A DNA stretch of 64,000 nt, from contig JAKAWV010000007.1 in NCBI GenBank assembly GCA_021827205.1, forward strand, positions 1 to 64,000, read 5' to 3'. The notes beneath the pieces were generated by a model, which saw only the letters and a list, made by a program, of their open reading frames with translations, did not search any database and was not told the DNA's origin. Source of the DNA: Pseudomonadota bacterium. GTDB lineage: Bacteria > Pseudomonadota > Gammaproteobacteria > Xanthomonadales > Rhodanobacteraceae. A program made the position numbers and the translations under genes. Below are positions 1 through 64,000 of the stretch, in pieces (position 1 is the first letter of the stretch; every line of letters starts with the position of its first letter).

Positions 1-113
1 GGCGGCTACAGCGGTGTGGTCCCACCCGATCCCATCCCGAACTCGGAAGTGAAACGCACCTGCGCCGATGGTAGTGTGGCTCTAGCCATGCAAGAGTAGG
101 TCACCGCCAAGGT
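1..113 (+). rRNA. rrf: 5S ribosomal RNA, 5' end cut by window edge
   Basis: The segment carries the core conserved among bacterial 5S rRNAs: the CCCGAACTCGGAAGTGAAAC block around 36-55, followed by GCGCCGATGGTAGTGTGG. The closing strand of helix I lies at about 103-112. Its partner would begin roughly five bases before position 1, so the 5' end lies outside the window. The rest of the rRNA operon should lie just upstream. The exact 3' end was estimated from helix I pairing. Confidence 0.95.
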
Positions 114-131
114 TCCTAACCCCCCCCCCCA

Positions 132-164
132 ACGGGCCGATCGACAGATCGGCCCGTCGGCTTT
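132..164 (+). terminator. Rho-independent terminator of the rRNA operon
   Basis: A perfect 11-bp inverted repeat (132-142 with 147-157) encloses a GACA tetraloop and is followed by CGGCTTT. It lies about 20 bases past the 5S 3' end, where an rRNA operon is expected to stop. A run of eleven C residues (120-130) separates it from the 5S gene. Confidence 0.85.
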
Positions 165-379
165 GGGAGAACACCAGCGTCAGATAGCTCGCGCGCAGGA
201 CTGTCTTAGGCCTGAATATATAAACTTGCGAGTATTGAAATTAAGCTTGATGAACCTCACTCAATTGGTTGCGGCGTATCGCGCAGGCAAGCAAGTGAGT
301 GTTCAGCCGTCTGCTGCCAGAGTTCGCCGCCGTCGCGATCCCCACGCGGCGACGCCCCCAACAGAAGATGGAGAATTGC

Positions 380-958
380 ATGAACAAGATCTTTGCTACC
401 CTTGCCTTGGCTGGTGTGCTTGCGCTACCGATGGTTTCCCATGCCGAAGACAGCGGCCTGTACGTCAATGGCTCAGTAGGTCAGGCTCGGTTCGGCCAGA
501 GCTATTACAGCCGTCATCACATGGGCTATGACGCCAATCTCGGCTATCGCTGGTCTGTTGCACCAGCATTTCAAGTAGGAGTCGAGGCGGGTTATGTGAA
601 TCTGGGCAACTACGGTGTGCGCTCGAATTATCCGGGTATAGCACTGCCGAATGCCACACTGCATGGCTGGACGCTCGGCGGCACCGCCAAGTACGATATC
701 ACCAGCAACTGGTATGTCAGCGGCCGTGCCGGGTTGTTGCGTTGGAGCGGCCGCACGGCGGAGCCAATCGGCGCCATTCCGGTCGCTTTCAGTGGCAGTG
801 GCACGGGTTGGTATACTGGCGCAGGATTCGGTTACAACTTCAACAGCAACTGGAGCCTGGGCTGGAATTACAACTACTACCACGCCAGCAAGAGTGGCTT
901 TCCGCTGTCGGGCAGCTTGACGTCGATCTCGGCTGAATACCGCTTTGGCGCGATGTAG
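380..958 (+). CDS. Small outer-membrane beta-barrel protein
   Basis: This 192-residue protein starts with a clear Sec signal peptide (residues 1-22, MVSHA before the likely cleavage site). The rest alternates aromatic and polar residues with many Gly, Tyr and Trp, as in eight-stranded porin-like barrels of the OmpW/Ail/OmpA-barrel type. The ATG at 380 was chosen because the signal peptide begins there and GGAGA lies five bases upstream; the frame stays open further upstream without a plausible leader. The protein ends YRFGAM, so it lacks the usual terminal Phe although an aromatic strand is close to the end. It probably sits in the outer membrane; its ligand is unknown. It is a single-gene unit with its own terminator. 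Confidence 0.75.
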   Translation: MNKIFATLALAGVLALPMVSHAEDSGLYVNGSVGQARFGQSYYSRHHMGYDANLGYRWSVAPAFQVGVEAGYVNLGNYGVRSNYPGIALPNATLHGWTLGGTAKYDITSNWYVSGRAGLLRWSGRTAEPIGAIPVAFSGSGTGWYTGAGFGYNFNSNWSLGWNYNYYHASKSGFPLSGSLTSISAEYRFGAM

Positions 959-1022
959 CAGACGGCGTTCAGGCAATTACTGCGGCATGAGGCCCAGTCG
1001 ACCTGGCGCAGCACGGAAATGC

Positions 1023-1056
1023 ATCGGCGGGCAGCTTGCGTTGGCCCGCCGATTTC
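1023..1056 (+). terminator. Terminator after the barrel protein gene
   Basis: A perfect 10-bp inverted repeat (1023-1032 with 1044-1053) with an 11-base loop is followed by TTTC. It lies 65 bases after the stop of the outer-membrane protein gene and before the convergent pyrF. Confidence 0.7.
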
Positions 1057-1158
1057 AATTTCGTAAACTTTCGAATAGCCCTCTTGGACCGCTGCCGGTG
1101 TCACAGATACCGAGTTTGAGTGTGATCACGAGGCCGTGGCTGGGTACGTGGTGTGGTT

Positions 1159-1998
1159 TCAGCGCACAGCAGCGGCTTGAGTCTTGCGCCGCGCCGCGCT
1201 CAAGGTTGTGCGCAGTTGTTGCGCCGCCGCGCGCGCGGCAACGGCGTAGTCATCGCCGCTGTCCGCATAAAGCACCGCACGCGAAGCACTGACCATGAGT
1301 CCGGTGCCAGCGCTCGAGCATCCGCGCGTCACGACGGTTTCAGCATCGCCACCCTGCGCGCCGACGCCGGGCACCAGCAGCGGCATATCGCCGACCAGCG
1401 CGCGTACTTGCGCCAACTCATCCGGATACGTGGCACCGACTACCAGTGCGCAGTTGCCGTGCATGTTCCAGTCGCGTGCGGCGCGCAGCGCCACGTGCTG
1501 ATACAGCGGCTTGCCGTCAACCAACAAATCCTGCAAATCGCGTGCGCCAACATTGGACGTGCGACACAACAGGATCGCGCCCTTATCGGCGCGTTGCAGA
1601 AATGGTGCTAGTGCATCTCCACCCAGATATGGGTTGAGGGTGACCGCATCGGCTTGATAGCGGTCGAAAGCTTCGCTGGCGTAATAAGCAGCGGTCGAGC
1701 CGATGTCGCCGCGTTTGGCGTCGAGGATCACTGCTATGCCCGCATGCTGCGCGTGGATATGGGCGATCAGACGTTCGAGTGCATCCTCGGCGCGGTGTGC
1801 CGCGAAATGCGCGATCTGCGGCTTGAAGCAGCACACCAGATCGGCCGTTGCATCAACGATGCGGCGGCAGAATTCGAACAGTGCATCAGGTCGTTCTCTT
1901 AGTGCTACCGGAAAACGTTCGGGCTCAGGATCAAGGCCGACGCACAACAGGGAGTCATTGCGCTGCCAGGCGGCAGCGAGCTGTTGCATGAAAGTCAT
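1159..1998 (-). CDS. pyrF: Orotidine 5'-phosphate decarboxylase, subfamily 2
   Basis: PyrF decarboxylates OMP to UMP, the last step of pyrimidine synthesis, in the cytoplasm. The 279-residue protein opens with MTFMQQLAAAW and LLCVGLDPEPERFP, typical of the longer subfamily 2 enzymes, and carries the catalytic D-x-K-R-x-D signature as DAKRGDIGS. The ATG at 1998 was chosen to match the usual start of the family; an in-frame ATG at 2013 would add five residues, and neither has a good ribosome site. The gene stands alone and faces the barrel protein gene. Confidence 0.93.
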   Translation of the reverse strand: MTFMQQLAAAWQRNDSLLCVGLDPEPERFPVALRERPDALFEFCRRIVDATADLVCCFKPQIAHFAAHRAEDALERLIAHIHAQHAGIAVILDAKRGDIGSTAAYYASEAFDRYQADAVTLNPYLGGDALAPFLQRADKGAILLCRTSNVGARDLQDLLVDGKPLYQHVALRAARDWNMHGNCALVVGATYPDELAQVRALVGDMPLLVPGVGAQGGDAETVVTRGCSSAGTGLMVSASRAVLYADSGDDYAVAARAAAQQLRTTLSAARRKTQAAAVR

Positions 1999-2126
1999 GG
2001 GCTGCGTGTGCATGCGTGTGCCGGGAGTCGTTCAAGGATAATCGCAGCGCGGACCGGCGACCAGCAATGCTTGCGCCAGGCATGCGCGGATGGCACGCCA
2101 TGGCATGCGTGGCGCAACGGGCCGCA

Positions 2127-2893
2127 TCAGCGCTGCGGTGTCTTCCGATCGATGCTGGTCAGCGTCACGCTGCCGAGGATGATCGCCATGCCGCGCCGAT
2201 CAACTCCAATGCGCCGACGTGTTCGCCGCCCGCAGTGCACCCAGTAGCACCGCCACCGGTGGGTTGACGTGGGCATGGCTGGTGGCCAGAGCCGGCTGTA
2301 CGTGGCGCAGCAGTCACGGGTAGGCGCTGAATCCGAGTAACGAGCCGAATACCGCCAGATAGCCGAGGGGCGCAGCACATGGCGATCCGGCAAACCGTGC
2401 ATGCGCTCACCGGCAAGCAGCGCCATCAGCGCAAGCGCAACCGCTCCGGTGAGCATTTGCGCGGCATTATTCATGGCGCCGGCCGCCAGCGATTGGCGTC
2501 GCTCCACACTGAACCCAGAGCCCATGCTCAGGTCGCCGCCCAGATTCAGCAGCGGCTCACCGAGCATGCCTATCCCCACGCCCAGCCACTCCGCGCGATG
2601 CGATCGCTTGCCGCATGCTGCGAAAAAATCGCCGTAAGCAAAAGACGCTGGCGACCGCTATGGCTGCCAATCCGAGGCCGACATTCCTGCGCGGCGTAAC
2701 ACACCAAGCCGTTGCCGAAACCCGGCAGCAAGATGCCGGTGATGGCGGCAATGCACGCTGCAGGGCACTGGGGTGCGACGCGCCGCGCAGGCGCAGCGTC
2801 GCCTTGCCCTGATTGAGTTGCACGCGCAAACGCAGGCAAGCGAGCTGTTATATCGGTGAGCATGCCCGCAGCATGCGCAAGGCGTGGTGGCAT
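2127..2893 (-). pseudogene. Decayed EamA/YedA-type drug/metabolite transporter
   Basis: Pieces of one transporter are recognisable in several minus-strand frames in the right order. From upstream to downstream these are a fragment with AAITGILLPGFGNGLV, a fragment with GIGMLGEPLLNLGGDLS and AGAMNNAAQMLTGAVALAL, and a terminal part with VLLGA, GEHVGALELIG and MAIILGSVTLT. These match the order of segments in YedA-like EamA permeases. No single frame spans them and the first helix or two are missing, so the gene is broken by several frameshifts and an N-terminal loss. The fragment boundaries are approximate. A different, intact EamA transporter lies at 59663-60541. Confidence 0.7.
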
Positions 2894-2921
2894 GGCCTAT
2901 GCGCGCATTGCATGGTACACG

Positions 2922-3194
2922 TCAGGGCGATTGTCGGCGCTCGCTCTCGACCACCACGAACTTGCCCTCGATCACCGCGCCGCCATCCTCTGGCGCCGCA
3001 TGCTGGGGCACAGTCTGGCGCGGGCGGATCATGCGTCGCACCAGCCAGGCGAGGCCGAACAGCAACGCCGCGGCAACCACGATCACCGCGCCGAACAGCA
3101 GCGCGATCACTGCCAGCGTGGCCAGCGCCAGCAGCCACAGGGTACGCGCCAGCGCGCTGCGCGGCGGATTGATGATGAACACACGCGAACGCAT
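2922..3194 (-). CDS. Small membrane protein of unknown function
   Basis: This 90-residue protein has two closely spaced hydrophobic stretches (about residues 17-36 and 37-53), then an RRMIRPR basic boundary and a polar tail (about 55-90). That suggests a helical hairpin or one long membrane anchor with a cytoplasmic tail. The ATG at 3194 was chosen because GGAG lies eight bases upstream; the open frame extends further 5' but only over the divergent Rieske gene. I do not recognise a family. It shares a 47-base divergent region with the Rieske gene. Confidence 0.6.
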   Translation of the reverse strand: MRSRVFIINPPRSALARTLWLLALATLAVIALLFGAVIVVAAALLFGLAWLVRRMIRPRQTVPQHAAPEDGGAVIEGKFVVVESERRQSP

Positions 3195-3241
3195 GGCGAA
3201 CTCCGTGCAAAAATAGCGGTTTAGTGAATGGCGAGAGGCGC

Positions 3242-3601
3242 ATGGTGCACCAAGCCGATGAACGGCGCCTGTGTCTTTGGCACGAAATTCCCGATGGCGG
3301 TGCACTGGCGCTGGATGCGCTGTCCGCGCTGGACGGCGCCGATGTGTTGCTGACGCGGGCTGGCGAGCAGGTTGCGGCATTCTTCAACGTTTGCCCGCAC
3401 GCCGGTCGGCGCATGGACTGGGCGCCGGGCGAGTTCCTGCTGCGCGACGGCGTGCTGACCTGCGCCGCGCACGGCGCCAGCTTTGCCGCCTTGAGCGGTG
3501 CGTGCTGCGGCGGCCCATGCCGCGGCGAGGCGTTGAGGCCGGTGGCGATCGAACGCCGCGGCGACGAGTTGTGGCTGGGGGTCGTCGATGACGCAGGCTA
3601 G
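3242..3601 (+). CDS. Rieske [2Fe-2S] domain protein
   Basis: This 119-residue protein is one Rieske domain. The cluster ligands are visible as C51-P-H53 and C74-A-A-H77, with the expected spacing of about twenty residues. Stand-alone proteins of this kind resemble ferredoxin components of dioxygenases or NirD-like subunits, but no oxygenase or nitrite reductase gene is near. The ATG at 3242 has GAGAGG just upstream; a GTG at 3224 would add six residues. The stop touches the stop of the convergent transporter gene. Its redox partner cannot be inferred here. Confidence 0.8.
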   Translation: MVHQADERRLCLWHEIPDGGALALDALSALDGADVLLTRAGEQVAAFFNVCPHAGRRMDWAPGEFLLRDGVLTCAAHGASFAALSGACCGGPCRGEALRPVAIERRGDELWLGVVDDAG

Positions 3602-5443
3602 CTAAAACGCCTTGTACAGCAGATCCACGCCGACGATGGTGGTGACCAGATACGCCAGCGTCAACGGCAGGCCGACGCGCAGGTAGTCCTTGCCGCGGTA
3701 GCCGCCTGGGCCGGCCACCATGGTCAGCGCCGGATGCGCGGAACTGATCAGGAACGTGTTCGACACGGACATCGCGGTGATCAGGATATACGCCGTGGGG
3801 TTGCCGCCGGTGGCCAGCGCGATGTTGATCGCGATCGGCACCATCACCACGGTCGCGCCCACGTTCTGCATCACCTGCGACAGCCCCAGCGCCAGTACCG
3901 CCACGCTGGTCTGGATGCCCCATTGCGGCAGGTGACCGATGTGCATCATCAACTCCTGGCCCAGCCACGAGCCGGCGCCGGTCTGGTCCATGGCCCAGCC
4001 CAGCGGCATCAGGCTGGCGGTGATGAAGATGGTTTTCCAGTTGACCGAGCGATAGGCCTCGTTGGGCGTGATCACGCCGGTAGCGAGCATGCCCGCGGCG
4101 CCGACCCAGAACGCCACCTGCAGCGGTAACAGTTCGGTCAGCGCCAGAAATTTGGCCAGCAGGAAAAAGAACAGCGCCTCGCGGATCTTGCCCGGACGCG
4201 CTTCTTCCTGTGGCACGTCGGTGACCACGACGATGTCGTGTTCTTCACGCGGCGTGGTCAAGTCGGTCCAGGCGCTGTGCAGCACCAGTGTGTCACCGCC
4301 GCGCAGACTCACGTTGCGCACATCGTCGCGAAATACCTTGTCGCCGCGATTCACCGCCAGCACCGAAATCCCATAGCGCTTGCGCAGGTGCAAATCGTTG
4401 ACGGTCTGCTTGATGAAGCGCGAGCTGGGTGGTACCACCGCCTCGGAGATGCCCGCGCGCGCGGCGTTGAACATGTCCGACAACTGGCGCAGGCGTGGCG
4501 ACACGCGGCACTGGTGCGCGCTGGCGAAGTTGCCGATGGAGTCGCGCGGACCCATCACACCCAGCACCGTGCCCACCCAGATCATGCTGTCGGCGGGCGG
4601 CGACAGCCGCGATTCGTTGCCGGTCTTCATCGCCAGAATCAGCGGTGCCTCGGGCAGCGCTTCGGCCTCGACCACGCTCATGCCCACCAGCGGACTGTCG
4701 GCGGTGACGGTCAGTTCCAGCACATCGCCATCGATGCCGTAGGTCTCGGCGAAGTAGCTCTCGGTGCGCGTTGGCGTGGTGGTGCTGGTGTCCTCCGGCG
4801 CGTGCTTGAACAGTTTGTCGGTGAACAGCCAGAAAAATCCCACGCCCATCACCGCCAGCACCACGCCGATCGGGGTGACGGTGAACATGCCGAACAGCGG
4901 AATGGTGTTGGCGCCCGGTGGCAGATTGCGGTTGGTGCTTTCGATCAGGCCATTGAGGATGATCAGCGGCGTGTTGGCGATCAGCGTGGTGTTGGTGCCG
5001 GTCAGGATCACGCAGGCCATCGGCAGCAGCAGCTTGGACAGCGGCACCTTGCTGCGCGTGGACACGCGCGAGGTCACCGGAATCATCAGTGCGGCCAGCG
5101 CCTGGCTGGGGATGATCGAGCTCAGCGCCGTGGTGACGCTGTTGATCACCACCAGCAGCCGCCACTGCGCACCCTGCGCGGCCTTGAGGATCACCGTGGC
5201 CACGGCATTGAGCGCGCCGGTGCGATCGAGGCCGACGCCCATGATCATCACCGCCAGAATCGCCTGCACGCCGGAGTTGGCGAAGCCCTCGAACACCTGC
5301 TGCGTGGGAATCAGCCCGGTGACGCCGATGACCACCAGCACCAGGATCGCGGTGATGTCCGAGCGCACCCACTCCAGCGCCAGCATCAGCACGGTGAACA
5401 CCACCAGGCCAAGGACCAGAATCATTTCCGGCGTGAGCTGCAT
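3602..5443 (-). CDS. SLC13/DASS-family transporter with two TrkA-C domains
   Basis: This 613-residue inner-membrane transporter has a membrane half at each end (about residues 1-205 and 410-613) and a soluble insert between them. The insert holds two TrkA-C (RCK-C) type domains, recognisable by LELTVTADSPLVGMSV and the second copy ending GGDTLVLHS. The sequence TGTNTTLIANTPLII and the matching MQNVGATVVMVPIA near the C-terminus are the paired substrate and Na+ binding regions of the DASS fold. The substrate may be a dicarboxylate, sulfate or similar anion. The ATG at 5443 has AAGGGG upstream. trmB ends 26 bases upstream on the same strand, so thiG-trmB and this gene may be cotranscribed. Confidence 0.85.
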   Translation of the reverse strand: MQLTPEMILVLGLVVFTVLMLALEWVRSDITAILVLVVIGVTGLIPTQQVFEGFANSGVQAILAVMIMGVGLDRTGALNAVATVILKAAQGAQWRLLVVINSVTTALSSIIPSQALAALMIPVTSRVSTRSKVPLSKLLLPMACVILTGTNTTLIANTPLIILNGLIESTNRNLPPGANTIPLFGMFTVTPIGVVLAVMGVGFFWLFTDKLFKHAPEDTSTTTPTRTESYFAETYGIDGDVLELTVTADSPLVGMSVVEAEALPEAPLILAMKTGNESRLSPPADSMIWVGTVLGVMGPRDSIGNFASAHQCRVSPRLRQLSDMFNAARAGISEAVVPPSSRFIKQTVNDLHLRKRYGISVLAVNRGDKVFRDDVRNVSLRGGDTLVLHSAWTDLTTPREEHDIVVVTDVPQEEARPGKIREALFFFLLAKFLALTELLPLQVAFWVGAAGMLATGVITPNEAYRSVNWKTIFITASLMPLGWAMDQTGAGSWLGQELMMHIGHLPQWGIQTSVAVLALGLSQVMQNVGATVVMVPIAINIALATGGNPTAYILITAMSVSNTFLISSAHPALTMVAGPGGYRGKDYLRVGLPLTLAYLVTTIVGVDLLYKAF

Positions 5444-5469
5444 GACCCCTTGCACGTCGATCGCTTCCT

Positions 5470-6174
5470 TCAGTCGGCTTGATGGCGGTACAGGAAATCC
5501 CACACGCCGTGGCCCTGACGCAGGCCGCGTTGCTCGAAGTGCGTGGCGCTGCGCCAAGCCGGCCGCGGCGCGGTCATTCCGGCGCCAACGCAATTGCTCC
5601 AGCCCGGCGCGGCGTCCAGCACCGCGAGCATGTGCGCGGCATAGTCGGCCCAGTCGGTGGCGAGGTGCAACAGCCCGCCCGACGCCATGCGACTGGACAG
5701 CAGGGCGACGAATTCCGGTTGGATCAGGCGGCGCTTGTGGTGGCGCTTCTTGTGCCAGGGGTCGGGGAACCAGATGCGCACTTCGTCGAGGCTGGTCGGC
5801 GCCAACTCCTCGCGCAACACCTCGACAGCATCGTGCGCGTAGAGGCGTGTGTTGCCTGCATTTGCGGCTGCCAGCGCATTGAGCAGACGCCCGACGCCTG
5901 GGCGATGCACCTCGATACCCAGATAATCGCGCGCGGCATCGGCTGCGGCACTCGCGGCCAGGGCTTCGCCGTTGCCGAAGCCGATCTCCAGCACGCGCGG
6001 CGCATGACGCCCAAATAGCTGATCGAGATCGCGCGGCTGGCCGGTGTAGTCGAGGCCGTAGCGCTGCCAATGCTGTGCAAAGGCGCGCTGCTGCGCCGGG
6101 GTGATGCGGCCTTCTCGGCGCACGAAGCTGCGGATCGGCCGCGCTTGTGCGCCCGAGGTATTCGCAGCTTGCAT
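5470..6174 (-). CDS. trmB: tRNA (guanine-N7-)-methyltransferase
   Basis: TrmB methylates G46 in the variable loop of tRNAs using S-adenosylmethionine. The 234-residue protein shows the SAM-binding motif LEIGFGNGE, the [17 protein letters not shown] block specific to TrmB, and a [11 protein letters not shown] motif near the C-terminus. The ATG at 6174 is two bases past the thiG stop, so the two are probably translated from one message. The length fits the family. Confidence 0.95.
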
Positions 6175-6176
6175 GC

Positions 6177-6971
6177 TCAACCGACCAGCCCGTCGATCGG
6201 GCTGGTCGCGCTGGCATAGCGCTTGCGCGGAATGCGTCCGGCGCGGAATGCATCGCGTCCGGCCTGCACCGCGGCGCGCATCGCGCGCGCCATCAGCAGC
6301 GGATCGCGCGCACCGGCAATCGCGGTGTTCATCAGCACCCCATCGCAGCCCAACTCCATGGCGATCGCCGCATCCGATGCCGTGCCGACGCCGGCATCGA
6401 CAATCACCGGCACCTTGGCGTTCTCGATGATCTCCAGCAGCGTGTAGCGATTCTGGATACCGAGGCCCGAGCCGATCGGCGCCGCCAGCGGCATGATCGC
6501 TACGCAGCCGATGTCTTCCAGGCGCCGCGCCAGAATCGGATCGTCGCTGGTGTACACCATCACCTCGAAGCCTTCCGCCACGAGTTGTTCGGCGGCAGCG
6601 AGCGTTTCGATCACGTTCGGGAACAGCGTGCGCTGATCGCCCAGCACTTCGAGCTTGACCAGGGTGTGGCCGTCGAGCAGTTCGCGCGCGAGACGGCAGG
6701 TGCGCACAGCCTCGGCGGCGTCATGGCAGCCGGCGGTATTGGGCAGCAAGGTGTAGCGCGTCGGCGGCAGTGCATCGAGCAGATTGGGCTGCGCTGCATC
6801 CTGCCCCAGATTCATGCGCCGCACGGCGAAGGTGACGATCTCGGCGCCGGCGGCCTCGGTGGCCAGGCGCGTCTCGCGCATGTCCATGAATTTGCCGGTG
6901 CCGGTGAGCAGGCGCGAGTTGAAGTGACGCGCACCGATCTGCAGCAGGTCATCACAGGCATGTGCGGGCAT
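6177..6971 (-). CDS. thiG: Thiazole synthase
   Basis: ThiG builds the thiazole phosphate of thiamine from deoxyxylulose phosphate, dehydroglycine and the sulfur carrier ThiS thiocarboxylate. The 264-residue protein has the Schiff-base lysine in VKLEVLGD, the phosphate-binding [12 protein letters not shown] and the closing [12 protein letters not shown]. The ATG at 6971 was preferred over a TTG nine codons upstream. It is followed by trmB two bases later, an arrangement I associate with xanthomonads. No thiS lies upstream: the preceding 93 bases are too short for a ThiS gene, and the gene before that is a diguanylate cyclase. Confidence 0.95.
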
Positions 6972-7064
6972 CGGCGCGGGCTCGGGTGGGTAGTACAAAG
7001 GTCACCCATTGTCGCGCAGCCGCGCGCGGCGCGGAATATGCGCGCGGCACGCGGCGGCATGCGC

Positions 7065-10000
7065 TCAGCCGGGAGCCAGCCAGCGCAGCACGCCGGCATG
7101 GACCAGGCGCTCGATATCGGTAGCCGGCGCGGTCAGCAGCATCAGCGTGGCCTGCGCGCCGGGCACCAGCGCCATAGTGGCGTCGCGGCCCTGGCTCTTG
7201 ACCCGATACATGGCGAAATCGGCCAGCTCGATGCTACCGTCGAGATCGCGCTCGCGCAGCGTTGGCAGCAGCGGCCAGTGCGAGATGCCCAGCGAGCAGG
7301 TCACCTGCATATCGCCGAGCGAGGGGTCATTGAAGCGGTGCGCGCGCACCGCGAGACGAATGCGCTCGCCCAGCACCAGAGCGCGCCCCGCGTCCAGTCC
7401 CGGCAACAACAGCAGGAATTCCTCGCCGCCCCAACGCAAAGCCATATCCTGCGGTTCCTTGAGGCGCTGGATCAGCGTCGCGACCTCGCGCAGCACGACA
7501 TCGCCCACAGCGTGACCGTAGCGGTCGTTGATGCGCTTGAAGTGATCCAGATCGATCAGGATCACGGCCAGTTGCGGCAGGCGGCGCAGTTCGTGCCAGT
7601 TCTGCGCCAGCAAGCGCCGATTGCCGAGACCGGTGAGCGGGTCGCTGAGACTTTCAGCGGTCAGTGCATCGTTGGCCTGACGCAGGCGTTGATTGACGCG
7701 GCGCAGTTCCTCGGTGCGCTGCGCGATTAACGCTTCCAGCCGCTGCTGTTGCAGCTTCTGGCGACGCCAACGCCAGCGCGCGGCCAGCAGCAGCAGCGCC
7801 GCCAACAACAGCCCGGCCAGGACTTGCAGCCAGCGCCACTCGTACCAGTGCGCGGGAATCACGATCTCCAGCGTCGCCGGCGTGGACCACGTGCCTTGGT
7901 CGACGCGCGCCTGCACGGCGAAGCCGTAGCGCCCCGGCGGCAGGTGCGTGTACCAGGCCACGCGGCGCGCGCCGGCCGCGACCCAGGCGTTGTCATAGCC
8001 GGCGAGGCGATAGCGGAAATTCAGCGCCGCCGCGTTGTTCAGGTAAGGCGCGGTGTATTCGATCTCGATGTTGCGCGCGCCCAGCGGCAGGCGCGTCGTC
8101 GCGCCCGTTGCGTACCAGGCCTGCGCGTGACGCAGGCGTTCGATGCGCGGCGTGCCCGGTCCCGGTGGCGCGCGCACGGCGGCCATGTCCAGCGCCAGCG
8201 CGCCGTTGATCGAGGGCAGCCACAGGGTGTCGCCGACACGTAGCATGCGCCCATCGCCGCCGCCGTTGCAGCAGCGCGTGCGTTCCTCGCTGCCGATGCG
8301 ATTGTTGCCGGTCAGCACCGGCTGCGCGCGGATGCCTGGCGCTGCGGCCAGCGGCTGCAGCAGCGTGCGCAGCGGCACGCGCCACACCCCTTTGATGCTG
8401 GAGAAGTAGACTTCGCCGCCGTGCGACGTGAAAGCCCAGGCGTTGTCGGTGGGCAGGCCATCTTGTTGCGTGAGCAGGCGCAGGTGTCCGTTGCGCAACA
8501 CACCGAGCCCGGCATCGAGCGTGGTCAGCAGCAGTGTGTCGTGATCGAGCCAGCCCAGCGAAGTCACGAAATGCCCACGCAGCGGCGCCGCCCACGCGGG
8601 CGCCGAGATGTGCCCGGCACGCAGCTCGCGTACGCCGTCCTCGGTGCCCAGCAGCAGCGCGCCATCGGCCAGCGGCAGCAACGCGCGGATGCGTGCAGCC
8701 GCGCTGCCGGGGCTGGCGCCGTAGCGCATCAGCGTGTCGGCTTGCAGTCGGTACAGGCCATCCTGGGTGCCGAACCAGTACGTTCCGCGCGGGTATTCGG
8801 CGATCAGGTTGATTTGCCAGGCACGCAGTGGTGCCAGCGCCGGCGGCATGCTGAGCGCGCCGCGACCCCACACCGCCACGCCACCGCGCGTGCCGATCCA
8901 CAGCGCGCCTTGCGCGTCGCGAAACAGCGAATACACGCTGGGATTGGGCAGAGCGCCGGGTGGCACCAGCGTCGTCACCACGCCATTGGCCAACTTGCTC
9001 AGGCCACCGTTGGTGCCGATATCGATGCTGCCGTCCGCGCCGGCTGCCAGCGTCCACACGAAGGGATCATCGAGGCCGGCATCCTGCCCGTAGCGTGCGG
9101 TCCAACTGTTGGCCACGCGATACAGCGACTGCGTGTGGCTACCCAGCCACAGGTTGCCGTCGCGATCCTCGAAGATCGCGTCGATCCATGGGTTGGGCGG
9201 AAATGTCCCCTTGTCGATCTGCTCCAGCCGGCCATCGGGATAGCGTCGGTACAGCGCGGCGATGCTGCCGATCCACAGGTTGCCGGCGCGATCGCGCAGC
9301 AGGCTCTGGATGTCGAGCGTGGCGAGTTGCGGCAGCGCTGCTTGCGCGCTGAAGCGCTGGCCGTCGAACTGCAGCAGACCGGCGCTGGTGCCCACCCAGA
9401 GTTGTCCTGCATCCCAGGCCAGTGCGGTCACGCGGCGGCTTGCGCCGGCGGGCAGCGCAAAGCACTGCGTATGGCCCGCGCGGTTGCGACACAGCCGGTT
9501 CAGGCCGCCGGCCCACAGCACACCGCCATGGTGCAACAACGCGAAAAACGGCCCTTCGAGGCCCGGTATCAGTTGCAAGCGGCCGTTACGCCAGATACCC
9601 ACGCCGGCTGCCGTGGCCAGCAGCGGCTGCCCCTGCGCGTCACCGCGGATGGCGTAGATCGCCGCGCTGGGCCAATGTTCGAAGCCGCCGCGATATTCGC
9701 GCACCAGATTCTGGCCGGTGCCAAACCAGACCGCGCCCGCGGCATCGGCCCAGGCGGCATCGACCATGCTCAAATCGACCCCGGTGTTGCCCCGCTCGTA
9801 GCCTTGAAAGTGCTCGCCGTCGAAGCGTGCGACGCCGTTCTGCGTGCCCAGCCAGAGGAATCCGTCGCGATCCTGGGTGATGCTCAGCACGCTGATCTGC
9901 GGCAACCCGCGCGCATTGCTCCAGTTGTTGAGCACGTAGTCGCGGAAGCGCGTGTTCGCGTCCAGCGCGTGGCTGGCCGGGGCCGGCAACAGCAACACCA

Positions 10001-10088
10001 GCAGCAGCGCGATCCACGCCAAACCGCCGCGGCCGCCGGCGGCACGGATGGGCTGGGGCAAGCGTTCCTGTCTCGCGGCACAGGGCAT
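7065..10088 (-). CDS. Beta-propeller sensor with C-terminal diguanylate cyclase domain
   Basis: This 1007-residue protein should make cyclic di-GMP in response to a periplasmic signal. After a signal or anchor segment (about residues 18-40) come many repeats of the form D-x-x-G-x-LWIGT, as in the two periplasmic propellers of hybrid sensor proteins. A Y_Y_Y domain follows (ending WYTHLPPGRYGFAVQ), then a membrane helix (VLAGLLLAALLLLA), a short coiled coil and a GGDEF domain. The active-site motif is GGEEF at about 887-891, with LTGLGNRR and DLDHFKRIND intact. The inhibitory site upstream reads EPQD rather than RxxD. The ATG at 10088 begins the signal segment. It is transcribed away from sufT. 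Confidence 0.9.
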   Translation of the reverse strand: MPCAARQERLPQPIRAAGGRGGLAWIALLLVLLLPAPASHALDANTRFRDYVLNNWSNARGLPQISVLSITQDRDGFLWLGTQNGVARFDGEHFQGYERGNTGVDLSMVDAAWADAAGAVWFGTGQNLVREYRGGFEHWPSAAIYAIRGDAQGQPLLATAAGVGIWRNGRLQLIPGLEGPFFALLHHGGVLWAGGLNRLCRNRAGHTQCFALPAGASRRVTALAWDAGQLWVGTSAGLLQFDGQRFSAQAALPQLATLDIQSLLRDRAGNLWIGSIAALYRRYPDGRLEQIDKGTFPPNPWIDAIFEDRDGNLWLGSHTQSLYRVANSWTARYGQDAGLDDPFVWTLAAGADGSIDIGTNGGLSKLANGVVTTLVPPGALPNPSVYSLFRDAQGALWIGTRGGVAVWGRGALSMPPALAPLRAWQINLIAEYPRGTYWFGTQDGLYRLQADTLMRYGASPGSAAARIRALLPLADGALLLGTEDGVRELRAGHISAPAWAAPLRGHFVTSLGWLDHDTLLLTTLDAGLGVLRNGHLRLLTQQDGLPTDNAWAFTSHGGEVYFSSIKGVWRVPLRTLLQPLAAAPGIRAQPVLTGNNRIGSEERTRCCNGGGDGRMLRVGDTLWLPSINGALALDMAAVRAPPGPGTPRIERLRHAQAWYATGATTRLPLGARNIEIEYTAPYLNNAAALNFRYRLAGYDNAWVAAGARRVAWYTHLPPGRYGFAVQARVDQGTWSTPATLEIVIPAHWYEWRWLQVLAGLLLAALLLLAARWRWRRQKLQQQRLEALIAQRTEELRRVNQRLRQANDALTAESLSDPLTGLGNRRLLAQNWHELRRLPQLAVILIDLDHFKRINDRYGHAVGDVVLREVATLIQRLKEPQDMALRWGGEEFLLLLPGLDAGRALVLGERIRLAVRAHRFNDPSLGDMQVTCSLGISHWPLLPTLRERDLDGSIELADFAMYRVKSQGRDATMALVPGAQATLMLLTAPATDIERLVHAGVLRWLAPG

Positions 10089-10152
10089 CGTCACGGACCG
10101 TTTGCGGCTGGGGGCATAATAGCCATGGTCGAATTCATGCAAAGCCCATGCC

Positions 10153-10713
10153 GTGAGCGGATACAGTCCCAGCAGCGAACCCTTCACCCTGCAGCGCGAT
10201 TGCCCCGCCGTGCACGTGCCGCATGGTGCCGCGGTGACCCTGCCGGCTGGGCAGACTGGATACATCACGCAGGCGCTGGGCGCCAGCTTCACCGTGGTGG
10301 TCGATTACAACCTGTTCCGCATCGCCGGCAAGGACGCCGATGCACTGGGCAAAACCCCGCCGCCGCCGATCGAGGTTCCCGTCGGCGCCGGTGATGCCGA
10401 CATCGAGCGGCTGGTCTGGGACCAATTGCGCACCTGCTTTGATCCGGAGATTCCGGTCAACGTCGTCGAGCTGGGGCTGGTGTACGACGTCAGCCTGACG
10501 CCGCTGCCCGAGGATGCCGGGCGCAAGGTCGCGGTACGCATGACCCTCACCGCGCCCGGCTGCGGCATGGGCGACATCCTCGTCGATGATGTGCGCAGCA
10601 AGCTCGAGCTGATCCCCACGGTGCGCGAAACCGACGTCGAGTTGGTGTTCGATCCGCCCTGGAACCACAGCATGATGTCCGACGCGGCGCGTCTGGAAAC
10701 CGGCATGCTGTGA
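10153..10713 (+). CDS. sufT: Fe-S cluster assembly protein SufT (MIP18/DUF59 domain)
   Basis: SufT helps mature iron-sulfur proteins. The 186-residue protein has an N-terminal part with TLPAGQTGYITQALG and NLFRIAGKDADALG, then a DUF59 domain with FDPEIPVNVVELGLVY, LTAPGCGMG and the closing VELVFDPPW. It starts with GTG at 10153, since no in-frame ATG fits; the start has no obvious ribosome site. The other suf genes are not in the window, so it stands alone, divergent from the diguanylate cyclase gene. Confidence 0.9.
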   Translation: MSGYSPSSEPFTLQRDCPAVHVPHGAAVTLPAGQTGYITQALGASFTVVVDYNLFRIAGKDADALGKTPPPPIEVPVGAGDADIERLVWDQLRTCFDPEIPVNVVELGLVYDVSLTPLPEDAGRKVAVRMTLTAPGCGMGDILVDDVRSKLELIPTVRETDVELVFDPPWNHSMMSDAARLETGML

Positions 10714-10874
10714 GCGCTGCGTCGGCGCATCATGCGCGTCGCTCCCGGCCGCGCGCCGCACTGTTGCCTTTCTGTAGCAGTGCGCGCGAAATCCGCGCGC
10801 AAGCTTGCCGCTGCATGCGCCGCGGCCTAGCGTGATCGCTGCCGCATCGGCGGCGCCTCATGGGAGTGCATGTC

Positions 10875-12065
10875 ATGCGTACAGCGCTTGCATCTGCGTT
10901 GGCTGTTGCCCTGTCTGCGCCGCTGGTGCTGCATGCCGCGCCGCCCGTCGCCGCGGCGCCGCTCAATCAGGTCTGGATCGATCTGGCCACCTTCAGCGGC
11001 ATGGGCATGCCGGGCACGGGCGCGGCGGGTGGCAATCCCATGCAGATGCTGGGGCGCATGCTCGATGGCGGCCGCGCCGGCAACCGTTTCGGCAACACGC
11101 AGAGCGGCAGCGCGGGGCAGTGGATGGACGTCACCGTATTCACCCGCCGCAATCCCGCATTGGACAGCGCTACGCACACCATCCCGGCCGCGCTGAAACT
11201 GGGCGAGAACCTGCGTCTGCAGGCGCCGCGCGTTCGCGCCGTTGCCGAACACGACACCGATGCCGTGGTGGAAGCCGACTACGAGCGTCCGCGCGGCAAA
11301 CTGCTGCTGTACTGGGGCTGCGGCGAGCAGGTGCGCGCCGCGCAGCCACGCGTGCTGGACATGGCCACGGCCGATCCCAGGGACGTCGCTGCGTTTTTTG
11401 TCGTGCGGCGCGCCACGCAACGCGGTGCGCACAGCGCGGCCGGGCGCCCGCAGTGGCCCAACCCGGCCGACGAGCGTTTACTGCCAGAGGGCGCCAGCGT
11501 CGTCGGCGCACATGCATTCAGCGGCGATGGCATCGTCGAGAGCCTGCGCTTCAGCATCCCGCGTGAGTACGACTTGCTGCCACCGATCGCGCTCAAGCAA
11601 GCGCAGCGCAACGGCGCCACGCTGCTGAGCTGGCAAGTCATGCCGCAGGCGCGTGCGTTTTTCCTCGGCGTCATGGGCGCACGCGCGGACTCCGGCGGTG
11701 CCGCGGAGATGGTGTTGTGGACCTCCAGCGAGCGGCCCGAGACCGGCTTCGGTCTGGTTGACTACCAGCCCAATCGCGCCATCGACGGCTGGCTCAAGGA
11801 CAAGGTATTGCTTGGGCCGGCCACGCGCGAATGCGCGATCCCCAAGGGCGTGTTCGGCGACGGCGCGATGCTGCGCATGATCGCTTATGGCAACGAATTG
11901 AATCTGGCGCACCCGCCACGCCCGGTTGACGCCAAGACCGCCTGGCAGCCCGAGTGGACCGCGAAGCTGCGCATCAAATCCGTGCACACCGCGCTGCTGG
12001 GCATGGCGTCCGCACCCAATGCGCAGGATCTGCTGCGCGAAGGATTGCTGGGCGGCGAGGAGTAA
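10875..12065 (+). CDS. Secreted protein of unknown function
   Basis: This 396-residue protein has a clean signal peptide (residues 1-22, ALSAPLVLHA before APPVAA) and no later membrane helix, so it should be periplasmic or exported. A Gly/Met-rich segment (MGMPGTGAAGGNPMQMLGRM, about residues 42-61) follows the signal. The body has pairs of similar motifs such as RGKLLLYWGCGEQVRAAQP and later GATLLSWQVMPQARAFFLG, so it may contain two related halves. I do not recognise the family. The ATG at 10875 has GGGAG eight bases upstream; an ATG at 10860 overlaps that site. The next gene begins 70 bases downstream on the same strand. Confidence 0.75.
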   Translation: MRTALASALAVALSAPLVLHAAPPVAAAPLNQVWIDLATFSGMGMPGTGAAGGNPMQMLGRMLDGGRAGNRFGNTQSGSAGQWMDVTVFTRRNPALDSATHTIPAALKLGENLRLQAPRVRAVAEHDTDAVVEADYERPRGKLLLYWGCGEQVRAAQPRVLDMATADPRDVAAFFVVRRATQRGAHSAAGRPQWPNPADERLLPEGASVVGAHAFSGDGIVESLRFSIPREYDLLPPIALKQAQRNGATLLSWQVMPQARAFFLGVMGARADSGGAAEMVLWTSSERPETGFGLVDYQPNRAIDGWLKDKVLLGPATRECAIPKGVFGDGAMLRMIAYGNELNLAHPPRPVDAKTAWQPEWTAKLRIKSVHTALLGMASAPNAQDLLREGLLGGEE

Positions 12066-12135
12066 GGTCCGGGCATCACATTGCGGGCATTGCCAGGCAC
12101 AATCAGGCCATCGTCCATGTGATGGGAGTGGCGCA

Positions 12136-12666
12136 ATGCGGCTCGCCTTGGGCAGCACCAATCCAGCCAAGCGCCGCGCGGTGCTGCTGGCCACGGGTTG
12201 TGAGCCGAGCTGCGTGTCGGTGCCCTCGGGTGTCGCGGGCCAGCCGCTGAGCGCGGACGAAACCTTGCAAGGCGCCATCCAGCGCGCACGCGGCGCGCTG
12301 GCCGCGGTGCCGGGCGCGGACATCGGCCTGGGCCTGGAAGGCGGCGTCGATTTCGATGCGCGGCACACCCGGCAGTGGGTTCTGCTGTCGGTGTGCGCGG
12401 CGTGGGATGGCCGCGACTTGTATGTGGCGCGCGGCGTCTCCATGCCGCTGCCGCAGGCCATCGGCGCGCGCCTGCAAGCTGGCGGCATCGAGTTGGCCGC
12501 GATCATGGATGAGCTTGGCGGCACCACGGCGAGCAACCACAAGGACGGCGCCTACGGTCTGCTCAGCGGCGGCCGCATCACCCGCGCCGAGGTATTTCGC
12601 GACGCCGTGATCGCCGCGCTGACACCGTTTCAAAGCGCCATGTATCGCGCGCAGGCGGATGGCTGA
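12136..12666 (+). CDS. Inosine/xanthosine triphosphatase (DUF84, YjjX family)
   Basis: Members hydrolyse damaged purine nucleotides such as ITP and XTP and keep them out of RNA and DNA. The 176-residue protein has the family opening LALGSTNPAKRRAV, the metal-binding region GLGLEGGVD and the substrate loop TTASNHKDGAYGLLSGGRITR. The ATG at 12136 has GGGAG seven bases upstream. The assignment to DUF84 is firm; the exact substrate is inferred from characterised relatives. Confidence 0.85.
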   Translation: MRLALGSTNPAKRRAVLLATGCEPSCVSVPSGVAGQPLSADETLQGAIQRARGALAAVPGADIGLGLEGGVDFDARHTRQWVLLSVCAAWDGRDLYVARGVSMPLPQAIGARLQAGGIELAAIMDELGGTTASNHKDGAYGLLSGGRITRAEVFRDAVIAALTPFQSAMYRAQADG

Positions 12667-12702
12667 TCAGGGTGGGGCGGCGTCAATGTGGGGCGCCGAT
12701 CA

Positions 12703-13212
12703 TCACTGGGGCAATTTCGTGCCTCGACCGCGCAGGACAATGGCAAGCACGAACAAGCCGATCGCCAGTGCCAACAGTAGAAACTGCATGGGTGCGTTGT
12801 GCTGCAGGCTCCAAGCCAGATTCCCTAATCCCATGAGCAGGCAAGCCGATCCCAAAATCCAGCCCTGCATGCGCCGCGCCGCTGGGGGCAGGGCGGTAGC
12901 GCGCATATCCGGCCTTGGGATTTCCCACTCCAGGCCCATGGTGGCGAACGAGGTCAGCCCGCCCGTCAGGAACATGATCGCGCTGAAATAGCCGTGCGCG
13001 GGCACGTCAGGTATCCAGGTGAGCGCGAACAGCGTTGCCAAGGCCGCGAGGATCACGCCCGAGGCCGCGCGCTCCGTGCGGCCCAGCCGCGGCCACGCCT
13101 TGGGCAGCAGGATCAAGCCGCCGTAGAGGAACAGTCCGGCGCTGAAGACGGCGGCCAAGGCCTGGCCGATCCGTTGCTGCGTCATCAGGTCCACCCAACT
13201 CGCTGCGTTCAT
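12703..13212 (-). CDS. Integral membrane protein of unknown function
   Basis: This 169-residue protein has about five hydrophobic helices (roughly residues 15-37, 48-67, 72-92, 113-133 and 140-160) and a short cytoplasmic loop. It ends in a basic tail, RGRGTKLPQ. I do not recognise the family. It follows a second membrane protein of almost the same size by 48 bases on the same strand, so the two may be cotranscribed and act together. Confidence 0.6.
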   Translation of the reverse strand: MNAASWVDLMTQQRIGQALAAVFSAGLFLYGGLILLPKAWPRLGRTERAASGVILAALATLFALTWIPDVPAHGYFSAIMFLTGGLTSFATMGLEWEIPRPDMRATALPPAARRMQGWILGSACLLMGLGNLAWSLQHNAPMQFLLLALAIGLFVLAIVLRGRGTKLPQ

Positions 13213-13260
13213 GGCTCATCCTTCAAACAAGACGCGATCCGCCGCCCGCTGCCGGATTCC

Positions 13261-13776
13261 TCAATGTGCGGATGGATTCCATAGGCGCGACAACCGTGCT
13301 CTAGCGCGCACGCTGCAGGCCAGCAGCAGCGACACACCAGCAGCCACCAGCAAAACAGTGCCCAGCCAGGGGCCGAAGCGGTCGTGGCCGGGCCAGCGCG
13401 CAGATGCCGACACCAGCAAGATCGCATACATCAGCGCCAGATAGCCCATCGACATGCGGGCTGGCGCGCGGGGCGAAGTCTGTAATCGGGGGGGGCGCGG
13501 CAGCATGGCGAGCAGGGCAAAACAGGCGGCAGCCAAGGCAAGCACCAGCGTGTTGGATGCCTGGCCGCCGAGTCCTTCCAGCCACAGGCTGGACAAGGTC
13601 CATGCCGCGAGCGGCGGGATGGCCAGCATCAGCAAGCCGCCGCAGACAAGCGCCCAGACCGGGTAAAACCGCCGCTCCTGGCGCAGCCTGCGCAGGCCCC
13701 ACCACCAGAACGCAGCGGCGCCGAAGGCCGCGAGGGTCAGGATGATCTCGATCGGGGCGTTGGGGTTGGCATGCAT
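13261..13776 (-). CDS. Integral membrane protein of unknown function
   Basis: This 171-residue protein has four to five predicted helices (about residues 8-27, 37-58, 65-85, 107-125 and 134-155). A basic-proline loop separates the third and fourth helices. That loop is encoded by a run of eight C residues on the coding strand (13488-13495). The ATG at 13776 gives an N-terminus that runs straight into the first helix; ATGs further upstream would add a basic leader. No family recognised. It lies just upstream of the other small membrane protein gene. Confidence 0.6.
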   Translation of the reverse strand: MHANPNAPIEIILTLAAFGAAAFWWWGLRRLRQERRFYPVWALVCGGLLMLAIPPLAAWTLSSLWLEGLGGQASNTLVLALAAACFALLAMLPRPPRLQTSPRAPARMSMGYLALMYAILLVSASARWPGHDRFGPWLGTVLLVAAGVSLLLACSVRARARLSRLWNPSAH

Positions 13777-13885
13777 TGGCGGGGTCGCACGTGAGCCGAC
13801 AGACGCGCGCATGCTACGTCGCGATCGAAACCCATGCAAAAGGTGATATCTGGCCAACAGCGCTGCTGATGCGGAAGGAGAAATT

Positions 13886-13912
13886 GGGCGGCGCGCCTCG
13901 CGCGCGCCGCCC
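13886..13912 (-). terminator. Terminator of the rpoN-hpf transcript
   Basis: A perfect 11-bp GC-rich inverted repeat (13886-13896 with 13902-13912) encloses a five-base loop. Read on the minus strand it is followed by AATTTCTCC. It lies about 30 bases after the hpf stop. Confidence 0.65.
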
Positions 13913-13944
13913 GCGGTTCGCAGTTGCAGTGGGGTCTTGGTGGC

Positions 13945-14265
13945 TTACTCGGCGCGCAGCTCGCGGCCTTCTTCGCGGTGGTGCGCGGTGAGTTTTTCCT
14001 TGTACTTGCGCAACTGCGCGACCAGCTTGTCCAGCAGCGTATCGATCGAGGCGTACATGTCGCCGTCGCTGGCCTCGGCGTGCAGGGTGCGACCGGATAC
14101 GGCCAGCGTGGCCTCGGCGCGGTGCACAAGTTTTTCCACGGACAGGACGACGGCGAGCGAAGTGACATTGTCGAAGTACTTGTCCAGCTTGTTCAGCCGG
14201 CTCTGCACATGGTCGCGCAACGCCTGGGTGATTTCGATCTGATGGCCACTGATCTGGATTTGCAT
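13945..14265 (-). CDS. hpf: Ribosome hibernation promoting factor / sigma-54 modulation protein
   Basis: HPF binds the 30S decoding centre and helps form inactive 100S ribosomes in stationary phase. This 106-residue short form shows MQIQISGHQIEITQALRDHV, the KLDKYFDNV segment and the HAEASDGDMYASID segment of the family. The ATG at 14265 has GGAGAG upstream; the frame is open for another 56 codons, but that part does not resemble the family. It directly follows rpoN, the usual order in proteobacteria. Confidence 0.93.
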   Translation of the reverse strand: MQIQISGHQIEITQALRDHVQSRLNKLDKYFDNVTSLAVVLSVEKLVHRAEATLAVSGRTLHAEASDGDMYASIDTLLDKLVAQLRKYKEKLTAHHREEGRELRAE

Positions 14266-14429
14266 GGTGCTCTCCGTGGTGTCGTGATGATCGGGCGCGA
14301 ACCGCTGCGGCGCGCCCCGGCGCTCGGCGGGGCGGCCGGAAACCGATACGCTCCGCGGCTTCCCGTGCCGTGACGCAATGCCGGTTGTGTCGGTGCCACG
14401 AATGATGTATGGGGTCGCTCCTTGCCGGT

Positions 14430-15935
14430 TCAACCGGCGCGTTGTCGCTCGGATGAGCTGGGAATGCGCAGCGCTTCGCGGTACTTGGCCACGGTACGCC
14501 GCGCGACCTGAATCCCGCGTTGGTTCAGCTCCGTAGCCAGCGCCTGATCGGACAGCGGCCGGCGCGGATTTTCATCGCCGACCAGCTTGCGGATCAGCGC
14601 CTGCACGGCGGTGGCCGAGGCCGCGCCGCCATCGTCGGTGGACACGCCGCTGGAAAAGAAATACTTGAACTCGAAGGTGCCGCGCGGCGTGTGCAGATAC
14701 TTGCGCGTGGTCACCCGCGAGATGGTGGATTCGTGCATGCCGACTTCCTCGGCGATCTCGCGCAGCACCAGCGGGCGCATGGCCTCGGGGCCGAAGTCGA
14801 GGAACGCGCTTTGCTGGCGCACGATGGCCTCGGCCACGCGCAGCAAGGTATCGGCTCGCGCCTGCAGGCTCTTGATCAGCCAGCGCGCTTCCTGCAACTG
14901 GCCTTTGAGATAGGCCGCGTCCTCGCGCCGCGCGCGCGCGATCAGCCCGCAGTAGTGGCGATTGAGGCCGAGCTTGGGCTGGTTGCCCGCGGCCAGGCGC
15001 ACGCGCCAGCGGCCCTGCTCGCGCAGCACGTAGGCATCGGGCGCGACGTATTCCACCGGCGCCGCGCCCAGCGCCGCGCCGGGGTGTGGGTCGAGTGTGC
15101 GGATCAGCGCCGCGGCTTCGGCCACGGCCTCGGGCGGTGCCTGCAGGCTGCGCGCGATGCGCGCGAAATCGCGCTTGGCCAGAGCCTCCAGATGTTCCGC
15201 GATCATGGCTTGCGCCAGGTGCAGGTGTTCGGTATCCGGCGCCAGCCCGCGCAGTTGCGCGCTGAGACATTCGCGCAGGTCGAGGCTGGCGACGCCCGAG
15301 GGATCAAGTTGCTGCAGACGATGGCGCACGGCTTCGATTTCGTCGAGGCCAACCGTCGGCTCGCGCAGCGCGGCCTGCACGGATGCAAGGCCTTCGCGCA
15401 GGTAGCCGTCCTCGTCCACGGCGTCGATCAGCGCCAGCGCGATGGCGCGATCACGCGGCGACAGGTTCAGCAGGTTCACCTGGTGCAGCAAGTGCTCGTG
15501 CAAACTCACTGGCGCGGCGTCTTGCGCCTCGAAGCCGTCGTTGTCGTCGTGACTGGCACCGTTGCCGTAGGACGTGGCGCCGAATTCCTCACCATCCCAG
15601 GCGTCGGTGCCGCGGTCATCGCCGCGTTCGTCGCGGCGTTCATCGGCACCACGATCATCCTGACCGGCGCCATCGCCACGCGTTTCGCCAAATTCGACGT
15701 TGTCGGTGGTATTGGCGGCAGGCGCGGCGACCTCGGTGGCCGCGCCGTCGGCGGTTTCCAGTTCGGATTCGTCCACGCCCTCGCCGTCGAGCTCGAGCAG
15801 GGGATTGGACTCGGCCAGCTCGCGCAGCTCGGTTTCCAGTTCCAGCCGCGAGAGCTGCAACAGGCGGATGGCCTGCTGCAGTTGCGGCGTGAGGGTGAGC
15901 TGCTGGTGGAGCCGCAGCTGCAGGCCTGGCTTCAT
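14430..15935 (-). CDS. rpoN: RNA polymerase sigma-54 factor
   Basis: RpoN directs RNA polymerase to -24/-12 promoters and needs enhancer-binding activators. The 501-residue protein has the Gln/Leu-rich region I (LQLRLHQQLTLTPQLQQAIR), a highly acidic region II (about residues 50-135), the core-binding region, and at the C-terminus the RpoN box ARRTVAKYREALRI that reads the -24 element. The helix-turn-helix segment HESTISRVTTRKY is intact. AGAAGG precedes the ATG. It lies between lptB and hpf, the standard order. Confidence 0.97.
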   Translation of the reverse strand: MKPGLQLRLHQQLTLTPQLQQAIRLLQLSRLELETELRELAESNPLLELDGEGVDESELETADGAATEVAAPAANTTDNVEFGETRGDGAGQDDRGADERRDERGDDRGTDAWDGEEFGATSYGNGASHDDNDGFEAQDAAPVSLHEHLLHQVNLLNLSPRDRAIALALIDAVDEDGYLREGLASVQAALREPTVGLDEIEAVRHRLQQLDPSGVASLDLRECLSAQLRGLAPDTEHLHLAQAMIAEHLEALAKRDFARIARSLQAPPEAVAEAAALIRTLDPHPGAALGAAPVEYVAPDAYVLREQGRWRVRLAAGNQPKLGLNRHYCGLIARARREDAAYLKGQLQEARWLIKSLQARADTLLRVAEAIVRQQSAFLDFGPEAMRPLVLREIAEEVGMHESTISRVTTRKYLHTPRGTFEFKYFFSSGVSTDDGGAASATAVQALIRKLVGDENPRRPLSDQALATELNQRGIQVARRTVAKYREALRIPSSSERQRAG

Positions 15936-16092
15936 GCGTGCCTTCTGCGTGTGAGTCCCGCCTGCATCCTAGCGCCCGCGACGCACGCCAGCCAGCGCCG
16001 CGCGCGGCTTGTCGCGATGGGTTTGCGGAATTGCGCGGACCACGGCCGGCCGGATGGCGGCCCGGGATGGGTACGCTGCGCAGCGCCCCATC

Positions 16093-16812
16093 TCAGAGCT
16101 TGAATTCGTTGCCCAGATAGACCTGACGCACTTGCGCGTCGGCAAGAATGTGCTGCGGCGAGCCGCGCGCGAGCACGCTGCCCTCGTTGAGGATGTAGGC
16201 GTGGTCGCAGATGCCCAGGGTTTCACGCACGTTGTGATCGGTGATCAGCACGCCGATGCCGCGTTCCTTCAAGTGACGCACGATGCGCTGGATTTCGCCG
16301 ACCGAGATCGGGTCAACGCCGGCGAAGGGTTCGTCCAGCAGCATGTAGCGCGGCTGCGCGGCCAGCGCGCGCGCGATCTCCACGCGCCGGCGCTCGCCGC
16401 CGGACAGGCTCTGGCCTTGTTGCCCGGCGAGGTGCGCGATCTTGAGTTCATCCAGCAGCGCTTCCAGCATCTGCTGGCGCTGCGTGCGATTCATGTCCGC
16501 GCGCAGTTCGAGCACGGCGAGGATGTTCTCGGCCACGTTCAGGCGCCGGAACACCGACGGTTCCTGCGGCAGATAGCCGATGCCGAGGCGCGCGCGCGCA
16601 TGCATGGGCAGGCCGGTGATGTCGCGCTCGTCGAGACGGATCGCTCCGGCGTCAGCCTGCACCAGTCCGACGATCATGTAGAAGCACGTGGTCTTGCCGG
16701 CGCCGTTGGGACCGAGCAGCCCGACTACCTCGCCCTGTTGCAACTCGAAATCGAAATCGCGTACCACGGCGCGATTGCGGAAACGCTTTTGCAAGCCTTG
16801 CGCGCTGAGCAT
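16093..16812 (-). CDS. lptB: LPS export ABC transporter ATP-binding protein
   Basis: LptB is the cytoplasmic ATPase that powers LPS extraction from the inner membrane with LptF/LptG. The 239-residue protein has the Walker [10 protein letters not shown], signature LSGGERRR, Walker [13 protein letters not shown] and H-loop ITDHNV. Its ATG overlaps the lptA stop as ATGA, so the two are translationally coupled. lptF and lptG are not in the window. Confidence 0.97.
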
Positions 16813-17444
16813 CAGGGCTGGCCGCCGCTGCTGGCATGCGCGGGTTGTGCGGTGGGCGGTGCGAGCGTAGTCGGCTTGGCTGGTTTGGCCGGCTTGGGTG
16901 CGGCGATCTTGTCGTGCGGCTGGAAGATCAGATGCACCTGGCCGCCGCCGCCACCTTCGCCCTGCATCGCGCCGGTACTGGTGTTGTACACCAGCCGGGC
17001 GCCGCTGTAGCTGCCGCGGCCGGGCTGGTCAACGTGCGCATCGCCGATCAGGATGGCGGTATCGGTGGCGGGCGAGTAGTCGATGGTGCTGGCCGTGGAG
17101 TGCATTTCGCCGCCGCCGTCGAGCTGCTGCGAAAGCTGCGCCGGGCTGCCTTGCAGCACCACGCGCGTGACCTTGTTGTTGGCGTCGGTGTACACGGTGC
17201 CCTTGAGCGCGAGGCCCTTCAGCGTGCCCTGCTGCAGCGTGACATTGCCCAGCAGCGTGGTGATGTGCTGATTCTGTTCGGCCTTGAAGCTATTGCTGTT
17301 GACCAGCAGCGGCTGCTGGCGATCCGACTTCAGCGCCTGCGCCGCGGGGGCCAGCAACAGCGCGAGCAGGGCCAGCGCGGGCAGCAGCGCGCGCCGATCA
17401 AGGCGCGGGGTGCGTCGCGGGCAGGAAGGTGCCGTGCGCGTCAT
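16812..17444 (-). CDS. lptA: LPS transport periplasmic protein LptA
   Basis: LptA forms the periplasmic bridge that carries LPS between LptC and LptD/E. This 210-residue protein has a signal peptide (about residues 16-36, ending APAAQA) followed by the OstA-type repeat region with [23 protein letters not shown] and the [11 protein letters not shown] segment. A proline/alanine/lysine-rich tail follows. The ATG at 17444 overlaps the end of lptC by 47 bases and starts the leader; upstream extension has no family similarity. Confidence 0.9.
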
Positions 17445-17976
17445 CGAGCAGCTCCAGGGTGCGGGTGGCGGTGTTGGCGCGAAAGCCGATACCCACGAGT
17501 GTAGCGTTGGGCTGCTGAATCTCGGTGCGCGCGGCGCTGACCAGTCGGTGCTCGCGTGGCCAGGCGGTGATGTTCTGACTGGTGATGGTGCTGGGCGGGC
17601 CGCCGCCGGTGGCCGGTTGCAGCATGTGCACATCGCCCAGCAGCTTCAGCTCGGTGCCCTGCGCATTGACCCAGCCGAAGCGCGAGTGGCCTTGCCAGGC
17701 CGGGCCGTTGTTTTGCGGCAGGATGAAGCGCGGCGCGTTGATGTACAGCGCGTCGTCACCGTTGCGACGGTCGAGTTGCGGCGCCTGCAGGAACAGCGCC
17801 GGACGGCCATCGTCACCCAGCGCGGTGAGGTGGAAATCATGCAGGGTATAAGACGAGCGCGGCGGCCCGGCGAAGGTGCTGGGCGGCGGCGGCGGGGTCA
17901 GCCACCACAGCGCGAGCTGGGTCAGTGCCGCCGCCACGCCCAGCACGAACAGCGCCAGCAGCATGCGTCGGCTCAT
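17398..17976 (-). CDS. lptC: LPS export protein LptC
   Basis: LptC is a bitopic inner-membrane protein that receives LPS from LptBFG and passes it to LptA. The 192-residue protein has one N-terminal helix (about residues 5-25) and a periplasmic beta-jellyroll, with LHDFHLTALGDDGRPALFLQAP near its start. The start overlaps the kdsC stop by four bases (ATGA). The identity rests on the weakly conserved domain plus the fixed gene order. Confidence 0.88.
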   Translation of the reverse strand: MSRRMLLALFVLGVAAALTQLALWWLTPPPPPSTFAGPPRSSYTLHDFHLTALGDDGRPALFLQAPQLDRRNGDDALYINAPRFILPQNNGPAWQGHSRFGWVNAQGTELKLLGDVHMLQPATGGGPPSTITSQNITAWPREHRLVSAARTEIQQPNATLVGIGFRANTATRTLELLDDAHGTFLPATHPAP

Positions 17977-18509
17977 TGCCAGCGCGCCTGTTCGATGGCG
18001 CTCAGGTCATGTGCGAGCAGCAGCAAGTCGCAAACCTCGCGTACCGCGCCCGCGCCGCCGCGCCGTTGCGTGTGCCAGTGCGCCGCGGCCGCAGTCCACG
18101 GATGCGCGTTGGCCACCGCGACCGCCAACCCGGCGCTGCGCATCGCGGCGATGTCGGGCAGATCGTCGCCGACCATGGCGCAGGCGCTCAGCGGCAGGCT
18201 CAGTGCGCTGGCGATTTCACTCAGGCAAGCGCGCTTGTCCTCGCGTCCCTGATACAGATGCACGATGCCCAGCTCGCGCGCGCGCAGGGCCAGCGCGTGG
18301 CTGACGCGCGCGGTGATGATGGCTACCGCGATGCCATGGTGCTGCAGCAGTTTCAGTCCGAGTCCGTCGCGCACGTGAAACACCTTTAGCTCGCGCCCGT
18401 CCTCGGCGTACCACAGGCGCCCATCGGTGAGCGTGCCGTCCACGTCCAGTACCAGCAGGCGCACTTGGCGCGCGCGCGTCAGCACGGTGTCGGGGATGGC
18501 TGTGTCCAC
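17973..18509 (-). CDS. kdsC: 3-deoxy-D-manno-octulosonate 8-phosphate phosphatase
   Basis: KdsC removes phosphate from KDO-8-P to give KDO for the LPS inner core. The 178-residue HAD-type enzyme shows the nucleophile motif LDVDGTLTDGRLWY, the ITAR motif and the C-terminal VGDDLPDIAAM that binds Mg2+. It starts with GTG at 18509, one base after the kdsD stop. Confidence 0.94.
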   Translation of the reverse strand: MDTAIPDTVLTRARQVRLLVLDVDGTLTDGRLWYAEDGRELKVFHVRDGLGLKLLQHHGIAVAIITARVSHALALRARELGIVHLYQGREDKRACLSEIASALSLPLSACAMVGDDLPDIAAMRSAGLAVAVANAHPWTAAAAHWHTQRRGGAGAVREVCDLLLLAHDLSAIEQARWQ

Positions 18510-18510
18510 T

Positions 18511-19509
18511 TCAGACCACCTTGGCGCGCAGCAGATCGAGAAAACTCACCGCGCCGACCAGGCGTTCGTCCTCGACCACCAGCAGCCCCTGGATCTTGTG
18601 CGTTTCCATCAGTTGCGCGGCCTCGCCGGCGAGGCGCTGCGGCGCGATGGTGCGCGGCGCGCGCGTCATGAGCTGCGCCAGCGGCGTGCTGCGCAGATCC
18701 ACGGTGTGATTGTCCAGCGCGCGGCGCAGATCACCGTCGGTGAACACGCCGAGCAGGTGCCTGCGCTCATCGACGATGGCGGTCATGCCCAGACCCTTGC
18801 GACTCATTTCGGTCAGCGCCTCGTTGAGGCTGGCCTCGGCGCGTACCGCAGGCACCGCGGCATCGCGGTGCATGACATCCTCGATGCGCAGCAGCAGGCG
18901 CCGGCCGAGGCTGCCGGCCGGGTGCGAGTAGGCGAAGTCTTCGGCGGTGAAGCCGCGCGCTTCCAGCAGCGCGATCGCCAGCGCATCACCCAGCGCCAGC
19001 GCCGCCGTGGTGCTGGCGGTGGGCGCGAGGCCCAGCGGACAGGCCTCGGCCGGGACGCTGACATCCATATGCGCATTGGCCTGACGCGCCAGCGTCGAGT
19101 TCGGCTTGCCGGTCATGGTCAGCAGCGGGATGCCCTGCCGCTGCAGCAGCGGCAGGATGATGAGCAGTTCCTCGGTCTCGCCCGAGTAGGACAACGCCAG
19201 CAGCACGTCGCTGGCGGTGATCATGCCGAGGTCGCCATGGCTGGCCTCGCCCGGATGCACGAAGAACGCCGGCGTGCCGGTGGAGGCCAGGGTCGCGGCG
19301 ATCTTGCGCGCGATATGTCCGGACTTGCCCATGCCGCTGAGCACCACGCGCCCATGCGCGCCGAGAATGATGCGGCAGGCGGTGGCGAAGGCGGCATCGA
19401 CGCGCGGCGCCAGGGCGTGCAACGCGCTGGCCTCGGTGAGGATCACGCGCCGCGCGCTGGCGATCAGCGCGGCGTCATCGATTGCATGGGCGTGCGATTT
19501 CGCAGACAC
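18511..19509 (-). CDS. kdsD: D-arabinose 5-phosphate isomerase
   Basis: KdsD converts ribulose 5-phosphate to arabinose 5-phosphate, the first committed precursor of KDO. The protein has an N-terminal SIS domain (SGMGKSGHIARKIAATLAST, then HPGEASHGDLGM and ALSYSGETEE) and two C-terminal CBS repeats. The GTG at 19509 gives 332 residues, matching the family; an ATG at 19566 would give 351. It is the first gene of the run kdsD-kdsC-lptC-lptA-lptB-rpoN-hpf and is divergent from ibaG. Confidence 0.93.
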   Translation of the reverse strand: MSAKSHAHAIDDAALIASARRVILTEASALHALAPRVDAAFATACRIILGAHGRVVLSGMGKSGHIARKIAATLASTGTPAFFVHPGEASHGDLGMITASDVLLALSYSGETEELLIILPLLQRQGIPLLTMTGKPNSTLARQANAHMDVSVPAEACPLGLAPTASTTAALALGDALAIALLEARGFTAEDFAYSHPAGSLGRRLLLRIEDVMHRDAAVPAVRAEASLNEALTEMSRKGLGMTAIVDERRHLLGVFTDGDLRRALDNHTVDLRSTPLAQLMTRAPRTIAPQRLAGEAAQLMETHKIQGLLVVEDERLVGAVSFLDLLRAKVV

Positions 19510-19629
19510 GGGCGAGTCCGTAGACGTGGGGCGGCGGTATCGGGCGCGAACGCGATCCGCTACCATGTGCCGCTTGCATTCTAACCTTTCGCGCGTGCGC
19601 GGCCGCTGCCCGACGCTGACCTCATTCCC

Positions 19630-19866
19630 ATGCACCCCGAGCAGATTCAGACACTGATCGAGCAAGGCCTGCCCGGCGCGCGCGCCGAGGTCATCGGCCC
19701 GGATGGCGTGCATTTCGAGGCGCGCGTGATCTGCGCCGCGTTCGCCGGCAAGCTGCCGCTGGCCCGCCACCGCATGGTCTACGCCACGCTGGGCGAGCTG
19801 ATGGGCGGCGCCATTCACGCGCTGAGCCTGAGAACCCTCACTCCCGAGGAAGCTGCGCGTGCTTGA
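19630..19866 (+). CDS. ibaG: BolA/IbaG family protein
   Basis: This 78-residue protein is a single BolA domain: an N-terminal helix (MHPEQIQTLIEQGLPGA), the VIGPDGVHFEARV strand region and the HRMVYATLGELMGGAIHALSL end with the conserved His. Members bind a [2Fe-2S] cluster with monothiol glutaredoxins, and one (GrxD) is encoded at 45490. It lies 63 bases upstream of murA, the position of ibaG in many gammaproteobacteria. Confidence 0.9.
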   Translation: MHPEQIQTLIEQGLPGARAEVIGPDGVHFEARVICAAFAGKLPLARHRMVYATLGELMGGAIHALSLRTLTPEEAARA

Positions 19867-21189
<1,323 letters not shown>

Positions 21190-21213
21190 CACCGTGCTGG
21201 CACGCACCGTGCG

Positions 21214-21945
21214 CTATTGCGGCGCGTGTTCCAACTCCAGCAGGTAGACGGTGCCCTTGCCGTCGCGCTGCTCCATGCGTACCGGCGCCAGCAGCGGCGG
21301 CGCGAACCACGCACGCAAGCCGTTGTCGGCATCGCTGCGCTGCACCGCATACGCTTGATAAGCGCCGGCTGGCACCCGCACCGCCACCGGCGCGGTGGCG
21401 ATGGCGTAGTGCTGCTGCGAAACGCGATCAGGCATGGCCACCGGCAACACCACCGTGCCGCGTGCGCCAGCAGCCACGTGCAGCGCCAGCATCAGCACCG
21501 CCAGATTGCGATCGACCGTGCCCGGCACGGCGGCGTAGTGCTGCTGCGAGCGTCCGTTGTGCACGGTGATCATGTGGCTGGACCAATCGAAAGCGGTGCT
21601 GCGCGTGATCGACTTGAACGCGCTCTGCATGTGATAGCGATAGCCCAGATCCTGCACGGCGTCATCGTGCCAGCGGAAGCGCGAGGACTCGCTGACATCC
21701 AGTCCGAGCAGCGCGGCTAATCCGGCACTGCCGCGCGTGACGTTGCTGAACACGTACACACCGCTGCTGGCGCGACTGAGGCTGAGCGTGGCCTGGCCGA
21801 TGGCGTCGCCGTCGCGCAGCACGCGGTATTGCGCGCTGAAGGGTGCTGCCGGCGCGGCGGTCTGCGCGATGACCGCCAGCGGCGGCAGTGTGAGCGCTAG
21901 CAGCAGTGCCAGCAGTCGTGATGCGGGGGTTTTCAGCAAGCGCAT
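21214..21945 (-). CDS. DUF3108 periplasmic protein
   Basis: This 243-residue protein has a signal peptide (about residues 1-28) and then a DUF3108-type body: [21 protein letters not shown] near the start and the conserved [18 protein letters not shown] and TVYLLELE near the end. The function of the family is not established. It is convergent with murA and follows purN on the minus strand, where this gene is often found. Confidence 0.8.
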
Positions 21946-22000
21946 GGCGGTTCATCCGGCAAAGTGGGGCGAGCTTGCCGCGCGCTGGCTGAATCCGCGC

Positions 22001-22663
22001 TCAAGCAAGGCTGGCATCGTCCTGCAGTTGCAGGGGTGCGTGCAGGATCTGGCCATCGCACAGGATCGCCGTGCCCTGCATGCGACAGCGCCCGCTGGCC
22101 ACCGCCGTCACTGCGGCCACCAGCAGGCGGTGCTCCAGCGGCAGCAGACGCGCGGCCAGGCTGTGCGGCGTGTCCGCAGCGGACACGGACATGCGCGCCT
22201 GCGCCAGCACCGGGCCGCCATCGAGCTCGGCGGTGACGAAATGCACGCTGGCGCCGTGCTCGACATCGCCGGCATCGAGCACGCGCTGATGCGTATCCAG
22301 CCCCGGATACTTCGGCAGCAGGGATGGGTGGATATTGAGCATGCGTCCCAGCCACGGCGTGACGGCAGCGGCATCGAGGCGGCGCATGAAGCCGGCCAGC
22401 ACGATCAGATCGGGCCGCGCGGCGGCCACCGCGGCCATGAAGGCGCGGTCCCAGGCGGCGCGGTCACCACTGCCGCGACTCTCGCTGGCGTGGGTGGCGA
22501 TGCCGGTGGCGCGCGCGCGGGCCAGCGCCGGGGCGTGCGGGCGGTTGCTGGCAACCAGCGCGATCTCGGCGTGCAACTGACCGGCGGCGATGGCCGCGCG
22601 CAGCGCGTCGAAATTGCTGCCGCGGCCGGACACCAGCACCGCGAGACGTGCCATGCGCGGCAT
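22001..22663 (-). CDS. purN: Phosphoribosylglycinamide formyltransferase
   Basis: PurN uses 10-formyl-THF to formylate GAR, the third step of IMP synthesis. The 220-residue protein has the nucleotide-binding opening LAVLVSGRGSNFDALR, the catalytic block NIHPSLLPKYPGLDTHQRVL and DGGPVLAQ with the catalytic Asp. ATGs at 22663 and 22654 are both possible starts; neither has a clear ribosome site. It is directly downstream of purM on the same strand. Confidence 0.95.
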   Translation of the reverse strand: MPRMARLAVLVSGRGSNFDALRAAIAAGQLHAEIALVASNRPHAPALARARATGIATHASESRGSGDRAAWDRAFMAAVAAARPDLIVLAGFMRRLDAAAVTPWLGRMLNIHPSLLPKYPGLDTHQRVLDAGDVEHGASVHFVTAELDGGPVLAQARMSVSAADTPHSLAARLLPLEHRLLVAAVTAVASGRCRMQGTAILCDGQILHAPLQLQDDASLA

Positions 22664-22677
22664 GCGCGACGCGCTAC

Positions 22678-23724
22678 TCACCGACGCGCGATATGCACGC
22701 GCGGCCGTCCGGGGCGCGCGGGCACGACTTCGCCAATGCTCCAGTGCGCAAGTCCGGTGTGCGCCAGCCATGCGCGGGTGATCGCGACCTGCGTCGCGTC
22801 CACCAGCAGCACGAAACCGATGCCGCAATTGAAGGTGCGCCACAGCTCCGTATCGCTGAGCTGCCCGGTTTCGGCCAGCCATGTGAACAGCGGCGGCAGC
22901 GGCCAGGCGCTGGCGTCGATGTCCAGCGCCAGCGCATCGGGCACCACGCGGATGATGTTTTCGCTGAGGCCGCCGCCGGTGATGTGCGCCATGGCATGCG
23001 GCGGCAGCTCGGTCAGCAGTCGCAGCATGGGCTTGACGTAAATCACGGTGGGCGCCAGCAGAGCATCGGCCAGCGTGGCGCCGCCCAGATCCAGCGTCCA
23101 CGGTTTGCCGACGCGTTCGAGAATGCGCCTGATCAGCGAGAAGCCGTTGGCGTGCGCGCCGCTGGAGGCGATGCCGATCAGCACGTCGCCGGACTGCACA
23201 CGGCGGCCATCGAGCAGCGCGCTCTTTTCCACCGCGCCGACGCAGAAGCCGGCCAGGTCGTACTCGCCGGCCGCGTACATGTCCGGCATCTCCGCGGTTT
23301 CGCCACCGACCAGCGCGCAGCCGGCCTGCTCGCAGCCGCGCGCGATACCGGCGATCACGCGCTCGGCCACGTTCACATCGAGCTTGCCGGTGGCGAAGTA
23401 ATCCAGGAAAAACAGCGGTTCGGCGCCCTGCACCAGCACGTCATTGACGCACATCGCCACCAGATCGATGCCGATGCCGTCGTGGCGGCCCAGCTCCTGC
23501 GCCAGCTTGAGCTTGGTGCCGACGCCATCGGTGCCGGACACCAGCACCGGCTCGCGCCAGCGGTTGCCCAACTCGAACAGCGCGCCAAATCCGCCCAAGC
23601 CACCCAGCACTCCGGCGCGCAGGGTGCGCGCCACGTGCGGCTTGATGCGCTCGACCAGCGCCGCGCCGGCGTCGATGTCCACGCCGGCGGCGCGATAAGT
23701 GAGGCAATCGTGCTCGGAACTCAT
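22678..23724 (-). CDS. purM: Phosphoribosylformylglycinamidine cyclo-ligase
   Basis: PurM closes the imidazole ring to form AIR in IMP synthesis. The 348-residue protein opens with [20 protein letters not shown] and holds the family segments [23 protein letters not shown] and [17 protein letters not shown]. It is first in a purM-purN operon and divergent from the DUF2066 gene. Confidence 0.97.
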
Positions 23725-23864
23725 GATGATCCTGGAGGCGCGGGCAGGAGGAAATCAACGCGTCATGATAGCAGCGGCTTTGCGCGCGCCTGCGCCGCGC
23801 ATTGGACGCCGCCGCCGCGATTGGGCAGACTGCCGAGGCTTTGTCCGCTGTGTACGGAGGCGCC

Positions 23865-24842
23865 ATGCGCGCGATGTGGTTGGTTGTGCTGCTGTTGGTC
23901 TGCGTCGCATGTGGCGGCGTGGCGCGCGCGTCCGATGCGCTGTATCACGCCACCGTGCCGGTGGCCGACACCACCAGCGCGGCGCGCAATCAGGCCATCG
24001 TGCGGGCCGCGGCTGCGGTGCTGGCTCAGCTCAGCGGCGATCCGCGGGTCATGGCGCTGCCAGATGTGGCCGCGGCGCTGAGCGACGCTCCGTCGCTGGT
24101 CAATGATTACCGCTACACGCGAGACCCCGCGGGTGCGCTGATGCTGGAGGTAGGCTTCGATCCGCAGGCCTTGCTGGGTCTGGCGCGGCAACTGGCGCTG
24201 CCGATCTGGCCGGCGCCGCGCCCGCCGGTGCTGGCCGAGATCAGCATCAACGGGCAGGCACTGGACGCCGCCACGGCCGCGCCGCTGCTGGCGGCAGGCG
24301 CCGCGCGTGGCGTCGAGTTCGTGCTGCCGCAGGCGGGTGCGCCGGCGGCCACAGCGCTGCTGGCCGCGGCTCCGGCGGCCCTCGATGCGCTGGCGCGCCA
24401 GTACCGGACCGGCCTCGCGCTGATCGGCAACATCACGCCCAGCGGCGGCAACTGGACCCTGGTCATGGGCGTTGCCAGCAGGACCTGGCAGGCGCCGCCC
24501 GGCAACATGGCGGACGTGCTCGTTGCGGCCGGCAACGCTGCCGCCGATCGTTTGCTGGCGCGCTTCGCGGCCGCACCCGGCGCGGCATCCGGTGCGCCCG
24601 AACACCTGTGGGTGGGCCACCTGCGCGACGCCAAGGACTACGCTGCGCTGATGGCGCTGCTGCGCCGCGATCCGCGCATCCGCGAGGCGCTGCCGATGCA
24701 GGCTTCCGGCAACAGCCTGATGCTGGCGTTGCGGCTGGATGCGCCGCTGACCACGGTCGCCGCTGACCTGGCCGCCAGCGGGCATCTGGTGAACGCCGCG
24801 GCGCAGCCCGGCGCCGATGTGACCCTGGACTGGGTGCGCTGA
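23865..24842 (+). CDS. DUF2066 periplasmic protein
   Basis: This 325-residue protein starts with a signal segment (MRAMWLVVLLLVCVACGGVARA) and belongs by its layout to DUF2066: an N-terminal RNQAIVRAAAAVLAQLSGDPRV, then VNDYRYTR and LMLEVGFDPQALL. The leader contains two Cys but no good lipobox, so cleavage after ARA is more likely. The ATG at 23865 has GGAGG upstream. It leads a plus-strand group with a phosphatidyltransferase, a PerM-like protein and Hda; this order after purM is common in gammaproteobacteria. Function unknown. Confidence 0.8.
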   Translation: MRAMWLVVLLLVCVACGGVARASDALYHATVPVADTTSAARNQAIVRAAAAVLAQLSGDPRVMALPDVAAALSDAPSLVNDYRYTRDPAGALMLEVGFDPQALLGLARQLALPIWPAPRPPVLAEISINGQALDAATAAPLLAAGAARGVEFVLPQAGAPAATALLAAAPAALDALARQYRTGLALIGNITPSGGNWTLVMGVASRTWQAPPGNMADVLVAAGNAAADRLLARFAAAPGAASGAPEHLWVGHLRDAKDYAALMALLRRDPRIREALPMQASGNSLMLALRLDAPLTTVAADLAASGHLVNAAAQPGADVTLDWVR

Positions 24843-24851
24843 GGCCCACCC

Positions 24852-25445
24852 ATGCAGCGTGCCGACGCCTCGCCCATGGCCGCCACGCGCTGGCGCCACC
24901 TGCCCAATCTGCTGAGCGCGCTGCGCCTGCTGCTGGCGCTGCCGGTGGCGTTGGCGATCGGCTACCGCGATTACCCCACGGCACTGGTGCTGGCGGCGCT
25001 GGCGGCGCTGTCCGACGCGCTGGACGGGTTTCTGGCGCGACGCTTCCGCTGGCAGAGCCAGTTCGGCGCGGTGCTTGATCCGCTGGCCGACAAGCTGCTG
25101 CTGGTGAGCTGTTTCATCGCACTGACCTATGTCGGCGTGGTGTCGCTGGAGCTGACCTTGCTGGTGCTGGCGCGCGATGTGGCGATCGTTGCCGGCGCCA
25201 TCGCATGGCGCGTGCTGCTGGGGCCATTGACGCCGCGCCCGAGCCTGCTGTCCAAGCTCAACACGTTGGCGCAGATCACCTACGTACTGGCGGTGCTGCT
25301 GACCCTGGCCTGGTCGCAGGCGGCGCTGCCGCTGCGCGGCCCGGCGTGGGCGGTGGGTGCGCTGACCGTGGCCAGTGGCATCGATTACGTGCTGCGCTGG
25401 GGCGCGCGCGCGCGCCGTACCTGGCGCAACAAGGAGCGACGCTGA
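24852..25445 (+). CDS. CDP-alcohol phosphatidyltransferase family protein
   Basis: This 197-residue membrane enzyme carries the complete CDP-alcohol signature D-x2-D-G-x2-A-R-x8-G-x3-D-x3-D as DALDGFLARR...FGAVLDPLAD (about residues 55-80), plus four to five helices. It could be a phosphatidylglycerophosphate synthase or a related phospholipid enzyme that joins CDP-diacylglycerol to an alcohol. Its place between DUF2066 and PerM is typical of a PgsA paralogue in this group, so the acceptor is uncertain. The stop overlaps the next start (TGATG). Confidence 0.85.
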   Translation: MQRADASPMAATRWRHLPNLLSALRLLLALPVALAIGYRDYPTALVLAALAALSDALDGFLARRFRWQSQFGAVLDPLADKLLLVSCFIALTYVGVVSLELTLLVLARDVAIVAGAIAWRVLLGPLTPRPSLLSKLNTLAQITYVLAVLLTLAWSQAALPLRGPAWAVGALTVASGIDYVLRWGARARRTWRNKERR

Positions 25446-26596
25446 TGCGTCCGGAAGCCCTGTACCGGCTGCAACTGATCCTGCTGGCCGCGGTCATCGG
25501 CTATCTGCTGTGGCTGCTGGCGCCGGTGCTGACGCCGTTCGCGCTGGCGGCGCTGCTGGCCTATATCGCCGATCCGCTGGCCGACCGCCTGCAGCGCCAC
25601 ATGTCGCGCACACTGGCGGTGACGCTGGTGTTCATGGTGTTCAGCCTCGCACTGCTGGCCTTGTTGGCGCTGCTGGTGCCGCTGCTGGAGTATCAGTTCA
25701 CGCGCGCGGTGGCGGCGCTGCCCGCCGCATTGACGTGGTTCCGCGACAGCGCCGCGCCGTGGTTGCAGCAACACTTGCACCTGGCACCGAAAACCTTCGA
25801 TCCGCAGTACGTCATCAGCCTGCTGCAGCAACATTGGCAGCAGGCCGGCGGCATCGCCGCCACGCTGCTCGGTCCCGTCACGCGCTCGGGTCTGGTGTTG
25901 CTCGAATGGGCCACCGATCTGGTGCTGGTACCGGTGGTGTTCTTTTATCTGCTGCGCGATTGGGACACGCTGGTGGCGCGCGTGCACGAGCTGCTGCCGC
26001 GCACCCTGGAGCCGACGCTGACGCGCCTCGCGCGCGAGTCCGAAGCGGTGCTGGGCGCGTTCTTCAAGGGCCAGTTGCTGGTGATGCTGGGGCTGGGTAT
26101 TTACTACGCGCTGGGTCTGAGCCTGGTGGCGCAACTGAGCCTGGGGCCATTGATCGGCCTGCTGGCCGGGCTGGTCAGCTTCGTGCCGTACCTGGGCTTC
26201 ATCACCGGGCTGATCGTGGCATTGATCGCGGGTGCGGTGCAGTACGGTGACTGGCTGCATATCGTGCTGGTACTGGTGGTGTTCGGCGTCGGTCAACCGC
26301 TGGAGGGTTACGTGCTGGTGCCGCGCTTGGTCGGCAACAAGATCGGCTTGCATCCGGTGGCGGTGATGTTCGCGGTGCTGGCCGGCGCCCAGTTGTTCGG
26401 TTTCTTCGGCGTGCTGATGGCGTTGCCGGCGGCGGCGGTGGCGGTGGTGCTGCTGCGCTACGCGCACGAACGCTACCTCGCCAGCGCGCTGTACACGCGG
26501 CAGGAGGCTACGCCCCACGCCGGCGGCAAGCCCGTGCCGGATGTGAACGCGCCCGTTGCGGGCAAGCCCGGAACCGACCCGCATGAAACCGACTGA
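25445..26596 (+). CDS. AI-2E/PerM family membrane protein
   Basis: This 383-residue protein has about eight helices in the layout of the AI-2E (PerM/YdiK) family. The conserved C-terminal block is visible as FVPYLGFITGLIVALIAG, GQPLEGYVLVPRLVGNKIGLHP and the following helix. Some relatives export signals or act as Na+/H+ antiporters, but the substrate here cannot be deduced. The ATG at 25445 overlaps the preceding stop by one base. Confidence 0.87.
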   Translation: MRPEALYRLQLILLAAVIGYLLWLLAPVLTPFALAALLAYIADPLADRLQRHMSRTLAVTLVFMVFSLALLALLALLVPLLEYQFTRAVAALPAALTWFRDSAAPWLQQHLHLAPKTFDPQYVISLLQQHWQQAGGIAATLLGPVTRSGLVLLEWATDLVLVPVVFFYLLRDWDTLVARVHELLPRTLEPTLTRLARESEAVLGAFFKGQLLVMLGLGIYYALGLSLVAQLSLGPLIGLLAGLVSFVPYLGFITGLIVALIAGAVQYGDWLHIVLVLVVFGVGQPLEGYVLVPRLVGNKIGLHPVAVMFAVLAGAQLFGFFGVLMALPAAAVAVVLLRYAHERYLASALYTRQEATPHAGGKPVPDVNAPVAGKPGTDPHETD

Positions 26597-26606
26597 GGCG
26601 CGACAA

Positions 26607-27293
26607 ATGCCGCTGGCGCTGCGCTGGCCGCCGCGTCAGCGCTTCGAGCATTTCCGCTGCGCCGCCGGCGACGCCCCTACCCTGGCCGCGGTGCAGGCGC
26701 TGGCCGCCGCGCCATCGGCACCGTGGGTGCTATTCAGCGGTCCGCCCGGCAGCGGCAAGACACACCTGTTGATCGCCGCCTGCCAGGCCGCGCAGGCGGC
26801 CGGGCGCCGCGCGCAGTACCTCAATGCCGCGCGCCTGCTGGCCGATGCCAATGCGCTGCGCGCGCTCGGCGGTGCCGAGCTGCTGGCGCTGGACGACGTA
26901 CACGCCCTGGCGGGTAATCGCGATGCCGAGCACGCGCTGTTCGATCTGTACAACCGCCTGCGCGCCGAGCAGGCCAGCCTGCTGCTGGCTGCGGCCCAGC
27001 CGCTGCCGGCGCTGGCGCTGGGCTTGGCGGATCTGCGCTCGCGCCTGGGTGCTTGCGTGCAGTCAACACTGAGCGCGCTGGACGAAACCGCGCGCCGCGC
27101 GCTGATGCAGGAGTGGGCCAGCGCGCGCGGTTTGCAAGTGGAGCCGGCAGTGCTCGACTGGCTGTTCGCGCGCGCGGCACGTGATCTCGGCAGTCTGCAT
27201 GCTTTGTTCGAGCGCATGGACCGCGCCGCGCTGGCCGAGCGCCGACGCGTCACCATCCCGTTCCTGCGCACGCTGCTGGCCGCGCGCGACTGA
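26607..27293 (+). CDS. hda: DnaA regulatory inactivator Hda
   Basis: Hda, bound to the DNA clamp, stimulates ATP hydrolysis by DnaA and so prevents re-initiation of replication. The 228-residue AAA+ protein has Walker A GPPGSGKTHLL, Walker B ELLALDDVHAL and a C-terminal lid region ending in FLRTLLAARD. The N-terminal MPLALRWPPRQRFEHF holds a clamp-binding-like QxxLxx-type stretch. The ATG at 26607 has GAGG eight bases upstream; an ATG at 26583 would add eight residues. It completes the group that starts with the DUF2066 gene. Confidence 0.9.
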   Translation: MPLALRWPPRQRFEHFRCAAGDAPTLAAVQALAAAPSAPWVLFSGPPGSGKTHLLIAACQAAQAAGRRAQYLNAARLLADANALRALGGAELLALDDVHALAGNRDAEHALFDLYNRLRAEQASLLLAAAQPLPALALGLADLRSRLGACVQSTLSALDETARRALMQEWASARGLQVEPAVLDWLFARAARDLGSLHALFERMDRAALAERRRVTIPFLRTLLAARD

Positions 27294-27621
27294 GGCGTTC
27301 GTCGACTGCAGCCAGAGCGCGCGCTCGAGCCACCAATACAACCCGCCGCACAGCATCAGCGCGGACACGATCAGCGCAGGCCAAGCCCAGGGCTGGTCGA
27401 GTTCGGGCATGTGGCGGAAGTTCTTGCCAAACCAGCCGGTGAGCAGGGATGGCATCGAGCACCGCATATAGCGCATAGCCTGGCCCCTGCGCCAGCAACG
27501 GCAAATTTTGCTCGGCGGTGCGCGCGACCACGAACAGGCTTTCGCCATAAAGTTCGATCTTCGGATGCTGGTGCGCGTTGCGCGCGTCCTCCGCAGTGTG
27601 CGCTGGCGTGTCGGTGCTCAT
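27294..27621 (-). pseudogene. corA: Remnant of a CorA-type magnesium transporter
   Basis: Two pieces of a CorA-like protein are left. The first, starting at 27621, reads HPKIELYGESLFVVARTAEQ, the N-terminal part of the cytoplasmic domain. After a change of frame comes the C-terminal membrane end with LLTGWFGKNFRHMPELDQPWAW, the GxN selectivity region of CorA, and then one more helix. About 200 residues between the two are missing, so an internal deletion plus a frame change removed the gene. The 3' end runs into the convergent hda gene and is not defined. Confidence 0.7.
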
Positions 27622-27645
27622 GGCGCGCTTCTGGCCGCAGCGCCT

Positions 27646-28872
27646 TCAACGTGCCGCGCGCGGCCGCCACAGGGTCCACGCCACGGCCAGATTCAGCGGC
27701 AGCGCGAACAGGATCCAGTGCAGGTTGGCCTGCACCATCCATGGTGTGAGCCTGGCCAGCAGCCCCAGCGCGCTGAGCGCGGCCAGCAGCAGCGCCAGAT
27801 GGCGTGTCCAGCGCCGCGGCGTGCGGCGCGCGCCAATGCCGCGTAGCAGCGGCCACAACAACAACAGCAGCGCCGGGTCGAACTGCAGCAGGTTTTCGTT
27901 GGCCCACGCCGCGCGGTGTGCGGTCAGCGTCCACAGCACCAGCATCAGCACACCGGCCACGCCGCCGAGCAGTGCGTAGAGGGCGGCGGCGGTGCCTACC
28001 CGGCGCGCCACAGCACCGGCGCGCGCGCGCGCGCCCCACAGCAGCAGCGCCGCCCATGCCGCGCCGATGCCCAGCAGCGGCCAGCGCAGCGCCGGTGGTG
28101 CCGGCGGCGGCGCGGAAACGTCACCGGCGTAGATCAGGCGCGAGGAAGTCACCAGCGGCCGCGTGCCGTCGCGGCCATCGGGCACGCGCACGCGTTGCAG
28201 CAGATCGGACAGGGTCACCGGCAGAAAACTGTCCTGCCATAGCGTCAGCGGCCGGTCGGCGCGCGGGCCGAGCCCGAGATCCACCAGCAGCATCAGCGGC
28301 AGATCGTGCGCCAGCATGCGCTCGGACTGGCTGCGAAACGTGCGCCCGGTGGCTGGCTGTTGCGTCTGCGCACGGATCGCTCCGCCCAGCGCGCGATCGA
28401 GCGCGTCGCGCACGCGCGTGGCGCAGTTGTCATAGAAATAGTCGTAGCGGTAACGGCGGTTCTGCGGCTGATCATTCCACAGCAGGAAGTCGCGCAGCGC
28501 CGAAGCCTGCGCCGGGGTGAAGGCGAGTTTCTCGATGCGCACCGCGCGCCCGGCGTCGATATAGCTGGTGACCTCGGGGCCGGCGTATTCGGCGTCCATG
28601 CTGTACAGCATGTGGCCGCGGATGAACTTGAGGAAAAAATCGTGCGTGTCGAAATCGAACACGCCGTAGTTGAAGCTGACCGCCTCGCCGCTGTGCGTGT
28701 CGCGCAGGATGATGGCGACGTGGCCAAAGCGCTCCCAATACACGCGCCCGGGGCCATAGGTGACCAGCTCGACCCGCAGATCGCGCCCGGGCGCGTTGCT
28801 GATGCCGGCATGCGCCAGCGGCGCCAGTGCGAGCAGCAGCACCAGCATGAGCAGACGCCGCAGCGGTTTCAT
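27646..28872 (-). CDS. DUF4105 / Lnb-type membrane protein (candidate lipoprotein N-acyltransferase)
   Basis: This 408-residue protein has a signal/anchor (residues 1-22), a periplasmic domain (about 25-250) and about five helices at the C-terminus. The periplasmic domain matches DUF4105, now named the Lnb N-terminal domain: RFGHVAIILRD with His51, FNYGVFDFDTHDFFLKFIRG, and YRYDYFYDNCATRVRDAL with Cys150. His and Cys are the expected catalytic pair of this NlpC/P60-like fold. Lnb of Bacteroides acylates the N-terminus of lipoproteins in place of Lnt. The start overlaps the corC stop (ATGA), the position that lnt holds in many gammaproteobacteria. The biochemical role here is inferred. Confidence 0.8.
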   Translation of the reverse strand: MKPLRRLLMLVLLLALAPLAHAGISNAPGRDLRVELVTYGPGRVYWERFGHVAIILRDTHSGEAVSFNYGVFDFDTHDFFLKFIRGHMLYSMDAEYAGPEVTSYIDAGRAVRIEKLAFTPAQASALRDFLLWNDQPQNRRYRYDYFYDNCATRVRDALDRALGGAIRAQTQQPATGRTFRSQSERMLAHDLPLMLLVDLGLGPRADRPLTLWQDSFLPVTLSDLLQRVRVPDGRDGTRPLVTSSRLIYAGDVSAPPPAPPALRWPLLGIGAAWAALLLWGARARAGAVARRVGTAAALYALLGGVAGVLMLVLWTLTAHRAAWANENLLQFDPALLLLLWPLLRGIGARRTPRRWTRHLALLLAALSALGLLARLTPWMVQANLHWILFALPLNLAVAWTLWRPRAAR

Positions 28873-29705
28873 GCCGGGCGCGTCACGCGCACCTGCAACA
28901 CGCGCCGGTCGTCGGCCGCGGTGATGCGGAAAGTGTGGCCATCGAGCACGGTTTCCTCGTCGTGCTCCGGCAGGTGGCCGATGGCGTCGGTGACCAGGCC
29001 ACCGACGGTATCGAAATCCTCGTCGGAGAACTGCGTGCCGAAATGCTCGTTGAAATCCTCGATCGGGGTCAGCGCATCGACCAGAAAACTGCCGTCGGGC
29101 TGCGCCTGGATCTGCGGAGCCTCCTCGGCGTCGTGCTCGTCGTCGATCTCGCCGACGATTTGCTCAAGCACGTCCTCGATGGTGATCAGTCCGGCCACGC
29201 CGCCATATTCATCGACCACCACGGCCATGTGATTGCGCGTGAGGCGGAACTCGCCCAGCAGCACGTTCAGATGCATCGACTCGGGGATCAACGCGGCCGG
29301 GCGCAGCAGGCTGGACAGCGAAAAATCGACGCTGCGATCGTGAAAGCGCAGCAGATCCTTGGCCAGCAGCACGCCGAGGATCTGGTCCTTGTCCTCGCCG
29401 TGTACCGGAAAGCGCGAGTGGCCGGACTCGGTGACCGTGGCCAGCACCTGCGCGAAGCTGGCGTCGGCCGGGATCATCACCATTTGCGCGCGTGGCACCA
29501 TGGCATCGGCCACGCGCAGGCCGCTGACTTCCAGCGCGCCCTCGACCATGGCCAAGGTGTCGCGCGTGATCAAACCGTTGCTGGCCGCGAGGCGTAGTTC
29601 TTCGAGCAGATCGGCCTGGTTGCGCGGCTCGCCCGCGAGCATCTGGCCCAGCCGGCCCCAGAAAGAGCGCCGCACCGGACCGCTGGTACTCGGACCTTCG
29701 TTCAT
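28869..29705 (-). CDS. corC: HlyC/CorC family protein with CBS domains
   Basis: This 278-residue cytoplasmic protein has two CBS repeats (about residues 75-190, with ADAMVPRAQMVMIPAD and HMAVVVDEYGGVAGLITIEDVLEQIVGEI) and a C-terminal CorC/HlyC domain ending in VLQVRVTRPA. Relatives are linked to magnesium/cobalt efflux or to membrane repair. It lies 76 bases after ybeY and overlaps the DUF4105 gene by four bases, so the set phoH-ybeY-corC-DUF4105 is probably one operon. Confidence 0.93.
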   Translation of the reverse strand: MNEGPSTSGPVRRSFWGRLGQMLAGEPRNQADLLEELRLAASNGLITRDTLAMVEGALEVSGLRVADAMVPRAQMVMIPADASFAQVLATVTESGHSRFPVHGEDKDQILGVLLAKDLLRFHDRSVDFSLSSLLRPAALIPESMHLNVLLGEFRLTRNHMAVVVDEYGGVAGLITIEDVLEQIVGEIDDEHDAEEAPQIQAQPDGSFLVDALTPIEDFNEHFGTQFSDEDFDTVGGLVTDAIGHLPEHDEETVLDGHTFRITAADDRRVLQVRVTRPA

Positions 29706-29781
29706 TGCCTGTGTGCACCACGCCCACGCGGGGCAGGACGCAAAAGGATAGCGGAAAACCGCGCGTCGGCGCCATGCGCGC

Positions 29782-30327
29782 TCAGCGCGGCCGGTATGGA
29801 TCGGGGATGCCGAGCCCGGCCAGCGCGGCGGTTTCCAGTGTTTCCATGCGCGTGGCCTGGTGCGGCCGCAGGTGGTCGTGGCCGAGCAGATGCAGCACGC
29901 CGTGGATGCTCAGATGCGCGTAGTGCGCGGCCAACGGCTTGCCCTGTTCGCGCGCCTCGCGTGCCAGCACCGGGGCGCACAACACCAGATCACCGAGCAG
30001 CGGCAGATCAACGCCTGCAGGCAGTTCAGCCGGGAACGACAGCACGTTGGTGGCGTAATCGCGGCCGCGATAGCGCCGATTCAGCGCGCGGCCCTCGCGC
30101 GCGCCGACCAGGCGCAGCGACAGCTCGGCCGGAGCGCGATGCGCCGCGATCGCCAGCGCCGCCGCGACCCAGCGCCGGAACGACACCGTCGCCGGCAGGC
30201 CGCGGCGCGGCACGGCGTAGCCGAGGTGCAGCGTGAGCAGCGGGACTCGGGACTCGAGACTCGGGACTCGGGACTCGCGCCGGGGCGCACTATTGCGAAG
30301 CATCGGGCGAGAAATGCGCGGCGCCAT
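29782..30327 (-). CDS. ybeY: Endoribonuclease YbeY
   Basis: YbeY is a zinc-dependent endoribonuclease needed for 16S rRNA maturation and ribosome quality control. The zinc motif [15 protein letters not shown] and the upstream [17 protein letters not shown] are intact. The native protein would be expected to start near [14 protein letters not shown]; here about 30 residues precede it ([17 protein letters not shown] and then [12 protein letters not shown]). The latter stretch is encoded by a GGGACTCG tandem repeat at 30241-30280. The ATG at 30327, six bases past the phoH stop, is the most upstream start and was used for lack of a better one. Confidence 0.88.
30241..30280. repeat. GGGACTCG tandem repeat, copy 1 (inside the 5' end of ybeY)
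   Basis: Four to five head-to-tail copies of an 8-base unit (GGACTCGG, one copy altered to GAGACTCG) cover this stretch. Tandems of this unit are familiar from intergenic regions of xanthomonads. It is in inverted orientation to the copy at 30397-30421 and is translated as part of YbeY. Confidence 0.8.
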
Positions 30328-30333
30328 CGCGAA

Positions 30334-31407
30334 TCAGTCCACGGCGCGTGGAGCTTGCGCATCAGTATCGGTATCGGCGCGCGCGTTATGCTTTTTGCGA
30401 GTCTCGAGTCCTGAGTCCCGGACCCCGATCATCCCGGCCTCAGCGTCCTCGATCGCTTCATACGCACGCACGATGCGCGCCACCACCGGGTGCCGCACCA
30501 CATCGCGCGCGCTGAAGAAGGTGAAGCTCACGCCTTCGACATCACGCAGCACCTCGACCACGTGGCGCAGGCCGGAGCGCACGCTGCGCGGCAGGTCCAC
30601 CTGGGTGACGTCGCCGGTGATCACCGCCACCGAGCCGAAACCGATGCGCGTGAGGAACATCTTCATCTGCTCGACGGTGGTGTTCTGCGCCTCATCCAGG
30701 ATCACGCAGGAATCGTTGAGCGTGCGCCCGCGCATGTACGCCAGCGGCGCGATCTCGATGACGTTGCGCTCGATGAGTTTGGCGACCTTCTCGAAACCGA
30801 GCATTTCATACAGCGCGTCGTACAGCGGACGCAGATACGGATCGACCTTCTGGCTGAGATCGCCGGGCAGGAAGCCCAGCTTCTCGCCGGCCTCGACCGC
30901 CGGGCGCGTGAGCACGATGCGCTGCACGCGGTTTTGCGCCAGCGCCTCGACCGCACTGGCCACGGCGAGATAGGTTTTGCCGGTCCCGGCCGGGCCTATG
31001 CCGAAGTTGATGTCATGGCGCGCGATGGCGTGCAGATAGCGCGCCTGGCTGGGTCCGCGCCCTCGGATCAGACCGCGCTTGACCTTGATCGCCACGTCCT
31101 GCGCCTGCTCGGCGAGGCTGGCGGCGTGTTCATCGAGGCTGGCATCCTGCAAGCGCAGATTGAGCTGGTGCTCGTCCAGCGCCGCATCGGCGGCCTCGGC
31201 GTACAGGCGCTTGATGAAGCGCTCGGCGATCAGCGCCATCTCGGGCGCGCCGATCACGCGGAAGGCGCTGCCGCGGCTGGCGATCTCGATACCGAGGCGC
31301 AGCTCGATCATGCGCAGATGCGCGTCCAGCGGCCCGGCCAGATTGGCGAGGCGTTCGGTGTCGTCGGGTTCGAGCCGGAAATCGCGGGCAACGGTGGATG
31401 CGGACAT
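30334..31407 (-). CDS. phoH: PhoH-family ATPase (YbeZ)
   Basis: This 357-residue protein has the PhoH layout: an N-terminal RNA-binding-like part, then an ATPase with Walker A GPAGTGKTYLA, the RPAVEAGEKLGFLPGDL block, Walker B VILDEAQN and ITGDVTQVDLP. Relatives act with YbeY in rRNA processing or decay. The usual C-terminus would end shortly after RHPVVARIVRAYEAIE; here a tail of about 35 residues follows ([19 protein letters not shown] and on), whose first part is encoded by a repeat at 30397-30421. ATGs at 31407 and 31419 are both possible starts. Confidence 0.92.
   Translation of the reverse strand: MSASTVARDFRLEPDDTERLANLAGPLDAHLRMIELRLGIEIASRGSAFRVIGAPEMALIAERFIKRLYAEAADAALDEHQLNLRLQDASLDEHAASLAEQAQDVAIKVKRGLIRGRGPSQARYLHAIARHDINFGIGPAGTGKTYLAVASAVEALAQNRVQRIVLTRPAVEAGEKLGFLPGDLSQKVDPYLRPLYDALYEMLGFEKVAKLIERNVIEIAPLAYMRGRTLNDSCVILDEAQNTTVEQMKMFLTRIGFGSVAVITGDVTQVDLPRSVRSGLRHVVEVLRDVEGVSFTFFSARDVVRHPVVARIVRAYEAIEDAEAGMIGVRDSGLETRKKHNARADTDTDAQAPRAVD
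30397..30421. repeat. GGGACTCG repeat, copy 2, inverted (inside the 3' end of phoH)
   Basis: The reverse complement of this stretch matches 30241-30264 at 23 of 24 positions. It encodes part of the extra C-terminal tail of PhoH (VRDSGLETR). The two copies face each other across 115 bases that hold the phoH stop and the ybeY start. Confidence 0.75.
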
Positions 31408-31483
31408 GCGCGCAAGCATAGCGCGTGAGCTTGTGCGTTTTGGACATGCAAGGCGGGCATGCGCGCCGTGGCAACATGGCACC

Positions 31484-32259
<776 letters not shown>

Positions 32260-32263
<4 letters not shown>

Positions 32264-33063
32264 ACCCGCGTCGCGTCAGCGCCATCGTGCTGCGCCAGAT
32301 CGACCTGATGCGTTCCAGTCCGACGCGCGTGGTGCCGCTGGTGGCCTGGGTGGCGATCGACATCGTGCTGTGGGGCTACATCACCCGCTATCTGGGTTCA
32401 TTGAGCGCGCACGGACCGGATTTCACCCTGACCCTGCTGGGCGCGGTGCTGCTGTGGGATTTCTTCGGCCGCATCATGCAGGGTGTGACCACGGCGTTCT
32501 TCGAGGACGTGTGGTCGCGCAGTTTTCTCAACCTGTTCGCCAGTCCGATCAGCGTCAGCGAGTACGTGGCCGGTCTGGTGGCCACCAGCATCCTCACCAG
32601 CCTGATCAGCCTGCTGGTGATGCTGCTGCTGGCGCGTTTCGCCTTCGGCCTGTCGCTGCTGGCTTTCGGCCTGCCCGCGGCCGGGTTTCTGGCGGTGCTG
32701 TTCCTGTTCGGCATCGCGTTGGGCATTTTCGCCAGCGCCGTGGTGCTGCGTCTGGGACCGGCCTCGGAGTGGCTGGTGTGGCCGATTCCGGCGCTGTTGT
32801 CGCCGTTCGCGGCGGTATTTTATCCGTTGCATGTGCTGCCGCAGTGGATGCAGGCGGTGGCGCACGTGCTGCCGCCGGCTTATGTGTTCGAGGGGCTGCG
32901 CGCGCTGGCGGCGGGGCGCGGCGTTGAGCCGGGCACGCTGCTGCTGGCCGCGCTGCTGGCGCTATTGCAGATCGCGCTGGCGCTGGGATTCTTCGTGCGC
33001 GTGTTTCGTGGCGCGATCCGCAGCGGTCTGCTGGCGCGCTACAGCGCCGAAAGCGTGGCCTGA
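32260..33063 (+). CDS. ABC-2 type transporter permease
   Basis: This 267-residue protein has six predicted helices in ABC-2 order and the family segments FEDVWSRSFLNLFASPISVSEY and PLHVLPQWMQAVAHVLPPAYVFEGLRAL. It would form the membrane part of a two-gene exporter with the preceding ATPase, to which it is coupled by an ATGA overlap. Its stop lies four bases before the convergent miaB stop. Confidence 0.88.
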
Positions 33064-33067
33064 TGCC

Positions 33068-34411
33068 TTACGCGGCGCTGCAGGCGGTTTCGGCCATGCG
33101 CCCGCGCAGCGAGTTGCTGAGCGCGGCGGTGATGGTCACGTCCACGAACTGGCCGCGCAGGCGCGCATCGCCAGGGAGGTTGACGGTGCGCATATTCTCG
33201 GTGCGACCGCTGAGCTCGCGCGGATCCTTGCGGCTGGGGCCTTCGACCAGGATCGTCTGCACGCTGCCGATCATGGCCTCGCTGTAGCGTTTGGCGTTGG
33301 CGTTGAGCAGCGCCTGCAGGCGCGCCAGGCGCTCGTGCTTGACCGCATCCGGCGTGTCATCGGCAAGGTTGGCGGCGGGCGTGCCGGGGCGGCGCGAGTA
33401 GACGAAGCTGTAGCTCTGGTCGAAACCGATGTCCTCGACCAGCTTGAGCGTTTGCGCGAATTCGGCTTCGGTCTCGCCGGGGAAACCGACGATGAGGTCG
33501 GTGCTCAGGGTGATGTCCGGGCGCACCGCGCGCAGCTTGCGGATCCTGTGCTTGAACTCCAGCGTGGTGTAGCCGCGCTTCATCGCCGCAAGGATGCGAT
33601 CACAACCGGATTGCACCGGCAGATGCAGGTAATTGGCCAGCTTGGGCACGTCGCGGTAGGCCTCGATCAGGCGGTCGGAAAACTCCAGCGGGTGCGAGGT
33701 GGTGAAGCGGATGCGGCCGATGCCGGGCAGGTGCGCGAGGCTGCGAATCAACTGCGCCAGATCGGCCCTACCGCCGCCGTGCAGCGCGCCACGATAGGCG
33801 TTGACGTTCTGCCCGAGCAGGTTGACCTCGCGCATGCCCTGCTCGGCGAGACTGGCGACTTCGGCGATGACGTCGTCGAACGGCCGGCTGATTTCCTCGC
33901 CGCGGGTGTAGGGCACCACGCAGTAGCTGCAGTATTTCGAGCAGCCTTCCATGATCGAGACGAACGCGCTGGGGCCGTCGCTGCGCGGCTCGGGCAGGCG
34001 GTCGAATTTTTCGATCTCGGGAAAACTGATGTCGACCTGGGCGCGACCGCTGCGCCGCCGCGCGTCCAGCAGCGCGGGCAGGCGGTGCAGGGTCTGCGGG
34101 CCGAACACCACATCGACATAGGGCGCGCGCGCCAGCAGCGCCTCGCCTTCCTGGCTGGCGACGCAGCCGCCGACGCCGATCAGCAGGCCGGGGCGCTGCT
34201 GCTTGAGCTGTTTCCAGCGCCCGAGCTGGCTGAACACTTTCTCCTGGGCTTTTTCGCGGATCGAGCAAGTGTTGATCAGGATCACATCGGCGGCGGCCGC
34301 ATCGGTGGTCAGCTCAAGACCTTCGCTGGCGCCGAGTACCGCGGCCATCTTCGCCGAGTCGTACTCGTTCATCTGGCAACCGTGAGTTTTGATGAACAGT
34401 TTGCGCGCCAT
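33068..34411 (-). CDS. miaB: tRNA-2-methylthio-N6-dimethylallyladenosine synthase
   Basis: MiaB adds a methylthio group to i6A37 of tRNAs. It is a radical-SAM enzyme with two [4Fe-4S] clusters. The 447-residue protein shows the N-terminal cluster Cys in [20 protein letters not shown] and GGCVASQ, the radical-SAM CSKYCSYC, and a C-terminal TRAM domain ([14 protein letters not shown]). The ATG at 34411 has GAGGTG upstream; the longer open frame adds unrelated sequence. Confidence 0.96.
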
Positions 34412-34508
34412 GTTGCACCTCGAAACAGCCAAGCATGGTAATGGCGCGGCACCCGCGTCGCCAGCGGCGGGCTTGGCAGCGCGCGGTGCCGCGAGCAGAC
34501 TGCGCGCC

Positions 34509-35453
34509 ATGGGGACGTATTTGCGCAAGCGTTGCTGGTTGTTGCCGCTGCTGGCCCTGGGCTTGTCGGGTGCATCCAGTGGCGCGCAGGCGGTGGTGCT
34601 GTGGCGCTGCGTGGGCCAGCAGGGCGAAACCGTGTTCAGCTCCAGCCGCGCCGGTTATCGCGATTGCAAGGCGCTGCATGACGAGAGTGTGCAGATCCTG
34701 TCGCCTGTGCGTGCATCACGGGTGCCGGTCCAGCCTGCGGCCGGGCGGCCAGACGCGCAGTCGAGTGTCGCGCATGTCGAGCCGGCACAGCCGGTGGTGG
34801 CGACGCTGAGCCCGGCGCGGGTGACCACGTTGCCGCGCATCCAGCGCAACGCGCGCGTGCTGCGCGGCACGGTGTACAAGGTCACTCTGGCCAGCGGCGC
34901 GGTGGAGTACACCAATGTGCGTCCGCTCGGCATCCAGGCGCGGCGCGTGGATGCGCTGTTTACTTATATCTCGGCCTGCTACGCCTGCGATCCGCATTCG
35001 AACATTGACTGGCACACGGTGCCGCTGCGCCTGCATGCCTATGCCAGCGAGATCGACACCGCGGCTGCGCGCTACCGCCTCGATCCCGCCCTGCTGCGCG
35101 CGGTGATCCACGCCGAGAGCGCGTTCAATCCCTACGCGATGTCCGACAAGGGCGCGCAGGGGCTGATGCAGCTGATGCCGGGTACGGCCAGCGACATGGG
35201 CGTGCGCGACGTGTTCAACCCGGCGCAGAACATCCTCGGCGGGGCGCGCTATCTGGCGCAACTGCTGCAGGATTTCGGCGGCAACACCACCCTGGCCACG
35301 GCGGCCTACAACGCAGGCGTGGCGGCGGTGCGCAAGTACAACGACGCGGTGCCGCCCTACGACGAAACCCAGCTATACGTGCGCCGCGTGCGCATTCTCA
35401 AGGACCGTTACGCCGCCGCCGAGCGCGGCGTGCCGCTGGCGCAGAACGGCTGA
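34509..35453 (+). CDS. Lytic transglycosylase with SLT domain
   Basis: This 314-residue protein has a signal peptide (residues 1-28), two short DUF4124-like motifs ([20 protein letters not shown] and [20 protein letters not shown]) and a C-terminal SLT domain (about 170-300). The catalytic Glu203 lies in [10 protein letters not shown], followed by [13 protein letters not shown] and [12 protein letters not shown]. It should cleave peptidoglycan glycan strands in the periplasm to leave anhydromuropeptides. The ATG at 34509 begins the signal peptide. It is divergent from miaB. Confidence 0.9.
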
Positions 35454-35671
35454 GGCAGCCTGCCCGCGTTGGGCAATCCGGTAGCGTTGAAGTGACGGGG
35501 GGCCGGATCAACATCCCGGCCAGCGCACATCACCCGTGGCGCCGGGTGCAGTGGCGCAGGCGATGCGTTTTGGCGCTGCGGCGCAGCAAAACTCGTGCCT
35601 GCGCGCATTGTATGCAGATGAATGCTTTGGCTAAACTAATCGAGTTTTTAACGTCGGTTCATTATTCGGCC

Positions 35672-36310
35672 ATGACCCATACACCTGATTCCGCGATGAC
35701 CCATCCTGATGAGAACCATGACGAGGTCGATCACGACAGGCGACGCTTTCTCACCGTGACCACGGCCGTGGTCGGCGGCGCAGGGGTGGTCATCGCCGCG
35801 CTGCCTTTCATCGAGTCGTGGGAACCCAGCGCGCGTGCCTTGGCTGCTGGTGCGCCGGTCACCATCGACATCAGCAAGGTCGAATCCGGCCAGATGGTGC
35901 GTTTTGCCTGGCGCAAGCTGCCGATCTTCGTGGTCAACCGCACCAAGGAACAGTTGGCCGATCTGCCTGGCCTTGATCCGCGCTTGCGTGACCCGGAATG
36001 CAAGGAAACCAGCCAGCAACCCGCGTACTGCCAGAACACATGGCGCTCGATCAAGCCCGAATGGCTGGTGATGATCGGCATTTGCACGCACCTGGGCTGC
36101 GTGCCGGATTACTACGGCCAGATCAAGCCCGAGCCATTTGATCCCGAGTGGAAGGGCGGTTTCTTCTGCCCCTGCCACAAGTCGCGCTACGACGTTGCCG
36201 GACGCGTGTTTGATGGCGTGCCGGCGCCGCTGAACATGGTGATTCCGCCCTATCACTACATCGACGACGTGCATGTGCGCATCGGCGTGAATCCCAAAGG
36301 AGCCGCGTGA
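35672..36310 (+). CDS. petA: Ubiquinol-cytochrome c reductase iron-sulfur subunit
   Basis: PetA is the Rieske subunit of complex III. The 212-residue protein has a twin-arginine-like leader and helix (DRRRFLTVTTAVVGGAGVVIA), and the cluster ligands in CTHLGC (Cys138, His140, and the disulfide Cys143) and CPCHKS (Cys166, Cys168, His169). The start is either ATG 35672 or ATG 35696; neither has a clear ribosome site. It begins petABC, with overlaps into petB and from petB into petC. Confidence 0.95.
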   Translation: MTHTPDSAMTHPDENHDEVDHDRRRFLTVTTAVVGGAGVVIAALPFIESWEPSARALAAGAPVTIDISKVESGQMVRFAWRKLPIFVVNRTKEQLADLPGLDPRLRDPECKETSQQPAYCQNTWRSIKPEWLVMIGICTHLGCVPDYYGQIKPEPFDPEWKGGFFCPCHKSRYDVAGRVFDGVPAPLNMVIPPYHYIDDVHVRIGVNPKGAA

Positions 36311-37566
36311 TGGCCGCTGCACCGGATGCCTGGAAGCCCAAGAACAAGGCACTTGCCTGGATCGAGGATCGTCTGCCGATCTTCGGCTTCATGCGCGAGC
36401 ACACCGTCGAGTACTACGCGCCGAAGAATTTCAACTTCATGTACTTTTTCGGTTCACTGGCGCTGTTGTTGCTGGTCAACCAGATCGTCACCGGCATTTT
36501 CCTGGCGATGAACTTCAACCCCACCTCGGCCGGGGCCTTCGCCTCGATCGAATACATCATGCGCGATGTCGAGTGGGGCTGGCTGATCCGCTACATGCAC
36601 GTCACCGGCGCTTCGCTGTTGTTCGTGGTGATCTACCTGCACATGTTCCGCGCGCTGATGTACGGCTCGTACAAGCAGCCGCGCGAATTGCTGTGGGTGA
36701 TCGGCATGCTGATTTATCTGGCGCTGATGGCCGAGGCGTTCATGGGCTACGTGCTGCCGTGGGGGCAGATGTCGTTCTGGGGCGCCAAGGTGATCATCTC
36801 GCTGTTCGGCGCCGTGCCGGTGATCGGCAACAAGCTGGTGGAATGGATCATGGGCGATTTTCTGCCCTCCGGCGCCACCCTCAACCGCTTCTTCGCGCTG
36901 CACGTGATCGCACTGCCGCTGGTGCTGCTGTTGCTGGTGGTGCTGCATCTGGGCGCGCTGCACACCTCGGGCTCGAACAACCCCGATGGCATCGAGATCA
37001 AGCAGCACAAGGGCGCCGACGGCAAGCCGCTGGACGGCATCCCGTTCCACCCGTACTACACGGTGAAGGATCTGGTCGGCGTGGGTTTTTTCCTGCTGCT
37101 TGCGGCGTTCATCATCTTTTTCCAGCCAACCTTTTTCGGGCTGTTCCTGGAGCACGACAATTACGTGCCGGCCAACCCGCTGGTGACGCCCGCGGCGATC
37201 CACCCGGTGTGGTATTTCACCCCGTTCTACGCGATGTTGCGCTCGGTGCCGAGCAAGGGTCTGGGTGTCATCACGCTGTTTGCGGCGATCGCGGTGCTGT
37301 TCTTCCTGCCGTGGATCGATCGTGGCAAGGTCAAGGCGATGCGCTATCGCGGCGCCAGCTACAAGATCGCGCTGGCGATCTTCGCGCTGACTTTCATCTG
37401 GCTGGGCAAGATCGGCATCGGCGAGAGCACTTGGATCGGTGACACCTACATCGCGCGCGCGCTGACCGCCGTGTACTTCGTGTTCTTCCTGTTCCTCTGG
37501 GCCTACACCTATTTCGGCTGGGAACGCACCAAGCCGGTTCCCGAGCGGGTGACGATGCATGAATAA
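36310..37566 (+). CDS. petB: Cytochrome b of the bc1 complex
   Basis: This 418-residue protein has eight helices, with the haem-binding His pairs in helices 2 and 4 (RYMHVTGASLLFVVIYLHMFR and LHVIALPLVLLLLVVLHLGALH). It carries the PEWYF-like quinol-site motif as HPVWYFTPFYAML, so the usual Glu of PEWY is Val here. The ATG at 36310 overlaps the petA stop (TGATG). Its stop lies eight bases inside petC. Confidence 0.95.
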   Translation: MAAAPDAWKPKNKALAWIEDRLPIFGFMREHTVEYYAPKNFNFMYFFGSLALLLLVNQIVTGIFLAMNFNPTSAGAFASIEYIMRDVEWGWLIRYMHVTGASLLFVVIYLHMFRALMYGSYKQPRELLWVIGMLIYLALMAEAFMGYVLPWGQMSFWGAKVIISLFGAVPVIGNKLVEWIMGDFLPSGATLNRFFALHVIALPLVLLLLVVLHLGALHTSGSNNPDGIEIKQHKGADGKPLDGIPFHPYYTVKDLVGVGFFLLLAAFIIFFQPTFFGLFLEHDNYVPANPLVTPAAIHPVWYFTPFYAMLRSVPSKGLGVITLFAAIAVLFFLPWIDRGKVKAMRYRGASYKIALAIFALTFIWLGKIGIGESTWIGDTYIARALTAVYFVFFLFLWAYTYFGWERTKPVPERVTMHE

Positions 37567-38299
37567 GCGCATGTTTTCCGGATTGCTGCTGGCGCTTGCG
37601 CTGATCTCCGGCCCGGTGCTGGCCCAGGAGGCCACGCCAGCGCTGTACGAGGCGCACGTCAACCTGCACGACATGGCTTCGGTACAGCGCGGCGCGCGCA
37701 TCTTTTTCAATTACTGCGCCGGCTGTCACTCGCTGCAATACATGCGCTACTCGCGTATCAGCCATGACCTGGGGCTGAGCGAGCAGCAGGTCATGACCAA
37801 CCTCGATTTCAACGGGGTCAAGTTCGGCGACCACGCCATTTCCAGCATGCCCGCCGCCGATGCCACGAAGTGGTTTGGCAAGGCGCCGCCAGATCTTTCA
37901 CTGGAAGTGCGTGCCAAGGGCGCGGATTGGGTCTACAGCTATCTGAAATCGTTCTATCTCGACCCCACGCGTCCGGTCGGCTGGAACAACACCGTGTTTC
38001 CCAACACCTCGATGCCCAATCCGCTGTGGGAATTGCAGGGCGTGCAAACCGCCGTGTACGCGCCATCCAGGCCAGGCGAGGATGCCAAGGTCGACAAGCT
38101 GGATCTCAACCAGCCCGGACTGGAAACGCCCGAGCAGTTTGATCGCACCGCGCGTGATGTCACCGCGTTTCTCACCTACGTGGCGGAGCCCAATGTCTAC
38201 GAGCGCGAGCGCGTCGGCCTGTGGGTGTTGCTCTATCTGGTGGCCTTCTCGTTGCTTGCCGTATTCCTGAAACGCGAGTATTGGAAGGACATCCATTGA
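37559..38299 (+). CDS. petC: Cytochrome c1
   Basis: PetC passes electrons from the Rieske centre to soluble cytochrome c. The 246-residue protein has a signal peptide (residues 1-22), the haem attachment site CAGCH (Cys53, Cys56, His57), and a C-terminal membrane anchor (LWVLLYLVAFSLLAVFL). The likely axial Met lies in FPNTSMPNPLW. The ATG at 37559 overlaps petB by eight bases. Two stringent starvation genes follow, a common order. Confidence 0.95.
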   Translation: MNKRMFSGLLLALALISGPVLAQEATPALYEAHVNLHDMASVQRGARIFFNYCAGCHSLQYMRYSRISHDLGLSEQQVMTNLDFNGVKFGDHAISSMPAADATKWFGKAPPDLSLEVRAKGADWVYSYLKSFYLDPTRPVGWNNTVFPNTSMPNPLWELQGVQTAVYAPSRPGEDAKVDKLDLNQPGLETPEQFDRTARDVTAFLTYVAEPNVYERERVGLWVLLYLVAFSLLAVFLKREYWKDIH

Positions 38300-38336
38300 C
38301 CGTCGCGACACAGACGTGACGCTGAGAGGGGGCTCC

Positions 38337-38960
38337 ATGGCGCAGAATCCGCGCATGCGCAACGTGCTGACGTTGTACACGCTGTCCGACGATATCCAGT
38401 GTCATCGCGTGCGCCTGGTGCTGGCGGCCAAGGGGGTGGCCTACGAGCGCGAACTGGTCGATCCGAGCAAGCCGCCCGCCGAGTTGGCCGAGCTGAATCC
38501 CTACGCCAGCGCGCCGACCCTGATCGACCGCGACCTTGCGTTGTACGAAACATCGGTGATCTGCGAGTACATCGATGAGCGCTTTCCGCATCCGCCGTTG
38601 ATGCCGATCGATCCGCAGTCGCGCGCGCGACTGCGCTTGGTGCAGACGCGCGTCGAGCGCGAATGGTTGCCGATGGTGGCGGCGATCGAGGGTGGCGGAC
38701 GCCATGGCGAGACGGGGCGGCGCCAGTTGCGTGAATCGCTGTTGGCCTCGGTGCCGCTGTTCAAGATGGCCAAATTCGTGTTGAACCACGAGATCAGCCT
38801 GGCCGATTGCCTGGTCGCTCCGCTGATCTGGCGCCTGCCCGCGTTGGGCATCGATCTGCCGCGCAGCGCAGCGCCGATCATCGACTACGGCGAGCGCCTG
38901 TTCGCCAGCCAGGGTTTCGCGCGCAGCCTCACCGCCGACGAAAAGGCGCTGCGGCAGTGA
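38337..38960 (+). CDS. sspA: Stringent starvation protein A
   Basis: SspA is a glutathione S-transferase-fold protein that binds RNA polymerase and adjusts transcription in stress. The 207-residue protein has the thioredoxin-like part (LTLYTLSDDIQCHRVRLVLA, then ELNPYASAPTLIDRDLALYETSVICEYIDE) and a helical C-terminal domain. The ATG at 38337 has GAGAGGGGG upstream. sspB follows directly. Confidence 0.93.
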   Translation: MAQNPRMRNVLTLYTLSDDIQCHRVRLVLAAKGVAYERELVDPSKPPAELAELNPYASAPTLIDRDLALYETSVICEYIDERFPHPPLMPIDPQSRARLRLVQTRVEREWLPMVAAIEGGGRHGETGRRQLRESLLASVPLFKMAKFVLNHEISLADCLVAPLIWRLPALGIDLPRSAAPIIDYGERLFASQGFARSLTADEKALRQ

Positions 38961-38977
38961 GCGAATCCGCTGTCCCG

Positions 38978-39406
38978 ATGAGTTCCAACCGTCCCTACAT
39001 GCTGCGCGCGCTGGTGGAGTGGATCAACGACAACGGCCTGACACCGCATCTGCAGGTGGACGCGCGCGCGCCCGGCGTGCGCGTACCGGCTTTTGCGGTG
39101 CGCGATGACAAGGTCACGCTCAACATCGCGCTGCGCGCGGTCGCGCATTTGCAGATGGACAACGACGCGGTCAGCTTTCAGGCGCGCTTTGGCGGTGTCA
39201 GTCACAGTGTGTACGTGCCGATGGCGGCCATCGAGGCGGTTTACGCGCGAGAAAACGGGCAAGGCATGGTGTTTCCGCCCGAGCCGCAAGCTGGCGATGC
39301 GCCCGCCGCGGCGCCAGCCACCGCGGGTGCTACCGCCACATCGCAAGCCGAAGGCGCCGCGGCCACGCCGCCGAAAAAGCCGCCGCATCTGCGTGTGATC
39401 AAGTAA
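38978..39406 (+). CDS. sspB: ClpXP protease specificity-enhancing factor SspB
   Basis: SspB tethers ssrA-tagged proteins to ClpXP. The 142-residue protein has the conserved fold (RPYMLRALVEWINDNGLTPHLQVDA, then VTLNIALRAV and ISFQARFGG-like FQARFGGVSHSVYVP) and a flexible Ala/Pro tail. It ends in PPHLRVIK, the ClpX-binding peptide. The ATG at 38978 was used; a GTG at 38957 overlapping the sspA stop would add seven residues and is equally possible. Confidence 0.93.
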   Translation: MSSNRPYMLRALVEWINDNGLTPHLQVDARAPGVRVPAFAVRDDKVTLNIALRAVAHLQMDNDAVSFQARFGGVSHSVYVPMAAIEAVYARENGQGMVFPPEPQAGDAPAAAPATAGATATSQAEGAAATPPKKPPHLRVIK

Positions 39407-39458
39407 TCGGACTGACCCGTGCGTTCGCCTTGTGGCGACGCGGAGCAGACATGCGCGC

Positions 39459-40307
39459 TCACTCCAACACGCGCAGCGAGAAATCCACGGCGTGCACGTG
39501 CTTGGTCAGCGCGCCGATCGAGATGAAATCGACGCCGGTCGCGGCGACCGCTCGCAGTTGCTGCAACTCGATGCCGCCCGAGGCTTCCAGCGGCACGCGA
39601 CCGGCGCCGCGCTGCACTGCGGTGGCCATGTCGATCAAGGAGAAATTGTCCAGCAGAATGCGATCGGGGTGCAGCGCCAAGGCCTCATCGAGCTGTTGCA
39701 AGGTCTCCACTTCGACCTCCAGCGGAGCGTCGGGGTGCAGCGCGCGCGCGGCCGTCATCGCGGCGCTGACGCCACCCGCGGCGGCGATGTGATTTTCCTT
39801 GATCAACACCATGTCGAACAGACCGACGCGGTGGTTGCCGCCGCCGCCGCAGCGCACCGCGTATTTCTGCGCCAGACGCAGACCGGGCAGGGTCTTGCGC
39901 GTATCCAGGATGCGCGTGCGCGTGCCCGCTACCGCGGCGACATGACGTGCGGTGGCGGTGGCGGTTCCGGAGAGGGTTTGCAGAAAGTTGATCGCGCAGC
40001 GTTCGGCGCTGAGCAGGGCACGGCCGTGGCCCTCGATGACGCACACCGTGACGCCCGGTTGCAGGGCCGCGCCATCGGCGAGGCGCCAGATGCAGCGCAC
40101 CTTGGCATCGAGCGCACGCAGACAGGCCTCGAACCAGGGCGCGCCGGCAAGGATGGCCTGTTCGCGGCAGATCAGCTGCGCGCGCAGCGGCGCATCCGGC
40201 AGCAGGCTGGCGGTGAGGTCGCCGCTGCCGAGATCCTCGGCCAGCGCGCGCGCAACATCACTCTCGATGACTGCTGCTTCCTGAGGGCGCAGCGCACTGT
40301 GACTCAT
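39459..40307 (-). CDS. nadC: Nicotinate-nucleotide pyrophosphorylase (carboxylating)
   Basis: NadC converts quinolinate and PRPP to nicotinate mononucleotide, the entry to NAD from aspartate. The 282-residue protein has ALAEDLGSGDLTASLL, the active-site LDTRKTLPGLRLAQKYAVRCGGGGNHR (here split only by residue numbering, not by sequence) and the C-terminal LEASGGI and ISIGALTKHV. The start overlaps the stop of the DUF1631 gene upstream (ATGA). It is convergent with sspB. Confidence 0.95.
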   Translation of the reverse strand: MSHSALRPQEAAVIESDVARALAEDLGSGDLTASLLPDAPLRAQLICREQAILAGAPWFEACLRALDAKVRCIWRLADGAALQPGVTVCVIEGHGRALLSAERCAINFLQTLSGTATATARHVAAVAGTRTRILDTRKTLPGLRLAQKYAVRCGGGGNHRVGLFDMVLIKENHIAAAGGVSAAMTAARALHPDAPLEVEVETLQQLDEALALHPDRILLDNFSLIDMATAVQRGAGRVPLEASGGIELQQLRAVAATGVDFISIGALTKHVHAVDFSLRVLE

Positions 40308-42634
40308 GCGCCGCCTGGATCGGGCGCAGCCTGCGCGTTGCGCAGGCGTTCAACGATGGCATCGAGGGCGCGATCGAACAGCGGTACTTCCTCAAGCAGC
40401 ACGGCGCGCCCGGACTCGATCTCGGCGGCGAGTTGTGCGGCGGCCTTGTCCGCTACCTTCAAGCCGCGCCGGTTGACGAACAGATAGCGGCCGCTGATCG
40501 GGCTGATCCACGACAGTTTGGCGCGCTCGCGACTGCCATCGTCGCCGTTGAACTCGAACCAGCAGCCGCTCTTCAACGCGCGCACGGCGTCCAGCGCCTC
40601 GCTGCTCGCGACGGGCTCGACTTCGGTGCTGTCAGGCTGCACGGCCAGCGGGATGACGGGCTCCGGCTCCAGCGCAGGCGGCAGGGCGGTTTCGATGTCC
40701 TGAGCGGCTTGCCGCGCGCGCGTGGCATCGGCGGCATTGGCAACGGGGCCGGCGGGGGCCTCGCCCAGCAGCGGCCGATACAAGGCGTTGAGCTGTTCCA
40801 GCAGACGGTTTTGGTCGGGCTCCTGCAGCGCGACCGTGGCCAGGCCTTGGCGCAGGCTGCGTTCCAACTCGGGCAGCAGCGCGTGCAGACGCTGCCTGGA
40901 TGCGGCATCCGGCTTGGGCGTGAAGCTCCACAGCAGGTCGTCCATGAAGTGCAGCGCGGCGCGATATTCGGGCGATGCAGCGCCCTGGCGCAGCAGCAGC
41001 AGCACCAGATAATTGGCCCAGGGGCGCGTCAGTAGGCTGCGCACCAGTTGCGGCGGATTTTGGTTCTGCAGGTGATCCAGCACGGCATTGGCGGCGCTGC
41101 GGCGCGCGTGTTCGAGCTTTTCGCGTCCGCGCGCGGCTTCTGCGGCGCGCAGCTCGGTGAGTTCGGCGCGCTTGCGGTGGGTTTCGAGTTGCGCGCCGAA
41201 CTCTCTCAGCAGGCGCTCGAACACACCGATGTCGTCATCGAAATCCTGCAGCAGACGTTCAACCACGGCGCGCACGTCGCCGAGCAGGCGCAGATCGGGG
41301 TCGGACTCGCGCGACCAGCCCTTGGCCGCATCGGCGAGGGTGTCGAGCAGGCGCCGCGCCGGATGCGCGCGCTGCGCGAACAGGCGCCGATCGAGGATCG
41401 CCACCTTGAGGTAGGGAATCTGCAGGCGTGCCAGCAGCGCCTGCATCTCGGTCGGCAGGTTGCGGTCCTGCAGGATGAACTCGAACAACATGCTGACCAG
41501 ATCGATGGTGTCCTCGTCAGCCTCGGACACGCGCGCGCGCGCCTGACCGCTGATGCGCGAGACCTGATCGAGCAGATCGGCCTTGACGTGGCGCACCTCG
41601 CCGAGGGCTTCATTGGCGCTGCGTGCGGCCAGGTTGGCGCGCGCGATCTCGGCCTGAAGCAGGGTCAACGCGCCGAGCAGTTCGGCGGGGCCGGGCAAGG
41701 GCATCGCGTTGCCCGTGGGGTAGCCAGTGCCGTAATTGCTGCCGGCCGGCAGGGCTGTGCCCATGCTCGTCTCGCCGGGCGCGCGGCGCGCGGCCAGCAG
41801 GCTGCTGAGCTGGGTGAGCAGGTCGGCCTGCGCAGCCAGATCCTCGCTGGAGGTGTGTCCACCGCCACGCACGGCGTTGACCGTGACCATGTTCACGGCG
41901 CTGTTCCCGCTGCCACCGCGACTGGCTGCGGGCTGGCGGATCTGCGGCAACACGCCGGCCTGCGCCAGGTTGAGGTTGAGCTCCTCGTACATGGCCTCGG
42001 CACCGCTCATCACGTAGCGATCGAACAGCTTGTACACGATCAGCTTCACACGCATGCCGGTTTCGAGATCGCGCAGCGCCAGTCGAAATGCCTGCGCCAG
42101 TGCGCCCGGATCGAGCGGCCCCAGCGCATTGTCGAAACGCAGCCCGCCGGCCAGTACCGCGAGGCGCTCGTTCAACGCGAACAGATTGCGCGCAAGGCGC
42201 TGCTCGGCCTTGCTGGCCATGCTGCTGACCGCCAGTGACTCCTCCAGTTCGGCGTCCTCGACCAGACTCAGCTCGCCGCGCGCCGCGCCGTTCTCGGTAA
42301 GCGTGCGGCGTTCGCGCAGACGCCCCGCGCCGAGATCGGCGAGGCGTTTGCCGATGTCGTCGATGAACATGCGTTCGATCAGACCGCGCTTCTTGCGCAG
42401 CTCGCGCATGCCGTCGAAGTACTCGACCTGCAACGCGTTGCTGGCGGCTTTCTCGGCCAGATCGAACAACGCGTCGTCGAGGTTGTCGAACAGCATCGCG
42501 ATCAAACCCTGCAGATTTCGCGACGCAATCGTGCGCACGCTGTTCATCAATTCGCCCGGACGCTCGTTGCCGTCGCTGCGGCGCGGGATCATGGGCACGA
42601 CCTTGGCGGGCTGGGTGTCTTCGGGGGCGTTCAT
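40304..42634 (-). CDS. DUF1631 family protein with a PilZ-like C-terminus
   Basis: This 776-residue cytoplasmic protein belongs to DUF1631, large proteins found mainly in betaproteobacteria and xanthomonads. The conserved opening MIPRRSDGNERPGELMNSVR and the MLFDNLDDALFDLAEKA segment are present. The C-terminal end (about 685-765) with LKSGCWFEFNGDDGSRERAKLSWISP and YLFVNRRG resembles a PilZ-type fold, so nucleotide binding is possible. The function is unknown. The ATG at 42634 fits the family start; an ATG at 42667 would add 11 residues. It is translationally coupled to nadC. Confidence 0.82.
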   Translation of the reverse strand: MNAPEDTQPAKVVPMIPRRSDGNERPGELMNSVRTIASRNLQGLIAMLFDNLDDALFDLAEKAASNALQVEYFDGMRELRKKRGLIERMFIDDIGKRLADLGAGRLRERRTLTENGAARGELSLVEDAELEESLAVSSMASKAEQRLARNLFALNERLAVLAGGLRFDNALGPLDPGALAQAFRLALRDLETGMRVKLIVYKLFDRYVMSGAEAMYEELNLNLAQAGVLPQIRQPAASRGGSGNSAVNMVTVNAVRGGGHTSSEDLAAQADLLTQLSSLLAARRAPGETSMGTALPAGSNYGTGYPTGNAMPLPGPAELLGALTLLQAEIARANLAARSANEALGEVRHVKADLLDQVSRISGQARARVSEADEDTIDLVSMLFEFILQDRNLPTEMQALLARLQIPYLKVAILDRRLFAQRAHPARRLLDTLADAAKGWSRESDPDLRLLGDVRAVVERLLQDFDDDIGVFERLLREFGAQLETHRKRAELTELRAAEAARGREKLEHARRSAANAVLDHLQNQNPPQLVRSLLTRPWANYLVLLLLRQGAASPEYRAALHFMDDLLWSFTPKPDAASRQRLHALLPELERSLRQGLATVALQEPDQNRLLEQLNALYRPLLGEAPAGPVANAADATRARQAAQDIETALPPALEPEPVIPLAVQPDSTEVEPVASSEALDAVRALKSGCWFEFNGDDGSRERAKLSWISPISGRYLFVNRRGLKVADKAAAQLAAEIESGRAVLLEEVPLFDRALDAIVERLRNAQAAPDPGGA

Positions 42635-42715
42635 GACTGCAACAGGCGAGTGGATGCGGGGTGACATTTTCTTGCAATAGCGCGCAAGCAATGTGACCGC
42701 AGTCACGCGATGGTG

Positions 42716-42982
42716 TCAGCGTGGAAAATCATTCAGTTGCACGGTGCCGATGCCCTCGTCGCCGAGCAGTACCGGGATACCGTCCTCGACGCGATAGATA
42801 AGCTTGCCGTCGCGCGTGATCAGGCCTTCGCGCAGCGGCGCCTCCAATGCGACGCCGGTGACGCTGTGCATCTGGCCCGCGGCGATGGCGCGGTTGAGCG
42901 CATCGAGTTCGGCGCGCGTCAGCGGACGCAGCGGCGTCTTGCTGAGCGGGCAGACGAGAATGTCGAGCAAGCGGGAATCCAT
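42716..42982 (-). CDS. Trm112/UPF0434 family protein
   Basis: This 88-residue protein has the Trm112-like opening LLDILVCPLSKTPL and the closing GIPVLLGDEG. The first motif has only the first Cys; the second Cys of the usual CPxC is replaced by Ser-Lys, and no other zinc pair is visible. In bacteria such proteins may serve methyltransferases or occur near the KDO cytidylyltransferase gene. The ATG at 42982 is divergent from purE. The exact role is unknown. Confidence 0.8.
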   Translation of the reverse strand: MDSRLLDILVCPLSKTPLRPLTRAELDALNRAIAAGQMHSVTGVALEAPLREGLITRDGKLIYRVEDGIPVLLGDEGIGTVQLNDFPR

Positions 42983-43036
42983 GGTGCGTGGCCGTGCGGG
43001 GCGCGTGTACGATAGCCTTTTTATCGAGGCCGGCCA

Positions 43037-43552
43037 ATGCCCGAGACAGTACCCAACGCGCGTGTCGGCGTGGTGATGGGCTCGCGATCCGACTGGGAAA
43101 CCCTGCAGCACGCCGCGGCGACGCTGGAGCAACTCGGTATCGCGCACGAAGTGCAGGTGGTGTCCGCGCACCGCACGCCGGATCTTCTGTTTGCCTATGC
43201 CGAACAGGCGCCGGCGCGCGGGCTGGCGGTGATCATCGCCGGCGCCGGCGGCGCCGCGCACCTGCCGGGCATGCTGGCGGCCAAGGCATGGCTGCCGGTG
43301 CTGGGCGTGCCGGTGCAGTCGCAAGCGCTCAACGGCATGGACTCACTGCTCTCGATCGTGCAGATGCCGGCCGGCGTGCCGGTGGGCACGCTGGCCATCG
43401 GCCGCGCCGGGGCGATCAATGCCGCGCTGCTGGCGGCCTCGATCCTGGCGTTGCACGACGCGGTGCTGCGCCAGCGCCTGATCGACTTTCGCCGCGCGCA
43501 GACCGACGCGGTGTTGGCCGCGCCCGATCCGCGCGTGCCTGACAAGTATTAA
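43037..43552 (+). CDS. purE: N5-carboxyaminoimidazole ribonucleotide mutase
   Basis: PurE moves the carboxylate of N5-CAIR to give CAIR in IMP synthesis. The 171-residue protein has the family opening [17 protein letters not shown], the [16 protein letters not shown] motif and [15 protein letters not shown], then [24 protein letters not shown]. It is followed nine bases later by purK. Confidence 0.96.
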
Positions 43553-43561
43553 GGGCGCCGC

Positions 43562-44737
43562 GTGAGCCGACGCCTGCCGGTCATCGGCATTCTCGGTGGC
43601 GGCCAGTTGGCGCGCATGCTGGCGCTGGCCGCGACGCCGCTGGGTGTGCGCTGCAGCGTGGTTGATGGCAGCGCCGATGCCTGCGCCGGACAGATCGCGC
43701 CGCTGCGTGTGGCCGACTGGCGCGATCTGGCCAGCATGGAGCAATTCGCCGCCGCGGTGGATGTGGTGACTTTCGATTTCGAGAACGCGCCTGCGGCCAC
43801 CGCCGAATGGTTGCGTCAGCGCGTGCCGGTGTATCCCAGCCCCGAAGCGCTGGCCGTGGCGCAGGATCGGGTCAGCGAGAAAGCCCTGTTTCGCGACATC
43901 GGGCTGGATACGCCAGCCTTCGCCGCAGTGTCCACGCGCGCCGAACTGGATGCCGCGGTCGCGCGCATTGGCGTGCCGTCGATCCTCAAAACCCGGCGTC
44001 TGGGTTATGACGGCAAGGGGCAGTTCCGGCTGCGCAGCGGTGCTGATGTCGACGCCGCGTGGGCGGCGCTGCGCGCGCAGGCCACGCCGCACGGTCTGGT
44101 GCTGGAAGCCTTCGTGCCGTTCATGCGCGAGCTGTCGGTGATTGCGGTGCGCGGCCGCGACGGTGGTTTCCGCGCCTGGCCGCTGACGCAGAACTGGCAT
44201 CACGAAGGCATCCTGGCGCTGAGTTTCGCGCCGGCCCTGGTTTCCGCCGAGTTGGCGGCGACGGCCCTGGAAAAAGCACGGACGCTGGCCGAGAAGCTGG
44301 ATTACGTCGGCGTGTTCGCGCTGGAGTTGTTTGAACACGAGGGGCGGCTGCTGGGCAACGAGATGGCGCCGCGTGTGCACAACTCGGGGCACTGGACCAT
44401 CGAGGGCGCGGTCACCAGCCAGTTCGAGAATCATGTGCGCGCGGTGCTGGGTTTGCCGCTGGGTGCGACCGCGCTGCGCGCGCCCAGCCTGATGTTCAAC
44501 TGGATCGGTGCCTTGCCCGAACCGGTGGCCGGCGCGCTGGCTCTGGCCGATGTGCACTGGCACGACTACGGCAAGGAATCGCGCCCGGGGCGCAAGGTGG
44601 GCCACGCCACCATCAGCAGCGCTGACAGTGCACAGTTGCTTGCGCGTGCCCAGGATCTGGCGCAGGTGCTGGGCCGCGCGGCGCAACTCGCGCCTGCGCT
44701 GCCGGTGTTGCAGGCGGGCATGCAGCACAACGCATAG
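43562..44737 (+). CDS. purK: 5-(carboxyamino)imidazole ribonucleotide synthase
   Basis: PurK is an ATP-grasp enzyme that carboxylates AIR with bicarbonate to N5-CAIR, the substrate of PurE. The 391-residue protein has the opening IGILGGGQLARML, the nucleotide region ILKTRRLGYDGKGQF and the ATP-grasp end NEMAPRVHNSGHWTIEGA. It starts with GTG at 43562. The gene order purE-purK is standard. Confidence 0.96.
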   Translation: MSRRLPVIGILGGGQLARMLALAATPLGVRCSVVDGSADACAGQIAPLRVADWRDLASMEQFAAAVDVVTFDFENAPAATAEWLRQRVPVYPSPEALAVAQDRVSEKALFRDIGLDTPAFAAVSTRAELDAAVARIGVPSILKTRRLGYDGKGQFRLRSGADVDAAWAALRAQATPHGLVLEAFVPFMRELSVIAVRGRDGGFRAWPLTQNWHHEGILALSFAPALVSAELAATALEKARTLAEKLDYVGVFALELFEHEGRLLGNEMAPRVHNSGHWTIEGAVTSQFENHVRAVLGLPLGATALRAPSLMFNWIGALPEPVAGALALADVHWHDYGKESRPGRKVGHATISSADSAQLLARAQDLAQVLGRAAQLAPALPVLQAGMQHNA

Positions 44738-44740
44738 CAA

Positions 44741-44780
44741 CGTGCCCGGATGTGGCGCGGCTTGGCCGCATCCGGGCACG
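44741..44780. terminator. Bidirectional hairpin between purK and sodB
   Basis: A perfect 12-bp inverted repeat (44741-44752 with 44769-44780) lies four bases after the purK stop and 11 bases before the sodB stop. Because it is symmetrical it can act for both genes. No T-run follows, so termination is a reasoned guess. Confidence 0.55.
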
Positions 44781-44790
44781 ACACGCCGGC

Positions 44791-45369
44791 TCAGCTCATG
44801 CGTCTGGCGGCGTGTTCCCAGTTGACCAGCTTCCAGAACGCTTCGAGGTACTTGGGGCGCGCGTTGCGATAGTCGATGTAGTACGCGTGCTCCCACACAT
44901 CGCAGGTCAGCAGTGCGCGGTCGGCGCCGGTCAGCGGCGTGGCGGCGTTGGAGGTGCTGGCCAGACCCAGATTACCGTCGGGGCGTTGCACCAGCCACGC
45001 CCAACCGGAGCCGAAGGTGCCGATCGCGGTCTTGCTGAACTCTTCGCGGAATTTCTCGATCGAGCCGAAGGCCTTGATCAGCGCGTCGGCCAGCTTGCCG
45101 CTGGGATCGCCGCCGCCCTTGGGCGAGAGTGACTGCCAGTAGAAGCTGTGATTCCACACTTGCGCGGCGTTGTTGAACAAGCCGCCGCTGGACTTGCGCA
45201 CGATCTGGTCGAGGTCCATGGCCTCGAACTCGGTGCCCTTGATCAGATTGTTGGTGTTGGTGACGTAGGCCTGGTGATGCTTGCCGTAGTGGAAATCGAG
45301 GGTTTCCGCGGAAATGTGTGGTTCGAGCGCGGCGCGGTCGTAGGGAAGCGTGGGAAGTTCGATGGCCAT
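44791..45369 (-). CDS. sodB: Superoxide dismutase [Fe]
   Basis: SodB dismutates superoxide in the cytoplasm. The 192-residue protein shows the metal ligands in [17 protein letters not shown] and [11 protein letters not shown], and the Fe-type features [13 protein letters not shown] and [11 protein letters not shown]. The length is typical for the Fe form. It is convergent with purK. Confidence 0.95.
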
Positions 45370-45489
45370 GTGCTGCTCCTGTTGGCGGGGGGGTTGAGGA
45401 ATGCCGCGCGGGAAGGGAGCCAGGGCTCGGCGCTGCTAGACTGCGCGCCCGGTGCGGCTTGAATCAGAGCCTAGTCTAACGGTGCTGTG

Positions 45490-45819
45490 ATGGATGTGAA
45501 TGATCGGATCAAGGCGGTGCTCGACGCGCACCCGCTGGTGCTGTTCATGAAGGGCACGCCGCAATTTCCGATGTGCGGCTTTTCCAGCCGTGCCGCGCAG
45601 ATGCTGCGTGAGGTCGGCGCGCCGTTTCATGCGGTCAATGTGCTCGAAGATCCCGAGCTGCGCGCCGCGCTGCCGCGCTATGCCAATTGGCCCACGTTTC
45701 CACAGTTGTTTCTGCACGGCGAGTTGCTGGGCGGTTGTGATATCACGCTGGAACTGAAGGCCTCGGGCGAGCTGCAGCGGCTGGCGCAGGAAACCGCGCT
45801 GCGCGGGGATACGGCTTGA
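45490..45819 (+). CDS. grxD: Monothiol glutaredoxin, Grx4 family
   Basis: This 109-residue protein has the CGFS active site (Cys29 in PQFPMCGFSSRA) and the glutathione-binding WPTFPQLFLHGELLGGCDI. Such proteins carry [2Fe-2S] clusters with BolA-type partners; a BolA-like gene is at 19630. The ATG at 45490 directly follows a GTG that could also serve. The stop overlaps the region where the next gene begins. Confidence 0.95.
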   Translation: MDVNDRIKAVLDAHPLVLFMKGTPQFPMCGFSSRAAQMLREVGAPFHAVNVLEDPELRAALPRYANWPTFPQLFLHGELLGGCDITLELKASGELQRLAQETALRGDTA

Positions 45820-45830
45820 ACCACGTGCCG

Positions 45831-46583
45831 ATGCAGCAGCGGGTGCCGGCGCTGGCGCCGGACGCGCTGGCCGGGCGCGTGGTGCTGCTGGTCGGCGCTG
45901 CCGGCGGCCTGGGTCGTGCCAGCGCGCTGGCTTGCGGGCGTGTCGGCGCGACCGTGGTGTTGTTGGGTCGACACGTACGCGCGCTGGAAGCGCTGTACGA
46001 CGAGCTGCTCGCGGCCGGCGCGCCGCAGCCGGCGATTTATCCGCTGAACCTCGAAGGCGCCACGCCGCGCGATTACGCCACCCTGGCCGAGACCCTCGCG
46101 CGCGACTTGGGCGGTGTGGATGCGGTGGCGTTCACCGCCGCGCGCTTTGACGGCCTCACGCCACTGGAACTGATCGAACCCGAGGTCTGGCTGAGCCAGA
46201 TTCAGGTCAACCTGAGCGCGCCATTGTTGATCGTGCAGGCACTGCTGCCGCTGCTGCGGCAGCGCGCGGACAGCGCCATCGCCTTCGTGCTGGAGGATCC
46301 GGCACGCATGCGCCGTGCGCACTGGGGTGGCTACGGCGTGGCCAAGTGCGCGCTGGAGGGTTTGTTCGCGATCCTCGCCGAGGAGCATCACGAAGGCCCG
46401 CTGCGCGTGCATGCGCTGCTGCCGGCGCCGATGCGCACGGCGCTGCGCAGCCTCGCCTATTTTGGCGAGCATGGCGAGGCACAGCCCGAGCCGACCGCCG
46501 CGGGCGCGGCGCTGGCCGCGCTTCTGGGTCCCGCGGCCGCGCCGCTGCGCGGGCAGGTGCTCGATTTGCGCGCGCCGGACTGA
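45831..46583 (+). CDS. Short-chain dehydrogenase/reductase, YciK-like
   Basis: This 250-residue protein has the Rossmann motif LVGAAGGLGRASALA and the active-site Y-x3-K as YGVAK. At the place of the catalytic Ser, 12-13 residues before the Tyr, the sequence reads VLEDPARM, so Glu/Asp take the position of Ser. Relatives such as E. coli YciK keep a Ser there. The substrate is unknown, and the lost Ser makes normal reductase activity doubtful. It starts a few bases after grxD; a TTG at 45816 overlapping the grxD stop is also possible. Confidence 0.82.
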   Translation: MQQRVPALAPDALAGRVVLLVGAAGGLGRASALACGRVGATVVLLGRHVRALEALYDELLAAGAPQPAIYPLNLEGATPRDYATLAETLARDLGGVDAVAFTAARFDGLTPLELIEPEVWLSQIQVNLSAPLLIVQALLPLLRQRADSAIAFVLEDPARMRRAHWGGYGVAKCALEGLFAILAEEHHEGPLRVHALLPAPMRTALRSLAYFGEHGEAQPEPTAAGAALAALLGPAAAPLRGQVLDLRAPD

Positions 46584-46586
46584 GCC

Positions 46587-47195
46587 GTGGATACGCACGT
46601 CAACGCGCTCTCGGCGGGCATCCTGCTGTTCCTGATCATGGACCCGCTGGGCAATATTCCGCTGTTCCTCAGCCTGCTCAGAAACGTCGCGCCCAAGCGC
46701 CGCCGCTGGGTGCTGGTGCGCGAGCTGCTGATCGCGCTGGGTGTGCTGTTCGCGTTTCTGCTCGGCGGCGGTTTCATCCTGCGCGTGCTGCAACTCAAGC
46801 AGGAGTCAGTGAGCATCGCCGGAGGTCTGGTGCTGTTCCTGATCGGCGTGCGCATGATTTTTCCGCCCAAGGAAGGTGTGTTCGGGACCAGTGGCGAAGG
46901 CGAGCCGTTCATCGTGCCGATGGCGATTCCGTCCGTGGCCGGGCCGAGCACCATGGCCGCGCTGCTGCTGCTGACCAACCAGCATCCCGGGCGTCTGGGT
47001 GCGTGGAGCCTGGCGCTGTTCGCGGCGTGGCTGGCCACGGCGGCGATCCTGTTGTCCTCGACGTATCTGTTCCGCTGGCTGGGCGAGCAGGTGCTGACCG
47101 CGCTGGAGCGCCTGATGGGCATGTTGCTGGTGGCGCTGTCGGTGCAGATGTTCCTGGGTGGCGTGGTGGCCTACCTGCGCGCCGCCGGGGCCTGA
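46587..47195 (+). CDS. MarC/UPF0056 family membrane protein
   Basis: This 202-residue protein has six helices and the family segments MDPLGNIPLFLSLL near the start and PFIVPMAIPSVAGPSTMAALLLL in the middle. The function of the family is not settled; it is not the multidrug resistance factor the name once suggested. It starts with GTG three bases after the preceding stop. Confidence 0.9.
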   Translation: MDTHVNALSAGILLFLIMDPLGNIPLFLSLLRNVAPKRRRWVLVRELLIALGVLFAFLLGGGFILRVLQLKQESVSIAGGLVLFLIGVRMIFPPKEGVFGTSGEGEPFIVPMAIPSVAGPSTMAALLLLTNQHPGRLGAWSLALFAAWLATAAILLSSTYLFRWLGEQVLTALERLMGMLLVALSVQMFLGGVVAYLRAAGA

Positions 47196-47204
47196 GCCCG
47201 CCTC

Positions 47205-48137
47205 TCAGGCGTTCGGCGGCAGGATTTCGAGGATGCCAAGCGCCTGGCAGGCGCGCGCAAAATCAGCCACGTCGGCCATATCCACGCCGACTTGTTCAGC
47301 GATGACGGTCAATGTCGCCGGCTGGCGCATCAGCGCCGTGGCGATGCGGAAGTGACGCGGAAATTCGCGTTCGATCTCGGGCCAGCGCGTCAGGCGCAAG
47401 CGGTCGTCCGCGCGGGCGCCATCAGGCGGCGCGCCGGGATTGGAAGTCAGTGCCACGAACCAGCGCAGCCGCGACAGCGGCTGTCCGCCCGCGGCGCGCG
47501 CCGCGGCCAACACGTTGGGCGCGGGTTGGCGCGCTGTGCTGAGTGGCCGCGTCAGTAATGGCGCCTGCGGCCGCAGCGCGTTGTCGCCATACCAGCGGTC
47601 AGTCTGCGGATCGAGCAACAGGCTGCGACCATCGGATTCAATCAACAGTGTCGTCACGCCGCCGCCGCCCAGCAGCCAGTCGGCCACGCTGGCCTGTGCG
47701 GGAGTTTCGGTGTGTGTGGTGACGGTGGGCGCGCTGTCGGTAATGGGCGCCGTCGATGGTCGGTGCGCAGCCGCACCGGCTTGGATTTGCGCCGTGGTGG
47801 TTACTTGCGGGGCACTGCCAAGGCGAGCACGCACCTGCTCCAGCACCTGCGCCAGCGCGTTCGCCTGCACTGGCAGATCAAGGCTGAGGCTTGCATCGCG
47901 CAAGCGCGTGCCGGTGGCCTTGGCGCTGCACGCCACCGCGTGACGGCCAGCGCCGACCAGCTTGAGCCAGGACATGTGTCCCCACACGCTGTCGGCATCG
48001 ACCAGCACCAGATCCGCCGTGGCCTCGTCGTCGAGGCGCCAGTGCGCGGCCTCGCCGCGCAGACCACGCAGCAGCGCGGCGATGTGCGTGGCGCCGGATT
48101 CCTCGAAACCGGACAAAGCCAAACCGTAGGTGCTCAT
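47205..48137 (-). CDS. Regulator-like protein of unknown family
   Basis: This 310-residue cytoplasmic protein has a receiver-like N-terminal part (about residues 1-105: YGLALSGFEESGATHIAALLRGL, then DLVLVDADSVWGHMSWLKL) without the typical phosphorylation and Lys motifs. A Thr/Ala-rich linker follows (about 110-150). The C-terminal end (PATLTVIAEQVGVDMADVADFARACQALGILE) looks like a winged helix. I do not recognise a named family. The ATG at 48137 begins the receiver-like part; the frame is open further 5' over the gltX leader region. It is divergent from gltX and convergent with marC. Confidence 0.65.
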   Translation of the reverse strand: MSTYGLALSGFEESGATHIAALLRGLRGEAAHWRLDDEATADLVLVDADSVWGHMSWLKLVGAGRHAVACSAKATGTRLRDASLSLDLPVQANALAQVLEQVRARLGSAPQVTTTAQIQAGAAAHRPSTAPITDSAPTVTTHTETPAQASVADWLLGGGGVTTLLIESDGRSLLLDPQTDRWYGDNALRPQAPLLTRPLSTARQPAPNVLAAARAAGGQPLSRLRWFVALTSNPGAPPDGARADDRLRLTRWPEIEREFPRHFRIATALMRQPATLTVIAEQVGVDMADVADFARACQALGILEILPPNA

Positions 48138-48307
48138 GGTGAGGTCAACCCTTGCATGCAGGTGCGAGCGCGCCGGGACACACGGATCGCGAATGGCGAC
48201 GATTGTGGGCTGGCCACAGGCCGCGTCAATCGGAAAATGCACCGATCCGCGTAAACAATCGCAACGCCGGCTAGACTTCGTGACCGCTGTTGACCATCGA
48301 ACATCCC

Positions 48308-49708
48308 ATGTCTGTACGTACCCGTTTCGCCCCCAGCCCCACTGGTTACCTGCACATTGGCGGCGCGCGCACCGCGCTGTATTGCTGGCTGGAGGCGCGC
48401 CGGCGCGGTGGCGCGTTCGTGTTGCGCATCGAGGATACCGATCGCGAGCGCAGCACCGACGCCGCCGTACAGGCCATCCTCGACGGCATGGCATGGCTGG
48501 GTCTGGACCACGATGAAGGCCCGATCTTCCAGACCCGGCGCATGGCGCGCTACCAGGCGGTCGCGCAAGGCTTGCTCGGTGCCGGCAAGGCCTACTGGGC
48601 CTATGAGAGCAAGGACGAGATCGAGGCGATGCGTGCCGCCGCCATGGCGCGTGGCGAGAAGCCGCGCTACAACGGCCACTACCGCGATCTCGGCGCACCC
48701 TATCGCGACGATCCCAACCGTGTGCTGCGCTTCAAGAATCCGCACGGCGGCAGCGTGGTGTTCGACGATGCCGTCAAGGGCCGCGTCGAGTGGCGCAACG
48801 AGGAGCTGGACGATCTGGTGCTGATCCGTTCGGACGGCTACCCGACCTACAACTTCGCGGTGGTGGTGGACGACATCGACATGCGCATCGACGAGGTGAT
48901 CCGCGGCGATGATCATGTCAACAACACGCCGCGGCAGATCAACCTGTATCACGCGCTGGGCGCGGCGGTGCCGCGTTTCGCGCATCTGCCGATGATCCTC
49001 GGGCCGGACGGGCAGAAGCTGTCCAAGCGCCACGGCGCGGTCAGCGTGATGCAGTACCGCGAGGATGGATTCCTGCCGCACGCGTTGCTGAATTATCTGG
49101 TGCGCCTGGGCTGGTCGCACGGCGATCAGGAGATTTTCTCGCGCGCCGAGATGATCGCGCTGTTCGACATCGGCGCGGTCAATCAGTCGGCATCGCGCTT
49201 CGACCTGGCCAAGCTGGGCTGGCTCAACCAGCATTACCTGAAAATCGACGATCCAGCCGCGCTGGCGCCGGAGCTTGTCTGGCACTTGCAGCGCACTGGC
49301 ATCGATCTGCGCCACGGCCCCGCACCGGAAGACGTGATCGTGGCGTTGCGCGAGCGCGTGCAGACGTTCAAGGAGATGGCCGAGCGTGCGCGCATCTGGT
49401 ACGCGCCGATCAGCGCATGGGACGAGCAGGCCGTGGCCAGGCACCTCGGCGCCGCGGGCGCGCGCGACGCGCTGCTAGCGGTGCACGCGCGCCTTGCCGC
49501 ATTGTCAGAGTGGACACCCGTGCAGGTGCACGCGGCGATCAGCGCCACTGCCACGGCGTTGGGCGTGGGCATGGGCAAGATCGCGCAACCGCTGCGCGTG
49601 GCCATCACCGGCACCCAGGTTTCGCCTTCGATCGAGCACACGGTTTACCTCGCCGGTCGGCAGGAGGCATTGCGTCGCATCGACGCCGCGCTGGCGCGCA
49701 CTGGGTGA
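48308..49708 (+). CDS. gltX: Glutamyl-tRNA synthetase
   Basis: GltX charges tRNA-Glu. The 466-residue class I enzyme has the HIGH motif as [11 protein letters not shown] and the KMSKS motif as [15 protein letters not shown]. The ATG at 48308 begins the standard [13 protein letters not shown] opening. No glutaminyl-tRNA synthetase is in the window, so its tRNA range cannot be judged. Confidence 0.96.
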
Positions 49709-49760
49709 CGCGCGGCGCGGATGCACCAGGCGCGGGGTGAGCCGGTTGTATGCTGCACCC

Positions 49761-50282
49761 ATGAGTGCGCAAATCCGCCTGCATAGCCATCGTCACGACG
49801 CGCGCGAATACCTCGCGGCGGTCGAGCGCGCTTGCCGCGAGCGCGGCCTGCGGCTCACCGAATCGCGGCGTGAGATACTGGAATTGCTGGCCGCGCAGGG
49901 CCGGCCGGCCAAGGCCTATGACCTGCTCGAAAGCCTGCGCCAGCGCCACGCCACGGCGGCGCCGCCCACCGTGTATCGCGCACTGGAGTTCCTGCTCGCG
50001 CATGGCTTCATCCATCGCCTTGATTCGATCAACGCTTTCGTCACCTGCCACCACCCCGAGCAGGCGCACCAGGTGCCGTTCCTGATCTGCGATCAGTGCA
50101 ACCAGGCCGAGGAGTTGTGCGATGACGGACGCATGGCCGCGCTGATCGCGCGCGAGGCGCAACGGCGCGGCTTTGCACCGCGCGCGCAGACGCTGGAAGT
50201 GCACGGCCTGTGCGCGCATTGTCGCGACCGCGTGGGCGGTGTGGTGCTCGCGCAGATGCGCGGCGGCCGCACGCGGAAGTAG
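49761..50282 (+). CDS. zur: Fur-family transcriptional regulator, Zur-like
   Basis: This 173-residue protein has the winged-helix DNA-binding part (RLTESRREILELLAAQGRPAKAYDLLESL, then PPTVYRALEFLLAHGFIHRL) and two structural zinc pairs, Cys110-Cys113 (ICDQC) and Cys151-Cys154 (CAHC). The VTCHHPEQAHQ segment matches zinc uptake regulators rather than Fur. Its neighbour is a cation exporter gene 68 bases downstream, which supports a role in zinc control. The ATG at 49761 is used. Confidence 0.85.
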   Translation: MSAQIRLHSHRHDAREYLAAVERACRERGLRLTESRREILELLAAQGRPAKAYDLLESLRQRHATAAPPTVYRALEFLLAHGFIHRLDSINAFVTCHHPEQAHQVPFLICDQCNQAEELCDDGRMAALIAREAQRRGFAPRAQTLEVHGLCAHCRDRVGGVVLAQMRGGRTRK

Positions 50283-50350
50283 ACGCGCGGCCAGCTTGCG
50301 CATGGCGGCGGTGATTGTGTAACGCGGCGACGCGCACCTAGCATCAGCGC

Positions 50351-51313
50351 ATGCGCGATCCACACCCATGCCGGCACCCATCCCCTGCTGCGCACGCACA
50401 CGACCACGACGAACACCGTCAGCGCGCGCGCGCACATGGTGACGACCGCGCACGACGCTTGGGAATCGGACTGGCATTGACGTTAGTGATGCTGGTGGTC
50501 GAGGCCGTGGGCGGCTGGTGGTCGGGATCGCTGGCGCTGCTGGCCGATGCCGGACACATGCTGGTCGACGCCATGGCATTGGGCCTGGCCGTGGCGGGTG
50601 CGCGCATCACGCTGCGTCCGCCCAGCGCGCGCTACAGTTTCGGCTTGGCGCGCGGCGAGGTGCTGGCCGGATTCTTCAATGCCATGACCCAGTTCGCGCT
50701 GGTCGGTTTTATCGCCTGGGAGGCGTTGCAGCGCCTGTTGCGGCCGCACGCGATCGCCTCGGGCGAAATGCTGGCGATAGCGCTGGTGGGTTTGATGATC
50801 AACGTGCTGGTGCTGCGTCTGTTGCACCGGCATGATGCCGATGACGTGAACATGGCCGCGGCCAGCCTGCACGTGCTGGGCGATCTGCTGGGCTCGGTGG
50901 CCACGGTGCTGGCGGCGCTGGCGGTGGGATTGCTGGGTTGGTTGTGGGCCGATCCGGTGCTGTCCTTGCTGGTTTCGCTGCTGCTGCTGCGCAGTGCCTG
51001 GGTGCTGGTGCGGCGCTCGGCACACATCCTGCTGGAAGGCGTGCCCGAGGGCGTCAACGCCGAAGTGTTGCTGGCCGAGTTGCGCGGTCTCGACTCCGCG
51101 ATCGTCGATGTTCATCATCTGCACTTGTGGCAGGTGGGTGCGGGGCAGCGCATGGCCACCCTGCACGTGCGCGTGGCGCGGGCCGAGCAGGGTGAACGCA
51201 TGTTGCGTCTGGTGCAGACGACACTGGCCGAGCGCTTCGGCATCCGCCACGCCACGGTGCAAATCGAAAGCGCCGGTTGTGTTGAGACCGGACCGAATTG
51301 CGCCGCGCGTTGA
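50351..51313 (+). CDS. Cation diffusion facilitator, zinc-type exporter
   Basis: This 320-residue protein has a His-rich N-terminus (about residues 15-30), six helices, and the metal sites DAGHMLVD in helix 2 and HVLGD in helix 5 that mark zinc-type CDF carriers. The C-terminal cytoplasmic domain has VHHLHLWQVGAGQRMATLHV. It should export Zn2+ (possibly Co2+ or Cd2+) against protons. The Zur gene just upstream suggests shared zinc control. Confidence 0.92.
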   Translation: MRDPHPCRHPSPAAHAHDHDEHRQRARAHGDDRARRLGIGLALTLVMLVVEAVGGWWSGSLALLADAGHMLVDAMALGLAVAGARITLRPPSARYSFGLARGEVLAGFFNAMTQFALVGFIAWEALQRLLRPHAIASGEMLAIALVGLMINVLVLRLLHRHDADDVNMAAASLHVLGDLLGSVATVLAALAVGLLGWLWADPVLSLLVSLLLLRSAWVLVRRSAHILLEGVPEGVNAEVLLAELRGLDSAIVDVHHLHLWQVGAGQRMATLHVRVARAEQGERMLRLVQTTLAERFGIRHATVQIESAGCVETGPNCAAR

Positions 51314-51388
51314 TCGTGTTTGGTCGCGGCGCAGCGCGCTGCTATGCTCAGCCACCTTTTTTTGCATCGCGCATACGCGAGGACATCC

Positions 51389-51577
51389 ATGGGCAAGGGC
51401 GATCCCAAGACCCGCCGCGGCAAGACCTATCGCGGCAACTACGGCAATACCCGGCCACATGCGGCCACCGTCGCGGCCGGCAGCAAGACCGTCGCCGTCG
51501 CGGCGAAAAAGCCTGCGACCGTGGCCAAGAAGGCCGCCGCACCGGCGGTCAGGCGAGCGGCTGTCAAGAAAGCCTGA
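51389..51577 (+). CDS. 30S ribosomal protein THX
   Basis: This 62-residue basic protein opens with MGKGDPKTRRGKTYRGNYG, the THX (bS31-like) peptide that binds the head of the 30S subunit. An Ala/Lys-rich extension follows (about residues 30-62). GAGGA lies six bases upstream of the ATG. The gene lies between the zinc exporter and the convergent hutI. Confidence 0.85.
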   Translation: MGKGDPKTRRGKTYRGNYGNTRPHAATVAAGSKTVAVAAKKPATVAKKAAAPAVRRAAVKKA

Positions 51578-51594
51578 GCAGTCGGCTCGCGCGG

Positions 51595-51622
51595 ACGCGC
51601 GTGGCGCTCAGGCCACGCGCGT
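51595..51622. terminator. Hairpin over the hutI stop, between THX and hutI
   Basis: A perfect 11-bp inverted repeat (51595-51605 with 51612-51622) includes the hutI stop codon at 51608-51610 in its loop. It can serve both convergent genes. No T-run is present, so the terminator role is tentative. Confidence 0.45.
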
Positions 51623-52834
51623 GCCGCCGGCGATGACCATGCGCGTCAGCGTGCCGCCGATCCAGTAACTCAGTTCGGCCGGCGTCGCGGCATCCCATAG
51701 CACCAGATCCGCGCGCAGCCCCGTCGCCAACCGGCCGCGCCCGGTGAGTGCGAGCGCGCGCGCGGCATGCACGGTGACGCCGCGCAGCGCTTCCAGCGGC
51801 GTCAGTCCGAACAGGGTGCAGGCCATGTTCATGGCCACGCGCAGCGAGCGCAGCGGCGAGGTGCCGGGGTTGAGATCGGTCGCTACCGCCATCGGCACCC
51901 GCGCCGCACGCAATGCCGCGATCGGCGGCAGGCGTGTCTCGCGCAGCGCATAAAAACTGCCCGGCAGCAGCATGGCGACCGTGCCCGCAGCGGCCAGCGC
52001 CGCCACGCCGCGGGCGTCGGTGCATTCCAGATGGTCCGCCGAGAGCGCGCCGAATTCCGCGGCCAGCGCGGCGCCCTGCAGATTGGACAACTGATCTGCG
52101 TGCAGCTTCACCGGCAGGCCCAGCGCGCGCGCCGCGCCGAACATCTGGCGCGTTTCCGTGGCGCTGAAACCGATGCCTTCGCAGAACGCGTCCACGGCAT
52201 CGACGAGGCCCTCGGCGTGCAGGCGCGGCAGCCATTGCGTGCAGACTTCACGCACATAATCCGCGCGCTGATCGCTGAATTCCGGCGGCAGCGCGTGCAG
52301 GCCCAGCAACGTGGTGCGCACATCGATGCCCAGCTCGCTGCCGATGCGTCGCGCCACGCGCAGCATGCTTGCTTCGCCTTCGGAATCCAGCGCATAACCG
52401 GACTTGATCTCCAATGTAGTCACGCCGTCCGCCAGCAACGCTAGCGCGCGTGGCAGGGATGCCGTCAGCAGGCTTGCTTCGTCTGCCGCGCGCGTGGCGC
52501 GCACCGTGGCAAGGATGCCGCCACCGGCATGCGCGATGGCCTCGTAGCCGATGCCTTCGAGGCGCTGCTCGAACTCGTGCGCGCGTTCACCGGCGAACAC
52601 CAGGTGCGTGTGCGCATCAATCAGACCGGGCGTGAGCAGCGCGCCGTGCGCGTCCAGCGCGGTCGCGCGCAATGCGTCGAACGCGCGCGGCAATTCCGCC
52701 GTCGATCCCAGCCAGGCGATGCGACCCTCGCGCCAGGCGATGGCGCCGTCCTCGATCAGTCCGTAGCCATCATCGCCGGCCAGCGTGGCCATGCGCGCGT
52801 GCAGGATCAAACCCTGTGCCGCGGGCGGATTCAT
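51608..52834 (-). CDS. hutI: Imidazolonepropionase
   Basis: HutI opens the imidazolone ring to formiminoglutamate in histidine breakdown. The 408-residue amidohydrolase has the metal motif LIDAHTHLVFAGERAHEFEQR, KIKSGYG-like LEIKSGYALDSEGEASMLRV and the later HADQLSNLQGAALAAEFGALSADHLE. The start overlaps the ClC gene stop by four bases (ATGA). The histidase and urocanase genes are not in the window. Confidence 0.95.
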   Translation of the reverse strand: MNPPAAQGLILHARMATLAGDDGYGLIEDGAIAWREGRIAWLGSTAELPRAFDALRATALDAHGALLTPGLIDAHTHLVFAGERAHEFEQRLEGIGYEAIAHAGGGILATVRATRAADEASLLTASLPRALALLADGVTTLEIKSGYALDSEGEASMLRVARRIGSELGIDVRTTLLGLHALPPEFSDQRADYVREVCTQWLPRLHAEGLVDAVDAFCEGIGFSATETRQMFGAARALGLPVKLHADQLSNLQGAALAAEFGALSADHLECTDARGVAALAAAGTVAMLLPGSFYALRETRLPPIAALRAARVPMAVATDLNPGTSPLRSLRVAMNMACTLFGLTPLEALRGVTVHAARALALTGRGRLATGLRADLVLWDAATPAELSYWIGGTLTRMVIAGGTRVA

Positions 52835-54195
52835 GGCGCGGATTCCGGTGCCACGGCGGGCGCGGCATCTTGCGCGCGCTGATTTTCGTATTCGCGCATC
52901 AGGCGCGCGGCGAAGACGTTATACATCGGTGTGCGGCAGATCAGCGCCGAGCTGGCGCGGCCGAGCAAGGCGGCGGCGAGAATCGGCAGCGCCAGGTTCT
53001 GGCTGGGCGTGATCTCCAGGCAAATCACCGCGGCGGTCAGCGGCGTCTGCGCCACGCCGGACAGATACGCCGCCATGCCCAACAGCATGATCGCGCTGGG
53101 CGCCACGTGCGGAAACCAGTGCGCCACGTTGTAGCCAATGCCGGTGCCCACGGCCAGCGCCGGCGACAGCGAGCCGCCGGGCACGCCGGACCATACGTTG
53201 ACGACGTTGGCGAGGTACTTGAATACGCCGAAACTCTCGCCCGGATTGTGCGGTGCTGCCTGCAGCAATGCGCGCGCCTGATCGTAGCCGGTGCCGTACA
53301 CGCTGCCGTGGCTGGCCAGACCCAGCCCGACCAGCGCGAGACCGGCAATGCCTGCGATCCACACCGGGTAGCGCGCGCGCAGCGCGGAGAAATGATGCAA
53401 GGGACCGAGGTCGAGCAGGATCAGGCGCGCGAACAATCCGCCGGCCAGTCCGCCCAGAATGCCCACCACCAGCAGCGCCAGCCAGCCTTCGCCCAGCGGC
53501 AAGCTGGCGCTGATGTTGCCGAAATAGCTGTAATTGCCGAGCAGTCCCAGCGACACCACGCCGGCAAACAGCACCGCCGCGATCAGAATGCCGCTGAGAC
53601 GATGCTCAAACGTGCCGGCCAGTTCCTCGATGGCGAACACCACCCCGGCCAGCGGTGCGTTGAACGCCGCCGCCAGACCCGCGCCGCCGCCGGCGAGGAT
53701 GAAGCGCGCCGCCGCCTTGGGATCATCAAAGCCGAAGCGCTTGCCCAGCGTGTACATGATGCCGGCGCCGATCTGCACCGAAGGCCCTTCGTTGCCGATC
53801 GAGGCACCAGTGAGCAGCGCCAGCGGTGTGAGCAGGAACTTGGCCAGCACCATGCGCCAACTGACCAGGCGCTCGCTGAGCGTGTGGTTGTGCTCGTCCT
53901 GCGCGGCGATCACCTCGGCAATGCCGCCACCGCGCGCATCGGGCATGTGGCGCGTGATGTACCAGACGATCACGACGAAGCTGGGCGGTGTGATCAGCAG
54001 CGCCAGCCAGGCGCGTCCGGCGATGATCTCGGCGAAGGTCGCATAGGCGAGGTTGGTGAGCTTCATGAAGGCCACCGCGATCATGCCGACCAGAATGCCG
54101 CCGCTCCACAGCACCCAACGTCGTTTCCACGGTGTTGGCTCGGGTTCGTGCGCGCCGGGATGCGGCGTGGCTACTGGCGGACTCGCGTCGTGCAT
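52831..54195 (-). CDS. ClC-family chloride/anion transporter
   Basis: This 454-residue protein has the ClC double-barrel fold. The gating segment reads IGNEGPSVQIGAGI (Glu kept, Arg of GREGP replaced by Asn), the second Glu pair is kept in FAIEELAGTF, and the late motif is GVPGGSLSPALAVG. At the GSGIP anion site the sequence is GGGIAEV, so the anion-coordinating Ser is Gly. It therefore should be a coupled antiporter whose anion is uncertain. It is upstream of and coupled to hutI, an unusual pairing. Confidence 0.88.
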   Translation of the reverse strand: MHDASPPVATPHPGAHEPEPTPWKRRWVLWSGGILVGMIAVAFMKLTNLAYATFAEIIAGRAWLALLITPPSFVVIVWYITRHMPDARGGGIAEVIAAQDEHNHTLSERLVSWRMVLAKFLLTPLALLTGASIGNEGPSVQIGAGIMYTLGKRFGFDDPKAAARFILAGGGAGLAAAFNAPLAGVVFAIEELAGTFEHRLSGILIAAVLFAGVVSLGLLGNYSYFGNISASLPLGEGWLALLVVGILGGLAGGLFARLILLDLGPLHHFSALRARYPVWIAGIAGLALVGLGLASHGSVYGTGYDQARALLQAAPHNPGESFGVFKYLANVVNVWSGVPGGSLSPALAVGTGIGYNVAHWFPHVAPSAIMLLGMAAYLSGVAQTPLTAAVICLEITPSQNLALPILAAALLGRASSALICRTPMYNVFAARLMREYENQRAQDAAPAVAPESAP

Positions 54196-54271
54196 CACGG
54201 CATTATGGCTTAACCTGCCGTTTCGTCCGCGTGCGGGACATGCCGCCATGACGACCTGTGGAGCGATGCTG

Positions 54272-55597
54272 ATGAACGCCGGTTTTTCGATACCCAATTT
54301 CTGGGATGGTGCGACGTGGCGCGCACATAGTTGCCCCTGCGGCGATGCCATGCCCGAGACGGGTTGGCATGGCTGGGTGCTGCCGGGCCTGGTGAACGCG
54401 CATTCGCACGCGTTCCAGCGCGCCATGGCGGGTCTTGCCGAGCATCGCATCGCGTCTGCTGGCGATGCGCAGGACAGCTTCTGGAGCTGGCGCGAAACCA
54501 TGTATGCCTTCGCCGCGCGGCTCGATCCGGAGACCTTGCACGCGGTCGCGGCGCAGGCCTATGTGGAGATGCTCGAAGCCGGCTACACGCAGGTCTGCGA
54601 GTTCCACTATTTGCACCATGCGCAGGATGGCAAGCCCTATGCGCCGGTCACTGCGATGAGCGCGGCGCTGATCGCCGCGGCGCGTGAAACCGGCATCGGG
54701 CTGACCCTGCTGCCCACGCTGTACATGGCGGGCGGCTTCGATCGCCGGCCGCTGGCCGCGCGCCAGCAGCGCTTCGTGCACACGCTCGATGCGTTCCTCG
54801 ATTTGCTGACCGAATTGCGCGCGCAGCAAGGCCCAGGGCTGAATGTCGGCATTGCCCTGCATTCGCTGCGCGCAGTGCCGCCGGAGGCGCTGGCCGCGCT
54901 GCTGGAATCAGGTCTGGCCGCGCGCGGCCCGCTGCACATCCACATCGCCGAACAGACCGCCGAGATCGATGACTGTCTGGCCGCGCGCGGGCAGCGCCCG
55001 GTGGCGTGGCTGCTCGATCACGCGCCGATCGATGCGCGCTGGTGTCTGGTGCACGCCACGCACATGGATACCGAGGAAACCGCGCGGCTGGCGCGCAGCG
55101 GCGCCGTGGTGGCACTGTGCCCCAGCACCGAGGCCAATCTCGGCGATGGCTTGTTTGCGCTCGACAGCTATCTCGATGCGGGTGGGCGTATCGCCATCGG
55201 CTCGGACAGCAACATATCGATCTCGCCGGTCGAGGAATTGCGCTGGCTGGAGTACGGCCAGCGCCTGATCCGACGCGCGCGCAATCTCGCCGCCAGCGCG
55301 CAGCAGTCGCACACCGGCACGCGCCTGTACGCGCTGGCGCTGGCGGGTGGGCGCCAAGCGGCCGGGCTGGACGCCGCGCCGCAGGATGCAGCGCTGCTGC
55401 ATCTGGATGCCGCGCATCCCGTGCTCGCCGAGCGCTGCCCCGAGGAAGTGCTGGATACCTGGATCTTCGCCGGCAACGTGCCGCTGTTGCGCGATGTCTG
55501 TGTCGGCGGTCGGCACTTGGTGCGTGCCGGGCACCACGTGCAGCGTGAGGCCATCGCGCGTCGCTACCGGCAGGCGCTGGTGCGGCTGCGCGCCTGA
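54272..55597 (+). CDS. hutF: Formimidoylglutamate deiminase
   Basis: HutF converts formiminoglutamate to formylglutamate with release of ammonia, the five-step histidine route. The 441-residue amidohydrolase has the metal region [40 protein letters not shown] and VHATHMD, then IGSDSNISI. The ATG at 54272 was chosen over those at 54248 and 54266 because GGAG lies eight bases before it. hutI lies nearby on the other strand, separated by the ClC gene. Confidence 0.92.
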
Positions 55598-55644
55598 GCC
55601 CTGGCGGCGTCGTTACACTCTCACTTTTTCAGCGGACTTCGAAG

Positions 55645-57357
55645 ATGCGCCTCAGCCAGTTCCATCTCAACACCGTCAAGGAAGTGCCGGCCGACGCCGA
55701 GATCGTCAGTCACCAACTGATGCTGCGCGCCGGCATGCTGCGCAAGCTCGCCGCCGGCATCTACACCTGGACGCCGCTGGGGCTGCGCGTGCTGCGCAAG
55801 GTCGAGGCCGTGGTGCGCGAGGAAATGAACCGCGCCGGTGCCATCGAATTGCTGATGCCCTCGATCCAGCCGCGCGAACTGTGGGAGGAAACCGGCCGCT
55901 GGCAGAAATTTGGCGGACAGCTGCTCAAGATCAAAGATCGCAAGGATCAGGAATACTGCTACGGTCCCACCCACGAGGAAGTGATCACCGATTTCGCACG
56001 CAACGAGCTGAAAAGCTACCGTCAGCTGCCGGTGAATTTCTTCCAGATCCAGACCAAGTTTCGCGATGAGATCCGCCCGCGTTTCGGCGTGATGCGCGCG
56101 CGCGAATTTTTGATGAAAGACGCGTATTCATTCCACCTTACGCCGGAATGCCTGGCGCGTGAGTATCAGAACATGTACGACGCCTACACGCGCGTCTTCA
56201 CGCGACTCGGTTTGCGTTTTCGCGCGGTGCAGGCTGATACCGGCGCCATTGGCGGCAGCGCCAGCCACGAGTTCAGCGTGCTGGCCGATTCCGGCGAGGA
56301 TGTCATTGCCTTCTCCAGCGGCTCGGATTACGCCGCCAACGTGGAAATGGCCGAGGCACTGGCGCCGGGCACGCGCGCGGCGCCAGTCGAAGCGCCGCAG
56401 CGCGTGGCCACGCCGACGCAGAAAACCTGCGCCGAGGTAGCCTTGCTATTAGGTATCGAGCTGGCGCGCACAGTGAAATCCATTGCCCTGATCGGCGAAT
56501 CGGGTTTTGTGCTGGCGTTGCTGCGCGGCGATCACATGCTCAACGAAATCAAGCTGGCCAAGCTGCCGGGTCTGGCTGAATACCGTCTCGCCAGCGAGGC
56601 CGAGATCGCCGAATACCTGGGCGGCGAGTCCGGTTTCATCGGTCCGCTGGGTCCGCGCAAGTCCATCACCGTGGTGGCTGATCGCAGCGTGGCGGTCATG
56701 GCCGATTTCGTCATCGGCGCCAATGCCGCGGGTTATCACCTGCGCGGCGTCAACTGGGGGCGCGATTTACCCGAGCCGGATCTCGTCGCGGACATTCGCA
56801 ACGTGCAGGCCGGCGATGCCGCCGCGGACGGCAGTGGCACGTTGCAAATCGCGCGTGGCATTGAAGTGGGACACGTGTTTCAACTGGGCCAGAAATACGC
56901 CGCGGCCATGGGCGCTCACGTGCTCGATGCGCAGGGCAAGGCGCAGACGCCGTTCATGGGTTGCTACGGTATCGGCGTGAGTCGCATCGTGGCCGCGGCG
57001 ATCGAGCAGAATCACGATGCCGCCGGCATCCTCTGGCCGCAGGCCATGGCGCCCTGGCAGGTGGCGATCTGCGTGATCAACCCCAAAAACGTCGCGACGG
57101 TCAATCAGGCCGCGGCCGCGCTGTATGGCGAATTGCAAGGACGCGGCATCGAGGCATTGCTGGATGATCGCGGCTTGCGTCCGGGGGCGATGTTTGCCGA
57201 TATCGAGTTGATCGGCATTCCACAGCGCGTGGTGATCAGCGAGCGCGGTCTGGCCGCTGGCCAATTCGAATACCGCCGACGCGATGCCAGCGACAGTGAA
57301 ATGCTGAATGGCGAGCAACTGCTGGCGCGCATCGGCGCTGGTTTGATTTTGATCTGA
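55645..57357 (+). CDS. proS: Prolyl-tRNA synthetase
   Basis: ProS charges tRNA-Pro. The 570-residue protein is the bacterial form with an editing insert (about residues 240-390, with [15 protein letters not shown]) between class II motifs 2 and 3. The [40 protein letters not shown] and [16 protein letters not shown] segments are the motif regions. The ATG at 55645 opens the usual [13 protein letters not shown]. Confidence 0.96.
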
Positions 57358-57650
57358 TTACCTGATTCGCGCTGCAATTCAGCTGGTTTCCCTTCGGCAG
57401 GCTCAGGACAGGCCCTTCTCCCTCCGGGAGAAGGTGGCCCGCAGGGCCGGATGAGGGTTCGCGACGGGAATATGGCGTTGCCGAATTCATGATGCCGATC
57501 ACTCTGCGCCGAACCCCCACCCCGAACCCATTCCTTGGGGACTTCCGTTGGTCATCCCTCAGGGACTTCCGTTGGTCGTCTCCCGGTGGGAGAGGGGCTT
57601 TTAGCTGCTGAACTTCGACGCGAATCAGGTCTGATTAAAGTCTCCTCATT
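57358..57650. repeat. Intergenic repeats downstream of proS
   Basis: This gene-free stretch holds pieces of dispersed repeats. CTTCGGCAGGCTCAGGACAG (57392-57411) followed by CCTTCTCCCTCCGGGAGAAGG (57412-57432) matches repeats seen all over xanthomonad genomes, read as LSLPKG when translated. Further on GGGACTTCCGTTGGTC occurs twice (57538-57553 and 57562-57577), then CTCCCGGTGGGAG. I see no coding signal. Their order suggests old repeat insertions. Confidence 0.6.
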
Positions 57651-57669
57651 GATGTGGCTCGGATGAATA

Positions 57670-57698
57670 TTGTGCAATAGCATGCATGCGTGTAAAAA
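57670..57698 (+). promoter_or_regulatory. Candidate promoter of the H-NS gene
   Basis: TTGTGC (57670-57675) and TAAAAA (57693-57698) are separated by 17 bases, a fair sigma-70 pair, in an AT-richer stretch 64 bases before the H-NS ATG. A partly symmetric GCATGCGTG...CGCGTGC overlaps the -10 and a GGATCA/TGATCC inverted repeat lies at 57715-57730; either could bind a regulator. Confidence 0.4.
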
Positions 57699-57761
57699 TA
57701 CGCGTGCTGTAACCGGATCATCGCTGATCCGTATAACTCACATTCATTCGGGAGACGATTC

Positions 57762-58088
57762 ATGGCCATCGATCTGAAAACCTTCAATCACAACCAGCTC
57801 AACGAGTTGATCGAGCACGCCAAAGTGCGTCAAGCTGAGTTGGCCAAGGAAAGGCTGGGCGCTTTGCGTGAGCGTATCGAGAACATCATCAAACAGGAGG
57901 GCTATAGCCTCGAGGACATTTTCGGCGGCCGCGCGCGACGCGCGCGCAAAAGCACCGGCGTCGTGGCGCCCAAGTTTCGCAATCCGGCCAATGCGCAACA
58001 GACTTGGAGTGGTCGTGGCAAACGCCCGCGCTGGTTCCACGAGGCTCTGGCCGCAGGCAGGAAAGAAGCGGACATGCTGATCAAGTAA
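57762..58088 (+). CDS. H-NS family nucleoid-associated protein
   Basis: H-NS proteins coat AT-rich DNA and silence acquired genes. The 108-residue protein has a coiled-coil N-terminal half (about residues 10-48, NQLNELIEHAKVRQAELAKE) and the C-terminal DNA-binding signature with RNPAN followed by TWSGRGKRPRW (about 73-91). GGGAGA precedes the ATG. The gene stands alone between repeats and a hairpin-rich region. Confidence 0.93.
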   Translation: MAIDLKTFNHNQLNELIEHAKVRQAELAKERLGALRERIENIIKQEGYSLEDIFGGRARRARKSTGVVAPKFRNPANAQQTWSGRGKRPRWFHEALAAGRKEADMLIK

Positions 58089-58103
58089 CTTCAAGTAGAT
58101 CAG

Positions 58104-58267
58104 TTTGCAAAACCGGGCATCCTGCCGCGGTTTGCAAGCAAACGGGCGCAGCAAAGCTGCACCACCTTTGTCGCGACAAGCACTTGCGTGCTCGTCGCGG
58201 CGGCACATCCATGTGCCGGAGCGGTTTTGCAAACCGCTCGGTAATCGATTCGCTCTGGCGAATCGTG
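58104..58267 (+). other. Cluster of stem-loops after the H-NS gene
   Basis: Six inverted repeats follow one another here: TTGCAAAACCG with CGGTTTGCAA (58105-58137, one bulge), GCAGC with GCTGC (58148-58160), a 12-bp stem with one mismatch (58172-58199), CGGCACAT with ATGTGCCG (58201-58218), GAGCGGTTT with AAACCGCTC (58219-58239) and CGATTCGC with GCGAATCG (58246-58265). In addition 58104-58115 is fully complementary to 58222-58233. No reading frame is supported. Confidence 0.65.
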
Positions 58268-58276
58268 GAACACCCT

Positions 58277-58310
58277 GAAACGCCGGCCTTGTGCCGGCGT
58301 TTCGTTTTCA
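58277..58310 (+). terminator. Terminator downstream of the H-NS gene
   Basis: A perfect 11-bp stem (58277-58287 with 58293-58303) with loop CTTGT is followed by GTTTTC. It is oriented for transcription from the H-NS gene and sits just before the convergent exporter stop. Confidence 0.75.
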
Positions 58311-58312
58311 AT

Positions 58313-59554
58313 CTACAAGCTGCGGCGCGGGCCGATCAGCAAATCGCCGAACAGCAGCCCGGCGACCAGCGCCACCAGCAGCGAAATCAGCAGCAAGGCG
58401 GCATTGGTGCCGATGTGCACATCATGTTCCAGCAGCGACGACACGCTGCGAAAGCCGACCGCTCCCGGCACCAGCAGGATGATGCCCGGCTCGCGCACCA
58501 GCGCGCCGGGGCGATGCCGGTAGCGCGCATAGAGATTGCTCAGTGCGGCGATGATCAGTCCACCCACGAACACGCCGAAGCTCGGGCCATAGAACCCGGT
58601 GCCCATGCGCGTGCTCAGATAGCCGATGATCGCCGCGCCCATCACCAGCGGCCAGTCGCGCGGCGCGGCCTGAAACAGCACGCCAAACGCTGCGGTGCCC
58701 AGCAGCAGCGCCGGAATCTCGACCCAGTCCGGCACTGCCGCCAGCGGGGCGCCGAGGGTGTGCCAGCCGAGCACATCAAGGATTTGCGCGCCGGCCAGCG
58801 TGCCGAAAGTGAGTTTGAGCAGGCTGGACAATGCGCCGGCCAGACGCGCCGTTCCAGACACCAGATGCTGCGTGGAGATCTCGCGCACCGCATTGGTCAG
58901 CGCCAGGCCTGGCATTAGCACGATCAGCCCCGAGATCACCACCGTCTTGATCGCCAGCGGCACGATGAACGCGCTGATGGCGCCGGCGATCAGCGTGGCC
59001 AGCACCGCGGCGATCGCTTCGCTGGCCACGGCCAGGCGCGGGCGGCTGGCGCTGCTCACGGTGACCTGGCCGATGACTACTCCGATCAGCCCGGCCGCAA
59101 GCAGGTCGGGCCACGAGCCGCGCAGCAAGACCGCCACCATCGCCGCGGCAATGCCAAATGCCGTGACGCTGGCTGGCCACCACCAGCGCGGCGGCGGCAT
59201 GGTCAACGATTGCAACTGGCGGAAGCCGTCCTCGATGTCGAGTGTGCCGGCAATCACCTCGTCAGCGATGCGATCGACCTTGCACAGCCGCGCCAGATTC
59301 ACATCGCCCGGCGGCAGGCGCATCACTTGCGTGACCTCGGCCAGGGGCGTGGCGCCGGCCGTGCCCTGCGCGCTGGCCGAGAGAATGATCGCTGTCGGGC
59401 TCGACCATACCTCGATGCGCAGGCCGAGGCGCTCGCCCACGCGCGACACCGCCATTTCCAGGCGCGGCGCCGCGGTGCCGTACTGGTGCAGACGCCGCGC
59501 CGTTTCGACGACAAAGGCCACGCGCGCATTGAACGACGCGCCGCTCGCGCTCAT
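58313..59554 (-). CDS. Threonine/serine exporter ThrE family protein
   Basis: This 413-residue membrane protein fuses the two ThrE-family halves. The first (DUF1212, about residues 10-260) opens with FVVETARRLHQYGTAAPRLEMAV, holds the VLMPGLALTNAVREI segment and has four to five helices. The second (DUF3815, about 270-410) ends in ALLVALVAGLLFGDLLIGP. Members export Thr and Ser. In E. coli and many others the halves are separate proteins (YjjP/YjjB), so this is the one-chain form. The ATG at 59554 is used. Confidence 0.87.
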   Translation of the reverse strand: MSASGASFNARVAFVVETARRLHQYGTAAPRLEMAVSRVGERLGLRIEVWSSPTAIILSASAQGTAGATPLAEVTQVMRLPPGDVNLARLCKVDRIADEVIAGTLDIEDGFRQLQSLTMPPPRWWWPASVTAFGIAAAMVAVLLRGSWPDLLAAGLIGVVIGQVTVSSASRPRLAVASEAIAAVLATLIAGAISAFIVPLAIKTVVISGLIVLMPGLALTNAVREISTQHLVSGTARLAGALSSLLKLTFGTLAGAQILDVLGWHTLGAPLAAVPDWVEIPALLLGTAAFGVLFQAAPRDWPLVMGAAIIGYLSTRMGTGFYGPSFGVFVGGLIIAALSNLYARYRHRPGALVREPGIILLVPGAVGFRSVSSLLEHDVHIGTNAALLLISLLVALVAGLLFGDLLIGPRRSL

Positions 59555-59662
59555 GCGCGGCCTCGCATGCGCGAAGCGGGCCGCGCGCTTGCGTTGGGCC
59601 GTGGGCTGCGCGCGGCGACCACCGGATAATGCGCGGGCGAATCGTGCCGCGCTGAGGGCATC

Positions 59663-60541
59663 ATGGGCTTGGGTGAGGCGCTATCCATAGGCAGTGCACT
59701 GGCGTGGGCGATAGCGGTGATTATCTACAAACGGCTGGGTGAAACGCTGCCGCCGTTGCCGCTGAACCTGCTCAAGAACCTGCTGGTACTGGGCATGCTG
59801 CTGCTGAGCGTGCTGGCGCTGCGCACGCCACTGCCGCATCTGGGTGCCCTCGGCGTGGGCGTCACGCTGCTGTCCGGGCTGCTGGGCATGGCGGCGGCCG
59901 ACAGCCTGTACTTTGCCGCGCTCAACAAGCTTGGCGCCGGGCGCGCCGGGATTCTGGGCAATTTGTACAGCCCGTTCGTGATCGTGCTGTCGGTGTTGTT
60001 TCTGGGCGAAACCATGCGTCCGCTGCAGTGGTTGGGATTCGTCCTGGTCAGTGCCGGCGTGCTGGTGATGAGTCATGCGCGCGGACAGCAATCGGGCGTG
60101 GGCAAAGAGCGATTACGGCGCGGATTGATCGAAGGCATCGCCGCGATTTTCTTGATGGCGATGGCCATCGTGCTGATCAAGCCGTGGCTGGCCGGACAAC
60201 CGTTGTTGTGGATGGTGTTGTTGCGCACCCTGGGCGGTCTGCTGGGCTTAGGTCTGGTGTTCGCGTGGCGGCGGCAGTCGCCGCTGGGCGCGCTGCGCGG
60301 GCGACGTTTGCGCTGGCCGCTGCTGCTGGCGGCGGCGTTCATCGGCCAGTACGTGGCGGTGTTGCTGTGGGTCGGCGGCTACAAGTACGCACCGGCCACG
60401 GTGGCGGCGATCCTCAACGAAACCAGCTCGGCGTTCATCGTGCTGCTGGCGGCTTTGCTGCTGCGCGAGCCACTGACTCCGCGCAAACTGATCGGCGTGA
60501 CTTGCACACTGGCGGGTGTTGCCTGCTTGCTGCTGGCTTGA
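59663..60541 (+). CDS. EamA/DMT-family transporter
   Basis: This 292-residue protein has ten helices arranged as two EamA repeats, with the typical repeat ends VLSVLFLGETMRPLQWLGFVLV and LLAALLLREPLTPRKLIGVTC. Such permeases export amino acids or other metabolites. It is separated by 108 bases from the divergent ThrE-like gene and its stop abuts the NfeD stop. Confidence 0.88.
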   Translation: MGLGEALSIGSALAWAIAVIIYKRLGETLPPLPLNLLKNLLVLGMLLLSVLALRTPLPHLGALGVGVTLLSGLLGMAAADSLYFAALNKLGAGRAGILGNLYSPFVIVLSVLFLGETMRPLQWLGFVLVSAGVLVMSHARGQQSGVGKERLRRGLIEGIAAIFLMAMAIVLIKPWLAGQPLLWMVLLRTLGGLLGLGLVFAWRRQSPLGALRGRRLRWPLLLAAAFIGQYVAVLLWVGGYKYAPATVAAILNETSSAFIVLLAALLLREPLTPRKLIGVTCTLAGVACLLLA

Positions 60542-61039
60542 TCAGCCGGGATTGGTCGCGTCAGCCGTCGCCGGCGCGGCGTCGTGCACGGCGCGCACCT
60601 TGAGCAAGATGCCCTCGGCGCCGACCACCTCGACCTCGCTGCCGGCGGGCAGGTCCGGGCCGGTCGCCAGCCACACGCCATCACCCACGCGCACGCGGCC
60701 GCGACCCTCGCTGATCGCTTCGCTCAGCACCAGACGTCGCCCGATCAGGCCGGCACCGCGGCGGTTGAGGGTGGCCTCGCTGTTCTCGCCGCGCAGAAGG
60801 CGCGGGCGCAGCCCGCGCCAGTAGGCCGCGCAGGACAGGAACGCCAGCACGGTAAACGCGACCGCCTGGGCCAGCACGCCCAGTTGCGGCAGCAACATCA
60901 CTACGAAGCCGGTGGCTGCGGCGCCGACGCCGACCCACAGCAGAAAATAGCCCGGCGCAAGCACCTCGGCGGCGGCCAGCAGCAGCGCCAGCGACCACCA
61001 CACGAAATGTCCCGGCATGTTGACGATGAACTGGGTCAT
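60542..61039 (-). CDS. NfeD-like membrane protein
   Basis: This 165-residue protein has three to four helices (WSLALLLAAAEVLAPGYFLLWVGVGAAATG and following) and a C-terminal OB-fold domain (about 90-155, with GLIGRRLVLSEAISEGRGRVRVGDGVW), the short NfeD form without a protease part. It is encoded after an SPFH protein whose stop overlaps its start (ATGA), and the pair usually works together in membrane quality control. Confidence 0.9.
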   Translation of the reverse strand: MTQFIVNMPGHFVWWSLALLLAAAEVLAPGYFLLWVGVGAAATGFVVMLLPQLGVLAQAVAFTVLAFLSCAAYWRGLRPRLLRGENSEATLNRRGAGLIGRRLVLSEAISEGRGRVRVGDGVWLATGPDLPAGSEVEVVGAEGILLKVRAVHDAAPATADATNPG

Positions 61040-61980
61040 GGTCGTGGCCCTGTGGCGGATTTGCGCGCGCCGCTTTCGCTTTGCGCGGTGCGCACCAGAT
61101 CGGTGATGCCGGCCAGCGCGCCGATCACGCCGGTGGCTTCCATCGGCAGCAGCATGGTTTTCTGGTTGGGCGAATCGCCGAACACCTTCAGCGCCTCGAT
61201 GTATTTGATCGCCACGAAATAATTGAGTGCGTTGACATCACCCTGCGCGATCGCGACCGAGACCAGTTCCGTGGCCTTGGCATCGGCCGCGCCCAGACGC
61301 TCACGTGCCTCGGCCTCGCGGAACGCGGCTTCGCGCTTGCCCTCCGCCGCCAGAATGACGCTTTGCTTTTCGCCTTCGGCCTTGAGGATCGCGGCCTGGC
61401 GAAAGCCCTCGGCCTCGAGGATGTTGGCGCGCTTCTCGCGCTCGGCCTTCATCTGTCGCGCCATCGAATCGACCAGGTCGCGCGGCGGCTGGATGTCCTT
61501 GAGTTCGATGCGCGTGATCTTGAGACCCCACGGATGCGTGGCCTCGTCCACCACGCGCAGCAGGCGCGTGTTGATTTCGTCGCGCTTGCTCAGCGATTCG
61601 TCCAGATCCAGCGAGCCAAGCACGGTGCGGATATTGGTCATCACCAGGTTGATCACCGCCAGCTCCAGATTGGCTACCTCGTAGGCGGCCTTGGCGGCAT
61701 CGAGTACCTGATAGAACACCACGCCATCGACCTTGACCACGGCGTTGTCGCGGGTGATCACGTCCTGACTGGCGACATCCAGCACTTGCTCCATCATGTT
61801 CACCTTGCGCCCAATGGCGTAGATGAATGGAATCAGGAAATGCAGGCCGGGATCGAGCGTGGCCACGTACTTGCCGAAGCGCTCCACGGTCCACTCATAG
61901 CCCTGCGGGACGATGCGCACCAGTTTGACCAGCACGATCACCGCGACCACGACCAGAATCAACGCAAAGACCAATGACAT
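61036..61980 (-). CDS. SPFH/stomatin-like protein (QmcA type)
   Basis: This 314-residue protein has one N-terminal membrane helix (residues 3-20), an SPFH domain (IVPQGYEWTVERFGKYVATLDPGLHFLIPF, then DVASQDVITRDNAVVKVDGVVFYQV) and an Ala/Glu coiled coil (about 185-250). It should form ring-like oligomers in the inner membrane with its NfeD partner. The ATG at 61980 has AGGGA upstream. Confidence 0.92.
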   Translation of the reverse strand: MSLVFALILVVVAVIVLVKLVRIVPQGYEWTVERFGKYVATLDPGLHFLIPFIYAIGRKVNMMEQVLDVASQDVITRDNAVVKVDGVVFYQVLDAAKAAYEVANLELAVINLVMTNIRTVLGSLDLDESLSKRDEINTRLLRVVDEATHPWGLKITRIELKDIQPPRDLVDSMARQMKAEREKRANILEAEGFRQAAILKAEGEKQSVILAAEGKREAAFREAEARERLGAADAKATELVSVAIAQGDVNALNYFVAIKYIEALKVFGDSPNQKTMLLPMEATGVIGALAGITDLVRTAQSESGARKSATGPRP

Positions 61981-62174
61981 GCCACGCCCTCCCTGATGTT
62001 TTCGCAGTATACGGCGCGCCTGCACGCCTGCATTGGACGAAAGTCATGTCGCGCCTGCGGTCTCGCTTGCTGCGCGCAGGTACGGATACCCGATGCTGCC
62101 GGGCACTTACGCCCGGGAGATCCGCGGCACCGTGCTTGCGGACCTCGCTCCTCGTTGCTTCAGGCGCGCGAGCG

Positions 62175-63152
62175 TCAACTCGTGGTGAAGGTTTGCTCGA
62201 CCTGTTGCCATGCGCCTTGATCGAGGCGCTGGGCCACCGCCAGTGCGCCGAGATTCTCCTCAAGCTGTGTGATGCGACTGGCGCCGAGGATCACCGTGCT
62301 GACGTGCGGATTCTTCAGGCACCAGGCGATGGCCAGTTGCGCCGGGCTGCATCCGAACGTGCGCGCCAGCGCCGGCAGCGCGGCGGCGCGGCGTGCGTGC
62401 GCACCGCCTTCGGCATCGAGCACGGCCTCGCGCAGCCAAGCATTGTCGCTCTGGCCCAGACGCGAGTCCGCCGGAACCTCGGCGGTGTATTTTCCGGTGA
62501 GCAGTCCGGAAGCCAGCGGCGACCACGTGGTAATGCCGAGACCCAGCGAGTCGTACAGCGGCGCGTATTCCTGCTCGACGCGCTCGCGGTGTAGCAAGTT
62601 GTATTGCGGCTGCTCCATCTGCGGGCCGATCAGGTGGTGCGCGCGCGCGAACTCGGCGGCTGCGTTGATGAGTACAGTTGGCCATTCGCTGGTGCCCCAG
62701 TACAGCACCTTGCCTTGGCGCACCAGCGTGTCCATGGTCGGCACGATTTCCGCGACCGGCGTGTCCTCGTCGGGTCGGTGGCAGTAGTACAGATCCAGAT
62801 AATCCACGCGCAGCCGGCGCAGGGCCTGATGGCAGGCGTCGGTGAGGTGTTTGCGCGACAGCCCGTGCTGCGTCGGCGCCGGATCGGGCAGACGCCCGAA
62901 GTAGGCCTTGCTGGACACGCAGTAGCTGTCGCGCGGCAGGGCCAGCTCGTGCAGCGCGGCGCCCATCAGTTCCTCAGCCACGCCGTGTGCGTAGACCTCG
63001 GCATTGTCGAAAAAGTTGATGCCCTGCGCATGCGCATACGCCAGCATTTCGCGCGCGGCGCGCTGATCGACCTGGCGCCCGAAAGTGGTCCAGGCGCCAA
63101 AGGACAGCGCGGAGAGCTTGAGACCGGAAGAACCCAGACGGCGGTATTCCAT
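62175..63152 (-). CDS. Aldo/keto reductase, voltage-gated K+ channel beta-subunit type
   Basis: This 325-residue NADPH-dependent oxidoreductase has the opening MEYRRLGSSGLKLSALSFG, the catalytic tetrad region FFDNAEVYAHGVAEELMG and SSKAYFG, and the late NADP-binding VILGASRITQLEENL. It resembles E. coli YghZ and the K+ channel beta subunits, which reduce aldehydes such as methylglyoxal. The ATG at 63152 has GGAG six bases upstream. Confidence 0.9.
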   Translation of the reverse strand: MEYRRLGSSGLKLSALSFGAWTTFGRQVDQRAAREMLAYAHAQGINFFDNAEVYAHGVAEELMGAALHELALPRDSYCVSSKAYFGRLPDPAPTQHGLSRKHLTDACHQALRRLRVDYLDLYYCHRPDEDTPVAEIVPTMDTLVRQGKVLYWGTSEWPTVLINAAAEFARAHHLIGPQMEQPQYNLLHRERVEQEYAPLYDSLGLGITTWSPLASGLLTGKYTAEVPADSRLGQSDNAWLREAVLDAEGGAHARRAAALPALARTFGCSPAQLAIAWCLKNPHVSTVILGASRITQLEENLGALAVAQRLDQGAWQQVEQTFTTS

Positions 63153-63466
63153 GACAACTCCAAAGGGCGAGGGTTCTTCAGGCTGGGGGCAAGCATGCGC
63201 ATGCGCAAGAGCGCGCGGCCCGGTCTGCGGGCGTCGGGGTGGGGGCGCGCCTACGAAGCCGTAATCGCAAACTGCGACTTGCATCAGTTCGGCAGTGCAG
63301 CAGATCGCGCGCACCGCCCGCAATGCGGCAGGTTTCGCTGTGTTCGCAACATTGCGAAACCGTATGCATGCCGCATCGCGCGCACGCGTGCGCGGAACTT
63401 GCGCGCGCCGCGCGACTCTTGATCTGCGTTGCATCTCCCCACCCCAAGCCGTTCCAGGAGTTCCTC
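63153..63466. other. Divergent intergenic region, no gene seen
   Basis: These 314 bases separate the divergent aldo/keto reductase and peptidase genes and must hold both promoters. I see no convincing -35/-10 pair, no hairpin of note and no coding signal; purine/pyrimidine alternations such as GCGCGCGCCGCGCG occur near 63400. Confidence 0.4.
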
Positions 63467-64000
63467 ATGTCTGCTCCCCGCCTTGCGCTGGCCGTGGCCA
63501 TCGCCGCCGCGCTGCTGCCGGTTTCCGCGTTCGCCGCCAAGCCTCAAGCCAAGCCTGCCGATCATGCCGCCAACATCGACCGCTACTGGGCCAAGCCGCA
63601 CACCTCGACCACCACGGGCGAAGTGACGATCAATGGCAAGCACATCGATTACACCGCCGACACCGGCACCATCATCCTGCATGACAAGCAGGGCAAGCCG
63701 ACCGGCGAGATGTTTTACGTGGCGTATATCAAGCGCGGCGCGGATGCCGCCAAGCGTCCGATTTCCTTTCTGTACAACGGCGGTCCGGGCTCGTCCTCGG
63801 TGTGGCTGCACATGGGCGCCTTCGGCCCGGTACGCGTGGTCACCGACAGCCACATCCATACGCCGCCTGCGCCGTACCGGTTGGTCAACAACGATTACAG
63901 TCTGCTCGATGCCAGCGATCTGGTGTTCGTCGATGCCATGGGCACCGGTTACAGCCGCATCCTCGGCAAGGCCGAGGGCGGCGTGGGCACGCCGAAGATG
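63467..64000 (+). CDS. Peptidase S10-like (serine carboxypeptidase family) protein, 3' end outside window
   Basis: The first 178 residues are visible. A signal peptide (residues 1-23, LLPVSAFA) is followed by TGEVTINGKHIDYTADTG, AKRPISFLYNGGPGSSSVWLHMG with the oxyanion-hole GGPGSSS motif of serine carboxypeptidases, and DLVFVDAMGTGYSRI. These match bacterial S10-family secreted peptidases; the nucleophile and His lie beyond the edge. AGGAG precedes the ATG at 63467 by six bases. Confidence 0.82.
   Translation, partial: MSAPRLALAVAIAAALLPVSAFAAKPQAKPADHAANIDRYWAKPHTSTTTGEVTINGKHIDYTADTGTIILHDKQGKPTGEMFYVAYIKRGADAAKRPISFLYNGGPGSSSVWLHMGAFGPVRVVTDSHIHTPPAPYRLVNNDYSLLDASDLVFVDAMGTGYSRILGKAEGGVGTPKM

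Follow-up and report, generated by a model that had tools for sequence, protein, structure and literature searches.

The locus studied here raises the question of which enzyme completes lipoprotein maturation in a gammaproteobacterium whose corC gene is followed by something other than lnt. The Lnt step is essential in Escherichia coli, and the counterpart gene string in strain K-12 is ybeZ-ybeY-ybeX-lnt. Within the window (the whole 64,000-nucleotide stretch of DNA that was analyzed), the genes for PhoH/YbeZ (30334–31551; Pfam PhoH, E 2.9e-95), the YbeY endoribonuclease (29782–30327; Pfam YbeY, TIGR00043 above cut-off) and CorC/YbeX (28869–29705; Pfam CorC_HlyC and CBS, NCBIfam CorC 282 bits) all lie upstream of the gene of interest and, like it, on the minus strand. 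The true start of phoH/ybeZ is probably downstream of the listed TTG. The lnt slot is occupied by an open reading frame for a 408 aa protein, which begins with ATG and spans exactly 27646–28872 (minus strand). Pfam, NCBIfam, hhalign comparison with Bacteroidota Lnb and an AlphaFold model all point to a predicted lipoprotein N-acyltransferase, and the gene is therefore called lnb in the following.

Directly 3′ of lnb, a gene for the magnesium transporter CorA survives as remnants (27309–27452 and 27484–27594, minus strand). The two pieces match residues 283–330 and 68–104 of an intact relative, and the middle part is gone. Intact corA is located close downstream of lnb at many Rhodanobacteraceae loci. 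On the plus strand, opposite to phoH, the open reading frames at 31079–33063 were read as encoding the ATPase and the permease of an ABC transporter. They stand between miaB and phoH, so that miaB and ybeZ are not neighbours as they are in E. coli.

An earlier note, made from the letters of this DNA, had described a DUF4105/Lnb protein with His51, Cys150, a multi-helix C-terminus and no nitrilase domain, encoded by a gene that overlaps corC by four bases. This description holds. The start of lnb lies within the corC stop (shared ATGA), and neither Pfam nor NCBIfam gave an LNT_N or CN_hydrolase match in the protein. Residues 31–175 (28348–28782, minus strand, as are all codons below) match Pfam Lnb_N (PF13387, E 1.8e-19, 70.4 bits vs. 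22.2) and represent the predicted periplasmic catalytic domain. His51 (28720–28722), the predicted catalytic base in the motif ERFGH, and Cys150 (28423–28425), the predicted nucleophile in the motif YDYF..NC, are conserved without exception across 58 relatives and five Lnb-type proteins of Bacteroidota. Five transmembrane helices are predicted by the AlphaFold model and Pfam between residues 263 and 402 (27667–28086). The Pfam model for this region, 5TMH_Lnb, matches residues 296–401 (E 2.9e-5) with 24.6 bits, which is 0.6 bit under its gathering score of 25.2, and is matched at E ≤ 0.01 by all 58 relatives (best 3e-12). The first 22 residues (MKPLRRLLMLVLLLALAPLAHA; 28807–28872) resemble a signal peptide in sequence and contain a predicted helix at residues 2–19. 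Such a start, together with the C-terminal helices, is compatible with a catalytic domain that faces the periplasm.

The AlphaFold2 model, built with 58 sequences, has a pLDDT of 94.1 and a pTM of 0.89 and shows a mixed alpha/beta domain followed by the five helices. Using VIA-align 2, the top solved folds for residues 28–251 were YiiX (2if6; Z 11.7, rmsd 3.5 over 160), TseH (6v98; Z 11.1, rmsd 3.3 over 151) and a Bacillus cereus cysteine peptidase (3kw0; Z 9.3, rmsd 2.9 over 135). Foldseek alone gave no match at E ≤ 0.001, its first being TseH at 4.8e-3, and a sequence search for a solved Lnb structure found none. The fold of the catalytic domain, with His before Cys in the sequence, fits membership of the permuted NlpC/P60 (YiiX/LRAT/TseH-like) group. 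The tree described in PMC12994826 likewise has YiiX, TseH and DUF4105 as clades of permuted NlpC/P60 proteins.

The identification of Lnb dates from 2024 and was made in Bacteroides (PMC11694511 and PMC13251419 cite it), where the enzyme accounts for triacylation (Armbruster, 2024, as cited in PMC11694511). For comparison with the window protein and its relatives, the plasmid collection supplied five Lnb-type proteins of Bacteroidota. The hhalign alignment of the two groups covers 360 columns (probability 100, E 7.7e-57) and includes both the catalytic and the membrane domain. The residues invariant across eleven sequences include His51, Asn149, Cys150, Arg180, Asp206, His319, Asn325, and Pro333, of which H319, N325, and P333 belong to the membrane domain. 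Long DUF4105 paralogues, on the other hand, align with Lnb over 129 columns only (E 4.4e-9), and another DUF4105 paralogue type, found in family f2, hardly aligns at all. At three loci of that family (L043, L044, and L045) this other paralogue has hydrophobic N-terminal stretches followed by Lnb_N and no C-terminal membrane domain.

The NCBIfam Lnb model (NF051878) matches residues 11–348 of the window protein with 162 bits, below a curated cut-off of 550 that is a naming threshold and not a biological feature. Two of the five Bacteroidota proteins pass it (617–667 for Bacteroides/Phocaeicola), while those of Parabacteroides (398), Prevotella (378), and Hymenobacter (220) also fall below. Proteins from the order of the window's organism, scanned singly, score ≈160–173 bits, and the non-Lnb DUF4105 paralogues 0–26.

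The earlier note had left it to a genome-wide search whether lnt exists elsewhere, and we found none. At E ≤ 1, LNT_N matches nothing in the window's assembly (99.25% complete, 3.04 Mb in 43 contigs), whereas the same search was positive in the E. coli control. The lnt model matches at four places in the genome, with a best score of 55 bits against a cut-off of 132.9. We considered these as a possible hidden Lnt and rejected them, as they lack LNT_N and read to us as nitrilase-family enzymes (carbamoylputrescine-amidase-like, omega-amidase-like and NAD synthetase). Only one Lnb_N protein is encoded. Since both Lgt (248 bits) and LspA (138 bits) are present, the steps leading to the diacyl apolipoprotein are in place.

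Across 276 gammaproteobacterial genomes, LNT_N is present in 259 and absent in 17. The Lnb_N domain alone occurs in 70 of them, most of which also have Lnt, and the long representatives that we examined have another architecture, with DUF7840 or DUF7843 domains and without 5TMH_Lnb. We therefore rejected Lnb_N alone as a marker and used a profile built from 58 full-length relatives. With this profile, full-length Lnb was detected in four of the 276 genomes, all without LNT_N; they are the set's four members of the window's own order. Hits at matching coordinates link named genomes (Dyella acidisoli and Tahibacter aquaticus, for example) with family code f1 and so assign the window to Rhodanobacteraceae. 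The order is thus Xanthomonadales, which we take to be the order called Lysobacterales in NCBI. A 2.0-Mb gammaproteobacterial genome outside the order (G043) also lacks LNT_N and encodes two long DUF4105 proteins (L046 and L047); Lnt may have been lost there a second time, independently, or another protein may substitute for it.

Within Xanthomonadales/Lysobacterales, 246 of 249 genomes have the Lnb protein, including every sampled member of the large family f2. A strong LNT_N match (94–117 bits) is seen in the three remaining genomes and in no other genome of the order. In two of the three, from family f163, lnt starts within a few bases of the corC end. The third, G291, is only an apparent exception and was set aside. 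Its corC is only 33% identical to that of the window and its locus (L170) reads miaB-phoH-ybeY-corC-lnt-HTH-metK-trmB, an arrangement that looks alphaproteobacterial. The order label is thus probably wrong, and the genome was left out of the count.

The gene order follows the same pattern. Among named genomes, where the relatives are mostly Rhodanobacteraceae (Dyella, Luteibacter, Rhodanobacter, Dokdonella, Tahibacter, and Frateuria), lnb comes next after corC on the same strand at 74 of 80 loci. One of the remaining six loci starts at a contig end, and the other five, all from metagenome-assembled genomes, share a different location. In these five (L051, L070, L071, L077, and L110) lnb is apart from corC and adjoins genes read as an mmsA-like aldehyde dehydrogenase and an acyl-CoA dehydrogenase. 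Lnb directly follows CorC at 21/21 loci spanning nine family codes of the order, and corC stands upstream of lnt, on the same strand, at seven of nine other gammaproteobacterial loci.

A maximum-likelihood tree of CorC separates the order from the lnt-bearing other Gammaproteobacteria (support 97/96). Within the order, family f163, which has lnt, branches first, and the 28 Lnb-linked sequences group together (93/77), a fork that has moderate support and comes from one gene. With f163 basal, a single replacement in place suffices, and the simplest history suggested by these sequences is that Lnb took over from Lnt once, at the corC locus, after f163 had split off. The order-wide pattern would then go back to one event, so that the genomes are no independent cases and their number overstates the statistical weight. 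The same history bears on a suggestion of the earlier note that the enzyme is coupled to CorC. The adjacency is real; it is inherited from an ancestral corC-lnt operon and is no special feature of Lnb.

From the comparative sequence evidence, we consider it highly probable that the product of the window gene is the sole lipoprotein N-acyltransferase of the cell and, as an orthologue of Bacteroides Lnb, took the place of Lnt within the operon early in the order. The swap of Lnt for Lnb proposed in the earlier note thus gains support from three sides: the genome has no lnt of its own, lnt or lnb fills the slot throughout the order, and the homology with Bacteroidota Lnb is full-length. The note had also offered a second N-acylating enzyme as an alternative. 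This does not apply to the window genome, which has no Lnt, but is possible for about one fifth of its relatives, which carry an Lnt-like paralogue elsewhere. In such a case a Lnt or Lnt-like protein would be present besides Lnb, in an unassembled part of the genome or as a divergent paralogue. Divergent paralogues with weak LNT_N matches (21–64 bits) do occur sporadically in ≈54 of the 249 order genomes, and the two that were scanned exceed the TIGR00546 cut-off with 137 and 192 bits. These Lnt-like proteins (loci L131–L137 and L171–L175) measure ≈470–580 or 820–940 codons, the long form having a C-terminal extension. However, corC, ybeY, and phoH are absent at all five paralogue loci examined, ≈192 of the 249 genomes have no LNT_N match, strong or weak, and the window's own nearly complete assembly has no such paralogue. 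The Lnt-like proteins may be Lnt paralogues with another role, and we regard Lnb as a second enzyme beside Lnt as very unlikely.

The published view of a relative points in another direction. A study from 2023 found no Lnt in Xanthomonas campestris B100 and concluded that its lipoproteins are diacylated (PMC10368991). The whole order might accordingly have lost N-acylation, and the DUF4105 protein would then hydrolyse or remodel phospholipids or lysophospholipids, or do some other lipid job; relatives by fold such as Tox-Act1 indeed remove acyl groups from phospholipids, as described in PMC12994826. That study of X. campestris, however, sought Lnt only and predates the description of Lnb. A loss of the reaction also fits poorly with the whole Lnb architecture being found exactly at the former lnt position, and with a protein that is kept in nearly all genomes of the order and absent where lnt remains. 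We find this explanation unlikely, and the present sequence evidence argues against the diacyl conclusion for the order. N-acylation might also take a different route, in which an acyl chain is moved within the lipoprotein to give a lyso form and no phospholipid donor is used. Lit of Firmicutes makes such a lyso-form lipoprotein, and permuted NlpC/P60 proteins can be acyl hydrolases or transferases. Yet the closest characterized enzyme, Bacteroides Lnb, is reported to give triacylated lipoproteins, which makes an intramolecular transfer extremely improbable.

Returning to Lnb as the sole N-acyltransferase, the pathway would run as follows. Lgt and LspA would yield the diacylglyceryl-cysteine apolipoprotein as usual. 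The five transmembrane helices would hold the papain-like, permuted NlpC/P60 domain at the outer face of the inner membrane. There Cys150, activated by His51 as base, may accept an acyl chain in thioester linkage from a phospholipid, by analogy with Bacteroides Lnb and with the fold, and pass it at the periplasmic face to the lipoprotein's diacylglyceryl cysteine, whose alpha-amine is free. The triacylated product would then enter the Lol pathway. The acyl-enzyme chemistry, the donor lipid and N-acylation itself are inferred for this organism. We think it likely that a single in-place swap near the base of the order brought in an unrelated, Bacteroidota-type enzyme that makes triacylated lipoproteins by papain-type chemistry, contrary to what was inferred for X. 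campestris. Members of the order thus probably make three-chain lipoproteins.

Parts of this picture were already known, namely the activity of Lnb in Bacteroides and, in general terms, the displacement between DUF4105 proteins and Lnt. A 2026 paper describes three genomic contexts in which Lnt has repeatedly displaced DUF4105 proteins, and a DUF4105 clade that is mainly from Bacteroides with an additional Firmicutes-rich branch (PMC12994826); its text does not name corC or ybeY. Our literature search returned no usable data on lipoprotein lipids or essentiality for the order. New here are the extent of the swap at corC across the order and the timing of this swap, together with a prediction that runs against the diacyl inference for X. 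campestris. The swap idea was thus partly anticipated; the finding for the order as a whole can be tested directly and is the reverse of what had been inferred in print.

If correct, the replacement explains how lipoproteins mature without Lnt in the order. It would contradict the diacyl anchors inferred for X. campestris, which is assigned to the same order, and the LolA-LolB models in PMC10368991 rest on that diacyl assumption. It would also be a case of non-orthologous replacement, in place, of a step that E. coli cannot do without, the basal family f163 having kept the ancestral state. Inhibitors directed at Lnt would be expected to miss the order.

Compared with known systems, the window protein most resembles Bacteroides Lnb, with the same length, domain order and invariant His and Cys, and with H319, N325, and P333 kept. 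The two differ in sequence (24–27% identity), in phylum and in genomic setting: lnb of Bacteroides finegoldii is followed by a gene of the alkaline phosphatase family and by secA, unlike the window gene in its corC operon. The window protein is thus a member, outside Bacteroidota, of a recently described kind of enzyme, and the swap is unusually clean. Lnt (LNT_N and CN_hydrolase) shares with it the operon slot after corC and the predicted reaction, but has a nitrilase domain, another membrane domain and a different fold. YiiX (2if6) and TseH (6v98) share the fold of the catalytic domain, and their aligned chains comprise this domain only, without the five-helix membrane domain. The long DUF4105 proteins (≈640 aa, DUF7840/7842/7843) have the Lnb_N domain in common with the window protein but lack 5TMH_Lnb, and most genomes that encode them encode Lnt as well. 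The many DUF4105 proteins found side by side with Lnt probably have some other function, and the combination of Lnb_N with a five-helix domain separates true Lnb from them.
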